Shown: positions 1 through 49,353 of the stretch, piece after piece
How positions within the stretch are numbered: the stretch's first letter is position 1
Layout: every line of letters starts with the position of its first letter
NCBI GenBank assembly: GCA_014860805.1
Contig: JACZJB010000068.1
Coordinates: 1 to 49,353, forward strand
From: Anaerolineales bacterium
GTDB taxonomy: Bacteria > Chloroflexota > Anaerolineae > Anaerolineales > Villigracilaceae
Length of the DNA: 49,353 nucleotides
Reading direction: 5' to 3'
Program-made: the position numbers and the translations under genes
Notes under the pieces: model-generated
What the model was told of the DNA's origin: nothing
Seen by the model: the letters and a program-made list of their open reading frames with translations, nothing else
The model's database searches: none

Positions 1-2
1 AC

Positions 3-2300
3 TTCACCCTCCGCCCTTCCCAAACAGACATCCTCCGCTATCGCGGCGGCAAGCTTGGCATTTCGGCAGTGCCCGGGTCTGGAAAGACCTTCACCCTCTC
101 GGCGCTCGCCGCGCAGCTCATCACTAGCGGTGCAATTGCCACCGATCAGGACGTGCTCATCGTGACCCTCGTCAACTCGGCGGTGGATAATTTCTCGGCG
201 CGCATCGGCAAGATGATCGAGCAGCGTGGACTCATTCCGCACCTCGGTTATCGCGTGCGCACCCTGCACGGACTCGCGCATGACATTGTCCGCGAGAAAC
301 CTGCGCTGGCAGGGTTGGAAGAACGCTTTCAAATTGTGGATGAGCGCGAAGCGGAATTAATTCGCAAAGAAGCGGCGAATGCGTGGATTGCCTCATTCCC
401 AAATCATCTTGATGATTATTTCAGTTCAGATCTCGATCATTCAAAACGCGATTGGGTCAATCGCCAGCAAATGCCAGACCTCGCGCACAGTCTTGCGTTG
501 GCCTTCATTCGTTCCTGCAAAAATCTCACCGTCACGCCCGAAGACCTGCGCCAAAGATTAAACAATGCCCCCGCGCCGCTTCCTCTCGCGGAAATGGGCT
601 GGTGGATCTACGACAAATATCAGCAAGCCCTGCGCTATCGCGGCGCAGTGGACTTTGATGATCTGATCGCGTTCGCTTATAAAATTTTGCAATCCGATCC
701 CGAATATCTCGCGCGTCTGCAATATCGCTTCCCTTTCATTCTTGAAGATGAGGCGCAGGACTCGAGCGAAATTCAGGAAAATATTTTGCGTCTCTTGGCG
801 GGGCACGGCAATTGGGTGCGCGTCGGCGACCCCAACCAAGCCATCTTTGAAACCTTCACCACGGCAAATCCGAAACTGCTTAAAAATTTCATCGCCAGTG
901 AAGCGGATTATAAAAATGAATTGCCTGTCAGCGGGCGTTCGCAGCCGCACATCATTGAGCTGGCAAATTATCTAATTGACTGGACGAACGCCTCACACCC
1001 CGCCCGAGCCTGCCGCGACGCCTTGAGCATTCCCCACATCCAAGCGACATCTCCCGAAGACCCGCAGCCCAATCCGCCAGCGGACCCTGAAGCGATTCGC
1101 CTCATCAGCAAAAAATTCACGCCCGAAGAAGAGACCGAAGCCATCGTCAACTCGATCAAGAAGTGGCTGCCAGATCATCAGGATTCGACGGTAGCGGTTT
1201 TAGTCCCACGCAACACCCGCGGATTTGAAGTCATCGAAATGTTGAAGAAACATAAAATTGATTATGTGGACGTCCTCGCCAGCACGAACAAAACGCGAGT
1301 GGCTGCGGGTGCAATTGCCAATGTCATTGCGTATCTGTCCGACCCGACCTCCCCCACGAAGTTATCCCGAGCCTATCAAGTGTGGAGACGCGATTGGCGC
1401 GAAGACATGTCATTGCGAGACGGTGATCTTCCGTCGAAGCAATCTCCGTCAGAGAAAGAGATTGCTTCGGGACAAAGTGCGTCCCTCGCAATGACATCCA
1501 GTGAAAAGAAAGCGCTCCTCGCCATCACAGCAGAACTCTTGCGCAAGGTCGGCGAGGCGGAAACGTTCGTAGCGCCAAACCAGGATCATGACTGGCTGGC
1601 AACTCTCAGTGAGTCAGAGGCGGAAGAAGAAGTCATCCAGGAGTTGAGCCTGTTCAAAGTCGCGGTCAATCGCTGGTTGAATGCGGTCACACTTCCCATT
1701 GACCAATTGATCCTGACCCTCGCGCAGGAATTATTCACAGACGCAGCAGACCTCGCGCTGGCGCATAAACTTGCGCTGGTGCTTCGTCAGGCGGCGAATG
1801 ATCATACTGATTGGCGCTTACCTGAGTTGACCGCCGAACTGGGAGTCATCGCGCGCAACGAACGCCGCTTCATCGGTTTCTCGTCGGACGATTCGGGATT
1901 CAACCCTGAGGCATACAAAGGCAAAGTGGTGGTGACGACCATGCACAAAGCCAAGGGGCTGGAGTGGGACCGCGTGTACATGCTGAGCGTGAACAATTAT
2001 GATTTCCCATCGCTGCAACCGTATGACCGTTACATCTCGGAGAAGTGGTTCATCCGCAGCGGCCTCAACCTTGAAGCCGAGGCGCTTGCTCAACTAAAAG
2101 CCATCCTCTCCACTGGCGAATTTGACTGGTACGAAGAAGGCGCCGCCAGCCTCACCGCCCGCGAAGATTACTCCCGCGAACGCCTGCGGCTGTTATACGT
2201 GGGCATCACCCGCGCAAAAAAGGATTTGATCGTGACTTGGAATTCAGGCCGCAAAGGTGATGCGACACCGAATCTGGCTTTATCGGCTTTGATGGGATAA
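3..2300 (+). CDS. UvrD/PcrA-like superfamily 1 DNA helicase, 5' end outside window
   Basis: ATP-dependent 3'-5' DNA helicase of the UvrD/Rep family, acting in DNA repair or replication restart. The frame is open from the first bases of the window, so the true start lies upstream; the GTG at 69 is internal. A Q-like motif (LRPSQ) is followed by Walker A (PGSGKT, near nt 72-90). Motif II is DEAQD (nt 747-761), motif III GDPNQAIF, motif V TTMHKAKGLEWD and motif VI LLYVGITRAKKD near the C-terminus, so both RecA-like lobes are present. Oddities: about 30 in-frame residues (MSLRDGD..SLAMT) between the lobes are encoded by a 91-bp palindromic repeat, and the last residues (GRKGDATPN...) are duplicated about 0.93 kb downstream. 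The family assignment is firm; the exact ortholog is not. Confidence 0.93.
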   Translation, partial: FTLRPSQTDILRYRGGKLGISAVPGSGKTFTLSALAAQLITSGAIATDQDVLIVTLVNSAVDNFSARIGKMIEQRGLIPHLGYRVRTLHGLAHDIVREKPALAGLEERFQIVDEREAELIRKEAANAWIASFPNHLDDYFSSDLDHSKRDWVNRQQMPDLAHSLALAFIRSCKNLTVTPEDLRQRLNNAPAPLPLAEMGWWIYDKYQQALRYRGAVDFDDLIAFAYKILQSDPEYLARLQYRFPFILEDEAQDSSEIQENILRLLAGHGNWVRVGDPNQAIFETFTTANPKLLKNFIASEADYKNELPVSGRSQPHIIELANYLIDWTNASHPARACRDALSIPHIQATSPEDPQPNPPADPEAIRLISKKFTPEEETEAIVNSIKKWLPDHQDSTVAVLVPRNTRGFEVIEMLKKHKIDYVDVLASTNKTRVAAGAIANVIAYLSDPTSPTKLSRAYQVWRRDWREDMSLRDGDLPSKQSPSEKEIASGQSASLAMTSSEKKALLAITAELLRKVGEAETFVAPNQDHDWLATLSESEAEEEVIQELSLFKVAVNRWLNAVTLPIDQLILTLAQELFTDAADLALAHKLALVLRQAANDHTDWRLPELTAELGVIARNERRFIGFSSDDSGFNPEAYKGKVVVTTMHKAKGLEWDRVYMLSVNNYDFPSLQPYDRYISEKWFIRSGLNLEAEALAQLKAILSTGEFDWYEEGAASLTAREDYSRERLRLLYVGITRAKKDLIVTWNSGRKGDATPNLALSALMG
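1407..1497. repeat. Palindromic repeat element inserted in frame in the helicase gene
   Basis: Outer arms are a perfect 13-bp inverted repeat: ATGTCATTGCGAG (1407-1419) against CTCGCAATGACAT (1485-1497). Inner arms are a perfect 12-bp repeat: CGAAGCAATCTC (1435-1446) against GAGATTGCTTCG (1458-1469). The two arm pairs nest, so the segment can fold into one long hairpin. It lies inside the helicase frame without breaking it. It resembles short intergenic palindromes elsewhere in the window, for example 14994-15065. Confidence 0.88.
2232..2274 (+). repeat. Upstream copy of 43-bp direct repeat (helicase 3' end)
   Basis: Matches 3158-3200 with three mismatches over 43 bp. It encodes part of the helicase C-terminus (TWNSGRKGDATPN). 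The copies are 926 bp apart and bracket the inserted membrane-protein gene. Confidence 0.9.
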
Positions 2301-2327
2301 TTTATATCGTCAGCAAAGAGGTTAACC

Positions 2328-3161
2328 ATGGCTAAAGAAAAAGAAGACTTCACTGAATCTGTGGTGAGCGCGCTTCGAAATTTTGCTGGTTTGTTGGGTC
2401 TTATCGGCGCAGCAAGCTATGTAGCTGGATATTTAATTTCAAACTTTTATATCGGAAAATTTGGCGGCTCCGCTTTCAACCTTGTTCAATCCCGCTATTT
2501 CGCCACAGGCGGATTGTTCCTCGTTCTTACATCTCTCAGTTTGATCGGACCCGCCATCACCTTTGCCATCATCGACAAGACCGAAAAAAGAGAAAAACGC
2601 AGCGACACGATCAAAAATGCCATTCTGATCTTTCTAGGTTTTCTGTTGTCAGCCGTCACCATTTGGTATTCGGGGATCATCCTAACCTCGGTGAACTCCT
2701 CCGCGAATTATGTCCTGACTGAGGAAATCCGACGGACGGGTATTTGGTTGGGATTGCTGGTGACCAGCATTGCTTTATTAACCCCGATTCTTCTTTACTT
2801 CGTCTCAAAGTGGGTTTTTCAAAAATTGATGGCAAAAAAGCCGCAAGCTTTGCCCGCGTGGCTTTCGCTGGTCTTTGGCAGCTTGGCTATTTTTCTGTTC
2901 ATCATCAGCCTGTGGCTATTCAGTGAATTCGTTTATCCCTACGTTCCGCCAGCCTTTGGCGGAAACGCTCCAACAAAAGTACAGATCATCCTTTCCGATT
3001 ATTTATCAATAACCGAAAGCCTGCCCATTCAACACGTGGAAGGCATCTCTGAAACAGTGATCCTGATCGACCAGACTCCAACATCCATTTTGATCCAAAT
3101 GCCCAGCACAGGCAAAGTTATCGAAATCCCGTACTCGGAAGTCAAGGGGATTATTCGGTGA
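2328..3161 (+). CDS. Five-pass membrane protein of unknown function
   Basis: 277 aa, with no family recognised. Hydropathy by eye gives five membrane segments, beginning NFAGLLGLIGAASYVAGY, FATGGLFLVL, AILIFLGFLL, GIWLGLLVTS and LSLVFGSLAIF. A soluble C-terminal tail of about 75 residues follows (QIILSDYLSITESLP...IPYSEVKGIIR), probably outside the membrane. The N-terminus MAKEKEDF is charged and there is no signal peptide. The ATG is preceded by AAGAGG. The gene sits 27 bp after the helicase stop, and its TGA stop lies inside the second copy of the helicase-tail repeat, so it appears to be cargo brought in by the event that duplicated the tail. Confidence 0.8.
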   Translation: MAKEKEDFTESVVSALRNFAGLLGLIGAASYVAGYLISNFYIGKFGGSAFNLVQSRYFATGGLFLVLTSLSLIGPAITFAIIDKTEKREKRSDTIKNAILIFLGFLLSAVTIWYSGIILTSVNSSANYVLTEEIRRTGIWLGLLVTSIALLTPILLYFVSKWVFQKLMAKKPQALPAWLSLVFGSLAIFLFIISLWLFSEFVYPYVPPAFGGNAPTKVQIILSDYLSITESLPIQHVEGISETVILIDQTPTSILIQMPSTGKVIEIPYSEVKGIIR

Positions 3162-3200
3162 CACGGAATTCAGGCCGCAAAGGTGATGCGACGCCGAATC
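3158..3200 (+). repeat. Downstream copy of 43-bp direct repeat
   Basis: Partner of 2232-2274, differing at three positions. It overlaps the stop codon of the inserted membrane-protein gene. Confidence 0.88.
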
Positions 3201-3249
3201 CCCTTGCGGGATGAGTGAGTTGATGGGGTGGCGGGAAAATCTGCAGTAA
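3158..3249 (+). pseudogene. Decayed second copy of the helicase 3' end
   Basis: After 43 bp matching the helicase end, the frame reads NSGRKGDATPNPLAG and stops. Shifting frame gives MSELMGWRENLQ then TAA at 3247-3249, which resembles the intact end (DATPNLALSALMG). This looks like the original or a duplicated helicase C-terminus separated from its gene by the insertion and since frameshifted. Its stop directly abuts the next pseudogene fragment. Confidence 0.75.
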
Positions 3250-3471
3250 AACTCTATAAGCACAAATCGAGGAGGAGGCGCAATCGTATCTTTTCAAATT
3301 GGCAACTTGACGAACTATGGTTATGATTTTATAGAGTTAATTAGAAACGAGGCCATATGGAAGAAAACCGAGAAGGAAATTGAAGAAAAGAAGTTGCCAA
3401 AAACTGTTCAATGGATTGCTAAAGTAGCTGGTATCTTTACAAGCAATGTGGTTAAGGAACCAAACGGGTAG
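3250..3471 (+). pseudogene. 3' fragment of a DUF2513-like protein gene
   Basis: The open frame has no start codon and translates to ...GGGAIVSFQIGNLTNYG, then YDFIELIRNEAIWKKT and so on, ending KEPNG and TAG at 3469. The pattern 'LTxxGxDFIxxIRxxxxWxKxxxxIxxx' is what I recall of the C-terminal half of DUF2513/YjcQ-type winged-helix proteins, which are often linked to mobile elements. The N-terminal half is missing and the fragment starts at the helicase-tail relic. It could also be a small unrelated gene with an unrecognised start: a GGAGGAGG stretch lies at about 3271, but no ATG/GTG is properly spaced from it. Confidence 0.5.
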
Positions 3472-3533
3472 CTTGTTCTGAAAAATGTAAAGCAAGCCAC
3501 CTATCCCAGTGCTCCCTTGCAAAGGAGATGAAT

Positions 3534-4400
3534 ATGAATAAACGTTCACGTGAATATCGAATAACCCAACTTGTTCATAACAGGAAATACTTGGAAGGAT
3601 ATCTGAAATCAAGCGAGGACGATCCTGACTATCTAGACAATAAATTATCTATTGTTCTCCCATTCTTGGAATACTTTGATAAAGAGAAACTTGACGCGAA
3701 TAAAATCCAGCTTGATCAGATTTTGATCTATTCACGAACTTTAAATCGAAAAAAAGATGAAACCTTTCGTCTTGCGTTACTTGATTTTTTTGTCTACGTC
3801 ACAACAGTTGCAAGAATCTCGTTTGAAACAGAGAAACTAGACCTTTCTTTGAAAGAGCTTCAACAAGAATTGCGGGATGAAAAAAGAGATGCTCAAGTTT
3901 TGCAAGTTGAAGATGTTATCAAAATCAGAAATGTGTTAACGGCAAAAGAACACTATAAGCTCAAGTTTACTTTTGAAATGTTTTATGTGTACGGAATCAC
4001 ATTAGACGAAATTGAGCAATTCGGAAGTGACCATTACTCCAAACATGAAAGTGTTTTCATGTTTACGTCCAAAAGCAAGCGAAAGAGAATAAGATTAGAC
4101 GAATCAATAACAGAATTAATTGAAGTGCATCCAGACTTGCTCGAAGCAAAGGGACGCACTACTTACTCAGGCTATATGCAAGATATTGGTTCCACTGTTA
4201 AACTTCAGGACAGAGATAAAATAATTTGGAAAGATATTGACAGAACAAGGAAAGAGTATTTTCCTACATGCTCACGGTGTAAACAAAAATATCCTAATAG
4301 TGCAGAGTTTTGGGCATTAATTGAATTTGAGGAGGATACACACAAGAAACATTGGATTTACTGTAAAGATTGCGCGGATGAAATGCGAGAAACGGTGTAA
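3534..4400 (+). CDS. Integrase-like protein with C-terminal zinc ribbon, catalytic Arg apparently lost
   Basis: No database family is recognised with certainty. Residues of about 15-100 (FLEYFDKEKL...LDFFVYVTT) have the helical look of the SAM-like core-binding domain of tyrosine recombinases. The segment FTFEMFYVYGITLDEIEQF aligns by eye with the 'TGLRxSELxxLxW' box, but the catalytic Arg is replaced (GIT). FMFTSKSKRKRIRL resembles the following beta-hairpin 'GKGxKxRxVPL'. The C-terminus carries CSRC and CKDC pairs, a four-Cys zinc ribbon, where the catalytic HxxR/Tyr region would be. The start is set by AAAGGAG at 3521-3527, spaced correctly for ATG 3534; ATG 3528 is too close. The gene is AT-rich, three bases from and probably co-translated with the DUF3883 gene. 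The DNA-binding role is inference. Confidence 0.6.
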   Translation: MNKRSREYRITQLVHNRKYLEGYLKSSEDDPDYLDNKLSIVLPFLEYFDKEKLDANKIQLDQILIYSRTLNRKKDETFRLALLDFFVYVTTVARISFETEKLDLSLKELQQELRDEKRDAQVLQVEDVIKIRNVLTAKEHYKLKFTFEMFYVYGITLDEIEQFGSDHYSKHESVFMFTSKSKRKRIRLDESITELIEVHPDLLEAKGRTTYSGYMQDIGSTVKLQDRDKIIWKDIDRTRKEYFPTCSRCKQKYPNSAEFWALIEFEEDTHKKHWIYCKDCADEMRETV

Positions 4401-4403
4401 TCC

Positions 4404-4982
4404 ATGCCAAAAATTTCTGTGTTTGATTTCTCTGAAATACCAGTGTATCCTGTCCAAATCAGGCAATTTGAAGATGAAAGCCAAACAGATATTAATAATG
4501 AGTTGGCAGCATGGGTCAACAGGAAGAACGAAACAGGAAGATTGGGGGAAGATATTGCCAAGCAGTATCTTCAAACAAAATTCAAGTTGGTTCATAAAGC
4601 AATTAAGGATAGCTATGGGTATGACATTCAAGCGGACGATCAATATTTTGAGGTAAAAACATCAAAATCAAATAAACAAGATTTTTTCATAACCATAAAC
4701 GAGCTGAAAACAGCTTATAAGCACAAGGGGAGTTATTGTATTTTTTATATTGAGCTTCACAAAACCAAATCTGAGGCTTTTGGTTATATTATTAAAAATC
4801 CCTTTGGAAGTTTTGAAATCACTTTACCTGAATTGTTTCAATCAATTCGAAGGGGAAGCGTTAATTTTGACGCTGTTGTTTATAAAGTTCAGTTGGGTAA
4901 TTTTTTAGATGGAATAGAAAGAATTGACTTGTCGAATGTTCTAAGGAAAATAAAGAGAGACAAAAAGCGCTCCAAGAAATGA
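4404..4982 (+). CDS. DUF3883 (PD-(D/E)XK nuclease-fold) protein
   Basis: 192 aa. The core GRLGEDIAKQYL...GYDIQADDQYFEVKTSK...FFITINELKTA matches the DUF3883 pattern 'G..GE..A..YL...GYDI......IEVK....F.LT.NE...A'. This family is known as a restriction-endonuclease-like fold found in defence proteins. Putative catalytic residues are D74, E83 and K85 (GYD-x8-EVK). The Lys/Arg-rich tail (RKIKRDKKRSKK) suggests nucleic-acid contact. It follows the integrase-like gene after TAATCC with no room for its own promoter and ends in a strong terminator, giving a two-gene unit. The nuclease fold is well supported; any anti-phage role is inference from family and context. Confidence 0.75.
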   Translation: MPKISVFDFSEIPVYPVQIRQFEDESQTDINNELAAWVNRKNETGRLGEDIAKQYLQTKFKLVHKAIKDSYGYDIQADDQYFEVKTSKSNKQDFFITINELKTAYKHKGSYCIFYIELHKTKSEAFGYIIKNPFGSFEITLPELFQSIRRGSVNFDAVVYKVQLGNFLDGIERIDLSNVLRKIKRDKKRSKK

Positions 4983-5021
4983 AAAACGGTCTCGGACATC
5001 ATGTCAACGAGGCCGTTTTTT
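4983..5021 (+). terminator. Intrinsic terminator of the DUF3883 cassette
   Basis: Stem AAAACGGTCTCG (4983-4994) pairs with CGAGGCCGTTTT (5008-5019), with one G-U wobble, and is followed by T residues. It begins right after the stop codon. Confidence 0.88.
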
Positions 5022-5046
5022 CTCGGCATATAAGACTAAATCGGTC

Positions 5047-5052
5047 TATAAT
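5047..5052 (+). promoter_or_regulatory. -10 box upstream of the TIR-WD40 gene
   Basis: Perfect TATAAT 60 bp before the ATG at 5112. No clear -35 is visible at the expected distance. It lies between the preceding terminator and the gene, so it is the likely promoter. Confidence 0.5.
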
Positions 5053-5111
5053 AGCGGGACTGGCAGATAATTTCAAACAAAACATCCATCTCCGAAAGAC
5101 GGACAATAAAT

Positions 5112-7874
5112 ATGAATGAAATATTCATTTCGTACTCGCGCCGTAACAAGGAACTCACTCAAAAATTATTCACAGCCTTTGAGGCGGCAGGACGGTCAGT
5201 CTGGGCAGATTGGGATGACATTCCCGCCAGTTCGGACTGGGATGCGGAGATCAAGGATGGGATTCGAAAAGCCGAATCAGTCGTATTTTTACTAAGCCCC
5301 GAATGGATCAAATCCAATGAATGCCGAAAAGAGCTGATCTATTCTGTTGAAATGGGCAAGCGCCTGTTTCCAGTTTTGTTGGAAAATGTCGACGCGAAAG
5401 ATGTGCCGCCAGAACTGGGAAAAATCAACTGGATCTACATGCGCGAAGGGGATGATTTCGACAAGGCATTTCAATCCCTTTGTTCCGCCTTCGATACAGA
5501 TCTCACCTGGGTAAAACTGCATACCCGCATTCAAGTGCGGGCATTGGAGTGGGACCAAAAGCAGCGGGATCATTCCTTCGTTCTGAGAGGTAAGGACCTT
5601 GAAGAAGCCGAATTATTTTTATCCCAATCCACCGGGAAGAGTCCCGAACCGACCAATATACAAAAGGAATATATTCTTGCCAGCCGCAAGGATGCCACCC
5701 ACCGTCAACGCCTGACCTTGATCGGTGTGACAACAGCTTTGGTCATATCCATTGTGCTGGGTGTTGTAGCGATCTTCCAACGGCAGGCCGCAGTGCTGAA
5801 CGCAAAGTTATCATCCGCGCGAGAATTAGCCGCAGCATCTCTGAACAACCTCGAGGTGGATCCTGAACGCAGTCTCCTGCTCGCGTTACAGTCAGTGGAT
5901 ATTATCCAAAATACCAGTCAGCCCATTCCGCCTGAAAGTGAATATGCCCTGCGCCGGGCAGTGCAGATGTCGCGTGTCCGATTTTCGTTGGACGGCGATT
6001 CGTTTTCAGTTTTGGACATTGCATTCAGCCCGGATGGTCGCTTCCTGGCAACCTCCAGCCTGGATCGAACAGTAAAAATATGGGACATCTCCAAACAGGA
6101 TGCCGGGTTCTTTGCCGGCCAACCTCAACTCACACTATCAGGGTTTGCAATATCTGTAACGAGCCTGGCTTTCAGCCCGGATGGAAGGCGCCTGGTCACT
6201 GGAAATTACGAGAACACTGCGATCATTTGGGATGTTGAAAGCGGAAATAAACTCTTAACCTTAAGTGGGCATACAGATGGAATCAATAAAGTCAAATTCA
6301 GCCCGGATGGTCAATGGATTGCCACTGCCAGTTCAGACGGCACCGCCAAAATCTGGGATGCAGATACGGGTCAATTAAAATTTGACCTCATTGGACACAC
6401 CGCAGCAACCATTAACAGCATTGCCTTCAGCGCCGATGGAAATCTGATTGCCAGCAGCGGCAGCGATGGAGTTATTCTTTGGGATGCAGCGGACGGCACA
6501 CAGCTTTCAACGTTTAGCGAGGGCTGCAGCATTCTGGACGTAACGTTCAGCCCTAACGGAGAGTTGATCGCTACTGCTGATAATTGTCTCCAATCTGTTA
6601 TTTGGGATCTGTCCTCGGGAGAAGTTGTGTCGAGAAATCAAGACCACACCGACATTGTTTCCACAATTTCTTTCAGCCCGGACGGAAGCCTGGTGGCAAG
6701 CGCAAGCCGGGACAATACGGCAATTATTCTGGATGCATACACAAATCGACCTAAATTCACCTTGAATGACAGCAGTGATATTACGGCATTGGCATTCAGC
6801 CCGGATGGAACATATATTGTCACAGGGAATATGGATGGACAGTTAAAGGTCTGGGATGCAAATCCTGTAAGTGGGTATGAAGTAACGGGCTTTCAACCTC
6901 ATTCGGCGCGAATCGACGGCATGGAATTCAGCCCGGACAATGAGCATTATGTCACCGGCAGTTGGGATGGAACGGCTTTTATCTGGTCACTGACGGGCGA
7001 ACCGCCCATTGAATTGATCGGTCATCAGAGTCAAATCAGGGATGTTGCCATTAGCGCAGATGGAAAAAAAGTGATCACCGGCGGCTATGACGGTACGGCC
7101 ATCATTTGGGATGCAGAAACTGGCGCCAAGATCAGGACCTTGTCCGGTAATTCTCAAAATGTTATGGCAGTCACATTCAGCCCAGACGGCAAACTGGCAG
7201 TTGGCGGTTTGGAGAATGACATCATCCTCGTCTGGGATGCAGCTACCGGCGAAGAAAGAGCCGCCTTGCAGTCGTACGATCAATATTTCATCACTGAAGT
7301 TGCTTTCAGTCCGGATGGCACGATTTTAGCCGCAGCGAGTGACTCCAATCAAGTTGTCATCTGGGATGCTGCAACCTGGGAGCAAAAATTTATCCTATTG
7401 GGGCATTCGGATTGGGTAAAGAGTCTGGCTTTCAGCCCGGATGGAAAACGAATTGTCACAGGCAGTTATGATACAAATGCTTTCATCTGGGACGCTGCAA
7501 CAGGGGAACATGTATTCCCCTATCTCCTTATAGGAGGGCACTCTCAAGGCATAAATGATGTCGCATTTAGCCCGGATGGAACATTGATCGCCACTGCAAG
7601 CGTCGATCGTTCGGCAAAGATTTGGAATGCAAATTCAGGCGAATTAATTACCACATTACTTTCGCCATCAGACCCGATCTTAAGTGTTGCCTTCAGCCAC
7701 GACGGCAATCTGCTCGCCACAGGGAGTGAGACCGGAGTATTTCGTTTGTACTACACTCATTTTGAAGATGTACTTTCCCTGGCCCGGTCCAGAATCACCC
7801 GCTCATTAACGGATGGAGAATGTCTAATATTTCTGCATGGAAAGGCATGTCCGGATACGGCTAATAATCCGTAA
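5112..7874 (+). CDS. TIR domain - transmembrane - double WD40 propeller protein
   Basis: 920 aa. Residues 1-130 are a bacterial TIR domain (EIFISYSRRN at the start). The box S-P-E-W-I-K-S-N-E-C-R-K-E-L places the putative NADase glutamate at E74. After a helical linker, one membrane segment spans about residues 201-222 (LTLIGVTTALVISIVLGVVAIF). A linker (ARELAAASLNNLEVDPERSLLLALQS) typical of large WD40 signalling proteins follows. I count 14 WD40 repeats from about residue 290 to 885 (FSPDG...IWD pattern), enough for two seven-bladed propellers. There is no NTPase module, so this is not a STAND/NLR protein. It has its own promoter and stands alone. TIR proteins often act in anti-phage defence by consuming NAD; here that is inference. 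Confidence 0.9.
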   Translation: MNEIFISYSRRNKELTQKLFTAFEAAGRSVWADWDDIPASSDWDAEIKDGIRKAESVVFLLSPEWIKSNECRKELIYSVEMGKRLFPVLLENVDAKDVPPELGKINWIYMREGDDFDKAFQSLCSAFDTDLTWVKLHTRIQVRALEWDQKQRDHSFVLRGKDLEEAELFLSQSTGKSPEPTNIQKEYILASRKDATHRQRLTLIGVTTALVISIVLGVVAIFQRQAAVLNAKLSSARELAAASLNNLEVDPERSLLLALQSVDIIQNTSQPIPPESEYALRRAVQMSRVRFSLDGDSFSVLDIAFSPDGRFLATSSLDRTVKIWDISKQDAGFFAGQPQLTLSGFAISVTSLAFSPDGRRLVTGNYENTAIIWDVESGNKLLTLSGHTDGINKVKFSPDGQWIATASSDGTAKIWDADTGQLKFDLIGHTAATINSIAFSADGNLIASSGSDGVILWDAADGTQLSTFSEGCSILDVTFSPNGELIATADNCLQSVIWDLSSGEVVSRNQDHTDIVSTISFSPDGSLVASASRDNTAIILDAYTNRPKFTLNDSSDITALAFSPDGTYIVTGNMDGQLKVWDANPVSGYEVTGFQPHSARIDGMEFSPDNEHYVTGSWDGTAFIWSLTGEPPIELIGHQSQIRDVAISADGKKVITGGYDGTAIIWDAETGAKIRTLSGNSQNVMAVTFSPDGKLAVGGLENDIILVWDAATGEERAALQSYDQYFITEVAFSPDGTILAAASDSNQVVIWDAATWEQKFILLGHSDWVKSLAFSPDGKRIVTGSYDTNAFIWDAATGEHVFPYLLIGGHSQGINDVAFSPDGTLIATASVDRSAKIWNANSGELITTLLSPSDPILSVAFSHDGNLLATGSETGVFRLYYTHFEDVLSLARSRITRSLTDGECLIFLHGKACPDTANNP

Positions 7875-7930
7875 CCTGTCTTCACAAAGCATTGCAATTC
7901 AAAGAAAAACCATTTTACAATCTGCTTGGT

Positions 7931-8707
7931 TTACCAATTCGCGAGCCAGCCGATCAAGCCGATTACCAGGTCAATAAATCCAACAATAATCGCGCCGTAG
8001 AACAGGTAATACTTTCCACCCAGGCTATCTGCGAAAACATAAGTCCCGCAGGTAATCACGATGCCTACAACCATCCACAGGAAGCCGCGCGTCATTCGCT
8101 TTTTATATCCCGCACGGCGCGCCTTGCACACGGCGTCGTCTGCCTCTTTTACTACGGTCTTTGCAACTTCCGGCGAAGCTCCTCGATTCACCAGTGATTT
8201 TTCCACTGCCTTATAGGACTTCTTATTTGCCAGTTCCATCACGGCATATTCAAAATAACCTGAAATTTCCTGCTTCTTCCAGTCCGTTTCATAGCTAGGT
8301 TGCTGCTGATGCTTAGGAGGGATCACAGGAACAGGCGAAGTTTGCGTCCGCGTGGGCGCAGCGTACATTAGCGACGAAGATGCAAACTGCGAAGGAGCAG
8401 GCGCGGGATTAATGTCTCGAACCGCAGCTTTATTTTGAGATTCAGGATAAACAGGCATGGCAGGAGATATCCCCTTCTGCTTCAACATCTCAGCCCCGCG
8501 CTGGGCCGCGGTATTTACAGGATTAATACGTAGCACGTTATTGAGGCAAAACAACCGTTCAGAGTCATCATTCACAACGCTGGAGAGCCATAACCAAGCC
8601 TGCTCTGACGTTGCTGGAATTTCCGAAGCTTGCGTCAGCAGGTCAAAGGCGCGAGATCTATCGCCAGCCTTTGCCGCTGCAACGCCTTGTTGAAGATAAT
8701 TGTCCAT
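7931..8707 (-). CDS. TPR-like, proline-rich linker, two-pass membrane protein
   Basis: 258 aa. The N-terminus (MDNYLQQGVAAAKAGDRSRAF...ASEIPATSEQAWLWLSSV) is a degenerate tetratricopeptide unit of the sort common in Chloroflexota. A Pro/Gln/Ser-rich linker (about residues 85-140) follows, then a helical segment (YFEYAVMELANKKSYKAVEKSLVNRGASPEVAKTVV reads as a small fold split in two). The protein ends with two membrane helices (FLWMVVGIVITCGTYVF and YYLFYGAIIVGFIDLVIGLIGW). GGAG lies upstream of the ATG. The function is unknown; a protein-protein interaction role at the membrane is inference. Confidence 0.75.
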   Translation of the reverse strand: MDNYLQQGVAAAKAGDRSRAFDLLTQASEIPATSEQAWLWLSSVVNDDSERLFCLNNVLRINPVNTAAQRGAEMLKQKGISPAMPVYPESQNKAAVRDINPAPAPSQFASSSLMYAAPTRTQTSPVPVIPPKHQQQPSYETDWKKQEISGYFEYAVMELANKKSYKAVEKSLVNRGASPEVAKTVVKEADDAVCKARRAGYKKRMTRGFLWMVVGIVITCGTYVFADSLGGKYYLFYGAIIVGFIDLVIGLIGWLANW

Positions 8708-9059
8708 CCCAACTCCATAAATGGTTCTGAATAATATTTGTGTACAAAAGCAACTTACGCGATTTTGAGATTGTAATCGAACTCGATAGTGAAATAATAT
8801 ACAATTTAGTTAGTTGTAATGACCCTGGAACAATCCAGTCGGAGCAGTTTTTACTTCTCCAAAGTAAATCCCTCACTCCGTAGTACAATGAAATCAGGTC
8901 ACTTGATGGTTAATTGCCTATACGCGGGGGATTTGGAGTATCGCTTGTAAGCAGTCCAACGAAAGCCTCAACACATCGGAACATCAAACAGCCGCCGCCT
9001 TCATAGGTGCGTCTGGCTGTTTAAGTCCGAATCAGCTATTTATTAAAGGAGAAAGTCAA
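8708..9059. other. Gene-free interval with divergent 5' regions
   Basis: About 350 bp between the minus-strand TPR gene and the 49-aa gene. It holds the upstream region of both, a leader motif at 8878-8929 shared with the next gene, and a hairpin of AAACAGCC against GGCTGTTT around 8987-9022. No open frame of note is visible. Confidence 0.6.
8878..8929 (+). promoter_or_regulatory. Shared promoter/leader motif, copy 1
   Basis: CCGTAGTACAATGA (8878-8891), containing a TACAAT -10-like box, is followed 24 bp later by TTGCCTATACGCGGGG (8914-8929). The same arrangement recurs at 9262-9311. It precedes the 49-aa basic protein gene. Confidence 0.6.
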
Positions 9060-9209
9060 ATGAATGAAACACCCACCGCCACCAAAGTCAAAGCCAAGCG
9101 CCCATCCAAAGGCGTAGCCAAGCACAATCGCAGAGTAAAACAGGAAGCCCGCAAAAACAGCGCACCTGGCACCGTCGTTAAAAAGGGCAAGCGCCCTGCG
9201 GCAAAGTAG
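9060..9209 (+). CDS. Small basic protein, 49 aa
   Basis: The short frame starts MNETPTATKVKAKRP and ends KKGKRPAAK, with about a third Lys/Arg and almost no hydrophobic residues. It has a good ribosome site (AAAGGAG, about 7 bases from the ATG), its own leader motif and a perfect terminator right after the stop, which together argue that it is a real gene. The composition suggests an unfolded nucleic-acid-binding protein (histone-H1-tail or ribosome-associated type), but no family is recognised. The shared leader with the CsbD-like gene suggests common, perhaps stress-linked, expression. Confidence 0.65.
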   Translation: MNETPTATKVKAKRPSKGVAKHNRRVKQEARKNSAPGTVVKKGKRPAAK

Positions 9210-9210
9210 C

Positions 9211-9253
9211 AATAAATCAAAATCGGAACGAATTGTTCCGATTTTGATTTATT
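9211..9253 (+). terminator. Perfect intrinsic terminator
   Basis: The 19-bp perfect stem pairs 9211-9229 with 9235-9253 around a 5-nt loop (GAATT). Being A/T-rich at both ends, it could work on both strands. It starts two bases after the 49-aa gene. Confidence 0.85.
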
Positions 9254-9261
9254 TGAACCAT

Positions 9262-9311
9262 CCGTAGTACAATGATTTCATATTCAAATTTTGTTTTGCC
9301 TGTCTGCGGGG
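9262..9311 (+). promoter_or_regulatory. Shared promoter/leader motif, copy 2
   Basis: CCGTAGTACAATGA (9262-9275) then, after 22 bp, TTGCCTGTCTGCGGGG (9296-9311). It is nearly the same as the motif at 8878-8929 and is placed before the CsbD-like gene. A possible -35 (TTGATT) lies 18 bp upstream of TACAAT. Confidence 0.6.
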
Positions 9312-9377
9312 AAATGGACAACTGTAAAAAACAATCACAGGTCAAATCACCTGAACGGCACTACCAAGGAGAACGAC

Positions 9378-9611
9378 ATGATGAATAAAGCGATATTCGA
9401 GGAAAAGTGGAGTCAGATCCGCGGGCAGATTAACGCCAAGTGGAGCCTGATGGTTGAATACGATCTGCTCAAAGTTGACAAGGCGGAGGTGAAGTTTGAC
9501 AAATTCACGACCATGCTGCAGGTCAAATATGGATACACACGCCAGAAAGCCAGAGAGGAAATTGCCAAACTCTGGGCGGAACATGAAGCGAAAAGCAAGC
9601 CTGCCAAATAG
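9378..9611 (+). CDS. CsbD-like stress-response protein
   Basis: 77 aa: MMNKAIFEEKWSQIRGQIN..., then AKWSLMVEYDLLKVD, then ..LQVKYGYTRQKAREEIAKLW. This follows the CsbD pattern 'MNKDxxEGxWxQLKGxxKxxWGxLTDDDLxxxxGxxxxLxGxxQxxYGxxxxxAxxxV', a small helical family induced by general stress in several bacteria. Its biochemical role is unknown. AAGGAG at 9366-9371 fits ATG 9378 (or 9381); the longer frame from 9291 has no ribosome site. It is a single-gene unit between the leader motif and a terminator. Confidence 0.75.
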   Translation: MMNKAIFEEKWSQIRGQINAKWSLMVEYDLLKVDKAEVKFDKFTTMLQVKYGYTRQKAREEIAKLWAEHEAKSKPAK

Positions 9612-9616
9612 CGGCA

Positions 9617-9655
9617 AAAACGATCCTGATGATATCAACAGGATCGTTTTTATAT
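9617..9655 (+). terminator. Intrinsic terminator of CsbD-like gene
   Basis: A perfect 12-bp stem pairs AAAACGATCCTG (9617-9628) with CAGGATCGTTTT (9639-9650), followed by a T-rich tract. Confidence 0.85.
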
Positions 9656-9673
9656 TTATGACCAGCGTTTTGT

Positions 9674-10018
9674 TTACGAAGCGAGCAAAACTGTTTCCGC
9701 AGATTCCAATTGAGAATAGATCGGGATGATGGCAGGAACGCCTGTCACTTCAAGTACGCCATGCACATCAGGATTCGGATTAAGCAGCGTCATTTTCCCG
9801 CCGCGGCCTGCAACTGACTTGGCAGTCGTCACCAGCAGCCGAATGCCGATGGATGCAAGAAAATCCACCTCAGACAGATCCACAATTACGCGAACACCAT
9901 CACCTGAGCAATACCCTGCAAATTTGGATTCGATCGCACCCGTGCCGATAATGTCCAGTTTTCCGCTGAGCTTGATCAACGCTATGCCATTGTCCAGTTC
10001 ACGATAATGAATTTCCAT
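9674..10018 (-). CDS. STAS-domain anti-sigma factor antagonist (SpoIIAA/RsbV-like)
   Basis: 114 aa, the usual length for a single STAS domain. The core is LSGKLDIIGTGAIESKF...VRVIVDLSEVDFLASIGIRLLV. The conserved Ser in 'DFLASIG' is the site phosphorylated by the partner anti-sigma kinase in this family, and the unphosphorylated protein frees the sigma factor or partner. A ribosome site (AGGTGA) precedes the ATG. It lies downstream of a paralogous STAS gene on the same strand. No kinase or phosphatase partner is visible in this window. Confidence 0.9.
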   Translation of the reverse strand: MEIHYRELDNGIALIKLSGKLDIIGTGAIESKFAGYCSGDGVRVIVDLSEVDFLASIGIRLLVTTAKSVAGRGGKMTLLNPNPDVHGVLEVTGVPAIIPIYSQLESAETVLLAS

Positions 10019-10105
10019 ACGTTATCACCTGTAGTAAGAGGATATGCAATTATATTAAGGTCAACGGGAAATATTGTTAACAACAGGTTATCGTTTGACA
10101 ATTCA

Positions 10106-10447
10106 TTAACTGGACAACCCCGCCCTGGCAGACCCAAGATCGTAATAAACTGGAATTATGCGTGAGACACCCACCAAATCCAGCACATCCATAACAGTAT
10201 GATGCGGGTTAAGCAAAGCCATTTCTCCCCCGCGTGCCGCCACTGACCTTGCCGCATTTACCAGCATCGGTATTCCAATGGAAGAAATATAACTCACCCT
10301 GGAAAGATCCACCAGAACTCGCGGAGTATCCCCTGCGCAATGATGGATGAACTCAAACTCCACATTGTCCACCCCATGGCTGTCTAATTTCCCATCCAAC
10401 GTAATCAAGCGTATCCCATTTTCCAGCTCACTAAAATGAAGTTTCAT
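10106..10447 (-). CDS. STAS-domain anti-sigma factor antagonist, paralog
   Basis: 113 aa from ATG 10447 (MKLHFSELENGIRLITLDGKLD). The longer frame upstream has no family similarity and crosses the aspS leader, so this start is preferred. The STAS core VRVLVDLS-type segment reads PRVLVDLSRVSYISSIGIPMLV, with the phospho-acceptor Ser in 'YISSIG'. It is clearly homologous over its full length to the neighbour at 9674-10018 (SVAARGGEMALLNP against SVAGRGGKMTLLNP), so the pair is a tandem duplication. They are separated by about 90 bp. Confidence 0.88.
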   Translation of the reverse strand: MKLHFSELENGIRLITLDGKLDSHGVDNVEFEFIHHCAGDTPRVLVDLSRVSYISSIGIPMLVNAARSVAARGGEMALLNPHHTVMDVLDLVGVSRIIPVYYDLGSARAGLSS

Positions 10448-10521
10448 AACACACCCATTTTCCGCAAAGAAGGACAGATGATCCATTATACAGGAAACGA
10501 AAGCCAATCTTGCCGACTTTG

Positions 10522-10530
10522 TGCTATAAT
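10522..10530 (+). promoter_or_regulatory. Extended -10 promoter for the aspS leader
   Basis: TGCTATAAT, an extended -10 (TGnTATAAT) with no clear -35. The expected transcription start is about 10537, only a few bases before the leader ATG at 10541, so the leader mRNA would be leaderless or nearly so. The asnS promoter has the same TGCTATAAT. Confidence 0.7.
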
Positions 10531-10540
10531 CCGCGGCACG

Positions 10541-10627
10541 ATGGTCAACCACATCCAATTTTCCAATAACAACAATAATAATGACAATGACGATCCCTGT
10601 GTCGTAGGGCGAAGCTTTGCTGGTTGA
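10541..10627 (+). CDS. aspS leader peptide, Asn/Asp-rich (28 aa)
   Basis: The peptide reads MVNHIQFSNNNNNNDNDD then PCVVGRSFAG. Ten consecutive Asn/Asp codons (10565-10594: six Asn, then Asp-Asn-Asp-Asp) lie between the promoter and a terminator just before the tRNA-Asp ligase gene. This is the layout of an amino-acid-sensing attenuator: ribosomes stall on these codons when charged tRNA-Asn/Asp is scarce. The stop codon (10625-10627) is placed so that a ribosome that finishes covers the GGGCGA segment needed for antitermination. No Shine-Dalgarno is visible; initiation is probably leaderless. The sequence pattern is direct; the regulatory role is inference by analogy with trp/his/phe leaders. 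Confidence 0.8.
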   Translation: MVNHIQFSNNNNNNDNDDPCVVGRSFAG

Positions 10628-10684
10628 CGGATAAGTCAAGTCAGAACCAATCGCCCGACGCGAATGCGAAGGGCGATTTTTTAT
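10595..10684 (+). promoter_or_regulatory. Transcription attenuator of the aspS operon
   Basis: Terminator: AATCGCCC (10649-10656) pairs with GGGCGATT (10671-10678), followed by a T run. Antiterminator: GGGCGA (10607-10612, at the end of the leader frame) can instead pair with TCGCCC (10651-10656), extended beyond an A-G mismatch by CGT (10603-10605) with ACG (10658-10660). A weak early hairpin CCCT (10595-10598)/AGGG (10606-10609) can sequester the antiterminator strand. These are the three mutually exclusive pairings of a classical attenuator. Confidence 0.75.
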
Positions 10685-10696
10685 ATATACCTCATG

Positions 10697-10728
10697 AGAC
10701 CTGACAGGTTGGGAAACCTGTCAGGTCT
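10697..10728. repeat. Short perfect palindrome in the aspS leader
   Basis: 14-bp arms AGACCTGACAGGTT (10697-10710) and AACCTGTCAGGTCT (10715-10728) around GGGA. There is no T run, so it is not a clear terminator. It looks like one of the dispersed palindromes of this genome, placed between the attenuator and the aspS ribosome site. Confidence 0.75.
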
Positions 10729-10754
10729 AGGGTAAAAATCATCGGAGGCGCACT

Positions 10755-12518
10755 ATGTATAGAACTCATTTATGTGGAGAATTAAGAGCCAGTCACGCGG
10801 GGCAGACCGTCACGCTTGCAGGCTGGGTGAATCGACGCCGCGACCACGGCGGGGTGGCATTCTTTGACCTGCGCGACCGCGCGGGCATTATCCAGATCAC
10901 CATCAATCCAGACCTTCCAAAAGAAGTGCTGGATCAAGTTGCCAACGTCCGCAATGAGTGGGTGTTGCAAATCGAAGGCGTGGTGCAAAAACGTCCCGAA
11001 GGGATGGCGAATCCCAAAATGGTAACGGGTGAAGTGGAAGTCATCGCCAAAAGCGTGACCGTGCTTAACGCTTCAAAGACTCCGCCGTTCATGGTCAACA
11101 CCGACGCCGATCTGCCCGATGAGAATATGCGCCTCAAATATCGCTACATTGACCTGCGCCGCGAACGCCTGACCAAAAACATGGTGTTGCGTCACAAGGT
11201 CATCAAGTTCATGCGTGACTATCTCGATGAGCAGGGCTTCATTGAAATTGAAACGCCCATCATGTTCAAAGCAACTCCCGAAGGGGCGCGTGACTACCTC
11301 GTACCTTCCCGCGTGTATCCGGGTCAGTTCTACGCCTTGCCCCAGTCTCCCCAGCAGTTGAAGCAATTGCTGATGGTGGCAGGCATGGACAAGTACTTCC
11401 AGATCGCGCGCTGTTTCCGTGATGAAGACCTGCTCGGCGACCGCCAGCCCGAGTTTACCCAGCTCGACCTTGAGATGTCCTACGTCCACCGAGATGATGT
11501 GCTGGACTTGGTCGAAGGTTTGTTTACCAAAATGATTCCCGCCGTGGCACCGCACAAGAAGTTGTATTCCACGCCGTGGCCCAAGTTCTCTTATAAAGAA
11601 GTGCTTGAACGCTTCGGCACCGACAAGCCCGACCTGCGTTTTGGTATGGAATTGATCGACGTCACCGATATTTTGGCAAAGAGCGAGTTCAAGGTCTTCC
11701 AGTCTGCACTTGAGGCGGGCGGGGTGATCAAGTGTATCGTCGCGCCGAGGTCTGCGGAGATGTCTCGCAAGGAATTGGATGCGCTCACGGAAGTGGCGAA
11801 GTCGTTTGGGGCGAAAGGAATGCCTGCTGTGGCAATCACAGCCGAGGGCGTGAAGGGAAGCGCGGCAAAGTTCTTTAAGGAAGAAGAACTCGCAGCGTTG
11901 AAAGAAAAAACGGGAGCAGGAGTCGGCGATCTCATCGTCTTCGCATCTGATGCTCGTGCGGTTGTGAACAAGACACTCGGCGGACTGCGCTTGTGGTTCC
12001 GCGATAAGTTGGATCTGGCGGATAAATCGATGATGGCGTTTGCGTGGGTGGTGGACTTCCCGTTCTTTGCGTTCAATGAAGAGACGCAGGCGTGGGAGTC
12101 GGAACATCATCCGTTCACAATGCCGAAGATGGAAGACCTGCCGAAGTTCGATACCAACCCCGGTGACGTGTATTCGGAAGCGTATGACATGGTGTGCAAT
12201 GGTTACGAGACCGCTTCGGGTTCGATAAGAATTCATCGCCGCGATATTCAGATGAAGATGTTCCAGATGCTCGGCTTGAGCGACGAGGACATTCAAACCA
12301 AGTTCGGTCACATGCTGGAAGCATTCGAGTACGGCGCTCCCCCGCACGGCGGCATGGCGCCAGGCATTGACCGTTTGGTCATGCTGCTGGCGGACGAACC
12401 CAACATCCGCGAGGTGATCGCCTTCCCGAAGAACCAGAATGGGCGCGACGTGATGGCAGATGCCCCGTCTGAAGTGGAACCGAAACAATTAAAAGAACTA
12501 CATATCAAATTTACTTAG
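10755..12518 (+). CDS. aspS: Aspartate--tRNA(Asp/Asn) ligase, non-discriminating type
   Basis: 587 aa, the normal length of bacterial AspRS with its GAD insertion domain. The enzyme charges tRNA with aspartate in the cytoplasm. The N-terminal OB anticodon-binding fold is followed by class II motifs (motif 2 [16 protein letters not shown], motif 3 [11 protein letters not shown]). In the Pseudomonas-type numbering I recall, His31 and Gly83 mark non-discriminating AspRS, which also mischarges tRNA-Asn; discriminating enzymes have Leu and Lys. This protein has H31 (RRRDHGG) and G83 (RPEG). The linkage to gatCAB, which converts Asp-tRNA-Asn to Asn-tRNA-Asn, fits. GGAGG is 6 bases before the ATG. 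Expression is probably set by the upstream attenuator. Confidence 0.96.
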
Positions 12519-12544
12519 GATAAAACAAGAAAGGAAAGGAAACC

Positions 12545-12766
12545 ATGAACATAAAAGAATTGATCGTCAATAAAACAGCGAAGTTTGTTTACTGCACGGA
12601 CGGAGCGCTGTGGTATGACGTCGATGGGTTTCGCTTTCCTGTTCCGTTCGAAGAAACAGTAGGTGCGTATTTCAAGCCTGAACATAAGGCGATCAACCTG
12701 ATGCGATGGATACGCAAACAATTGGAAGAGAACGAAACACAGCGCAAAGCCCAATCAAAGAACTAG
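12545..12766 (+). CDS. Small conserved-looking protein, 73 aa
   Basis: The sequence (KFVYCTDGALWYDVDGFRFPVPFEETVGAYFKPEHKA in two parts, ending MRWIRKQLEENETQ) has a strand-rich front and an amphipathic C-terminal helix. I have a faint memory of similar small uncharacterised proteins with 'xGFxFPVPxxDxxxAxFxxxxKAxxxMRxIRKxL', but no function. AAGGAAAGG lies before the ATG. It is 26 bp after aspS and 11 bp before a MazF/PemK-like gene, the place of an antitoxin, but it has no recognisable DNA-binding or MazE-type motif. Antitoxin status is therefore only a guess from position. Confidence 0.6.
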   Translation: MNIKELIVNKTAKFVYCTDGALWYDVDGFRFPVPFEETVGAYFKPEHKAINLMRWIRKQLEENETQRKAQSKN

Positions 12767-12777
12767 GCGGGGTGCGG

Positions 12778-13122
12778 ATGAGTATTAAGCAAGGTGATGT
12801 GTATTGGATCACACCCAATGAAACGAATGGACTTGAATCCGATCATACTCATCCGCATGTCGTTGTTCAAGTCAGCGCACAAAATAAAGTGACCGTTTGT
12901 GCGTTGACCACCAACCTAAAGCGCGCCAAAGACCCCGGCAATGTGCTGCTCGACGAAGGCGAAGCAAATCTTCCAAAGCAAAGTGTGATTGTTGCCTCTC
13001 AAGTTTTCACAGTGGATGCAACACAATGTGGTGAATTTATCGGAACACTAACCGAGCAAAGAATTCAGCAAATTCTGGCTGGCATGCGCTTTTTGCAGAT
13101 CATGACCCAGCATCATGAATAA
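12778..13122 (+). CDS. MazF/PemK-like protein with altered active site
   Basis: 114 aa, the usual MazF length: KQGDVYWITPNETNGLESDHTHP, read in two parts, then HVVVQVSAQNKVTVCALTTNLKRAKDPGNVLL, also in two parts, and TVDATQCGEFIGTLTEQRIQQIL. This is the PemK/MazF fold ('GDIYWVxL...RPxVVVQ...VxVxxxTSN...D.xRxxxxIGxLxxxxxxxI'). In known MazF enzymes the Arg of 'TRPxVV' and the Thr of 'T(S/T)N' form the RNase centre. Here the Thr is kept but the Arg is His (THPHVVV), so activity may be changed or lost. It sits between aspS and gatC on the same strand, an unusual place for a toxin. The ATG at 12778 has a GGCGGGG upstream. Confidence 0.78.
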   Translation: MSIKQGDVYWITPNETNGLESDHTHPHVVVQVSAQNKVTVCALTTNLKRAKDPGNVLLDEGEANLPKQSVIVASQVFTVDATQCGEFIGTLTEQRIQQILAGMRFLQIMTQHHE

Positions 13123-13137
13123 AGACTAAGAGGTTTT

Positions 13138-13437
13138 ATGGCCCAAACCATCGACACAAAAACCGTAAAACACGTCGCTTTCCTTGTTCGCCTCGGAATC
13201 TCCGAAGATGAAGCGCAAACCTTCAGCGGACAATTCTCGTCCATCATTGACTACTTCAACATGCTCAACGAAGTGGACACGGAGAACGTCCCGCCCGCTT
13301 CGGACATTGCCAATGCCGAAAATGTTTTACGCGAAGATGTGGTTAAACCATCCATGAGCCGCGAAGAATTTCTCAAGAACGCGCCGAACTCTGAGCGCGG
13401 GTATGTCAAAGTGCCGACTGTATTGGGCGATGAGTAA
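13138..13437 (+). CDS. gatC: Aspartyl/glutamyl-tRNA amidotransferase subunit C
   Basis: 99 aa, the normal GatC length. KHVAFLVRLGISEDEAQTFSGQFSSIIDYFNML and ENVLREDVVKPSMSREEFLKNAP match the family, which wraps around GatA and links it to GatB in the GatCAB complex. GatCAB amidates Glu-tRNA-Gln and Asp-tRNA-Asn. It lies 15 bp after the MazF-like gene, with GAGG near the ATG, and before gatA after a short palindromic repeat. Confidence 0.95.
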   Translation: MAQTIDTKTVKHVAFLVRLGISEDEAQTFSGQFSSIIDYFNMLNEVDTENVPPASDIANAENVLREDVVKPSMSREEFLKNAPNSERGYVKVPTVLGDE

Positions 13438-13447
13438 AAAAGGATAA

Positions 13448-13513
13448 ACCACAAAGGGTCACGAAGGTACACAAAGGTTTTTTCCTTAGTGCCCCTTTGT
13501 GACACTTCGTGGT
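13448..13513. repeat. Palindromic repeat between gatC and gatA
   Basis: Imperfect arms ACCACAAAGG.TCACGAAGG (from 13448) and CCTTTGTGACACTTCGTGGT (to 13513) form a dyad. It belongs to a different class from the 'CATTGCGAG' element. It ends about 10 bp before the gatA ATG and could form a hairpin in the operon mRNA. Confidence 0.75.
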
Positions 13514-13523
13514 AAGAAAAAAT

Positions 13524-14984
13524 ATGGAATTAACTCAACTATCCATCCGAGAAGCTCACGAACTTCTCACCACCAAGAAAATCTCCTCCGTCGAGTTGAC
13601 CCAAGCCATGCTTGACCGCATTCACGACGTAGACAAGAAGGTCAAGTCCTATGTCACTGTCACGGATGACCTCGCGCTGGAACAAGCGAAGAAAGCTGAC
13701 GAGCGCATCGCCAAGGGAGAGAACGTCACCCCGCTGACAGGCATCCCCTTCTCAATGAAGGATTGCATCTCCACGCGCGACGTCCGCACCACTTGCTCTT
13801 CAAAGATTCTCGAAAACTACGTCCCGCAATACAACGCCACCGTCACCAACAAACTCGCGGACTCTGGCGCTGTCCTTGTCGGCAAAACCAACATGGACGA
13901 GTTCGGCATGGGCTCCTCCTGTGAGAACTCCGCCTTCTTCAACACCCACAACCCGTGGGATTTGGAGCGCGTCCCTGGCGGTTCGAGCGGAGGTTCCGCC
14001 GCGGCGATGTCTGCGAGTCTCGCCACGTTCACCATCGGCGAAGACACTGGCGGATCCGTCCGCATGCCCGCAGGCTTTACCAATGTGACAGGCATCAAAC
14101 CAACCTATGGACGTGTCTCTCGCTACGGACTTATCGCGCTCGTTTCTTCTTTTGATTCCATCGGTCCCATGACCCGCGACGCCTATGATTGCGCGACCGT
14201 TCTCGAAGCCATCGCTGGACATGATCCGCACGACAGCACCACCTACAACTCACCCGTCCCCAACTACACCAAAGACATCGACAAACCCGTCAAGGGCATG
14301 AAACTCGGCATCCCCAAAGAATATTTCGTGGCGGGCATGGAAGCGGGTGTTGAGGCAGCCATGCAAGAATCGATTCGTCAGTTTGAAAAACTCGGCATGG
14401 AGGTTCGCGAAGTCTCGCTCCCCCACACCAAATACGGTCTCCCCGTTTATTATCTTTTGCTTTTCGCCGAAGCCAGCGCCAACCTCGCCCGCATGGACGG
14501 CACGCGCTTCGGTCTCTCCGTTTCAGACGGCGCGAAGGATGTCATCGACATCTATCTCAAGACTCGCCATGAAGGATTTGGGGATGAAGTCAAGCGCAGG
14601 ATTATGCTTGGTGCGTACGCTCTTTCAGCAGGATATTATGACGCGTATTACTTGAAGGCACAAAAAGTGCGCACGCTTCTTCGTCGGGACTTTGAAACTG
14701 CTTTTTCCAAAGTGGACATTCTCCTCGCCCCGACCTGTCCCACCACGGCATTCAAACTCGGCGAAAAAACCAGCGACCCGCTCGAAATGTACCTTTCCGA
14801 TATTTATGTCGTTGCGACCAATCCCGCTGGTGTCCCTGCCTTGGCATTACCCGCTGGCTTCTCCAACAATATGCCAGTCGGCATGCAACTCATCGGCAAG
14901 CATTTGGAGGAGTCAACCTTGTTCCAAGTCGCTCATGCGTATCAACAAGTCACTGATTGGCATAAGCAGCAACCGCCGCTCTAG
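13524..14984 (+). CDS. gatA: Aspartyl/glutamyl-tRNA amidotransferase subunit A
   Basis: 486 aa from ATG 13524 (MELTQLSIREAHELL). The GTG at 13509 lies inside the palindromic repeat and is unlikely. It is the amidase-signature enzyme that releases ammonia from glutamine for transamidation. The catalytic Ser-cisSer-Lys set is visible: Lys79 (GIPFSMKD), the Gly/Ser-rich box PGGSSGGSAAAM (near residue 150) and GEDTGGSVRMPAGF (near 175). The length is normal. No strong ribosome site is seen before the ATG. A palindromic element and an antisense DinB gene separate it from gatB. Confidence 0.96.
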   Translation: MELTQLSIREAHELLTTKKISSVELTQAMLDRIHDVDKKVKSYVTVTDDLALEQAKKADERIAKGENVTPLTGIPFSMKDCISTRDVRTTCSSKILENYVPQYNATVTNKLADSGAVLVGKTNMDEFGMGSSCENSAFFNTHNPWDLERVPGGSSGGSAAAMSASLATFTIGEDTGGSVRMPAGFTNVTGIKPTYGRVSRYGLIALVSSFDSIGPMTRDAYDCATVLEAIAGHDPHDSTTYNSPVPNYTKDIDKPVKGMKLGIPKEYFVAGMEAGVEAAMQESIRQFEKLGMEVREVSLPHTKYGLPVYYLLLFAEASANLARMDGTRFGLSVSDGAKDVIDIYLKTRHEGFGDEVKRRIMLGAYALSAGYYDAYYLKAQKVRTLLRRDFETAFSKVDILLAPTCPTTAFKLGEKTSDPLEMYLSDIYVVATNPAGVPALALPAGFSNNMPVGMQLIGKHLEESTLFQVAHAYQQVTDWHKQQPPL

Positions 14985-14993
14985 TTTATTACC

Positions 14994-15065
14994 CTGAGCG
15001 ATAGCGAAGGGTCTCTACGACAGTACAAGAGATTCTTCGCCGCGAAGAACAAGAGCGCGGCTCAG
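14994..15065. repeat. Palindromic repeat between gatA and the DinB gene
   Basis: Outer arms are CTGAGC (14994-14999) and GCTCAG (15060-15065). Inner arms are GGGTCTCT (15009-15016) and AGAGATTC (15028-15035), pairing with G-U wobbles. The sequence type (CTGAGCG..GAAGGGTCTC / GAGATTCTTCG..CTCAGAATGACA) is related to the element inside the helicase gene. It lies between convergent genes. Confidence 0.7.
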
Positions 15066-15080
15066 AATGACATAAAATTG

Positions 15081-15572
15081 TCATGGATTTTCGTACACAT
15101 AAAAAATGTAATCCTGAGATTTCGTGTCCACGCCCAGATCATGCAAGGCACGCAGAAGTTGAGCGCGATGATCTGTGGCATGATTAGCAACATGGAGCAG
15201 CACCTGCCAGACAAAGAGGACTTGATCGTCTTCAGGCTCTTTGATCGGTTTGGCAAACAACATGTCATCCTGTAATTCGGCAAGATAGGTGCGAGAATTT
15301 TTCTCCACCCTCTCCAGAAATGCACGAATGGCATCTCGGTCATCAACGTCGACGGTTTCAGGAAGCGGATCGGCAGGTTCAACACCGCGCAGTTCACTGA
15401 ACCACATTTCTTCCGCATCGAAGAGATGAACGAGTTGCTCCCGAATCGAACCGCGCGAATACCCGATTGGTTGCGTGAACTGCTCAAAGGTCAACGCAGC
15501 GACATGCTCCAAAATCTTGCGGTTCTCGGCGAAGTGGTAGTTATAAAAATGACGAAAGGCATCTGCATTCAT
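15081..15572 (-). CDS. DinB-family metal-binding protein
   Basis: 163 aa, the usual DinB/YfiT size (four-helix bundle with three metal-binding His). The candidate ligands are His49-area (QLVHLFDAEEMWF) and the C-terminal HVANHATDHRAQLLRAL. Family members often act as thiol-dependent transferases or damage-response proteins, but the substrate cannot be told here. It is transcribed against gatA and gatB, thus splitting the gat genes. Its promoter would lie in the short divergent gap to the SRPBCC gene. Confidence 0.85.
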   Translation of the reverse strand: MNADAFRHFYNYHFAENRKILEHVAALTFEQFTQPIGYSRGSIREQLVHLFDAEEMWFSELRGVEPADPLPETVDVDDRDAIRAFLERVEKNSRTYLAELQDDMLFAKPIKEPEDDQVLFVWQVLLHVANHATDHRAQLLRALHDLGVDTKSQDYIFYVYENP

Positions 15573-15633
15573 AAAGTTACTCCTTATTTTAATCGCACTA
15601 CATTATAGCGCAAATGTTCTAGGAATCCAAACC

Positions 15634-16056
15634 ATGACTAAATTCTCAACCTCCCTCACCGTCAACGCAAGCCAGGACGCTGTCTGGAAAATTCTCTCTG
15701 ATGTCGCCCGCTGGCACGAGTGGACTCCCACTGTAACAAAAGTCGAAGTGCTGAACATACCCAAGTTGAAACTCGGCAATCGCTACAAGGTATTTCAGCC
15801 CAAACTCCAGCCCGTTGTTTGGACGATTACGGAGCTTAATTCCGCCAACTTTACATGGGAGTCCAAATCCCCGGGCATGCACATGGTCGCAGAACATATC
15901 GTCAAGTCAGTCAACGCGAATCAATCTGAAGTCACATTGACCTTTGCCTTCAACGGCTGGCTTGGAAATCTTATCGGCAAGATGTACGGAAAGATGACCG
16001 AAGAGTACATTCAGACCGAAGCGCAATCGTTGAAAAAGCGAGTTGAAACCTCATAA
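15634..16056 (+). CDS. SRPBCC (START-like) ligand-binding domain protein
   Basis: 140 aa. The opening FSTSLTVNASQDAVWKILSDV, ARWHEWTPTVTKVEVLN and the final helix EEYIQTEAQSLKKRVE fit the polyketide cyclase/SRPBCC fold, a hydrophobic-pocket domain that binds small lipidic ligands. No catalytic residues can be assigned. It is a soluble, single-domain protein. It lies divergent to the DinB gene and 47 bp upstream of gatB on the same strand, so it may be cotranscribed with gatB. Confidence 0.82.
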   Translation: MTKFSTSLTVNASQDAVWKILSDVARWHEWTPTVTKVEVLNIPKLKLGNRYKVFQPKLQPVVWTITELNSANFTWESKSPGMHMVAEHIVKSVNANQSEVTLTFAFNGWLGNLIGKMYGKMTEEYIQTEAQSLKKRVETS

Positions 16057-16103
16057 CTTTCAACCTGCAACTTTCAACTACTCAATTAAGAGATTACCCA
16101 ACT

Positions 16104-17573
<1,470 letters not shown>

Positions 17574-17594
17574 AAAGTTACGCGCTAACGGTGA

Positions 17595-19334
17595 CTATCT
17601 GCCAAACAAATAAAGGAACTCTCCATCGTTAACACCTCCAACAATTATGCCGTTATCCACTGAAGCTCCACTGGTGGCATAGGGAGCTGTTATTATCGGA
17701 TCAATTTTTGCATTCAGGATCATTTCGTCTTTGTAAATATACGAAAAGACCGCTGGGAACAAATCCTGCAAAACCACAATATCATCATATTCTTCAAATC
17801 CTTCGGCGGGCCATCTGACAGCCAGGAAGGTACCGTGCCTGTCCTGAATATCCAAACGCGTTATTTCTGAAATATCGTTTGTGGTCTCATAGCAATTTTT
17901 GGTTAGATAAGGACCATGATCACCCGCGATAATCACAATCGCATCGGGGTCCCTCTCAAGAATCAGATCAACATCCTGTTTCATTTCGATATTGGCGGCT
18001 TCCAGTCTTTCTTCGAACAACTCAGTCTCATTGGGTAGACAGGCTCCCGAATTCTGACTATGAGCGGGGACATCAGTATGCATATAAATAAAACCCTGTG
18101 TACTCGAAACTTCTTCGAAAAAATCCCGCTTCGTTTCAAGAAATTGGTCCCTGGTCATGTCTCGATATCCAACGTCCTCTATATCAAACCTGAACTCGCC
18201 AAGGAAGATCGCCTTCAACAACTTTACATAGGGCGGGGTGCTGTTCTCCGGAAATGAGTAATCATAGTTTACGCCGTACCCGCTAAAAAAATAATCAGCC
18301 CAAAACACGCCAAATGTCTTATAGCCAATATCCCTTAATATGTTTTGCGTCACACCATCCCCAGAGACGGCTCTTCTCTCGTTTCCATAATAATCGGTTG
18401 ACGCATTTAGTACGCTGCTCATCGTTGGAATGGTCGCAGCCCCCACCGAATAGGTATGTGGATAAAGAACGAATCCCTGCGCGGCTAAATATTCCTCTTG
18501 AGCACTGTTATCAATGCCATAGCCCAACGTGGTCTCATTAGGGACGTACGCATCATATACGAGCAAGTAAATATTTGGAGTAGCAACGGGGGTTTTACCC
18601 TCAACAAGGGACAACAACTTATTTCCTTCAAACGGAGCAGATTGGTCGGCCGCCGCTACAGGCTGTGACAACAGTTGTGTCAAACTATTAACTACAAGAT
18701 TCGCAAGGATAAATATATATAACAGCCATTTTGCTTTAAGTTTATATAAAGACCAGACCGCCAAAAAGACCACAGAAAAGAAGGATAATTGAATCCAGAA
18801 CACTCCCTTTTCAAACCAGGAAAATTGATCGCTTGCCGAAGCCATGGCAGCCAGGGTAAACGTAAAGGCCACTCCCAGGGCAACCAATATCCTGTCTGGT
18901 ACCAAAGCGCCGAACAAAGCAGGGACAGCGAAAATAAAGAACCCGGAAAAAAGTGTAAAAAGAACTGCCGTATAAAAAAAATCCGCTGGGGATAAAGTCA
19001 CCCTGTTGTTCAAGATGTATTGAACAACAGGGGTCAAGGGAAGCAAAAGGAGAAACAGATCATCAAGATAAAACTTTTCGGGGGAATATTTTAACGTCAA
19101 TTTGCCGCCTTCACCCCGAACAAGAAGGGTGCAAAAAAACAGACTGGCAGCCACTGTCGTTACTACAGCATAATCTTCCAGCTTGCCGGCAAAATAATAG
19201 TTTACTCCCTCAAGCCCCAAACGAGATGAAAAATATGCGAACGAACTGCAATATATAGTCAATACGGCCACAGGAACAAGAATGGTCGAGAAAAAGAAGT
19301 TGACATTAAATATTTTTTTTAATTTTAAAATCAT
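17595..19334 (-). CDS. Membrane-bound sulfatase / LTA-synthase-like hydrolase
   Basis: 579 aa. About five or six N-terminal membrane helices (residues 1-230) are followed by an extracytoplasmic alkaline-phosphatase-fold domain. Motifs: NIYLLVYDAYVPNE (first metal Asp), GAATIPTMSSVLNAS (Thr/Ser nucleophile region) and DAIVIIAGDHGP (metal Asp-His). Such proteins transfer or remove phospho- or sulfo-groups on surface glycans or lipids; the substrate is unknown. It is antisense to gatB and lies exactly between gatB and a degraded gatB tail, so it is probably acquired. It uses more A/T than its neighbours. Confidence 0.85.
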   Translation of the reverse strand: MILKLKKIFNVNFFFSTILVPVAVLTIYCSSFAYFSSRLGLEGVNYYFAGKLEDYAVVTTVAASLFFCTLLVRGEGGKLTLKYSPEKFYLDDLFLLLLPLTPVVQYILNNRVTLSPADFFYTAVLFTLFSGFFIFAVPALFGALVPDRILVALGVAFTFTLAAMASASDQFSWFEKGVFWIQLSFFSVVFLAVWSLYKLKAKWLLYIFILANLVVNSLTQLLSQPVAAADQSAPFEGNKLLSLVEGKTPVATPNIYLLVYDAYVPNETTLGYGIDNSAQEEYLAAQGFVLYPHTYSVGAATIPTMSSVLNASTDYYGNERRAVSGDGVTQNILRDIGYKTFGVFWADYFFSGYGVNYDYSFPENSTPPYVKLLKAIFLGEFRFDIEDVGYRDMTRDQFLETKRDFFEEVSSTQGFIYMHTDVPAHSQNSGACLPNETELFEERLEAANIEMKQDVDLILERDPDAIVIIAGDHGPYLTKNCYETTNDISEITRLDIQDRHGTFLAVRWPAEGFEEYDDIVVLQDLFPAVFSYIYKDEMILNAKIDPIITAPYATSGASVDNGIIVGGVNDGEFLYLFGR

Positions 19335-19435
19335 GCGGCTTCACCGTCCTTTTGACATGAGAACATGAAAAAACTCGTTAATAGCGTTTCATTATAATTA
19401 GGGATATGATAAACTGCAATTGTCAGACCGAATCC

Positions 19436-19639
19436 ACCCCGTGCAGATCGTGAAAGAAAAAAAATCTCTTGCAGATGACCGATGTGAACGCCATTCAAGA
19501 GTTGGTGACGAAAATACTCAACGACAACCCCAAAGAAGTGGATGACTACAACGCGGGCAAAGAGACCTTGTTCCAGTGGGTCATGGGGCAGGTGGCAAAA
19601 GAATTGATGGTCAAGGGTTTGGAAGAGCGAAAGAAGTAA
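19436..19639 (+). pseudogene. Decayed second copy of the gatB 3' end
   Basis: This segment matches the last ~230 bp of gatB (17340-17573) at high identity. For example, AACGCGGGCAAAGAGACCTT and the closing GGTTTGGAAGAGCGAAAGAA are shared. It carries an extra base in a poly-A run near the start, which breaks the frame, and lacks 36 bp coding for the ATKGKADPN region. It has no start codon. It is followed directly by a strong terminator, which the intact gatB copy lacks. This suggests the terminator originally served gatB before the sulfatase gene was inserted. Confidence 0.9.
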
Positions 19640-19643
19640 GTTT

Positions 19644-19677
19644 AAGTGACAGTCACCATTGACTGTCACTTTTTTTA
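19644..19677 (+). terminator. Intrinsic terminator after the gatB-tail relic
   Basis: A perfect 12-bp stem pairs AAGTGACAGTCA (19644-19655) with TGACTGTCACTT (19660-19671), loop CCAT, followed by a run of seven T. It is probably the ancestral gatB operon terminator. Confidence 0.88.
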
Positions 19678-19736
19678 TCAGATGATATACAATCTACCTG
19701 TATTTCCCGAAGTCACATTCCGAAAAGGAGTTTTTC

Positions 19737-21746
19737 ATGCCAACTTCAAAAAAGCGTTTTGTAACCGCCGAAGATCTGTATTCATTGCAACAACTTTCTG
19801 ATGTGTGCATTTCGCCCAATGGCAGACACGTTGTATACCGCCTGCAGCGCATAGACCGCAAGACCGAGAAGAAATACGGCAACTTGTGGATCGTCCCGGC
19901 TGGAGGCGGTGAGCCGCACCAATTCACTTATGGCGACCAATCCGATTCGTCGCCGCGCTGGTCGCCGAATGGGAATATCATTGCGTTTCTCTCCAGCCGC
20001 AATGGCAATGGTAAGCCTTCACAAATTCATCTCATCCCCTTTGATGGCGGCGAAGCACGGAAATTAACTTCCATTGACGGCGAGATCAATTTGGTGAGTT
20101 GGTCACCCGATGGACGCAAACTGCTGTGTACCATCCGCAAGATGGATGCGGAGGCATTGGAACGTGAGAAGGATGAGCAGAAGAAAAAACTTGGCGTGGT
20201 GGTGCGGCATTACACGCGCCTCTTTTACAAAATGGACGGCTATGGCTACCTGCCGCAGGAACGGTCTCACATTTGGACAGTTGACGTTCGCACGGGTAAA
20301 GGCAAGCAACTAACCGATGGCGCGGTTCATGATGAAAATTATCCTGTCTATTCGCCCGATGGCAGGATGATCGCATTCGTCTCCAACCGCACCGATGAAC
20401 CTGATGCCTACCCAGACTATGATGATATTTTCATCATGCCCGCGGATGGCGGCACGCCGCGCAAAATTAAAACGCCGATTGGTGGAAAATCCATGCTTTC
20501 GTTCTCGCCGGATGGCAAGTGGCTGGCGTATCTGGGAAGCGAAGGTGAGAATTTACATTACAAGAATACCTGTCTGTGGGTCGTGCCTGTGGATGGTTCG
20601 CAGCCTGCCAAAAACCTGACCGAAAAATATGACCTGCATACCACGGCTGATGTCATCACCGATTTTGGCTCGGCGGAGACGGTCCCGCCAGTCTGGTCGA
20701 ACGATGGAAAAAGCATCTATTTCCAGGCAGCAGTTCACGGGTCGACAGTTTTGAAGCGGATCGACATCGCTGACAAGAATATGACGGACGTCATCGGCGA
20801 AGGCGGGGCGCTGGGAACCGTCTCGTTCGACAAATCCCAAAAACAGGTGGCATATTTTTACGGCAACATGCACGACACACCGCAAGTCCATGTGCGCGAG
20901 TTGGAAGGCAGCACGGTTCGTTATTTGACTCACATCAATCGCGATTTCTTCGCTTCGGTGAAATTGCCCAAGGTGGAAGAGGTTTGGTACAAAGGCGCGG
21001 ACGGCACCGACCTGCAAGGTTGGATCATGTTCCCGCCCAATTTTGACCCGAACAAAACCTATCCGTCGATCTTTGAAATTCACGGCGGACCGTGGACGCA
21101 GTATGGCAAGTTCTTCATGCACGAGTTCAATTATTTTGCATCGAACGGATACGTGGTGTACTTCACCAATCCGCGCGGCGGACGGGGTTACGGCGAAAAA
21201 CATTCGAAGGCGATCTGGGGCGATTTCGGCGGACCGGATTACGAAGACCTGATGAAGTTTGCAGACCTCATGGCAAGGAAGCCGTACATCGACAGCAAGC
21301 GCATGGGCGTGACCGGCGGCTCGTACGGCGGATTTATGACGCTGTGGATCGTGGGGCATACCAACCGCTTCAAATCGGCAGTGGCGCAGCGTAGTGTGAC
21401 CAACTGGGTCAGCATGTGGGGCTCGAGCGATTTCAACTGGATCTTCCAATTCTGGGCAAAATCAGGCTCGCCGCAAGAGAGCATGGACAAGTTGTGGAAC
21501 ATGTCGCCCGTGAAATATTTAGGCGAAACCAAAACGCCCACGCTCATCATCCACAACGAGCACGATCACCGCTGTCCCATTGAACAGGGCGAGCAAGCCT
21601 TTGTGGCGCTCAAACGCGCTGGTGTGGAGACGGAATTCGTGCGCTTCCCCGAAGAACCGCATGGACTTTCCCGCGTCGGGAGAACGGACCGACGCATTGC
21701 ACGGCTCAATCACATCCTCAGGTGGATGGATACGTATTTGAAGTAG
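19737..21746 (+). CDS. S9-family serine peptidase (acylaminoacyl/prolyl oligopeptidase type)
   Basis: 669 aa. The N-terminal seven-bladed propeller contains TolB/WD-like repeats (CISPNGRHVVYRL, RWSPNGNIIAFLSSRNG, VYSPDGRMIAFVSNR). The C-terminal alpha/beta hydrolase carries nucleophile Ser in MGVTGGSYGGFMT, Asp in IIHNEHDHRCP and His in FPEEPHGLSR. The oxyanion/HGGP box is FEIHGGPWTQYG. No signal peptide is seen, so it acts in the cytoplasm on short peptides. AAAAGGAG is well spaced before the ATG. It is monocistronic, between the terminator upstream and a hairpin downstream. Confidence 0.93.
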   Translation: MPTSKKRFVTAEDLYSLQQLSDVCISPNGRHVVYRLQRIDRKTEKKYGNLWIVPAGGGEPHQFTYGDQSDSSPRWSPNGNIIAFLSSRNGNGKPSQIHLIPFDGGEARKLTSIDGEINLVSWSPDGRKLLCTIRKMDAEALEREKDEQKKKLGVVVRHYTRLFYKMDGYGYLPQERSHIWTVDVRTGKGKQLTDGAVHDENYPVYSPDGRMIAFVSNRTDEPDAYPDYDDIFIMPADGGTPRKIKTPIGGKSMLSFSPDGKWLAYLGSEGENLHYKNTCLWVVPVDGSQPAKNLTEKYDLHTTADVITDFGSAETVPPVWSNDGKSIYFQAAVHGSTVLKRIDIADKNMTDVIGEGGALGTVSFDKSQKQVAYFYGNMHDTPQVHVRELEGSTVRYLTHINRDFFASVKLPKVEEVWYKGADGTDLQGWIMFPPNFDPNKTYPSIFEIHGGPWTQYGKFFMHEFNYFASNGYVVYFTNPRGGRGYGEKHSKAIWGDFGGPDYEDLMKFADLMARKPYIDSKRMGVTGGSYGGFMTLWIVGHTNRFKSAVAQRSVTNWVSMWGSSDFNWIFQFWAKSGSPQESMDKLWNMSPVKYLGETKTPTLIIHNEHDHRCPIEQGEQAFVALKRAGVETEFVRFPEEPHGLSRVGRTDRRIARLNHILRWMDTYLK

Positions 21747-21752
21747 GCATAG

Positions 21753-21785
21753 CGATGATAGTCATCTTGAAGATGACTATCATCG
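21753..21785. terminator. Perfect hairpin after the S9 peptidase
   Basis: A 14-bp perfect stem pairs CGATGATAGTCATC (21753-21766) with GATGACTATCATCG (21772-21785). There is no T run, so it may be an RNA-stabilising hairpin rather than a true terminator. Confidence 0.6.
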
Positions 21786-22076
21786 GGTTGGTAAGTCAAA
21801 CGCGCGACGAAAGGCAAGGCTGATAGAATTAATTGTAATTCCATCACCTCCAAAAAATCGTTGAAAAGCTATCTTAATAATTTCTCTCCACATAAAATAA
21901 TTGATTTATTATATTATCGATGCTATACTTATTTTCATGTAGTTCATTGAGCAACAAAAGGGAAACAAAAATACCTATATTTTTTAGAGAAGAGTACTTG
22001 ATTCAATTTTAGAACCTGAATATCTGTCCCAATATCTAATTTATATATCAAATAAAAGTTAAAAGCAAAGTGTTAT
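21786..22076. other. AT-rich upstream region of the five-gene operon
   Basis: No credible open frame. It holds the promoter at 21901-21929 and a roughly 140-nt AT-rich 5' untranslated region before the operon. The base composition changes sharply here relative to the peptidase gene, marking the left edge of the AT-rich island. Confidence 0.6.
21901..21929 (+). promoter_or_regulatory. Sigma-70-type promoter of the five-gene operon
   Basis: -35 TTGATT (21901-21906), 17-bp spacer, then extended -10 TGC-TATACT (21924-21929). Confidence 0.7.
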
Positions 22077-22721
22077 ATGACACCTCAGAAACTAATAATT
22101 TTGGGAACGCGCACTCTAGCAGAAGAAGCTGCAGATTTTATTAGCGACATGCCTGAGTATCAAGTTGAAGGATTTGCCGAGAATGAAAACAAGAAAATAG
22201 TGCGCAACAAATTAAATGGATTACCCATTATTTGGTTCGAAGAATTAAAGCAACTTACCAACACTCATATGGCAATTTGCGCATTAGCTACAACAACGAG
22301 AAGCAGATTCACTACTCAAGTGACTGAAATCGGAATGGAATTTGCCACAATTATCCACCCTTCTGTTTTCAAATCTCAAACGGCCATTTTTGGTAAAGGA
22401 ACATTAGTTGCACCTAAGGGAGTTATTGGAGCGCATTGTAAAATCGGTCAGCATGTGTGGATTGGTACAGGCGCGATAGTTGGACATCATACTGAAATCG
22501 GCGATCATGTCACCATTCAAATGGGGGCAAATGTTGCTGGAGTAAGTAAGATTGGAAACTCCACATACATTGGTATGGGCGCCAACTTAATAGATCACTT
22601 AAATATAGGCAATCATGTCGTTGTAGGTGCTGGTGCCGCTGTTGTTGAAGATGTTCCTTCAAGAGTCCTCGTTGCTGGAGTACCTGCAGTAATAAAAAAA
22701 GAGAATATCAATGGTAAATAA
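22077..22721 (+). CDS. NeuD/PglD-like sugar O- or N-acyltransferase
   Basis: 214 aa. An N-terminal nucleotide-sugar-binding Rossmann-like part (KLIILGTRTLAEEAADFI) is followed by a left-handed beta-helix of hexapeptide repeats from about residue 95 (IFGKGTLVAPKGVIGAH, IGQHVWIGTGAIVGH, IGDHVTIQMGANVAG) and the end GAAVVEDVPSRVLVAGVPA typical of the NeuD_NnaD/PglD group. These use acetyl-CoA to acylate an amino or hydroxyl group of a sugar. It is the first gene of an AT-rich operon, with a weak ribosome site. The acceptor sugar is unknown. Confidence 0.88.
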   Translation: MTPQKLIILGTRTLAEEAADFISDMPEYQVEGFAENENKKIVRNKLNGLPIIWFEELKQLTNTHMAICALATTTRSRFTTQVTEIGMEFATIIHPSVFKSQTAIFGKGTLVAPKGVIGAHCKIGQHVWIGTGAIVGHHTEIGDHVTIQMGANVAGVSKIGNSTYIGMGANLIDHLNIGNHVVVGAGAAVVEDVPSRVLVAGVPAVIKKENINGK

Positions 22722-22735
22722 TTAAACGAGAAGCC

Positions 22736-23281
22736 ATGAATGCCAAGACACTTGCTAAAAGAAATATTTTCAGCGGAAAAGTATTTACAGTAACAGAGCA
22801 CGATATTAATTTCGGGGAAAAAGCACCCTATACATTTGAGGTTATCAGCTTTAATGTTTACACTGGTGTAAACGCTATTCCTCTTATCGATAACAAAATC
22901 ATTTTAATTAATTATTTTCAGCCAGCAATTGGAACAAATACTTGGAGACTCCCAGGTGGAGGTGTAGAGTGGGGGAAAAACCCTGAAGAGCAAATTAGCA
23001 TAGAGCTTCAAGAAGAAATCGGATTCAAACCCAATAAGATTACATTGATAGCTAAATGCCATATGGAAACATCTTATGTCTGTAACGCCCCAGCACACAT
23101 TTACTTAGCGGAAAACCTCGAGCCTTCTCGACTAAAAGGAGATGAGCCTTTTGGTATTAGATTAGCAAGTTTCAAGATCGATAAGTTACTTGAAATGATA
23201 TATGATGGGGAAATAACTGATACAAGAACAGCCTTTGCAATTCTTTTTTACCATCAGTTCTTAAATAAGACAAGCCAATGA
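22736..23281 (+). CDS. NUDIX hydrolase
   Basis: 181 aa. A clear NUDIX box GGGVEWGKNPEEQISIELQ continuing EEIGF (G-x5-E-x7-x-E-x2-E-E-x-G) lies near residues 75-97. The layout, an N-terminal beta segment (IFSGKVFTVTEHDINF) and then the NUDIX fold, resembles ADP-ribose/nucleotide-sugar pyrophosphatases. It would split a nucleoside diphosphate linked to a sugar or similar group. It is co-directional and closely spaced with the flanking operon genes. The substrate cannot be read from the sequence. Confidence 0.9.
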   Translation: MNAKTLAKRNIFSGKVFTVTEHDINFGEKAPYTFEVISFNVYTGVNAIPLIDNKIILINYFQPAIGTNTWRLPGGGVEWGKNPEEQISIELQEEIGFKPNKITLIAKCHMETSYVCNAPAHIYLAENLEPSRLKGDEPFGIRLASFKIDKLLEMIYDGEITDTRTAFAILFYHQFLNKTSQ

Positions 23282-23300
23282 TTATTCTACGCGAGGCAGT

Positions 23301-24077
23301 ATGACATCAAATATTCTAAATTCAATGGAAATTGTAGCGCGCAATGCAGGTAAAATAATTTTAGAAAATTATGAAAATGTCAAAGAAATACATTATAAAG
23401 GCGACATTGACCTTGTAACAGATACTGACAAACGATCTGAAGAATACATTTTATCTTTCCTGCAAAAAGAATTTCCTGAATACTCAATATTAAGTGAAGA
23501 GAGCGAATCTTTCCAGACTCAAAGTGAATATCAATGGATTATTGACCCATTAGATGGAACAACAAATTTTGTTCATGGGATACCAGCTTTTTCAGTATCA
23601 ATATGCTTACTAAAAGGAGATACGCCAATTGCGGGTGTTGTATTTGACCCAGTTCATAACGAATTATTCTCGGCGGCATTACACCAAGGCGCCACAATGA
23701 ACGGCAAACCCATACGCGTATCAACCGAAACAGACATAGGAAAGGCACTAATAGCCACTGGGTTTCCCTACGATATTCGTACTACCCCTCTTAATAATTT
23801 AAAGGAATTTAGCCAATTTCACCTAAGAGTTCAATCTATAAGACGAATCGGATCTGCAACATTAGACTGTGCATGGACAGCAAAAGGACGGTTGGATGGG
23901 TATTGGGAATTAGGTATAAAGCCATGGGACGTATATGCTGGTTTATTAATTATTCAAGAGGCAGGAGGTCGCGTTACAACAAAAGATGGAAATAATTATA
24001 ACTTAACAAGCAGCAACATTTTGGTGTCAAATGGATTAATTCACGATCAAATGCTTGATATTCTCAAATTGAAATAA
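23301..24077 (+). CDS. Inositol-monophosphatase-family phosphatase
   Basis: 258 aa, normal for the family. The metal-binding motifs are visible: SEESES (Glu), DPLDGTTNFVHGIPAFSVSI (Asp pair) and the C-terminal WELGIKPWDVYAGLLIIQEAGG. It is a Mg-dependent, Li-sensitive-type sugar or inositol monophosphatase; members also act on 3'-phosphoadenosine compounds and fructose-1,6-bisphosphate. It lies third in the AT-rich operon, 19 bp after the NUDIX gene. Together with the NUDIX and phosphoribosyltransferase genes it suggests the making or clearing of an unusual phosphorylated metabolite (inference). Confidence 0.9.
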   Translation: MTSNILNSMEIVARNAGKIILENYENVKEIHYKGDIDLVTDTDKRSEEYILSFLQKEFPEYSILSEESESFQTQSEYQWIIDPLDGTTNFVHGIPAFSVSICLLKGDTPIAGVVFDPVHNELFSAALHQGATMNGKPIRVSTETDIGKALIATGFPYDIRTTPLNNLKEFSQFHLRVQSIRRIGSATLDCAWTAKGRLDGYWELGIKPWDVYAGLLIIQEAGGRVTTKDGNNYNLTSSNILVSNGLIHDQMLDILKLK

Positions 24078-24107
24078 TATTTCCATTAAAGATTATGAGG
24101 TATTAAA

Positions 24108-24704
24108 ATGTTCCTAGATTATTTTTTTATTATTACTACGGTTATTGGTATAGTGTTGACAATTTACTACGGGAAAAAATCCCTTGAGCTTGAAAAATCT
24201 AAAAAAAAGCTTGAATTTTCAGATTTTTTATCTTGCGCAAACGATCTAGGAGCAAAAATTAAGCAGAAAAAGGGCTTTCGTCCTGATTTAGTCTTTACTC
24301 CTGGACTTCGAGGAGGGACATTTGCTCACTTACTCTTGAAAGAATTTGATTATGATTTACCAGTTTTTGTTGGCGTCTCTTCTTGGAAAAGCGACAAAGG
24401 TTCCAAAAATCATATAAATGGTTTTTTCTTGATAGAAACAAGCAAATGGTTTATGCATGTACCTGAAAGCACACTAGACTGGAAAGACAAAAAGATGTTA
24501 ATAGTTGACGATTTTGCTATGTCTGGTGATTTCTTAGCGAAGGCAAAAGATTTCTTCATTTCACACGGATTTAGAGAAGAAAATATTAAGACATTGTGCA
24601 TAGTTACAACTAAAGTTGCAATCAAAAACCACAAATCTCCTGATTACTATTGGATGGAAACTCTAGATGATAATTTTTATTTTCCATGGGGTAAAGCTAG
24701 GTAA
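24108..24704 (+). CDS. Membrane-tethered phosphoribosyltransferase-like protein
   Basis: 198 aa. The N-terminal hydrophobic segment (FLDYFFIITTVIGIVLTIYY) is followed by a charged helix (KSLELEKSKKKLEF), then a PRTase type I domain. The PRPP-binding loop is KMLIVDDFAMSGDFLAKA (two Asp then Ser/Gly). An upstream phosphate loop-like PGLRGGTFAHLLL and an end motif PDYYWME...FPWGKAR recall xanthine/hypoxanthine PRTases. A membrane anchor is unusual for this class. It lies in the middle of the AT-rich operon. It may make a nucleotide from PRPP near the membrane or act as an effector; both are inference. Confidence 0.8.
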   Translation: MFLDYFFIITTVIGIVLTIYYGKKSLELEKSKKKLEFSDFLSCANDLGAKIKQKKGFRPDLVFTPGLRGGTFAHLLLKEFDYDLPVFVGVSSWKSDKGSKNHINGFFLIETSKWFMHVPESTLDWKDKKMLIVDDFAMSGDFLAKAKDFFISHGFREENIKTLCIVTTKVAIKNHKSPDYYWMETLDDNFYFPWGKAR

Positions 24705-24740
24705 CAAATTAATTAAACTTTATTAAAAAGGAAAATAAAA

Positions 24741-25751
24741 ATGAAGACGCTAGTAACTGGAGGTGCGGGGTTCATTGGTTCTCATGTTGCAGATAATTGT
24801 TTGAAATTAGGGCACGAAGTTGTTATCTTAGATAATTTACAAGGGGGTAATTTATTAAACATCCCCAAGAAAGCTCTTTTTATCAAAGGATCGGTTACAA
24901 ATCAAAACCTTGTTTCTAGCTTGTTCAAAGAACACAGATTTGATTACGTGTACCATCTTGCAGCTTATGCAGCAGAAGGGTTATCACATCACATTAGGCG
25001 CTTCAACTACAACAACAACTTAATCGGGAGCGTCAATCTTATAAACGAATCTATCAAACACAGAATTAAGTGTTTTATTTTTTCTTCTTCGATTGCGATT
25101 TACGGGTCACAGCCCTCTCCATTAAGTGAAAATACCCCTCCTAAACCTCAAGACCCTTACGGAATCTCAAAGTATGCCATTGAGTTAGACTTACAAGCAG
25201 CAAATCATGTGTTTGGATTAAATTATATTATTTTACGCTTACACAATGTCTACGGGCCAAAGCAAAATATCAATGATCGATACCGAAATGTTATTGGGAT
25301 TTTTATTCGTCAAATTTTAGACGGCAAACCTTTAACGATTTTCGGGAACGGGCAACAAACTCGCGCCTTCTCTTTTATTACCAATATAGCTTCCGATATT
25401 GCCAACAGCGTTAATATTAATCGGGCATACAACGAAACAATAAATATTGGAAGCGACAAACCTTATAGTATCAACTATATTGCAAAAGTCATACTTAATG
25501 AATTCAACGCCAAAGAGAGAATAGAGTATCTTCCTGAAAGATTCGAAGTATTGCACGCTTACGCAAATCAAGAAAGATCAAATTCTATTTTCGGCAAAAG
25601 AAAAGAAGTTGAAATCGAAGAAGGGATATCTTTAATGGCCGGGTGGATCAAGAAGCATAGTCGTCTAGAGAAAATTCGTTATTTTAAGAATATTGAGATA
25701 ATAAATAAACTACCGGCTATATGGAATCATCCATCTAACAAAGATGGGTGA
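24741..25751 (+). CDS. NAD-dependent nucleotide-sugar epimerase/dehydratase
   Basis: 336 aa, extended SDR family. The Rossmann motif is VTGGAGFIGSHVADNC, the catalytic YGISK (Tyr-x3-Lys) has an upstream SSSIAIYG, and the substrate-side box is LRLHNVYGP. It is most like UDP-glucose 4-epimerase-type enzymes, acting on a nucleotide-linked sugar. One small oddity: the AAYAAEG segment after YHLA differs from the common 'AAQ(V/A)'. It is the last gene of the AT-rich operon, with AAAAAGG before the ATG. No terminator is visible; 256 bp of AT-rich DNA follow. Confidence 0.9.
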   Translation: MKTLVTGGAGFIGSHVADNCLKLGHEVVILDNLQGGNLLNIPKKALFIKGSVTNQNLVSSLFKEHRFDYVYHLAAYAAEGLSHHIRRFNYNNNLIGSVNLINESIKHRIKCFIFSSSIAIYGSQPSPLSENTPPKPQDPYGISKYAIELDLQAANHVFGLNYIILRLHNVYGPKQNINDRYRNVIGIFIRQILDGKPLTIFGNGQQTRAFSFITNIASDIANSVNINRAYNETINIGSDKPYSINYIAKVILNEFNAKERIEYLPERFEVLHAYANQERSNSIFGKRKEVEIEEGISLMAGWIKKHSRLEKIRYFKNIEIINKLPAIWNHPSNKDG

Positions 25752-26007
25752 TTGAATTTTTATATCTACTTGTAACCTCAACCATCTTATACTTAAATGA
25801 TATATCAAGTTTCTTAAACAATCCGATTGTTCTTTTAATGTATTTGGAAATTATTCAATATCTATAAATTTATATTTAATTATTGAGCGTCATCGTATTT
25901 GCAGCATAAAAATCTTTCTTTATAGTTAAAAATTTCGCCCTCCTCAAGGCTTACATAAATCCATCTGCTATAATCAATAAAACTTTTAGATCAAAGGAAC
26001 TATCTTC
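25752..26007 (+). promoter_or_regulatory. AT-rich gap with asnS promoter
   Basis: No gene is seen. The right end holds TG-C-TATAAT (TG at 25966-25967, TATAAT 25969-25974), the same extended -10 as the aspS leader, and AAAGGAA before the asnS ATG. No leader peptide or terminator is seen here, unlike aspS. Confidence 0.6.
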
Positions 26008-27351
26008 ATGACCGAACACGTCAGCGTTTCAAAAATTTCAAACTACGTCGGGCAGGACGTCGTCCTCAAGGGCTGGGTCTACAACCGCACGGACAAGGGC
26101 AAGCTGGTCTTTTTGCTCGTGCGCGATGGCTCAGGCTTCATCCAATGCGTCGCCTTCAAAGGTGACCTGACGCCCGAACTCTTCGAAACCATCTCCAAAC
26201 TGCCGCAAGAATCTTCGGTGATCCTCACCGGTGCTGTCCGCGAAGACAAACGCGCGCCCGGCATCCCCGGCGGATTTGAAGTCGGCATCAAGGACTTGCA
26301 AGTCGTCCAAGCCGCCGAAGTGGATTACCCGATGGCGCTCAAAGACCACGGCGTGGACTTTGCGCTCGACAACCGTCACCTGTGGATTCGTATGCAGAGT
26401 CAATGGGCGATCCTGCGCGTGCGCGTGCGGGTCATGTCTGCGGTGCGCGAGTATTTGGATGGTCAGGGCTTCTTCAACCTCGACACCCCCATCCTCACCC
26501 CCGCCGCCGCCGAAGGGACGACCACTCTCTTCGAGACGCCCTACTTCGATGAAGGCTTTGCCTATTTGGCGCAAACAGGTCAACTGTATAACGAGGCGAA
26601 TATTTTCGCGTTCGGAAAAGTCTACTGCTACGGTCCCACCTTCCGCGCGGAGAAGTCAAAAACGCGTCGCCACTTGACCGAGTTCTGGATGCTCGAACCC
26701 GAAATCGCTTTCTGCGACCTTGACCAGCTCATGGACATTGAAGAAGGTCTCATCACCCACATCGCCCAGTCCGTGTTGAAAGATTGCGCTGCCGAGTTGA
26801 AATTCCTCGGGCGTGATATTTCCAAACTGGAAAGTGTCGTTGGTCCGTTCCCGCGCATGTCCTATGATGATGCGGCGAAATACTTGATCGAACTGTATGA
26901 AAAAGAGACAGACCCCGAAAAGAAGGAACTACTCAAGTTCGAATGGGGCATGGACTTCGGCGCGCCTCACGAAACCGAGATCACCAAACTGTACGATAAG
27001 CCTGTCTTCGTCTATGGTTACCCGTCCGCAGTCAAAGCCTTTTACATGGAACCGTGGCCTGATCGTCCTGAGGTCTGCAAATCGGTGGATCTGCTCGCCC
27101 CCGAAGGCTACGGCGAGATCTGCGGCGGCTCCGAGCGCATGAGCGACCCTGAGAAGTTGCTGGCACGCATTCAGAAGGAAGGCCTGCCCGAGGAAGCGTT
27201 CAAGTGGTATCTGGAGTTGCGCAAGTACGGCTCCGTCCCTCACGCGGGATTTGGCATGGGCACCGAGCGCGTCACCGCCTGGATGTGCGGCATTGAACAC
27301 ATCCGCGAGGCGATTCCCTTCCCAAGGACGATCAAGAGAATTTATCCTTAA
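26008..27351 (+). CDS. asnS: Asparagine--tRNA ligase
   Basis: 447 aa, normal AsnRS length. It charges tRNA-Asn directly with asparagine. The N-terminal OB fold (VVLKGWVYNRTDKGKLVFLLVRDG) is followed by class II motif 2 (GPTFRAEKSKTRRHLTEFWM, with the LEPE box of AsnRS) and motif 3 (GFGMGTERVTAWMCGI, HIREAIPFPRT). The AQTGQLYNEA segment is also AsnRS-like and separates it from AspRS. Its presence together with a non-discriminating-type AspRS and GatCAB means the cell may have two routes to Asn-tRNA. It is followed by a strong bidirectional terminator. Confidence 0.95.
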   Translation: MTEHVSVSKISNYVGQDVVLKGWVYNRTDKGKLVFLLVRDGSGFIQCVAFKGDLTPELFETISKLPQESSVILTGAVREDKRAPGIPGGFEVGIKDLQVVQAAEVDYPMALKDHGVDFALDNRHLWIRMQSQWAILRVRVRVMSAVREYLDGQGFFNLDTPILTPAAAEGTTTLFETPYFDEGFAYLAQTGQLYNEANIFAFGKVYCYGPTFRAEKSKTRRHLTEFWMLEPEIAFCDLDQLMDIEEGLITHIAQSVLKDCAAELKFLGRDISKLESVVGPFPRMSYDDAAKYLIELYEKETDPEKKELLKFEWGMDFGAPHETEITKLYDKPVFVYGYPSAVKAFYMEPWPDRPEVCKSVDLLAPEGYGEICGGSERMSDPEKLLARIQKEGLPEEAFKWYLELRKYGSVPHAGFGMGTERVTAWMCGIEHIREAIPFPRTIKRIYP

Positions 27352-27354
27352 ATC

Positions 27355-27390
27355 AAAACTCGGAGGTCTTGAAGACCTCCGAGTTTTTTT
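27355..27390 (+). terminator. asnS terminator, probably bidirectional
   Basis: A 14-bp stem pairs AAAACTCGGAGGTC (27355-27368) with GACCTCCGAGTTTT (27374-27387), plus T run. It serves the convergent GH25 gene too. Confidence 0.9.
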
Positions 27391-27396
27391 ATTCAA

Positions 27397-28413
27397 TTAC
27401 GGTATCTTCAACACCTGTCCCACACTGATATTGTTGATATTCTTCAAGTCGTTGGCAGAGGCAATTGCCGCAACCGTCGTCCCGAATTTGATCGCGATGA
27501 TCGAAAGATTGTCGCCTGCTTTCACGGTGTACGTCCGCTGGGCAGTGGCGGATGTCCCAGTCGTAGAACCAGTTGTCGGCGTGGAGGAAGAGGCGCTTTC
27601 CTGGGGTATGGCAATCGCAACGGGGACGGTCAATTTATCGCCAGTCACAAGCAATTGCGGATTCGCCATTACCAATTCGCGGACAGTAACCCCGTAATCA
27701 TTGGCGATCGATTCAAAGCTGTCGCCTTTTTTTACGGTGTGCGTCTTTGGCGTCTGGTTGGGGATCTTTGCGCCGGCAAATTTGTACAATTCCTCCAGCG
27801 TGCCGTTGAAGACATTCATATCCACCGAGGCGTTGATGCCGTTGACAACACCCTTATCGCTGTACTGCCAAAATGCCCAGTTGAACCAGCCGCGCGGCAG
27901 GAATGGTTTTGACTCTTCCATGTACTGGTTTGGATATTGCGCGATCCAAAGCGGATAATCCTTGGCCCATGCAGGGGGACCGCCGCCGGCGACGACCAAA
28001 TAATCCTGCAAAAAGTATTGACCGGAATAAATAATGGGCTTTTTTCCAAAGGCAGTTTCCACACGATCGAGCCAGACTTTCGCCGCGGGAACGATCTTTT
28101 CCTTGGTCATGCCGTCGTTCGTTTCCAGGTCAAGAACGTGCGGAAGTTCCGCATCATCTTTGAAGGATTTGACATAGTCAATGAAATAATCGGCCTGTTT
28201 CTTCGCATCCACATTGCAGCGGAAGAAGTGATACGCGCCGCGTAAAAGCCCCGCGGATTTTGCCCCTGACCAGTTGAATTTAAAAGTGGAATCCTTATAG
28301 GTAATTCCCTCTGTGGCTTTCACAAAAACAAAACGCTGCCCTGTTGCGCGGACCTTGGGCCAATCTATGCCTGCATCCCAATATGAAACGTCAATGCCGG
28401 GAACTCTCGCCAT
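27397..28413 (-). CDS. GH25 lysozyme with two LysM domains
   Basis: 338 aa from the ATG at 28413 (MARVPGIDVSYWD). The alternative ATG at 28425 contains the GGAGG ribosome site, which is correctly spaced for 28413. The GH25 muramidase barrel fills residues 1-205, with catalytic acids in GIDVSYWD and HVLDLETND. Two LysM peptidoglycan/chitin-binding modules follow: HTVKKGDSFESIANDYGV and YTVKAGDNLSIIAIKFGT, joined by a Ser/Thr-rich linker. It hydrolyses the glycan strand of cell walls. No signal peptide is visible, so export is by another route or by lysis. Confidence 0.92.
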   Translation of the reverse strand: MARVPGIDVSYWDAGIDWPKVRATGQRFVFVKATEGITYKDSTFKFNWSGAKSAGLLRGAYHFFRCNVDAKKQADYFIDYVKSFKDDAELPHVLDLETNDGMTKEKIVPAAKVWLDRVETAFGKKPIIYSGQYFLQDYLVVAGGGPPAWAKDYPLWIAQYPNQYMEESKPFLPRGWFNWAFWQYSDKGVVNGINASVDMNVFNGTLEELYKFAGAKIPNQTPKTHTVKKGDSFESIANDYGVTVRELVMANPQLLVTGDKLTVPVAIAIPQESASSSTPTTGSTTGTSATAQRTYTVKAGDNLSIIAIKFGTTVAAIASANDLKNINNISVGQVLKIP

Positions 28414-28554
28414 TTCTACCTCCATAAGATAAGTTGGTGCACAACATGTTTAGCGTAGCACAAAACTTTTAGAAAATCAATTCGATTATTAATAGGCTGT
28501 AATGTGGATATTTAATTTTTATCTATCCCCCCATTTAGGAGTATGGTATAAGAA
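28414..28554. other. Upstream region of GH25 gene
   Basis: AT-rich, no gene seen. It is the first part of a 930-bp gene-free stretch that contains two RNA candidates. Confidence 0.5.
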
Positions 28555-28740
28555 ATATGGCCCTTCTTTGTTCGTGATATTGCCTTCACGTTTTGAGCCA
28601 ATACCTACTAAAAGGGTCCTTAACTTAATTAGAAATAACGCGATAGGCCTGAGCCAAGGCGGCGTTTCTAGGTAGGGACCCACCTGCACATGCAGGTTCA
28701 AAACCTGGTGATACACGGCAAAAGCGGGGCCTTTTGTTTG
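28555..28740 (-). ncRNA. Candidate 6S-like RNA
   Basis: On the minus strand the text TTGCCGTGTATCACC, TTTTGAACCTGC and GCAGGTGGGTCCC resembles the 5' half of Firmicutes-type 6S RNA as I remember it. Ends about 180 nt apart can pair: GGCCC/GGGCC (28727-28731 with 28559-28563) and TTGCC/GGCAA (28717-28721 with 28580-28584), giving the long closing duplex and normal length of 6S RNA. No clear promoter is visible on this strand. A plus-strand structure is also possible (AAAAGGGTCC with GGGGCCTTTT). The assignment is uncertain. Confidence 0.4.
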
Positions 28741-28751
28741 TACTTTTCGGC

Positions 28752-28781
28752 TTGACAGAATCTCATGGCGGCATGTAAAAT
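28752..28781 (+). promoter_or_regulatory. Strong promoter with overlapping operator-like dyad
   Basis: Perfect -35 TTGACA (28752-28757), 18-bp spacer, -10 TAAAAT (28776-28781). A perfect 8-bp dyad ATGGCGGC (28765-28772)/GCCGCCAT (28783-28790) brackets the -10 and the expected start site, as a repressor operator would. Confidence 0.78.
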
Positions 28782-28787
28782 CGCCGC

Positions 28788-29194
28788 CATTGGTTAGTCA
28801 CAATTAAATAACGGAGATACAAGCGGCTGGGTCTTGCGCAGCAAGATCACGAGGTGGAGGTTCTCCCGTGCGAACGGGACGCTAATTACCAAGCTCCCCT
28901 CTCTTTCGGAGAGGGTCGAGGCGAGGTGAGAAAATCGGATAGATCAGCGGATGCCTCTGAAGCCAGGTCACTGGCTTCCTTCTCCCTTCCAAAGAAAGCG
29001 GAATTGAGCAAAGGAGTTTAAAAAAACTCTATTGCTCGCCACCGAAAACCACGCGGCGACGTGTGGGACAAGGCGGACGCGGTGAACAAGAGAATTGATC
29101 AAGTTCGGTCAATTGCCTTGAGGAGTTGGAAGGGCGTTTCTTTTTAATACCAGCATGTATTAAAACAGGTGTGCCCGGGCATGCCTGTTTTTTT
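28788..29194 (+). ncRNA. Structured non-coding RNA of about 400 nt, family not recognised
   Basis: There is no usable open frame between a strong promoter and an intrinsic terminator. Predicted helices in order: TCTTGC/GCAAGA (28832-28846), TCCCGT/ACGGGA closed by a GCGA tetraloop (28864-28879), CCCTCTC/GAGAGGG (28897-28915), GAAGCCAG/CTGGCTTC (28959-28978), GAGCAA..GAGTTT/AAACTC..TTGCTC (29006-29037), CCACGC/GTGTGG (29049-29066) and AATTGATC/GGTCAATT (29093-29114). A 9-bp long-range helix pairs CCCTTCCAA (28984-28992) with TTGGAAGGG (29126-29134). It lacks the signature segments of RNase P RNA, tmRNA and SRP RNA. The function is unknown. Confidence 0.75.
29162..29194 (+). terminator. Terminator of the ~400-nt RNA
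   Basis: AAAACAGG (29162-29169) pairs with CCTGTTTT (29184-29191), with an inner TGCCC/GGGCA stem and a following T run. Confidence 0.85.
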
Positions 29195-29345
29195 ATGCAA
29201 CCCACGAACCTGACGAGACGGATGAAAAAGGGCTAAAATGCTTTGAACAATCCGCCAACCTCAAGGCAGTTGGAAATGAGCAAGAATCGGGTCGCCCCAA
29301 CGCAAGTCTCCAAATACAATCTCAAACATCAAAAAGGAGATTGAT

Positions 29346-30191
29346 ATGGACAATACAATTGAACCTTCACAGCATTACAAATTGATCGAGCAAGCCATTC
29401 AGTTCATCGAGGCAAATGTGCAGCGTCAGCCTGAACTGGAAGAAATCGCCTCTGCTGTCGGACTGAGCGAGTATCATTTCCAGCGCTTGTTCACTCACTG
29501 GACGGGCATCAGTCCCAAACGCTTCATGCAATTTCTTACAAAAGAACATGCCAAGCGTTTGCTCAGCCAGTCTGAGAACTTGCTGGAGACCACGCACAAG
29601 ATCGGGCTTTCCAGCCTCGGGCGCCTGCATGATCTCTTCGTAAACACCGAAGCGGTTACGCCGGGTGAATACAAAACCGGCGGGGCGGGTCTCACCATCC
29701 GCTACGGAATTCATCCGTCTCCGTTTGGAAAGTGCCTTATTGCAACCACCGAGCGCGGCATTTGCAATCTCAGTTTCGTGGATGCAAGCGAAGGGAAAGT
29801 GATTGACAGCCTTGTCGCAGATTGGCAGCAGGCAGAGATGATCGAAGATTACAAGTCCACTGCCCCGCTGGTCACACGCATCTTTTCGGAACTGGGAACT
29901 GGTACGCCTCTCAAGGTTCATCTTCGCGGGACCAATTTCCAGATCAAAGTTTGGGAAGCGCTGCTCAGCATTCCATCAGGAGCAGTTACCACTTACGAAC
30001 ACCTCGCAGCGGAGATCGGCAATCCCAAAGCGGTGCGCGCCGTCGGCTCGGCAGTTGGACACAACCCAATCGCGTATTTGATCCCATGCCATCGTGTGAT
30101 CCGCAAAAATGGCGATTTTGGAAATTATTTGTATGGCTCGGCCCGAAAGAAAGTGATCCTCGCAAGAGAATTCAGTGCAAGCCAGGCATGA
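29346..30191 (+). CDS. AraC-type HTH fused to O6-alkylguanine-DNA alkyltransferase (Ada-like, no Ada zinc domain)
   Basis: 281 aa. An AraC/XylS double helix-turn-helix fills residues 12-105 (PELEEIASAVGLSEYHFQRLF, with the tail of the motif RFMQFLTKEHAKRLL). An Ogt/MGMT methyltransferase follows from about 115 to 278, with active-site Cys in IPCHRVIRKNG and the downstream NYLYG. It removes O6-alkyl groups from guanine onto the Cys and may regulate alkylation-response genes. The Cys-rich N-terminal Ada domain of E. coli Ada is absent, a common arrangement. AAAAAGGAG precedes the ATG. The EamA exporter follows 24 bp downstream, so the two may be cotranscribed. Confidence 0.92.
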   Translation: MDNTIEPSQHYKLIEQAIQFIEANVQRQPELEEIASAVGLSEYHFQRLFTHWTGISPKRFMQFLTKEHAKRLLSQSENLLETTHKIGLSSLGRLHDLFVNTEAVTPGEYKTGGAGLTIRYGIHPSPFGKCLIATTERGICNLSFVDASEGKVIDSLVADWQQAEMIEDYKSTAPLVTRIFSELGTGTPLKVHLRGTNFQIKVWEALLSIPSGAVTTYEHLAAEIGNPKAVRAVGSAVGHNPIAYLIPCHRVIRKNGDFGNYLYGSARKKVILAREFSASQA

Positions 30192-30215
30192 TGACATCTA
30201 TGTAAAAAGGAAAAA

Positions 30216-31145
30216 ATGAAAACAAAAATCTGGATAGCTTTAATAGCCTTATATATCGTCTGGGGTTCTACTTATCTGGGAATCAAAATTGCAATTGAGA
30301 CCATTCCACCGTTCCTTCAGGCAGGGATACGCTTTATGATTTCCGGTGCAATCCTTATTATTTGGCAACGTTCCATAGGACAGCCAATGCCTACGCGCAA
30401 GCAATGGATTTCTGCATCCATTGTCGGCACCCTGCTTCTGCTTGGCGGCAATGGACTTGTCTCCTGGGCAGAGCAGTTCATCCCCTCAGGGATCGCTGCA
30501 CTCATTATTGGATCTGTCCCGATGTTTTTGGTGATTGCAGAGGGTATTCGTCCAGGCGGCGTAAAACCAACATGGCAGGCCATTGTCGGTATCGTGATTG
30601 GGTTTATTGGAATTTACGTACTTGTAGGTCCGTCAAAAAACGATGACGGTATGGTCCTTAACACATTCGGTGTAATCGCATTGCTCTCTGCCTGCTTATT
30701 TTGGACACTGGGATCGATATACAGCAAAACGGCTGACCTCCCAAAATCCATTTTAATGTCCACGGGGGCGCAGATGTTAATGGGCAGCCTCGGTGGATTC
30801 GTCATTGCAGGGGTTACCGGTGAAATAAGCAATTGGGATATTGCGTCGGTTTCCCTTCGCTCCATCTATGGGCTTTCATATTTGATCCTTATCGGTTCTT
30901 TGATCGGGTTCGTTTCTTACGGCTGGTTGTTGCAAAATGCGCCGATCTCACTCGTGGCAACCTATGCGTATGTCAATCCCATTGTGGCGGTTCTTCTCGG
31001 CAGCTGGCTTGGTAATGAGCCGCTGGAGCCGCGCATCTGGCTGGCAGCAGCGATCATTGTCGGGTCGGTCATGTTCATTAATAGCAGGAGCAAGCCCCAG
31101 GTTAAGAAAGAAGCGCAGCAAGATGCGTTGAAAAGCAGTCATTGA
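30216..31145 (+). CDS. EamA/DMT-family transporter (YedA-like)
   Basis: 309 aa with ten hydrophobic helices in two five-helix EamA halves. It opens WIALIALYIVWGSTYLGIKI, a signature of this family, and ends with the second repeat (LIGFVSYGWLLQNAPISLV, followed by AYVNPIVAVLLGSWLG). It is likely an inner-membrane exporter of amino acids or other small metabolites; the substrate is unknown. AAAAAGGAAAAA precedes the ATG. It follows the Ada-like gene closely and precedes glnA by 68 bp, on the same strand. Confidence 0.92.
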   Translation: MKTKIWIALIALYIVWGSTYLGIKIAIETIPPFLQAGIRFMISGAILIIWQRSIGQPMPTRKQWISASIVGTLLLLGGNGLVSWAEQFIPSGIAALIIGSVPMFLVIAEGIRPGGVKPTWQAIVGIVIGFIGIYVLVGPSKNDDGMVLNTFGVIALLSACLFWTLGSIYSKTADLPKSILMSTGAQMLMGSLGGFVIAGVTGEISNWDIASVSLRSIYGLSYLILIGSLIGFVSYGWLLQNAPISLVATYAYVNPIVAVLLGSWLGNEPLEPRIWLAAAIIVGSVMFINSRSKPQVKKEAQQDALKSSH

Positions 31146-31213
31146 GCAATAGTCAATTCACGGATGCCAAATTGCAGTGTCCGAATTCATAATTCAAAAA
31201 GGAGAAATGTAAA

Positions 31214-32554
31214 ATGGACGGAAAAGATTTGCTTAAGAAAGTCAAGGAAGATAATGTCAAATTCATGTCGCTTCAATTCACCGATGTGATGGGCGCGGTA
31301 AAGAGTGTGGATATGCCGATCCGCCACCTTGAAGATGTTTTGAAGGATGGCGCGTGGTTCGATGGCTCATCTGTGGAAGGGTTTGCCCGCATTCAGGAAA
31401 GTGATATGCGCCTGAAAATCGACCCTGAAACCTATGCCGTGCTTCCGTGGTCTGCGCCGGATTCAAAGCGCGCACGCGTGTTCTGCGATATTTTCACACC
31501 TGCCGGCGATCCCTTCGACGGCGACCCGCGCGGCGCCTTGAAGCGCATCCTCAAGAAAATTGCCGCCCGCGGCTGGATGCTCAATATTGGGCCTGAGCCT
31601 GAATTCTTCTTGTTTAAGGCTGCCAACGGACATGGTGTTCACCCCGTCCCCCACGATACGGGCGGTTACTTTGATTTTTCGTCCTTTGATGAAGCCGTGG
31701 TCGTCCGCACTGCATTGATGGACGCGCTGGACGCAATGGGATTGGATGTGGAAGTGGGACATCATGAAGTTGCGCTCGGCCAGCATGAAATTGACTTCCG
31801 CTTTGCAGATGCGCTTAAGGCTGCGGATAATGTCCTGACCTTGAAGTACACCGTAAAAGCGATTGCCGCCCAAAACGGGCTGACCGCCTCTTTCATGCCG
31901 AAGCCTGTGTACGGCATCAACGGCTCTGGCATGCACTGTCACCAATCCCTCTTCGACATCAAGACAGGCACCAATCTTTTCTTTGACGCAAAGGATGAGG
32001 CTCATCTTTCACCTTTGGCTTATTCCTTCATTGCCGGGCAACTGGAGCATGCCCGTGCGCTCGCCGGCGTAGTAGCCCCAACCGTGAACTCATACAAGCG
32101 TTTGGTTCCCGGGTACGAAGCACCCGTGTACATCGGTTGGGCTCAACAGAATCGCTCGGCACTGATCCGTATTCCGCGCTACACCGAAGGACGCGACAAG
32201 GCTGTCCGCGCCGAACTGCGCTTCCCTGACCCGTCCTCGAACCCATACTTGGCTTTCACAGTGATGCTTGCCGCTGCCCTCGATGGCATTGACAAGAATA
32301 TGAAGGCTCCAAAGGCGTTGAACAACATCAATCTCTATCACCTGAACAAGGAAGAACGCACCAAGTTGGGAGTGACCGAACTGCCCGGCTCATTGGCTGA
32401 ATCTCTGAGTGAATTGGAAAAGAACGAAGTGTTAAAATCTGCTCTCGGCGATTACCTCTTTGAGGCGTACCTGCGCGCGAAATGGGAAGAGTGGGATGAG
32501 TTCCGCCTGCGTGTGACCGATTACGAGATCGAAAAGTATTTGGAAACCGCCTAA
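31214..32554 (+). CDS. glnA: Glutamine synthetase, type I (alpha subtype likely)
   Basis: 446 aa. It makes glutamine from glutamate, ammonia and ATP as a cytoplasmic dodecamer. Landmarks: FTDVMGAVKSVDMPI near the N-terminus, WFDGSSVEGFARIQESDM, the ATP/metal site NIGPEPEFFLF, KPVYGINGSGMHCHQSLF and RIPRYTEGRDKAVRAELR. The length (about 445) and lack of the adenylylation 'NLYDLPPEE' tyrosine box (NINLYHLNKEERTKLG instead) point to the GSI-alpha class, regulated by feedback or protein binding rather than adenylylation. GGAG is 9 bases from the ATG. It is followed by a strong terminator. Confidence 0.96.
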   Translation: MDGKDLLKKVKEDNVKFMSLQFTDVMGAVKSVDMPIRHLEDVLKDGAWFDGSSVEGFARIQESDMRLKIDPETYAVLPWSAPDSKRARVFCDIFTPAGDPFDGDPRGALKRILKKIAARGWMLNIGPEPEFFLFKAANGHGVHPVPHDTGGYFDFSSFDEAVVVRTALMDALDAMGLDVEVGHHEVALGQHEIDFRFADALKAADNVLTLKYTVKAIAAQNGLTASFMPKPVYGINGSGMHCHQSLFDIKTGTNLFFDAKDEAHLSPLAYSFIAGQLEHARALAGVVAPTVNSYKRLVPGYEAPVYIGWAQQNRSALIRIPRYTEGRDKAVRAELRFPDPSSNPYLAFTVMLAAALDGIDKNMKAPKALNNINLYHLNKEERTKLGVTELPGSLAESLSELEKNEVLKSALGDYLFEAYLRAKWEEWDEFRLRVTDYEIEKYLETA

Positions 32555-32586
32555 AAGCTATTTAGTGAACAGCTTTCAGCAAAAGG

Positions 32587-32627
32587 AAATATTCCCTGTC
32601 GGTAAAAACCGGCAGGGAATATTTTTG
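32587..32627 (+). terminator. glnA terminator
   Basis: A 17-bp stem pairs 32587-32603 with 32608-32624 (one G-U), loop AAAA, followed by T residues. Confidence 0.9.
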
Positions 32628-32633
32628 TTGTCG

Positions 32634-32639
32634 TATAAT
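32634..32639 (+). promoter_or_regulatory. -10 box of the lipoprotein gene (leaderless start)
   Basis: TATAAT ends 7 bases before ATG 32647, so transcription would begin at or next to the start codon. It lies just after the glnA terminator. Confidence 0.6.
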
Positions 32640-32646
32640 CATGGAT

Positions 32647-33171
32647 ATGCCCTTGAAAAAGTATTTTCAATTCATTTTACTAAGCATTGCCTCAATCCTT
32701 GTTCTTTCAGCCTGTTCGGGATCAAAGAGCGATCTATTGCTGCTCGAAACCTTCACCAAAAACAGCGTGACCGTTTCGATCTATCTGAGCACGCCACAAA
32801 ATGGACAGGATGCGATTATCGCATCCTTTGCACCGCCGGACGGCTCCCATCTCTACAGCAAGGATATTCCACGTAATGGCGTGGATGGGCTCGGCAGGCC
32901 CACGTTGCTTGAGCTTACGCAGAACAGCAGGATGAAAGCAGCAGGCGAGTTAGTGGAAAGCGCCCCTGCAAACATCCCTGAATTTGAACCGAAGGACTTA
33001 TTGGTCTATCCTGCAGGTGCTGTGACTCTCACTCTGCCGGTCCACTTACCAACTGCAAAAGACTGGGTGAATGATGAAGTCAGTATCACGTACATGGCTT
33101 GTAACGACCGGGGATGTAAACCACCCGTTATGAATCAAATCATCACTTTAAGTATTCCGCCCATTCAATGA
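32647..33171 (+). CDS. Lipoprotein with DsbD-N-like domain
   Basis: 174 aa from ATG 32647. The ATG at 32641 is only one base from the -10 box and cannot be on the mRNA if that promoter is used. It has a signal peptide with lipobox LSAC (Cys23 lipidated). The mature part has beta-rich text ending TYMACNDRGCKPPVMNQIITLSI, like the N-terminal alpha domain of thiol:disulfide reductase DsbD ('Y.ACSD..C.PP'), whose two Cys carry electrons. It is followed at once by a thioredoxin-like lipoprotein gene, which supports a joint role in extracytoplasmic thiol redox. The DsbD-like call is moderate. Confidence 0.72.
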   Translation: MPLKKYFQFILLSIASILVLSACSGSKSDLLLLETFTKNSVTVSIYLSTPQNGQDAIIASFAPPDGSHLYSKDIPRNGVDGLGRPTLLELTQNSRMKAAGELVESAPANIPEFEPKDLLVYPAGAVTLTLPVHLPTAKDWVNDEVSITYMACNDRGCKPPVMNQIITLSIPPIQ

Positions 33172-33185
33172 TACACAGGGAAAAA

Positions 33186-33728
33186 ATGAATAAAAATTTA
33201 TTCTTGATTCTTACTACCCTATTCGTTCTATCTTGCAGCACTTTGTTTCCCCAGGATTCAAATCCGGGCGTGCCAGCAAATCCCCCGCGCACAGAAAATA
33301 CACCCGCAGGTTCAATACCCAAGGAACTGATCGGATTTACCGAAGTCCGCTTACATCCCAAAGATGGGAATCTGAATGAGATGCTGGCAGCAGAGACAGA
33401 AAAAGCGGCTGCGGCTGGCCTGCTCCCCGTTGTTGAGTTCGATGCAGATTGGTGTCCTCCATGCCAGGCGATCAAAAAACATTTGGAGGCTAAGAACGAA
33501 TTAATGCTCAAAGCGTACGATGGAACCTATATCATCAAACTGGATGTCGATGAATGGGGCTGGGAGAATGGCAAGGTCGAGAATTTCAATGTAGAGGCAA
33601 TCCCTGTCTATTTCAAATTGGACGAACAGGGGAAACCCACAGGGGAATTCATTGACGGCGGCGCATGGAATGAGGATATCCCAGAAAACATCGCACCTGT
33701 GATGGATTCATTCTTCCATGGCGGATAA
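33186..33728 (+). CDS. Thioredoxin-fold lipoprotein
   Basis: 180 aa from ATG 33186, which gives a proper signal peptide MNKNLFLILTTLFVLSC with lipidated Cys17. An ATG at 33168 overlapping the previous stop is less likely because it puts charged residues before the signal. After a Pro-rich spacer, the thioredoxin domain carries WCPPC at residues 89-93 (VVEFDADWCPPCQAIKKHL) and the cis-Pro region AIPVYFKLDEQG. It acts outside the cytoplasm as a disulfide reductase or oxidase, probably with the DsbD-like lipoprotein upstream (same strand, 14 bp apart). Confidence 0.85.
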   Translation: MNKNLFLILTTLFVLSCSTLFPQDSNPGVPANPPRTENTPAGSIPKELIGFTEVRLHPKDGNLNEMLAAETEKAAAAGLLPVVEFDADWCPPCQAIKKHLEAKNELMLKAYDGTYIIKLDVDEWGWENGKVENFNVEAIPVYFKLDEQGKPTGEFIDGGAWNEDIPENIAPVMDSFFHGG

Positions 33729-33787
33729 AAGCAGTTTTCCCAAAAATCCAGACCTCCGTGATAGTATTCAAATTAATCCTGCCACGA

Positions 33788-33793
33788 TATAAT
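33788..33793 (+). promoter_or_regulatory. -10 box of the cyclase/ATPase gene
   Basis: TATAAT 40 bp before ATG 33834; the -35 is weak (TATTCA at 17 bp). Confidence 0.5.
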
Positions 33794-33833
33794 ACAAAAC
33801 CATATTTAATTGTTGAGGACCCAGGTCCCATCC

Positions 33834-36800
33834 ATGTCGTTATCCCTGATTGACACACTAAAAAGCTATATTCCAGATATTCTTCAAAAAAGGATCGCAG
33901 CCGAACCAACGCCTCCAAACAAACCGTTTGGAGAATTTTATCAGGCGGCTGTCCTTTTTGTTGATATTTCAGGATTCACCGCACTGACAGAGCAATTCGC
34001 AGCAAGGGGACCTTCCGGCGCAGAGGATATTTCTGCCGTTTTAAATGATTTTTACGGGCAATGGATCAACATCATAAAAAGTTACGGCGGGGATATTATC
34101 AAATTTGCGGGCGATGGTTTGCTGGTCATCTGGCAATACAACAATCTTGAAAAAGCAAGCCTGCTTGCAGCCCAAACAGCTCTTGAAGCGCGCAAAAAAC
34201 TGGAAACTTTCCGCATAGGCGGCCATACTCTTTCCACACGCATCGCACTGGGGGCGGGACAAATCGCATTGACTGGCCTTGGCGGCGTGTTCAACCGCTG
34301 GGAAATGGTCATCACTGGCGATGCGTTGGATCAGATCAGTATGGCTCAAAAGACTCTCAAGCCCGGGCAGATCATTGTTTCTGTGGAGGCGTGGAAACAG
34401 ATAAAGAAATTTGGGGTTGGCGTTCCAGCTGAAGAGGGGCGAATGCTATTGTCCGGGGTCAACTCCCAGATCCCGAAAGAGGCGCCTCGTTACTTCAACC
34501 TGAAAGAAGACAGCATCCCCGCACTGAGATCGTATATCCCCGGTGCAATTGCAAAACGCATCGACGCCGGACAATCGGATTGGCTTGCAGAACTTCGGCG
34601 TGTTACAAGTCTCTTCATCAACATCCCTGAAATGACGCGCGGAACAGATACCGACCTGGCACAACAGCTTGCGCAAATTTTGCAAAGTACTATTTATCGC
34701 TATGAAGGCAGCGTCAACAAGATCGCAGTGGATGAGAAGGGAGTTTCGCTGTTGGCAGCTTTTGGGCTTCCGCCATTTTCGCATGAAGACGATCCCTTGC
34801 GCGGGGTTCTTGCGGCACAGGATATTCTCGCTGCGGTGAAAGAACTGGGGCTGGGATGTTACATTGGCATTGCCACAGGGCGCATGTTCTGCGGCGTGAT
34901 CGGCAATGAAAAACGCAGGGAATATACGATCAATGGCGACGCGGTGAATTTGGCGGCGCGATTAATGCACGCCATTTCAGAAAATATGAGCACGCCTGCA
35001 GGAGAACTGATTCAGATCATCTGTGATACAAGCACATATGAAGGCGCCAAAAGCCGCGTGGATTTTATTTCAATGGATCCCATCAACATCCGCGGCAAGT
35101 CTCATCCAGTGCCCATTTTTATTCCGCAGGCGCGTCATGCAAAAGGCAAAGGACAAATTGCATTGACCGACATGATCGGGCGTGAAGAGGAACGGTTTGC
35201 CATTGCGGAAGCCTTGCGTGCTTTGATCACAAAAGAAAGCAGGGTGATCACCATCGAAGGTGAAGCAGGGTTTGGAAAATCGCGGCTGGTGGAGGAGCTA
35301 TACCGCCAGGCCGGCGCGATGAATGTAAATATTCTGCTTGGTCTTGGGGAAGCGATTGAGCAGGGCACTCCGTATCACGTCTGGAAGGATATTACAAAAA
35401 AAATATTCAACCTCGATGAGCAGGAAAGCATTACAGAACAAAAACTCGTTTTCGAAAATTTGATGAATGAGAATGCCGAACTCAAAGAGCGCGCGCCCCT
35501 TTTAAGTGCAGTGCTGCCGTTTGCCATCCCGGATAATGAAAGCACAAAGAATATAATCGGCGATGCTCGCGCAAATGCCATGCATCATCTCATCATTGAA
35601 CGGCTCTCGCAAGCAGCCTCGCGCACTCCCATCGCACTTGTAATTGAAGATGTGCATTGGCTGGACTCAGGCTCCTGGGCATTATTAACTCTTGCCGTGC
35701 AACGGGTCACGCCGCTGCTGGTCGTGATCACTGCACGCCCCATGGGTGTGAATGCGCCGATGAGTTTCAAGCAAATACGGGAAATGCAACTCACGCGATT
35801 TTTATCGCTCGCGCCGCTCAGCAATCTAGACATCGAAACCCTGCTTCAGCAACGATTGAATGTGCAAAAATTACCAAATGAACTTGTCACGTTTATTCGG
35901 AACAAGGCGGAGGGTCACCCCTTTTACAGCGAGGAACTGGCTTACGCTTTGCGCGACAGCGGCTTCATCGAAATCAAAGATAATGAATGCCGCATCACTT
36001 CCGCTGCGGGGGATTTGGAGGAACTCAACCTGCCAGGCTCACTGGAAGGAGTGATCACCAGCCGCATCGACAAAATGCCGCCTTCGCATCAACTCACCCT
36101 GAAAGTTGCTTCCGTTATCGGGAGAGTTTTCGCCCTGCGAGAATTGTCTGCCATTTACCCGATCAAATCCGAGCTGGATGAATTACCGGAATATTTATCC
36201 AATCTGGAAAAACAAGAGCTGACCATCCTTGATACGCCCGATCCTGAAGTGTCGTATTTATTCAAACACATCATTACGCAGGAAGTGGCTTATAACCTGT
36301 TGCTCTACTCGCAGAGACGCTCCCTGCACCGAGCCATCGCCGAATGGTATGAAGGTTCCTTCATGCAGGATATCATCACCTATTACCCAGTCCTGGCACA
36401 TCACTGGAAACAGGCAGATGTTCCTCAAAAAGCCATCGAGTACCTTGAAAAGTCAGGCGAAATGGCTTTCCGAAATGGCACCTACCGAGAGGCGATCCAG
36501 TTCTTTTCGCAGGCGCTTGAAAAAGCAGACAATGAAAGGGATTTAAACATCCCCCCATTGAAACGGGCATTCTGGCTCAGGCGCATGGGTGAAGCGCTAA
36601 TGGGGCTCGGAGATATGGACTCAGCGCGGAAACATCTCCGCAAAGCAGTTTTCATCCTTAAGCATCCCAGCCCAGCCACATCCATGGGCGTTGTTTTTGG
36701 TCTAGCGGCACAGTGGTTCATCCAAAACCTGCATCTTCGTTTCCCGCATATTTTTCTTGGACGGTTAAAGGATAAGGACAAAGAACTTCAGGAAGTGGCG

Positions 36801-37937
36801 CAAATTTTTACCTATCTGGGCCACGTGAATTATATTAAGCTCGAAAGCCTGCCGATGTTTTTTCATACCCTGGGCAGTTTGAATTTTTCTGAAGACGGCG
36901 GCAGTATGTCTCCAGCCCGCGTGTGGGCGCTGGGTTCTGCCAGTGCAATCTTTGGCTTTATCCCCAATCATAAACTGGCAAAGCACTATACGGAAAAAGC
37001 CATTGAAGCCTCTGCACAAGTGGATAATCCCCGCTCCCAGGTATGGACGTATCTGGCTGTAGGTACATACCAGCTCGGCATCGCGGAATGGGATGCGTCT
37101 CGAACAGCTTTGCAAAAGGCAAAAGAACTGTCCATCAGCGCGTCGGACAACCATCTTGAAGGTGATGCAGAAACCGTCCTGGCTGGATTGGAATTCTATC
37201 GCGGTGCTAGTTTTGAACGGAGCAAACAACATTACAATAGCCTGATAGCGCAAGCAAATAAATCTGGAAATCAATTGCACCGCACCTGGGCGACGTATGG
37301 GATTTCCTTCCTTCACAACCTTCACGGGGAATTCCAGCAAGCCCTTCAAAACGCAAAAGGTGGTGAACTGCTCGATCCTACGCCGATCAATATCGCTCAT
37401 TTAAACAGCATTCGTGCCATGGCAAACTGGAGATTGGGGAATGAAGAAGAGGCAGTCAAAGCCATGGCGAAGGCATTGCCAATCTTAATTTCACTTCCAC
37501 CGCAGGTTTATTCCCTGCTGGTTTCATACCGGATCCTTTCACAAATCACTCTTGAGATGTGGGAGCAAAAGAAGAGTTTTAACGTCCACGGCTGGCAGAC
37601 AGAAAGTGAAATCCAAAAAACTTTCAAGTCGCTGCAAAAAATGCTCAGGAAATTTAAACCAGCCTTTCCAATTGGAGAACCCAGTTATCTGTTGTATCGC
37701 GGCACGCAAAAATGGATGAAAGGAAGAAGGGAATCGGCGCAAAAAGACTGGCAAGCAAGCGCCCAGTCCGCAAGAAGGCTTTCCATGCCATGGGACGAAG
37801 CTGTTGCCTTGCGCGAAATCGGCAGACACGCAGAAGGGGATTTACGCAGGATCAATCTTGAAAAAGCGCTTACACTGTTCACATCCTGTCAGGCAAAATA
37901 CGACATGACGGACACAAAGAAATTACTGGAAAAATAA
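33834..37937 (+). CDS. Class III adenylate cyclase-like / AAA ATPase / TPR protein
   Basis: 1367 aa from ATG 33834 (MSLSLIDTLKSYIPDIL). First cyclase domain, residues about 35-230: AAVLFVDISGFTALTEQ and GGDIIKFAGDGLLVIW keep both metal Asp. Second cyclase domain, about 255-440: SLFINIPEMTRGTD lacks the first metal Asp but keeps GDAVNLAARL. A STAND-type ATPase follows (IGREEERFAIAEAL; Walker A EGEAGFGKSR near 475; Walker B VIEDVHWLD). The C-terminal half is TPR-rich (residues about 850-1360). The order cyclase-cyclase-ATPase-TPR is that of mammalian soluble adenylyl cyclase. It is cytoplasmic with no membrane segment. cAMP synthesis is plausible but untested. Confidence 0.9.
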   Translation: MSLSLIDTLKSYIPDILQKRIAAEPTPPNKPFGEFYQAAVLFVDISGFTALTEQFAARGPSGAEDISAVLNDFYGQWINIIKSYGGDIIKFAGDGLLVIWQYNNLEKASLLAAQTALEARKKLETFRIGGHTLSTRIALGAGQIALTGLGGVFNRWEMVITGDALDQISMAQKTLKPGQIIVSVEAWKQIKKFGVGVPAEEGRMLLSGVNSQIPKEAPRYFNLKEDSIPALRSYIPGAIAKRIDAGQSDWLAELRRVTSLFINIPEMTRGTDTDLAQQLAQILQSTIYRYEGSVNKIAVDEKGVSLLAAFGLPPFSHEDDPLRGVLAAQDILAAVKELGLGCYIGIATGRMFCGVIGNEKRREYTINGDAVNLAARLMHAISENMSTPAGELIQIICDTSTYEGAKSRVDFISMDPINIRGKSHPVPIFIPQARHAKGKGQIALTDMIGREEERFAIAEALRALITKESRVITIEGEAGFGKSRLVEELYRQAGAMNVNILLGLGEAIEQGTPYHVWKDITKKIFNLDEQESITEQKLVFENLMNENAELKERAPLLSAVLPFAIPDNESTKNIIGDARANAMHHLIIERLSQAASRTPIALVIEDVHWLDSGSWALLTLAVQRVTPLLVVITARPMGVNAPMSFKQIREMQLTRFLSLAPLSNLDIETLLQQRLNVQKLPNELVTFIRNKAEGHPFYSEELAYALRDSGFIEIKDNECRITSAAGDLEELNLPGSLEGVITSRIDKMPPSHQLTLKVASVIGRVFALRELSAIYPIKSELDELPEYLSNLEKQELTILDTPDPEVSYLFKHIITQEVAYNLLLYSQRRSLHRAIAEWYEGSFMQDIITYYPVLAHHWKQADVPQKAIEYLEKSGEMAFRNGTYREAIQFFSQALEKADNERDLNIPPLKRAFWLRRMGEALMGLGDMDSARKHLRKAVFILKHPSPATSMGVVFGLAAQWFIQNLHLRFPHIFLGRLKDKDKELQEVAQIFTYLGHVNYIKLESLPMFFHTLGSLNFSEDGGSMSPARVWALGSASAIFGFIPNHKLAKHYTEKAIEASAQVDNPRSQVWTYLAVGTYQLGIAEWDASRTALQKAKELSISASDNHLEGDAETVLAGLEFYRGASFERSKQHYNSLIAQANKSGNQLHRTWATYGISFLHNLHGEFQQALQNAKGGELLDPTPINIAHLNSIRAMANWRLGNEEEAVKAMAKALPILISLPPQVYSLLVSYRILSQITLEMWEQKKSFNVHGWQTESEIQKTFKSLQKMLRKFKPAFPIGEPSYLLYRGTQKWMKGRRESAQKDWQASAQSARRLSMPWDEAVALREIGRHAEGDLRRINLEKALTLFTSCQAKYDMTDTKKLLEK

Positions 37938-37968
37938 AAGGCTTTTGAGAACATCTCAAAAGCCTTTT
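37936..37968. terminator. Bidirectional terminator between convergent genes
   Basis: A 14-bp stem pairs AAAAGGCTTTTGAG (37936-37949) with CTCAAAAGCCTTTT (37955-37968), T-rich on both strands. Confidence 0.88.
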
Positions 37969-37982
37969 ATTTCGTCGCAAAA

Positions 37983-38711
37983 TTAGTGGATCGTTCCGCG
38001 TGCAAGCTCTATTATTTCTTTTTTATCTTCATAGATACGTACCAGCTTGCCATCCTGCATTTGTAGAACACGATCCACGTACTGGCACATGCGCAAATCA
38101 TGCGTTACGATGATGCCCGCGCGTTCATTTTCATGAATGAGATTCGCAAAAGTCTCCACAACTTGATAAGCCCGCTCGGTATCCAACGATGCAGTTGGCT
38201 CGTCAGCCAAAACCACCGCGGGATTATGGATCAACGCACGGGCAATCGCCACTCGCTGCTGTTGACCTCCAGACATTTGCGCAGGCAGGTTATGCAAACG
38301 GTCTGAAAGTCCCAGCCGCGCAAGCAGTTCATCCGAACGGATGCGGCTGGCGTGATCCAGTCTTCCATTCAATCGCAGCATGAATTCCACATTTTCACGA
38401 GCAGACAAAAACGGGATCAAGTTATTCGACTGAAAAGTAAAGCCGATCTTTTCGCGGCGCAACTTTACACGCTGTTTTTCATTCATTTGGGCAAGGTCCT
38501 GTCCGTCGATCAGCACCTGCCCGCTGGTTGGAGTGAGCAAAGCCGCCAAAATAGACAACATCGTGGTCTTACCCGAACCGCTTGGGCCCACCAACGCCAC
38601 AAACTCTCCAGACTTTACCTGAAATGAAACATGATCCACGGCGTTGATGGTTGCGCCGTCCAACGAAAAAGACTTTACCAAGTCACGAACTTCAAGAGCT
38701 ATAGTAGACAT
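37983..38711 (-). CDS. ABC transporter ATP-binding protein (MacB/LolD type)
   Basis: 242 aa. Walker A GPSGSGKTT, Q-loop FQSNNLIPFLSARENVEFML, signature MSGGQQQRVAIARAL, Walker B VVLADEPTASLD and H-loop VTHDLR are all present, so it should hydrolyse ATP. The order and text match the MacB/LolD/FtsE-like subfamily, which pairs with FtsX-type permeases in mechanotransmission rather than substrate passage through the membrane. A ribosome site AGGTGA precedes the ATG. It is 8 bp downstream of its permease, last gene of a minus-strand operon. Confidence 0.95.
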   Translation of the reverse strand: MSTIALEVRDLVKSFSLDGATINAVDHVSFQVKSGEFVALVGPSGSGKTTMLSILAALLTPTSGQVLIDGQDLAQMNEKQRVKLRREKIGFTFQSNNLIPFLSARENVEFMLRLNGRLDHASRIRSDELLARLGLSDRLHNLPAQMSGGQQQRVAIARALIHNPAVVLADEPTASLDTERAYQVVETFANLIHENERAGIIVTHDLRMCQYVDRVLQMQDGKLVRIYEDKKEIIELARGTIH

Positions 38712-38719
38712 TTTTTCAC

Positions 38720-39880
38720 CTACCCCAACCGAAGAGCCTTAAGCGGCTCAATACGAACTGCATAAATAATGGAGACCATCCCGCCAAAGGGGCCAATCGC
38801 CAAAAGCAATGCGATTGCGATCAAAGAACGCGCGCCATTGAAAACCAGTGGAATCGTGGGAGGGAAGCCGAGTGAGAACAAATACGTCAGACCGCCTCCA
38901 ATCCCCACCCCGAGCGCAGTCACAAAAATGATTTGAATCACAGCGGACAGACCCACCACGCCATTTGAAGAACCAATGGCTTTCAAAACGCCGATCTGCG
39001 GAACTTTCTGCAATATTTGAATCTGGAAAAAACCGCCGATGACAAGAATACCGATGAGCAAGGTAAAGACTCCCTGCGTTTGGACTGTCCCTTGCTGGGC
39101 AGAGTACCCGGGAATATTGTTGATGGTAGTATCAATATCGGCAACTTCAATGTTAGTAACCTTCTCTGTCAGCCTTGCAGACATTGCTTCCGTCTGCAAA
39201 GGGTCCGTCAACTTGACCGCAATGATGTTGGGGTAAGGCGTGTCACTGGTCAACTCCGATTCGGATTGGGGACGGATCTTTTCCCAGGTTGCAGCTGGAA
39301 CAAAGATCGTGGGCTGGAAGAAATATGACTGACCCTCCACCAAACCAACGATCTTTAATTCAAAAAATTCATCTTCCGTACCTTGTGTGGAGCGGATCTG
39401 GATGGTATCGCCAACCTGAATATCGGTACGCAGCGCCACATTGCGATCTATGACAGCTTCACGGGCTTCCCCGCCGCGAAATTCACGGCCATCAAGGATC
39501 GGAGGCATGCCTGGTCTGCCGGGTTCTGCTCCAAGCATGGATACTTTCAGAGGCTCAGGCAGAGAGACGATCTCTGTGCTGGATGTGTAAATCGCGCCCG
39601 CATCTGCGACGCCATCCACACGGCGGACAGATTTCACTGTATTCGTTTCCAGGCGGCTGGATGAAATGCTATAGTCTGATTTCTCCAAAAAGACGACAAG
39701 CTGTGCGTCTAAATTTGCCACATACTGACGATTGCCATTGGCAAGTCCCTCGCCAAGCGCAGCAATAAACAAGACCAATAATGTGATCAGTGCGATCACC
39801 AATGCCACAAGTAGAAAACGACCTTTGTTGCGGACCACTTCTTTGATGGCGAGATATGTTGCAAGAAAAATATTCTTCAT
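38720..39880 (-). CDS. FtsX/MacB-type ABC permease
   Basis: 386 aa. The N-terminal helix (FLLVALVIALITLLVLFIAAL), a large extracytoplasmic MacB_PCD-type domain (about residues 45-250) and three C-terminal helices (TLLIGILVIGGFFQIQILQ, GVVGLSAVIQIIFVTALGVG, IAIALLLAIGPFGGMVSII) match the FtsX fold. It works with the ATPase encoded downstream, possibly for lipoprotein or peptide export or envelope sensing. It is translated 21 bp after a peroxiredoxin-like gene. Confidence 0.92.
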   Translation of the reverse strand: MKNIFLATYLAIKEVVRNKGRFLLVALVIALITLLVLFIAALGEGLANGNRQYVANLDAQLVVFLEKSDYSISSSRLETNTVKSVRRVDGVADAGAIYTSSTEIVSLPEPLKVSMLGAEPGRPGMPPILDGREFRGGEAREAVIDRNVALRTDIQVGDTIQIRSTQGTEDEFFELKIVGLVEGQSYFFQPTIFVPAATWEKIRPQSESELTSDTPYPNIIAVKLTDPLQTEAMSARLTEKVTNIEVADIDTTINNIPGYSAQQGTVQTQGVFTLLIGILVIGGFFQIQILQKVPQIGVLKAIGSSNGVVGLSAVIQIIFVTALGVGIGGGLTYLFSLGFPPTIPLVFNGARSLIAIALLLAIGPFGGMVSIIYAVRIEPLKALRLG

Positions 39881-39901
39881 GATGCTTCTTTCAAATGTAT
39901 T

Positions 39902-40501
39902 TTAGATAACGGGCTTCGAATCAAAAGGCTTATTCCAATCCACACCCATGATTCCATGCAAAATCAAGTCTACGGGAGGATGATCGGCAATATCTTCATA
40001 ATAGTACGGCAGGCGGACTCGCCCATCCGTGCCGATGATGAAGGTATCGGACATTTGATAGGCATCCTGCCCTGCATGTGGAAGTTCGGGTTTGTATCCT
40101 TTTTGGCGTGCCAGCCTGCGGTTGGACAGCCAAATGCGCGGTGAAAGCAGGGTTTGCCATGCTGTACCTTGGTACAAGCCATAAGCACGATAGGCAGTCC
40201 GATCCGGGTCTGCCAGACATATTGCGCTGGGGGCGCGCTGATCACAGAAAGCTTTGGCAGCTTCCGCCGAGGCGTGGGAAATGATCGCAAGGCGCAGCCC
40301 TTTCTCGGTTAAGGCTTGATGCGCGCCGATCAATTGATCCATCATCTCTTTGCATTGCGGGCATCCAAAATGACGGGTAAACGCCAGCACCAGCACACTC
40401 TTCTCCCACAGGGAAGAAAGCTGCACAGGCTTGCCATTCGCACCCAATAACTTCACATCGGGCGCGGGGTCATTGAATTTGAGTTGATTTTTTATTTCCA
40501 T
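39902..40501 (-). CDS. AhpC/TSA-family peroxiredoxin-like protein
   Basis: 199 aa. The thioredoxin-fold pattern PAPDVKLLGANGKPVQLSSL, then VLVLAFTRHFGCPQCKEMM with a CxxC pair, matches the AhpC-TSA_2 group rather than classical Prx (no PxxxT/SxxC). It probably reduces peroxides or disulfides in the cytoplasm. No signal peptide. AAGGAAG precedes the ATG. It is the first gene of the operon with the FtsX-type ABC exporter, which hints that the transporter and redox protein respond to the same stress (inference). Confidence 0.85.
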   Translation of the reverse strand: MEIKNQLKFNDPAPDVKLLGANGKPVQLSSLWEKSVLVLAFTRHFGCPQCKEMMDQLIGAHQALTEKGLRLAIISHASAEAAKAFCDQRAPSAICLADPDRTAYRAYGLYQGTAWQTLLSPRIWLSNRRLARQKGYKPELPHAGQDAYQMSDTFIIGTDGRVRLPYYYEDIADHPPVDLILHGIMGVDWNKPFDSKPVI

Positions 40502-40645
40502 GTCTTCCTTACAGATATTGAAATCTCAAAGTTTGAATATCAAGATTATACTACATTGCACAGGTTTTGCAAAGGTTTTGCAATGGGAGGTTTTTTTACG
40601 ACAAACCCAAAAAAAGAGCACACAGTCATCTGCATGCTCCAAAAG

Positions 40646-41653
40646 TTACGCAATATGCAAAATGGATTTTTCCACCTTGCCGCCGTTTTTTGCCACCCGC
40701 CGCCAACTGCTGTTGTCGTTGAGCGAAATCCAGCGTCTCTCTTCGGTGCGGTAAAACCAATCCTTGTCCTGCTGGTAATACACAAGCACACCTGTCGACT
40801 CCCAAATATTGAGAATCTCATTTCCATGCGCATGCGTGTCGTCAAAGTCGGTAGTAGCCCGCTGACCCATCTCGCTGTAGAGTTCATTCAACTCCAGCAA
40901 AAGCGTATTGATCTCTGGAGATAGATGATTCACTTTCAAACCAATGCGTTTGGCTTCTTCGATCAGGATTGGATACCCGTGCGATGGATATTTTGAATTT
41001 AAGGTAGCGGCAATATTTTCAGCCACCTTTTCATCTTCAATATGATAGGCAAGCAATTCCTTGCACAACATGATGGACAAGGATTCGGCACGGTCTACCG
41101 CGCCAATGACAAGCGGATGCACATGCTGGAATAGCTGCTGATATGGATTCTCGCTCGTATCGGACCCTTGAGCCTGCCACAGTTTCACGACACGATTCAA
41201 TTCATCCAGGCTGACGCTCACGCGGTCATTATCGCGATCGATCGGGGAAAGCGCATGAGTAAGAGATGTGTCCACCGATGTAAGATATGCCATTGGGCCC
41301 ATCTGGATCTCATTTGCCCCGAGAGTGATCATCGTTGCGGCGGAAGCGCATTCCAGCGGAATCACAGCCACCATCTGCTCGCAATACTGGCGCAGCAGAT
41401 TTACGATCCGCAGGGAGGCTTGCCCATTTCCGCCGCTGGATTTTATGAAAAGATAGATATTTTCCTGATGGCCGATCTTTTCCAATAACTCGAACAACGC
41501 CAGCACATCATCATGACAGACGCTGCCGCGCGGGTTGTTGAAGTAAGTCACCAGGGTTCCGCCAAGCAGCTTATTGACCTGCTTGATAATGCTCTGGGTC
41601 TTCTCAAATAAAATGGGAGGTTGTTTTTCCTTGTTCTTGTTCTGGGTCGCCAT
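40646..41653 (-). CDS. ClpP-fold serine protease, SDH/SppA-like
   Basis: 335 aa. The core NIYLFIKSSGGNGQASLRIVN (oxyanion Gly-Gly) and VIPLECASAATMITLGANEI (nucleophile Ser in 'SAAT') with MGPMAYLTSVDTSLTH match the serine dehydrogenase proteinase/SppA branch of the ClpP/crotonase superfamily. No signal peptide or membrane helix is present, so it is a soluble cytoplasmic protease. The last 60 residues (ILNIWESTGVLVYYQQDKDWFY read onward) look like an added module. AGGAG precedes the ATG. It is monocistronic. Confidence 0.85.
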   Translation of the reverse strand: MATQNKNKEKQPPILFEKTQSIIKQVNKLLGGTLVTYFNNPRGSVCHDDVLALFELLEKIGHQENIYLFIKSSGGNGQASLRIVNLLRQYCEQMVAVIPLECASAATMITLGANEIQMGPMAYLTSVDTSLTHALSPIDRDNDRVSVSLDELNRVVKLWQAQGSDTSENPYQQLFQHVHPLVIGAVDRAESLSIMLCKELLAYHIEDEKVAENIAATLNSKYPSHGYPILIEEAKRIGLKVNHLSPEINTLLLELNELYSEMGQRATTDFDDTHAHGNEILNIWESTGVLVYYQQDKDWFYRTEERRWISLNDNSSWRRVAKNGGKVEKSILHIA

Positions 41654-41727
41654 TTTGTATTCTCCTAACCTAAGGGTGGCGGGATAATATCATTTATTTA
41701 TTAATCAATGTTGAGACATATGTCCTA

Positions 41728-44463
41728 TTACCTGCGTGACCAGATCCAACCGCCGACAAAACCAAGCAGCTCCCCAAAAATCACGAAGGTGATCACCCCG
41801 GATACGCTGCTGTTAATCATCAAATTCGTAATTCCAAACAGCCCCAAGGTAAGGAAATTATAGGCAAGCAAACCACCCAACAGAATACCCAAACACCAAC
41901 GCAAGGCGGATCTGCGATTGGAAATGCGCACGAGAACAATATAGGCGATCCAGGCACTCGCAAGAATAACCGACATGGCAACGACCCAGGCAGAAAAACG
42001 CGGAAACCCATCTTCAGAGATGTAGGGATCTATTTCCACTTCAACAGGTGCTTCAGGCGTCGGCTCAACAATAGACTGGGTCAACTCCGGCACAACCACC
42101 GTCACAGCCACAGCGCCGGACTGAGAGACATCCAATTGCAGAACTTCGGAAATAACGGCGGGTTCACTGGAAACGCGAATCTCCAACAAACCCGGCTTAT
42201 CCAAACCAAAGGATGCCCGCGCCACGCCTTGTGTTGTAACTGATTCCACCTGCTGTAAAATTCCGCCGCCTTCGCCTGTCAGGAGCATGGAAAACTGCAC
42301 AACCGTCCCATCTGGAACGGAATGTCCATTTTTATCGAGAATCGCACCGGTACGGATTGCGATGGTGTCGCCAATTCGAAAGAGCGGAATTGGCGTCGGC
42401 TCAGGCGTAAGCAAAGAGCCCGGGGTGACTGGAACAGGTGACAGGTCCAGAAAGATCGGAATAATCTGTGCGGGATCTGGGGACATGACAGAGATCAAAT
42501 CATATCCAACCGCTGAGACCGAGATCGGAGATGCGCCAACAGGAGTCATCTCTTGAAAGAGAAGTCGGGCGGCAACATCCACGAACTGAGGCTGTTTGCT
42601 GTAAAGCGCGTAGTAAGCCGTCAGTTTGGAAATAGTGGTGGTATCAAAATAATAAGGTGCACCGAACGAGAAGAGGATCACATTCTTATCCCGCAAAAGG
42701 TCGGGGCGTTCACGCAAGAAACGGCTGATAAGCGCGGGCTGACCCGCCGACGCATCCGTCACTGAAATGACGATCCAGTCCGTCCGGTCAATATCTTCGA
42801 TCATAAACTGACTATCTTCCGGTTTATCAAGCAAAGCCTGGACATTCTCAAGCGAATAAGAAGTAAGCCGAAAACCCTCGGTTTGGTTTCCACTTTGGGG
42901 ACCATACAACTGTAAAATTACACTTTCAAGCGCATCCACAGCAAATAACGGCTGGGGGGTACAGTCGGCACATTGTTTTACATTTACAGTGTCCGTAAGA
43001 AAAACGAGGCGCTCATTTGGCTGGGGAGGAAGGGGTATGACAGAGGTCAGGTCAGACAGGGAGGGGCTGATCAAGGTTGCTGAATTGCGAGCCACTGCAA
43101 ACGTAACTGAAATATCCGAGCCCAGGTCCGACAACTGGTCACCATTCGCCACAACATTGTTGAAAACAAAATTCCCATAGAGCCCCATTTTCGCAGCCAG
43201 AATGCGGGCCACGGAGGCGTCCACGCGCTGGGCAAAAGCAGGGTCTTCGTTGTATTTTTGCACAAAGAAATTAATGATACGAGTGGTCGTAGTGAACGTA
43301 TCCGGCGCATCATTTGAAACGATATTGCCAAGGTACAAAATATCATTCCCAGCCAGGAAGGCATCCCGGGCAGCAACACGCGCAAAAAATTGACCGCCGC
43401 CGGAAGCATAAAAATCCCTGACGGAAGGGCTGCCCAAATCGTCGCTCACAACCAGACCGCCGTTCGCATACCAGGAGGCAAATTGAGACAAGGCCAATAT
43501 TTGACTCAAAGCCTGCGAATCGAAACTGATCGGCCTTGTGGTAGCTCGGATATTCCCTTGAAAACCCTGGTAACGAATATGAGAAACCAGCAAACCATCC
43601 ACGGTGCTGCTCTCAGAGACTGCATTTCCAGTCACTGCAAAGAAAGGCGCAAGCTCTATTTGTTTAAGCTGTTCCAAAGATTTACGGACGGTGGAAACTT
43701 CCTGTTCAGGCAATCGGTCTGCGCCGCCCACACCGGGGAAATGTTTGGCAATGACAAGAATTTTATTTTTACTGCCGATGTGCAAACCGTCCACATAGGC
43801 ACGCCCCATCTCCCCCACCCAAAACGGGTCACCGCCAAATACACGGGCACCCAGATCTCCGCCCGAAGAGGATGGAGATTCCAATACATCAAGCGACGGG
43901 CCAATATTGAAATTAAATCCAAGCGCGGCAAGTTCACGACCACGCACAATTCCAACCTGCTTGGCAAAATCAGGGGTCCAAGTGGCGCCAATTGCCATCT
44001 CGCTCGGCAGAGGGGTCAAACCAGTCAGTATCTGATCTGTTGGATGACCATCCCCTTCCTGTGTAGTGCCCACAAACAGAGGCACGTACGTCGAAGTAAA
44101 TACCTGTCCTGTTTGTGGGTCTGTAAATGGAGAAATGGCCGAGTCCCATTCCATGCGCTGAAGGGCTTCGATCAACGCATTAGCTTGTGTAACCGTATTC
44201 GTCCCGGTAAAGTTATCATTTTGCGATGACAACATCACACCGCCGACATGATAACGAGTTACCAGGTCATAAATTTGAGAAGTAGAGCCTGTATCTGTCC
44301 CATTAAATGAAACAAGGAATAATTGCCCAACACGCTCCGCGGGGGTCATCCCATCCAGAATCAGACGAATGCCGGGCGGAGGCGTGGAGGTTTGCGCCTG
44401 CGCCGGAACAGGCACAATGGTAAAAAGAAAAATTGCTAATAAAAAAACTCGGATGAATCGCAT
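41728..44463 (-). CDS. Secreted glycoside hydrolase family 3 protein with C-terminal membrane helices
   Basis: 911 aa. A signal peptide (MRFIRVFLLAIFLFTIVPV, cleaved near AQAQ) is followed by a GH3 N-terminal barrel, about residues 40-420 (MTPAERVGQLFLVSFNGTD, NFNIGPSLDV, KHFPGVGGADRLPE; the KHFPG-x-D box is the NagZ-type beta-N-acetylhexosaminidase signature). A middle domain, a beta domain (about 690-790), a Pro-rich stretch and three membrane helices (from about 830) end the protein. It probably removes N-acetylglucosamine-type sugars at the cell surface while anchored in the membrane. The catalytic Asp further on is not assigned. Confidence 0.9.
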   Translation of the reverse strand: MRFIRVFLLAIFLFTIVPVPAQAQTSTPPPGIRLILDGMTPAERVGQLFLVSFNGTDTGSTSQIYDLVTRYHVGGVMLSSQNDNFTGTNTVTQANALIEALQRMEWDSAISPFTDPQTGQVFTSTYVPLFVGTTQEGDGHPTDQILTGLTPLPSEMAIGATWTPDFAKQVGIVRGRELAALGFNFNIGPSLDVLESPSSSGGDLGARVFGGDPFWVGEMGRAYVDGLHIGSKNKILVIAKHFPGVGGADRLPEQEVSTVRKSLEQLKQIELAPFFAVTGNAVSESSTVDGLLVSHIRYQGFQGNIRATTRPISFDSQALSQILALSQFASWYANGGLVVSDDLGSPSVRDFYASGGGQFFARVAARDAFLAGNDILYLGNIVSNDAPDTFTTTTRIINFFVQKYNEDPAFAQRVDASVARILAAKMGLYGNFVFNNVVANGDQLSDLGSDISVTFAVARNSATLISPSLSDLTSVIPLPPQPNERLVFLTDTVNVKQCADCTPQPLFAVDALESVILQLYGPQSGNQTEGFRLTSYSLENVQALLDKPEDSQFMIEDIDRTDWIVISVTDASAGQPALISRFLRERPDLLRDKNVILFSFGAPYYFDTTTISKLTAYYALYSKQPQFVDVAARLLFQEMTPVGASPISVSAVGYDLISVMSPDPAQIIPIFLDLSPVPVTPGSLLTPEPTPIPLFRIGDTIAIRTGAILDKNGHSVPDGTVVQFSMLLTGEGGGILQQVESVTTQGVARASFGLDKPGLLEIRVSSEPAVISEVLQLDVSQSGAVAVTVVVPELTQSIVEPTPEAPVEVEIDPYISEDGFPRFSAWVVAMSVILASAWIAYIVLVRISNRRSALRWCLGILLGGLLAYNFLTLGLFGITNLMINSSVSGVITFVIFGELLGFVGGWIWSRR

Positions 44464-44484
44464 TGCTTTCTCTTATATCACAAT

Positions 44485-44523
44485 CCCGCACGTAACTAAA
44501 AGGTTTTCAACGAAGCGTGCGGG
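44485..44523. repeat. Short inverted repeat upstream of the GH3 gene
   Basis: CCCGCACG (44485-44492) and CGTGCGGG (44516-44523) flank 23 bp, followed by ATGAC. It is similar in style to the other dispersed palindromes. Confidence 0.6.
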
Positions 44524-44547
44524 ATGACAAGCCCTAAGATAAAAATG

Positions 44548-44570
44548 GACGCCGCTCAGTGAACGGCGTC
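44548..44570 (-). terminator. Terminator of the GDPD gene (minus strand)
   Basis: GACGCCG (44548-44554) pairs with CGGCGTC (44564-44570). Read on the minus strand it is followed by CATTTTTA. Confidence 0.65.
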
Positions 44571-44624
44571 TTGCTGATTTTCGCTTCGTTCCCCGCTCAA
44601 ACCTGCTCCGGCATCCTGACAAAT

Positions 44625-45377
44625 TTACCCGCCCCGGCCAAGAACGCGAACCGCAGTCGCCGGGTCATCGGTAAAGATACCGTCCGCGCCCCATTCCTTG
44701 AGTTGATTCAACTCCTCAGGCGTATTTGCCGTCCACACATGTACGCGGCGCTTAAGACGATGCGCGCGCTGCATCTGTTCCCTGCTCGTGCTGGAAATAT
44801 GAGGATGCAACGCTTGATAATCGCCAAACATAAAGCCGAAAGACCGCGCCCATAGACCGACAAGCCCGGGCATGGCAAGCAAACCGCGAGGACAACCGGG
44901 GAGTGCCTGCGCCGCGATCTTCAAGTTGGACGCAAAAAATGACGAGAAGATGATCTGCCCCTGATTGTTATGCCGCTTGATCAACTCACAAACTTTCAGT
45001 GTCAAGCCATCACGCGGGGTGGAATAATTGGTCAATTCAATATTGATCAGCTTATCCTTCCCAATGGTTTCGAAGACTTCCTCCAGCAAAGGGACCCTGG
45101 TCCCTCTGAATTTTTCATCGAACCACGCGCCTGCATCCAGTTTTCGAATCTCTTCCAGGCTGACAGATGAGACCTTGCCGCTGCCGTTCGTGGTGCGGTT
45201 TAGTGTGGGATCGTGAATGACAACCACATGCCCATCGGAGGTTAGTTTCGCATCAAGCTCAACGCCGTCCGCGCCTTTTTGGATGGCTTGTGAAAAAGAC
45301 GGCAGAGTATTCTCCGGTGCGTTGACCAGGTCGCCGCGATGGCCGAGAATGATTGGGGTGGGAAAATTTTCAAGCAT
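44625..45377 (-). CDS. Glycerophosphodiester phosphodiesterase
   Basis: 250 aa, normal length. The catalytic pattern ILGHRGDLVNAPENTLPSF (His-Arg, Glu) and GVELDAKLTSDGHVVVIHD (Glu-Asp, second His) then PTLNRTTNG are complete. It hydrolyses glycerophosphodiesters from phospholipid turnover to glycerol-3-phosphate and an alcohol. No signal peptide, so cytoplasmic like UgpQ. It lies 32 bp after the AAA ATPase gene on the same strand, so it may share its transcript. Confidence 0.94.
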   Translation of the reverse strand: MLENFPTPIILGHRGDLVNAPENTLPSFSQAIQKGADGVELDAKLTSDGHVVVIHDPTLNRTTNGSGKVSSVSLEEIRKLDAGAWFDEKFRGTRVPLLEEVFETIGKDKLINIELTNYSTPRDGLTLKVCELIKRHNNQGQIIFSSFFASNLKIAAQALPGCPRGLLAMPGLVGLWARSFGFMFGDYQALHPHISSTSREQMQRAHRLKRRVHVWTANTPEELNQLKEWGADGIFTDDPATAVRVLGRGG

Positions 45378-45409
45378 GGGAGTCAGGTATCGGTTAAGGA
45401 AGAGGCGGT

Positions 45410-46738
45410 TTAAATATCCACAAAGTAGGCTCTGCCAGCGTGATCGATCATCTCGCGTGACATGACAGGAGGAACGGCAAGATAGGAAGCAATGTCAATG
45501 ATCTGGTCGCACAAGTCGCGCGGATGGGATGCTCTTAATTTGCGATTGCGTTTGATGTACCATTCCTGCAAGAGATAAGCGAGACCCTGATCGTTGTATT
45601 CAATACGTTTCGCCTGAGCGACCCGCTTGAAAATTTCACGATATTCTTCAAAGGAAGGATCACCGATCTCAATCTTGTGACGCAGGCGGCGCAGGAAGGC
45701 TTCATCCACAAGGTCTTTGGGCGGCAGGTTCGTGGAAAAGACGATCAATACATCAAACGGAACTTCAACTTTGCGGCCCGTATGCAGGCGCAGATAATCG
45801 AGGCGATTCTCAAGCGGAACGATCCAGCGATTCAGCAAATCACGCGGGCGGACCTGCTGGCGGCCAAAGTCGTCGATAAGTAAAATCCCGCCATTCGCTT
45901 TAACCTGAAAGGGCGCTTCGTAGAATTTGGTCGTGTCGTCAAAAACAAGGTCGAGACCTTCCAATGTCAACTCGCCGCCGACAACGATGAAGGGTCTGCG
46001 AATTTTTACCCAGCGCGGATCACGACGTGTATTCGTGCGCAGACTGCCTGTTGGGTTGCCGTTGCCGGGTTCCGTATCCGGTGCAAGGCTGTGACTGACG
46101 GCATCGTACACTTTGATAACCTGTCCATCCAAATACAAGGCATAAGGGATGTACATGTTTTGGCTAAGGACAAGGTTCCCAAAGGCGCGGGCGATACTGG
46201 TCTTCCCGTTCCCTGGAGGTCCGTACATAAAAATAGAGGAACCTGAATTAAGGGCGGGACCAAGCCTCTGGAATGTAGATTCGGAAATGACCAATTGGGA
46301 AAGGATCTGGCGCATGGTGCGCGTGGTGACGGTTAATCGTCCGCTTTTCTGACGGCGGATGGCTTCGTTATAAACTTCGAACGGCACGGGCGCGGGACCT
46401 GCATATTGGCTGCGCTCCATCGCTTCACGCGCGCGTAGAATTCCCGCGCTTGTGATGCCATAGGTGTACGCGCCTTCGCCCAAACCGCCCTGGGATGATT
46501 TCACTTCGATGAATTTTTCCTGTTTCAAAATGGTCAGCAATTGATCGGTCACGCCTGCCAAGGGCAGGGTAATTTCTTCAGAGATCTTGAACCCGGTCAA
46601 ATAACCACGGAAGTAAAGGACTTTAAGGATCAAATCTTGCAGCCAAAGCGGCGAAAGACCTGTATCTTCAAGGCTATTGATCTGCGGAGGCGAAAAACCG
46701 CCAACAGCGCCTGAAATTTGTCCTGTTTGTCTGGTCAT
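45410..46738 (-). CDS. AAA ATPase with N-terminal winged-helix-like domain
   Basis: 442 aa from ATG 46738 (MTRQTGQISGAVG), with GGTGA just upstream; a GTG start at 46750 is possible. The N-terminal third (LQDLILKVLYFRGYLTGFKI, then SEEITLPLAG, read on to GITSAGILRAREAMER) looks like a winged helix. The AAA core has Walker A MYGPPGNGKTSIARAF near residue 170, Walker B NGGILLIDDFG near 285 and an FSTNLPPKDLVDEAFLRRL sensor/Arg-finger region. I recall similar ATPases near pilus (Flp/Tad) genes in Chloroflexota, but none are visible here. The substrate is unknown. Confidence 0.85.
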   Translation of the reverse strand: MTRQTGQISGAVGGFSPPQINSLEDTGLSPLWLQDLILKVLYFRGYLTGFKISEEITLPLAGVTDQLLTILKQEKFIEVKSSQGGLGEGAYTYGITSAGILRAREAMERSQYAGPAPVPFEVYNEAIRRQKSGRLTVTTRTMRQILSQLVISESTFQRLGPALNSGSSIFMYGPPGNGKTSIARAFGNLVLSQNMYIPYALYLDGQVIKVYDAVSHSLAPDTEPGNGNPTGSLRTNTRRDPRWVKIRRPFIVVGGELTLEGLDLVFDDTTKFYEAPFQVKANGGILLIDDFGRQQVRPRDLLNRWIVPLENRLDYLRLHTGRKVEVPFDVLIVFSTNLPPKDLVDEAFLRRLRHKIEIGDPSFEEYREIFKRVAQAKRIEYNDQGLAYLLQEWYIKRNRKLRASHPRDLCDQIIDIASYLAVPPVMSREMIDHAGRAYFVDI

Positions 46739-46801
46739 AATGATCACCAATCCCGCGCAATAAAATTTGGGTATAACAATTCAATTATACTTCTTTTCGT
46801 T

Positions 46802-46807
46802 TATAAT
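46802..46807 (+). promoter_or_regulatory. -10 box of the glycosyltransferase gene (near-leaderless)
   Basis: TATAAT ends 9 bases before ATG 46817, leaving room for a leader of only about 3 nt. No Shine-Dalgarno is present. Confidence 0.6.
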
Positions 46808-46816
46808 CCAGCCCAT

Positions 46817-47500
46817 ATGAAACTATCAGTCATAATCCCTGTTTACAACGAAGTTGAAAGCATTGAAACCATTTTGAATCGTGTGCACGATACAAAACTT
46901 ACCCATGAGATCATTGTGGTGGATGACGGCTCAAAAGATGGGACGCGCGACAAATTAAAAGATTTGGATGGCAAGAAAGGCGTTCATGTCATCCTGCACG
47001 AGAAAAATCAAGGCAAAGGCGCGGCGGTGCGGACTGGAATGGCGGCGGCAAAGGGCGACGTCCTCCTGATTCAGGATGCCGATCTCGAATACGACCCGCG
47101 TGATTTCCCCGAGCTATTGAAACCAATTCACGAAGGCCTTGCAGACGTGGTCTACGGTTCGCGTTTTCTTGGGCGTGCGCATCGCGTCACGATGTTCTGG
47201 CATCTGGTAGCAAACAAAATGTTGACCTTGATGACCAACATCTTATACGACACCATCCTGACCGACATGGAAACGGGATATAAAGTATTTAGACGAGAAG
47301 TGATCGAGGGGATGGTCATCCGCGCCAACAGTTTCAACTTTGAGCCTGAGTTCACGGCAAAAATCCTCAAGCGCAAATATCGAATTTTTGAAGTGCCGAT
47401 CACCTTCAATCCGCGGGACTACACCCAGGGAAAGAAGATCAAATTACACGATGCCTTCGAAGCGATCTGGGCGTTGATCAAATACAGATTTGTGGATTAA
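46817..47500 (+). CDS. Family 2 glycosyltransferase, dolichol-phosphate-mannose-synthase type
   Basis: 227 aa from ATG 46817 (MKLSVIIPVYNEVESIETIL). GT-A fold motifs: HEIIVVDDGSKDGT, nucleotide/metal box QDADLEYDPRDFP, and YGSRFLGRAHRV then FRREVI, as in DPM1/polyprenyl-phosphate transferases. There is no C-terminal membrane domain, so it is the soluble short form. It would move a sugar from a nucleotide donor to a polyprenyl phosphate for surface glycan work. It is divergent from the AAA ATPase gene and ends at a strong terminator. Confidence 0.92.
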   Translation: MKLSVIIPVYNEVESIETILNRVHDTKLTHEIIVVDDGSKDGTRDKLKDLDGKKGVHVILHEKNQGKGAAVRTGMAAAKGDVLLIQDADLEYDPRDFPELLKPIHEGLADVVYGSRFLGRAHRVTMFWHLVANKMLTLMTNILYDTILTDMETGYKVFRREVIEGMVIRANSFNFEPEFTAKILKRKYRIFEVPITFNPRDYTQGKKIKLHDAFEAIWALIKYRFVD

Positions 47501-47502
47501 TC

Positions 47503-47531
47503 AAAAAGACGGGCGACATGCCCGTCTTTTT
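47503..47531 (+). terminator. Terminator of the glycosyltransferase gene
   Basis: A perfect 12-bp stem pairs AAAAAGACGGGC (47503-47514) with GCCCGTCTTTTT (47520-47531). Confidence 0.9.
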
Positions 47532-47604
47532 GATTCCGCTTCAGGCGCATCCCCTGCCTGTTGATGTCAACCCAGGCTGGGTCGGCGCGAGAAGCGTTTC
47601 CATC

Positions 47605-47642
47605 AAAAAAAACAGGGCATGGAATAACTTCCATGCCCTGTT
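47605..47642 (-). terminator. Terminator of the S41 protease gene (minus strand)
   Basis: A perfect 14-bp stem pairs AACAGGGCATGGAA (47611-47624) with TTCCATGCCCTGTT (47629-47642). The poly-A at 47605-47612 is the T run on the minus strand. Confidence 0.9.
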
Positions 47643-47648
47643 CACGCA

Positions 47649-49353
47649 TCAAGGCTTTACATAAACATTGTATTCAAGAACATAGTCGCCTGCTTCGTAA
47701 TCCGCACTTCCGTCATTGATAGGAGCTGTGAAAGTGGTGGCGATGGACAACTTGTGTTCACCCGCAGGCCATTTGCTCAAAGCCGTGTAATACAGCCGAC
47801 ACCATTGACCGCCATTCTCGAGGTCTTCTCTCCTCAACTGATCCAAGGGGACATCTTCACCGTCGAGAGTGAACTTTAATTCAATGTTCTCAAAGTTTTG
47901 GTTGAGCACTTCCTTTGTAGACGTGCACCAGGCATACATCCAAATCAAAGTTTCTTCCTTCAAAATAGGGACAGTGTATGTGAGTGTACCGGGAGTGCCA
48001 AAATCCGCAGATTGATATTGTTCACGCGCCAGATCCTCAAGAAAATTCTTTCCAGAAGAAAACGCAGAAGAAGCCGCGGCGGCACTTGCCAATTCCGGCG
48101 GACCGGAAGGTGTGATGCCCGCGCCGAGAGGCTGGCTGATCGCTCGTTCAGCGAACGCGAGAACAACATCTTCACCATTGTATTGCTGGAGAAGGGTCTC
48201 GGCGGTCACGGGAACTCGCAGGTCAGGTACGACGCCCTTGCCTTCAAGATGAATGTTGCCATCCGCATCCATGGCACGGCCAATGGTCATCTGGGTGTAG
48301 AGACCCTCAGGCATGTAGAAACCTTCCACGCTGCCACCCGCTCCTTCTGAAGGATACTGTCCCACGATAATGGCACGGTCATTAATCGTCATATTATAGG
48401 AGAAGAATTCACAGGCACTGGCGCAGTTCGGGCCAACCATGACCACGACCTGTCCGTTGTATTGAAGTTCTTCGCGAGGCGGGATCATGGTCTCTTCGTA
48501 GTCAGGATCAATGAAGAAATCGCCGGTGCTGTCATCGTAATAAGCAGTCTGACCAACTACAATCTCTTCATTAAAGAAATACGCTGCCATCTGGTCTGCA
48601 AGCCAGCCGCTGCCGCCGCCATTGTTGCGCAAGTCCAGGATGATGCCGGGCACTTCATTATCATTGAAGTATTGCATGGCTCGTTCCCAGACCAGGATGG
48701 AAAGCAGGTCATTATCCGAGAAACTGGAAATTTTTACATAGCCATAGCCGCTTGGCAGCATATCAAACTCTACCGGCAAGGCTTCAGCATCCACGCCCGC
48801 GCGGAAGGAGGAAGCATTGAAGCTATCAAACTCGTTGACCACAGGCAGGGAAGCAGTTTGTTCCGCTCCCTCAGGATTCTTGAAGACAACTTCAACTTGT
48901 CCCTTTTCAAGTTTGAAGCGGGTCGCGTAGCGCAATTGTTGCAGGCGCTTAATCTCCGGATTGCTGAAGGGAGACGACCACGGAACAACCGCCTCAACCA
49001 CGTCGCCGGTTGAGACTCCATCCAACGAAATGATCTCCGCTCCCCAAATCATTCCAGCTTTCGCAGCAGGGCCATTCTCTAAAACGAAGTTGGCAATGAA
49101 CTTGCCATCGTCCGTTTCGCGCATTCCAAAACCTAAACCTCCTGCAGTTTCGGCTTGAAAATCATCATTCAATAGAGATGAATCAAATCCAATGTGGGTA
49201 TCAGGGATCGACCAGAGGAAGTCGCGCAGCGCCAATGCATACGCGTGCGTATCCTTATTTTTCTCAGATTCTTCAAAACGTGGGCGGAACTCCTTGCCCT
49301 TCGCATCCCAATCGATCTTTTTCAGTTCAGTGAAGGCATATTCGTTCTTGAAC
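47649..49353 (-). CDS. S41-family C-terminal processing protease, 5' end outside window
   Basis: The frame stays open to the right edge of the window (upstream residues read ...TELKKIDWDAKGKEFRPRFEE), so the start is missing; the TTG at 49235 is internal. A PDZ-like domain (VLENGPAAKAGMIWGAEIIS) is followed by the S41 protease core: GYVKISSFSDNDLLS, GIILDLRNNGGGSGWLADQM and MVGPNCASACEFFSYNM with the probable nucleophile Ser. A C-terminal beta-rich extension of about 120 residues (YTVPILKEETLIWMYAW onward) is beyond the usual Ctp layout. The enzyme cleaves exported or misfolded proteins at C-terminal ends. It is probably secreted, but the signal peptide lies outside the window. Confidence 0.9.
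   Translation of the reverse strand, partial: FKNEYAFTELKKIDWDAKGKEFRPRFEESEKNKDTHAYALALRDFLWSIPDTHIGFDSSLLNDDFQAETAGGLGFGMRETDDGKFIANFVLENGPAAKAGMIWGAEIISLDGVSTGDVVEAVVPWSSPFSNPEIKRLQQLRYATRFKLEKGQVEVVFKNPEGAEQTASLPVVNEFDSFNASSFRAGVDAEALPVEFDMLPSGYGYVKISSFSDNDLLSILVWERAMQYFNDNEVPGIILDLRNNGGGSGWLADQMAAYFFNEEIVVGQTAYYDDSTGDFFIDPDYEETMIPPREELQYNGQVVVMVGPNCASACEFFSYNMTINDRAIIVGQYPSEGAGGSVEGFYMPEGLYTQMTIGRAMDADGNIHLEGKGVVPDLRVPVTAETLLQQYNGEDVVLAFAERAISQPLGAGITPSGPPELASAAAASSAFSSGKNFLEDLAREQYQSADFGTPGTLTYTVPILKEETLIWMYAWCTSTKEVLNQNFENIELKFTLDGEDVPLDQLRREDLENGGQWCRLYYTALSKWPAGEHKLSIATTFTAPINDGSADYEAGDYVLEYNVYVKP

Follow-up and report, generated by a model that had tools for sequence, protein, structure and literature searches.

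The window, a stretch of 49,353 nucleotides of contig JACZJB010000068.1 from an Anaerolineales bacterium, contains a structured RNA at 28752–29194 of the forward strand. It is located just downstream of a 6S RNA (28557–28734, 79.9 bits), which is the only Rfam match at gathering level in the window. The borders of the RNA and the genes behind it are the following.

28752–28757 and 28776–28781, + strand: promoter, TTGACA and TAAAAT with an 18-nt spacer (11 of 12 consensus matches; a like pattern is present in homologues)
29165–29174/29179–29188, + strand: intrinsic terminator, U tract to 29194 (two-sided changes at 6 of its 10 pairs)
29346–30191, + strand: ada-like gene (AraC HTH and O6-methylguanine methyltransferase; Pfam PF12833, PF01035), first gene downstream
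30216–31145, + strand: EamA-family transporter gene (Pfam PF00892)
31214–32554, + strand: glnA, glutamine synthetase, the conserved downstream target (Pfam PF00120, PF03951; linkage)

The original prediction described a well delimited RNA of unrecognised family. Its first part stands, as the RNA is real, conserved and structured with its own promoter and terminator, but the family can be recognised as the glmS class. The claimed TTGACA and TAAAAT boxes are present at 28752–28781. The motif alone is not significant (two promoter-like sites in the 1-kb region versus 1.3 ± 1.1 in shuffles). A TTGAC[AG]-17..19-TA...T pattern, searched as a regular expression without chance control, lies within 130 nt 5′ of the predicted cleavage site in 43 of the 62 one-per-species homologues with enough upstream DNA. 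Also borne out are the lack of an open frame (zero frames of at least 60 aa overlap the RNA on either strand), the stable fold (−156.5 kcal/mol for 28786–29194, z = −4.95, 0 of 100 shuffles as good), the 9-bp long-range helix between 28984–28992 and 29126–29134, the GCGA loop at 29056–29059 and the terminator stem with its U tract at 29188–29194. The terminator is not reported by a terminator scanner, yet its stem is paired in 98.1% of the cells of a 37-sequence alignment. Within its own genome the RNA region gives one match at E ≤ 0.001.

RNase P, tmRNA, SRP and 6S RNA are ruled out for 28752–29194, none of them being matched by Rfam, whether at the gathering threshold or at E ≤ 10, in agreement with the failure of the earlier search to find signatures of the first three. 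ARAGORN found no tRNA or tmRNA within the window. An Rfam scan had been suggested. Using 601 bases and a relaxed threshold, the best match is the glmS ribozyme (RF00234), with 28811–29091 aligned to the full model (1–167) at 20.5 bits (E = 0.013), which is below the gathering cut-off of 37 bits. This alignment holds two large insertions of 81 and 70 bases. The other relaxed matches, HOXB13-AS1_1 (E = 1.8) and Atu_C9 (E = 7.9), are at chance level. Three glnA-linked relatives (L090, 47.7 bits; L091, 46.6 bits; L092, 42.9 bits) score above the cut-off; they belong to family f13 and not to the family of the window. L089 stays below it with 35.0 bits. At the gathering cut-off glmS was called in only one (L090) of 20 loci scanned. 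At E ≤ 0.01 it was matched in six of ten loci and not in L036, L068, L081 and L105, the window copy being among these four.

Using blastn, matches at E ≤ 1 were obtained in 54 of 61 genomes of the genus and order, and matches of 1e-35 or better in 26 genomes including that of the window, all within the genus. As had been suggested, a covariance model was built, using 27 homologues. It gives matches in 57 of the 61 relatives, and the matching loci fall into two score groups (35 loci with at least 96 bits and the rest with at most 80.2 bits). Within the class 200 of 396 genomes match, and among the matches listed scores of at least 100 are restricted to Anaerolineales. The alignment behind the model contains 27 of the 35 extracted homologues. 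A near duplicate (L037), a copy cut by its contig (L047), one with a large insert (L069) and five with long P1 inserts (L041, L050, L053, L057 and L060) were left out, and L071 is also absent.

All elements of the glmS ribozyme that were sought are present and conserved, with the bulge of P2.2 shifted:

28822/28823, + strand: predicted cleavage site between A(−1) and G(1) (A-G-C-G invariant in 27 of 27 homologues)
28824, 28825, 28827, 28828, 28829 with 28949, 28948, 28947, 28946, 28945, + strand: P2.2, G28826 bulged (99.3% of cells paired)
28830–28837/28841–28848, + strand: P1 (92.8% of cells paired, two-sided changes at 7 of its 8 pairs)
28850–28852/28935–28937, + strand: P2.1, ligand-pocket helix (97.5% of cells paired, 0 changed on both sides)
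28857–28860/28954–28957, + strand: P2, enclosing the inserted hairpins P2a and P2b (100% of cells paired)
28864–28868/28875–28879, + strand: P2a (two-sided changes at all 5 pairs)
28886–28890/28925–28929, + strand: P2b (two-sided changes at all 5 pairs)
28959–28966/28971–28978, + strand: P3 (97.3% of cells paired, two-sided changes at 6 of its 8 pairs)
28968–28971 (UCAC) with 29082–29085 (GUGA), + strand: P3.1 pseudoknot (99.3% of cells paired)
29039–29043/29072–29076, + strand: P4 lower stem (two-sided changes at all 5 pairs, only 79.1% of cells paired)
29044–29048/29067–29071, + strand: P4 A-rich internal loop (AAAA and ACAA conserved)
29049–29055/29060–29066, + strand: P4 upper stem (90.3% of cells paired, 7 of 7 pairs changed on both sides)
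29056–29059, + strand: P4 tetraloop L4, GCGA (GNRA in 37 of 37)

In the 27-sequence alignment, 43 pairs in eight helices including both core pseudoknots are paired in 96.5% of the cells, and 26 pairs are changed on both sides. Covariation, uncorrected for relatedness, is 0.375 compared with 0.155 in shuffled alignments (none of 500 reaching this value) and does not exceed 0.124 in slid controls. For the 3′ half an alignment of 37 sequences gives 94.6% of cells paired, 24 pairs changed on both sides and a covariation of 0.371 versus 0.168 shuffled, again uncorrected for relatedness; the lower P4 stem is its weakest helix. These 37 rows come from 44 stretches, from which near duplicates (L037, L078, L084), copies of odd length or layout (L068, L069, L070) and L089, where GGAAGG lies inside glnA, were removed. 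Absent from the 44 are L040 (UGAAGGG), L087 and L090–L092 (strand lacking), and L047 and L056 (cut or with N runs). In P3.1 a U-A pair is replaced by C-G in five rows and by G-C in one.

A(−1), G1, C2, G3, U6, G7, ACGAGG and CAGCGG are invariant in the 27 homologues and AAUCG is nearly so. Invariance in all 27 extends to the C2–G56 and G3–C55 pairs as well as to the cleavage dinucleotide. G28853, the G that follows CGA, is presumably the general base. P2.2 and P2.1 hardly vary, and covariation is therefore no test of either helix. The P2.2 strand reads GCGGCUG in 22 rows, GCGACUG in four and GCGUAUG in one. It faces CAGCG, so that the purine at position 4 must bulge, two places away from the bulge at position 6 of the model ribozyme. 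The passages of PMC7125110 from which our cleavage-site numbering is taken describe that the presence of a bulge in P2.2 matters, that single P2.2 mutants lose much activity and that inward-shifted bulges are inferred to rescue mutants. The A residues of the internal loop and the L4 tetraloop, described as sensitive in Bacillus subtilis in an excerpt of PMC11602151, are retained in these RNAs; L4 is GCGA in 14 rows, GCAA in ten, GUGA in nine and GUAA in four. Its sequence and conserved pairing place this RNA in the glmS ribozyme class.

The gene that accompanies these RNAs is glnA. Using tblastn, a same-strand downstream glnA is found directly behind the RNA in families f5, f6, f7, f8, f12 and f13 and in one f1 genome, and the remaining f1 loci with enough flank have the order ada–eamA–glnA. 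The glnA synteny thus spans seven families of Anaerolineales. Among 50 glnA-type loci (35 from relatives and 15 from the class), glnA is seen in 43, ada or eamA with a short flank in five, and the remaining two are one cut by its contig (G030) and one before a MOSC gene (G043:C53). A 25-letter pattern, applied to one genome per species, finds 69 loci, all in Chloroflexota/Anaerolineae; this includes Aquidulcis, which we take to be placed there. With at least 2.3 kb downstream (50 pattern loci, a set that overlaps with and is not independent of the 50 loci above), glnA is found in 47, ada–eamA only in two (L154 and L203, the latter near its sequence end) and none of these in L198. None of the 69 pattern loci has glmS downstream. 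Where the RNA stands immediately before glnA, the distance from terminator to ATG is about 30 nt (L066, L067, L073), and in the family of the window two genes lie between the RNA and glnA.

Some loci deserve separate mention. The copy in G043 before the MOSC-domain gene (L072:1144–1620) is a second glnA-type copy in that genome and has a terminator. L198 is likewise a glnA-type locus with a terminator, and its downstream gene is not glnA, ada, eamA or glmS. In the 150-nt gap before ada, a conserved GAGCAAGAAWCGGGTCG ... ATACAATCTC ... GGAGATTGATATG element (29270–29346) is seen by eye in many homologues of the genus. It could be a promoter, an operator or a short leader frame.

Many of the same genomes carry separate glmS-type ribozymes before glmS. 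In the window genome (G000) no glmS-linked ribozyme was found, its glmS-family matches being partial pieces on several contigs. Of 22 lower-scoring class loci, mostly the best-scoring (L093–L114), 19 lie before glmS and three before a gene with a glutamate-synthase domain. Ribozymes linked to glmS in this order and class (L003, L005 and L028, for example) have in common with the glnA-linked RNAs the overall plan, P2a/P2b, GAAAAUCGA, a GAUCAGCGG-like strand and a helix P0 described below. They differ in their downstream gene and in sequence type: GCGRCUG goes with glnA in 26 of 27 rows, whereas 26 of 29 complete copies of the glmS set have GCGCAUG. The base before ACGAGG is C, U, A or G in the glnA type and G in all 29 readable copies of the glmS set. 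L096 and L114 were considered as GCGACAG variants before glmS and rejected, as L096 has GCGCAUG a few bases on and L114, with the same strings, was taken alike.

Glutamate-synthase-domain genes follow glmS-type ribozymes at four loci: L105 (family f1), L111, L094 and L069 (family f9). Two of them, L094 and L111, score above the Rfam glmS cut-off, and L069 just fails it (35.4 bits). For L105 Rfam gives no match at E ≤ 0.01, and this locus rests on the covariance model of 27 homologues (80.9 bits). In the downstream protein of L094 the glutamate synthase domain is partial and is joined to FAD-oxidase and 4Fe-4S parts in one fusion, and the domain match downstream of L069 is weak (25.5 bits).

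Outside the catalytic core, the RNA contains a leader and an apparent expression platform, which are built from these parts together with the terminator:

28788–28822, + strand: 5′ leader, released on predicted cleavage (sequence; a conserved leader among homologues)
28813–28817 (GGAGA) with 28981–28985 (UCUCC), + strand: P0 (95.6% of cells paired, two-sided changes at 2 of its 5 pairs)
28984–28990 (CCCUUCC) with 29128–29134 (GGAAGGG), + strand: long-range helix (7 core pairs, 98.8% of cells paired, almost invariant in 37 sequences)
29132–29137 (GGGCGU) with 29171–29176 (GUGCCC), + strand: closing helix of the antiterminator hairpin (GGGC:GCCC in 37 of 37)

The start of the leader near 28788 is placed from the −10 box. 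P0 pairs the leader with the stretch after P3, and compensatory variants are found in glmS-type copies of the same group: GGGAAAGA:UCUUUCCC in L005, GGAGGGA:UCCCUCC in L028 and GGGCAA:UUGCCC in L105. Own P0 pairs have a mean energy of −9.77 kcal/mol versus −8.23 kcal/mol for crossed pairs, and in 107 of 136 cases the own pair beats the median; these totals are rough, as the glnA type here comprises everything except GCGCAUG, GCGCCUG and GCGCAAG, and the set includes a wrong L089 site and overlapping loci. It is the glmS-type set (−12.4) that accounts for this strength, the glnA-type mean of −8.2 being no better than the average crossed pair. On the 5′ side of P0, an ACAAYTGAATA-like stretch (28801–28812) is conserved in most homologues seen, with no pairing partner seen by eye.

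The long-range helix and P0 have 28984–28985 in common. No two-sided change is seen in the long-range helix within the 37 rows. Outside them, UGAAGGG of L040 pairs with CCCUUCA, a two-sided change that favours this helix. The GGAAGGG-type strand is present in 63 of 65 assessable one-per-species glnA-type loci, compared with one of 28 glmS leaders (L010) having GGAAGG or GAAGGG between P3 and glmS. A hairpin of at least 7 bp with a T-rich tail, a simple rule, is found in 56 of the 65.

The antiterminator is nearly invariant in its GGGC:GCCC part, the outer pair being G-C in 34 rows, G-U in two and A-U in one. In L198, outside these rows, GGGU faces ACCC and the fourth pair is changed on both sides. 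Of the two terminator-loop C residues required by the antiterminator, one is C in all 37 rows and the other in 34 (U in three), though both are unpaired in the terminator. With the pairing enforced, a coherent hairpin forms in all 37 sequences and is stabler than the mean of its spacer shuffles in all 37 (p ≤ 0.05 in 24, mean z −2.27; the shuffles preserve single-base content only and the sequences are related). It is less stable than the free fold by 0.3–11.2 kcal/mol (mean 4.5) and would thus have to work kinetically. Comparison and folding energy together point to a mutually exclusive terminator and antiterminator with one strand in common with the aptamer side. Most glnA-linked copies have this arrangement, in which the antiterminator strand also pairs with the 3′ edge of the ribozyme. 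In five f13 loci (L087, L089–L092) the ribozyme lies before glnA and the platform is not seen.

Compared with RF00234 of Bacillus and others, the RNA has the same A/GCG site, P1, P2, P2.1, a P2.2 with one bulge, P3, P3.1 and a P4 with A-rich internal loop and GNRA loop. It differs by the shifted bulge, the inserted P2a/P2b, P0, the downstream glnA instead of glmS and the terminator/antiterminator platform, whereas the mode of action described for known glmS ribozymes is cleavage and decay. Cleavage and decay in the glmS leader are found in passages of PMC10907184 and PMC11476745, and cleavage in part of PMC2258182. In an excerpt of PMC10907184, a 2024 review, glmS is classed as a ribozyme and not a riboswitch, since it acts by cutting its own message. 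The part of PMC13273304 (June 2026) consulted states that glmS uniquely uses cleavage; there, glmS variants with an expression platform were sought, no covarying overlap with terminators was found and such a platform was judged not commonly used. No report of a glmS ribozyme before glnA or glutamate synthase is among the matches listed in a search of titles and abstract starts, and an earlier mention is possible. What appear to be new relative to known glmS ribozymes are the target, glnA, and the terminator/antiterminator output.

Two other RNAs are related by theme. The glnA RNA (RF01739) controls nitrogen genes such as glnA, has a fold that differs from the glmS type and is absent from the three matches that Rfam gives for the RNA studied here at E ≤ 10. 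GlmY and GlmZ of enterobacteria have no ribozyme, act in trans and have a different sequence. Their response to GlcN6P, the likeness to the input proposed here, is taken from a passage of PMC7073468, and the name glutamine riboswitch and the ligand of RF01739 from one of PMC3766115.

We consider it likely that the RNA is a glmS-class ribozyme-riboswitch serving as the leader of a glnA transcription unit in Anaerolineales. The ligand, cleavage, direction of control and P0 coupling that follow are what we infer from the comparison. GlcN6P would bind and trigger cleavage between A28822 and G28823. At high GlcN6P the folded (and cleaved) ribozyme would hold GGAAGGG (29128–29134) on its own 3′ edge CCCUUCC (28984–28990), no antiterminator would form, the terminator would stop transcription and glnA would be lowered. 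At low GlcN6P, GGGC (29132–29135) would pair with GCCC of the terminator, allowing read-through to ada–eamA–glnA or straight to glnA. Leader GGAGA and GGAAGGG may compete for C28984–C28985, and loss of the leader by cleavage would then lengthen the terminating helix. The five f13 copies would act through cleavage and mRNA decay like ordinary glmS ribozymes. GlmS consumes glutamine and makes GlcN6P. GlcN6P is named as a classical feedback inhibitor of enterobacterial glutamine synthetase in an excerpt of PMC6316151, with which an RNA that lowers glnA at high GlcN6P fits.

The full scheme is a tentative proposal, to which we give somewhat less than even weight: this would be the first glmS-type ribozyme that controls transcription, where cleavage triggered by GlcN6P removes the 5′ strand of P0, the neighbouring strand zips onto the ribozyme edge, the antiterminator is blocked and glnA transcription stops. 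Ribozymes of the glmS class have so far been treated as a one-gene system that cuts its own message. Here a conserved variant with an overlap of the kind sought in the 2026 survey is found on a different and central enzyme. If the scheme is true, an RNA links cell-wall sugar supply to glutamine synthesis, and the copies that precede glutamate synthase would join it in a GlcN6P regulon governing ammonia assimilation. Whether ribozyme catalysis can drive transcription control is made directly testable.

The own promoter and strong terminator, together with the two genes and the 150-nt gap before glnA in the family of the window, would also suit a regulatory RNA derived from the glmS ribozyme of which the terminated product of about 400 nt acts in trans in the manner of GlmY/GlmZ, read-through being incidental. 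This is unlikely given that in several families the terminator is followed immediately by glnA, that the linkage is kept after gene insertion and also where no terminator is seen, and that the antiterminator is conserved, which a pure trans RNA does not need. The stand-alone reading was dropped on account of the distant homologues directly before glnA, and the RNA is best seen as the leader of the glnA transcription unit.

The shifted P2.2 bulge, the variable base before ACGAGG and a target that makes glutamine raise the question of whether the fold was kept and the ligand changed (for example to glutamine) or cleavage lost, giving a glmS-derived riboswitch for another metabolite. With A(−1), G1, C2, G3, G7, ACGAGG and CAGCGG invariant, AAUCG nearly so and the glnA-linked L090–L092 above the glmS cut-off, we regard this as improbable. 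The low Rfam score of the window copy would be expected of a decaying relic that lies near glnA by chance, an explanation made very improbable by the strong covariation, the conserved core and the synteny in seven families of the order. The glmS-class leader of glnA is thus the reading we retain.

Rfam places a 6S RNA upstream in five of 20 other loci scanned. A 6S 3′-end motif, searched as a regular expression without chance control, is found upstream of the ribozyme in 42 of 62 one-per-species homologues. In nine homologues its end lies 40–55 nt 5′ of the cleavage site and the interval lacks a promoter pattern, and in these 6S and the glnA leader may be on one transcript. If the proposed scheme is true, cleavage would free 6S from the glnA message where the RNA directly follows it. 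T-box-like leaders lie near L089 (5155–5373, 68.8 bits) and L105 (5820–6063, 81.5 bits), the cut-off being 93. In the G057 copy (L069:1678–1941) the P2 insertion contains a large additional segment.
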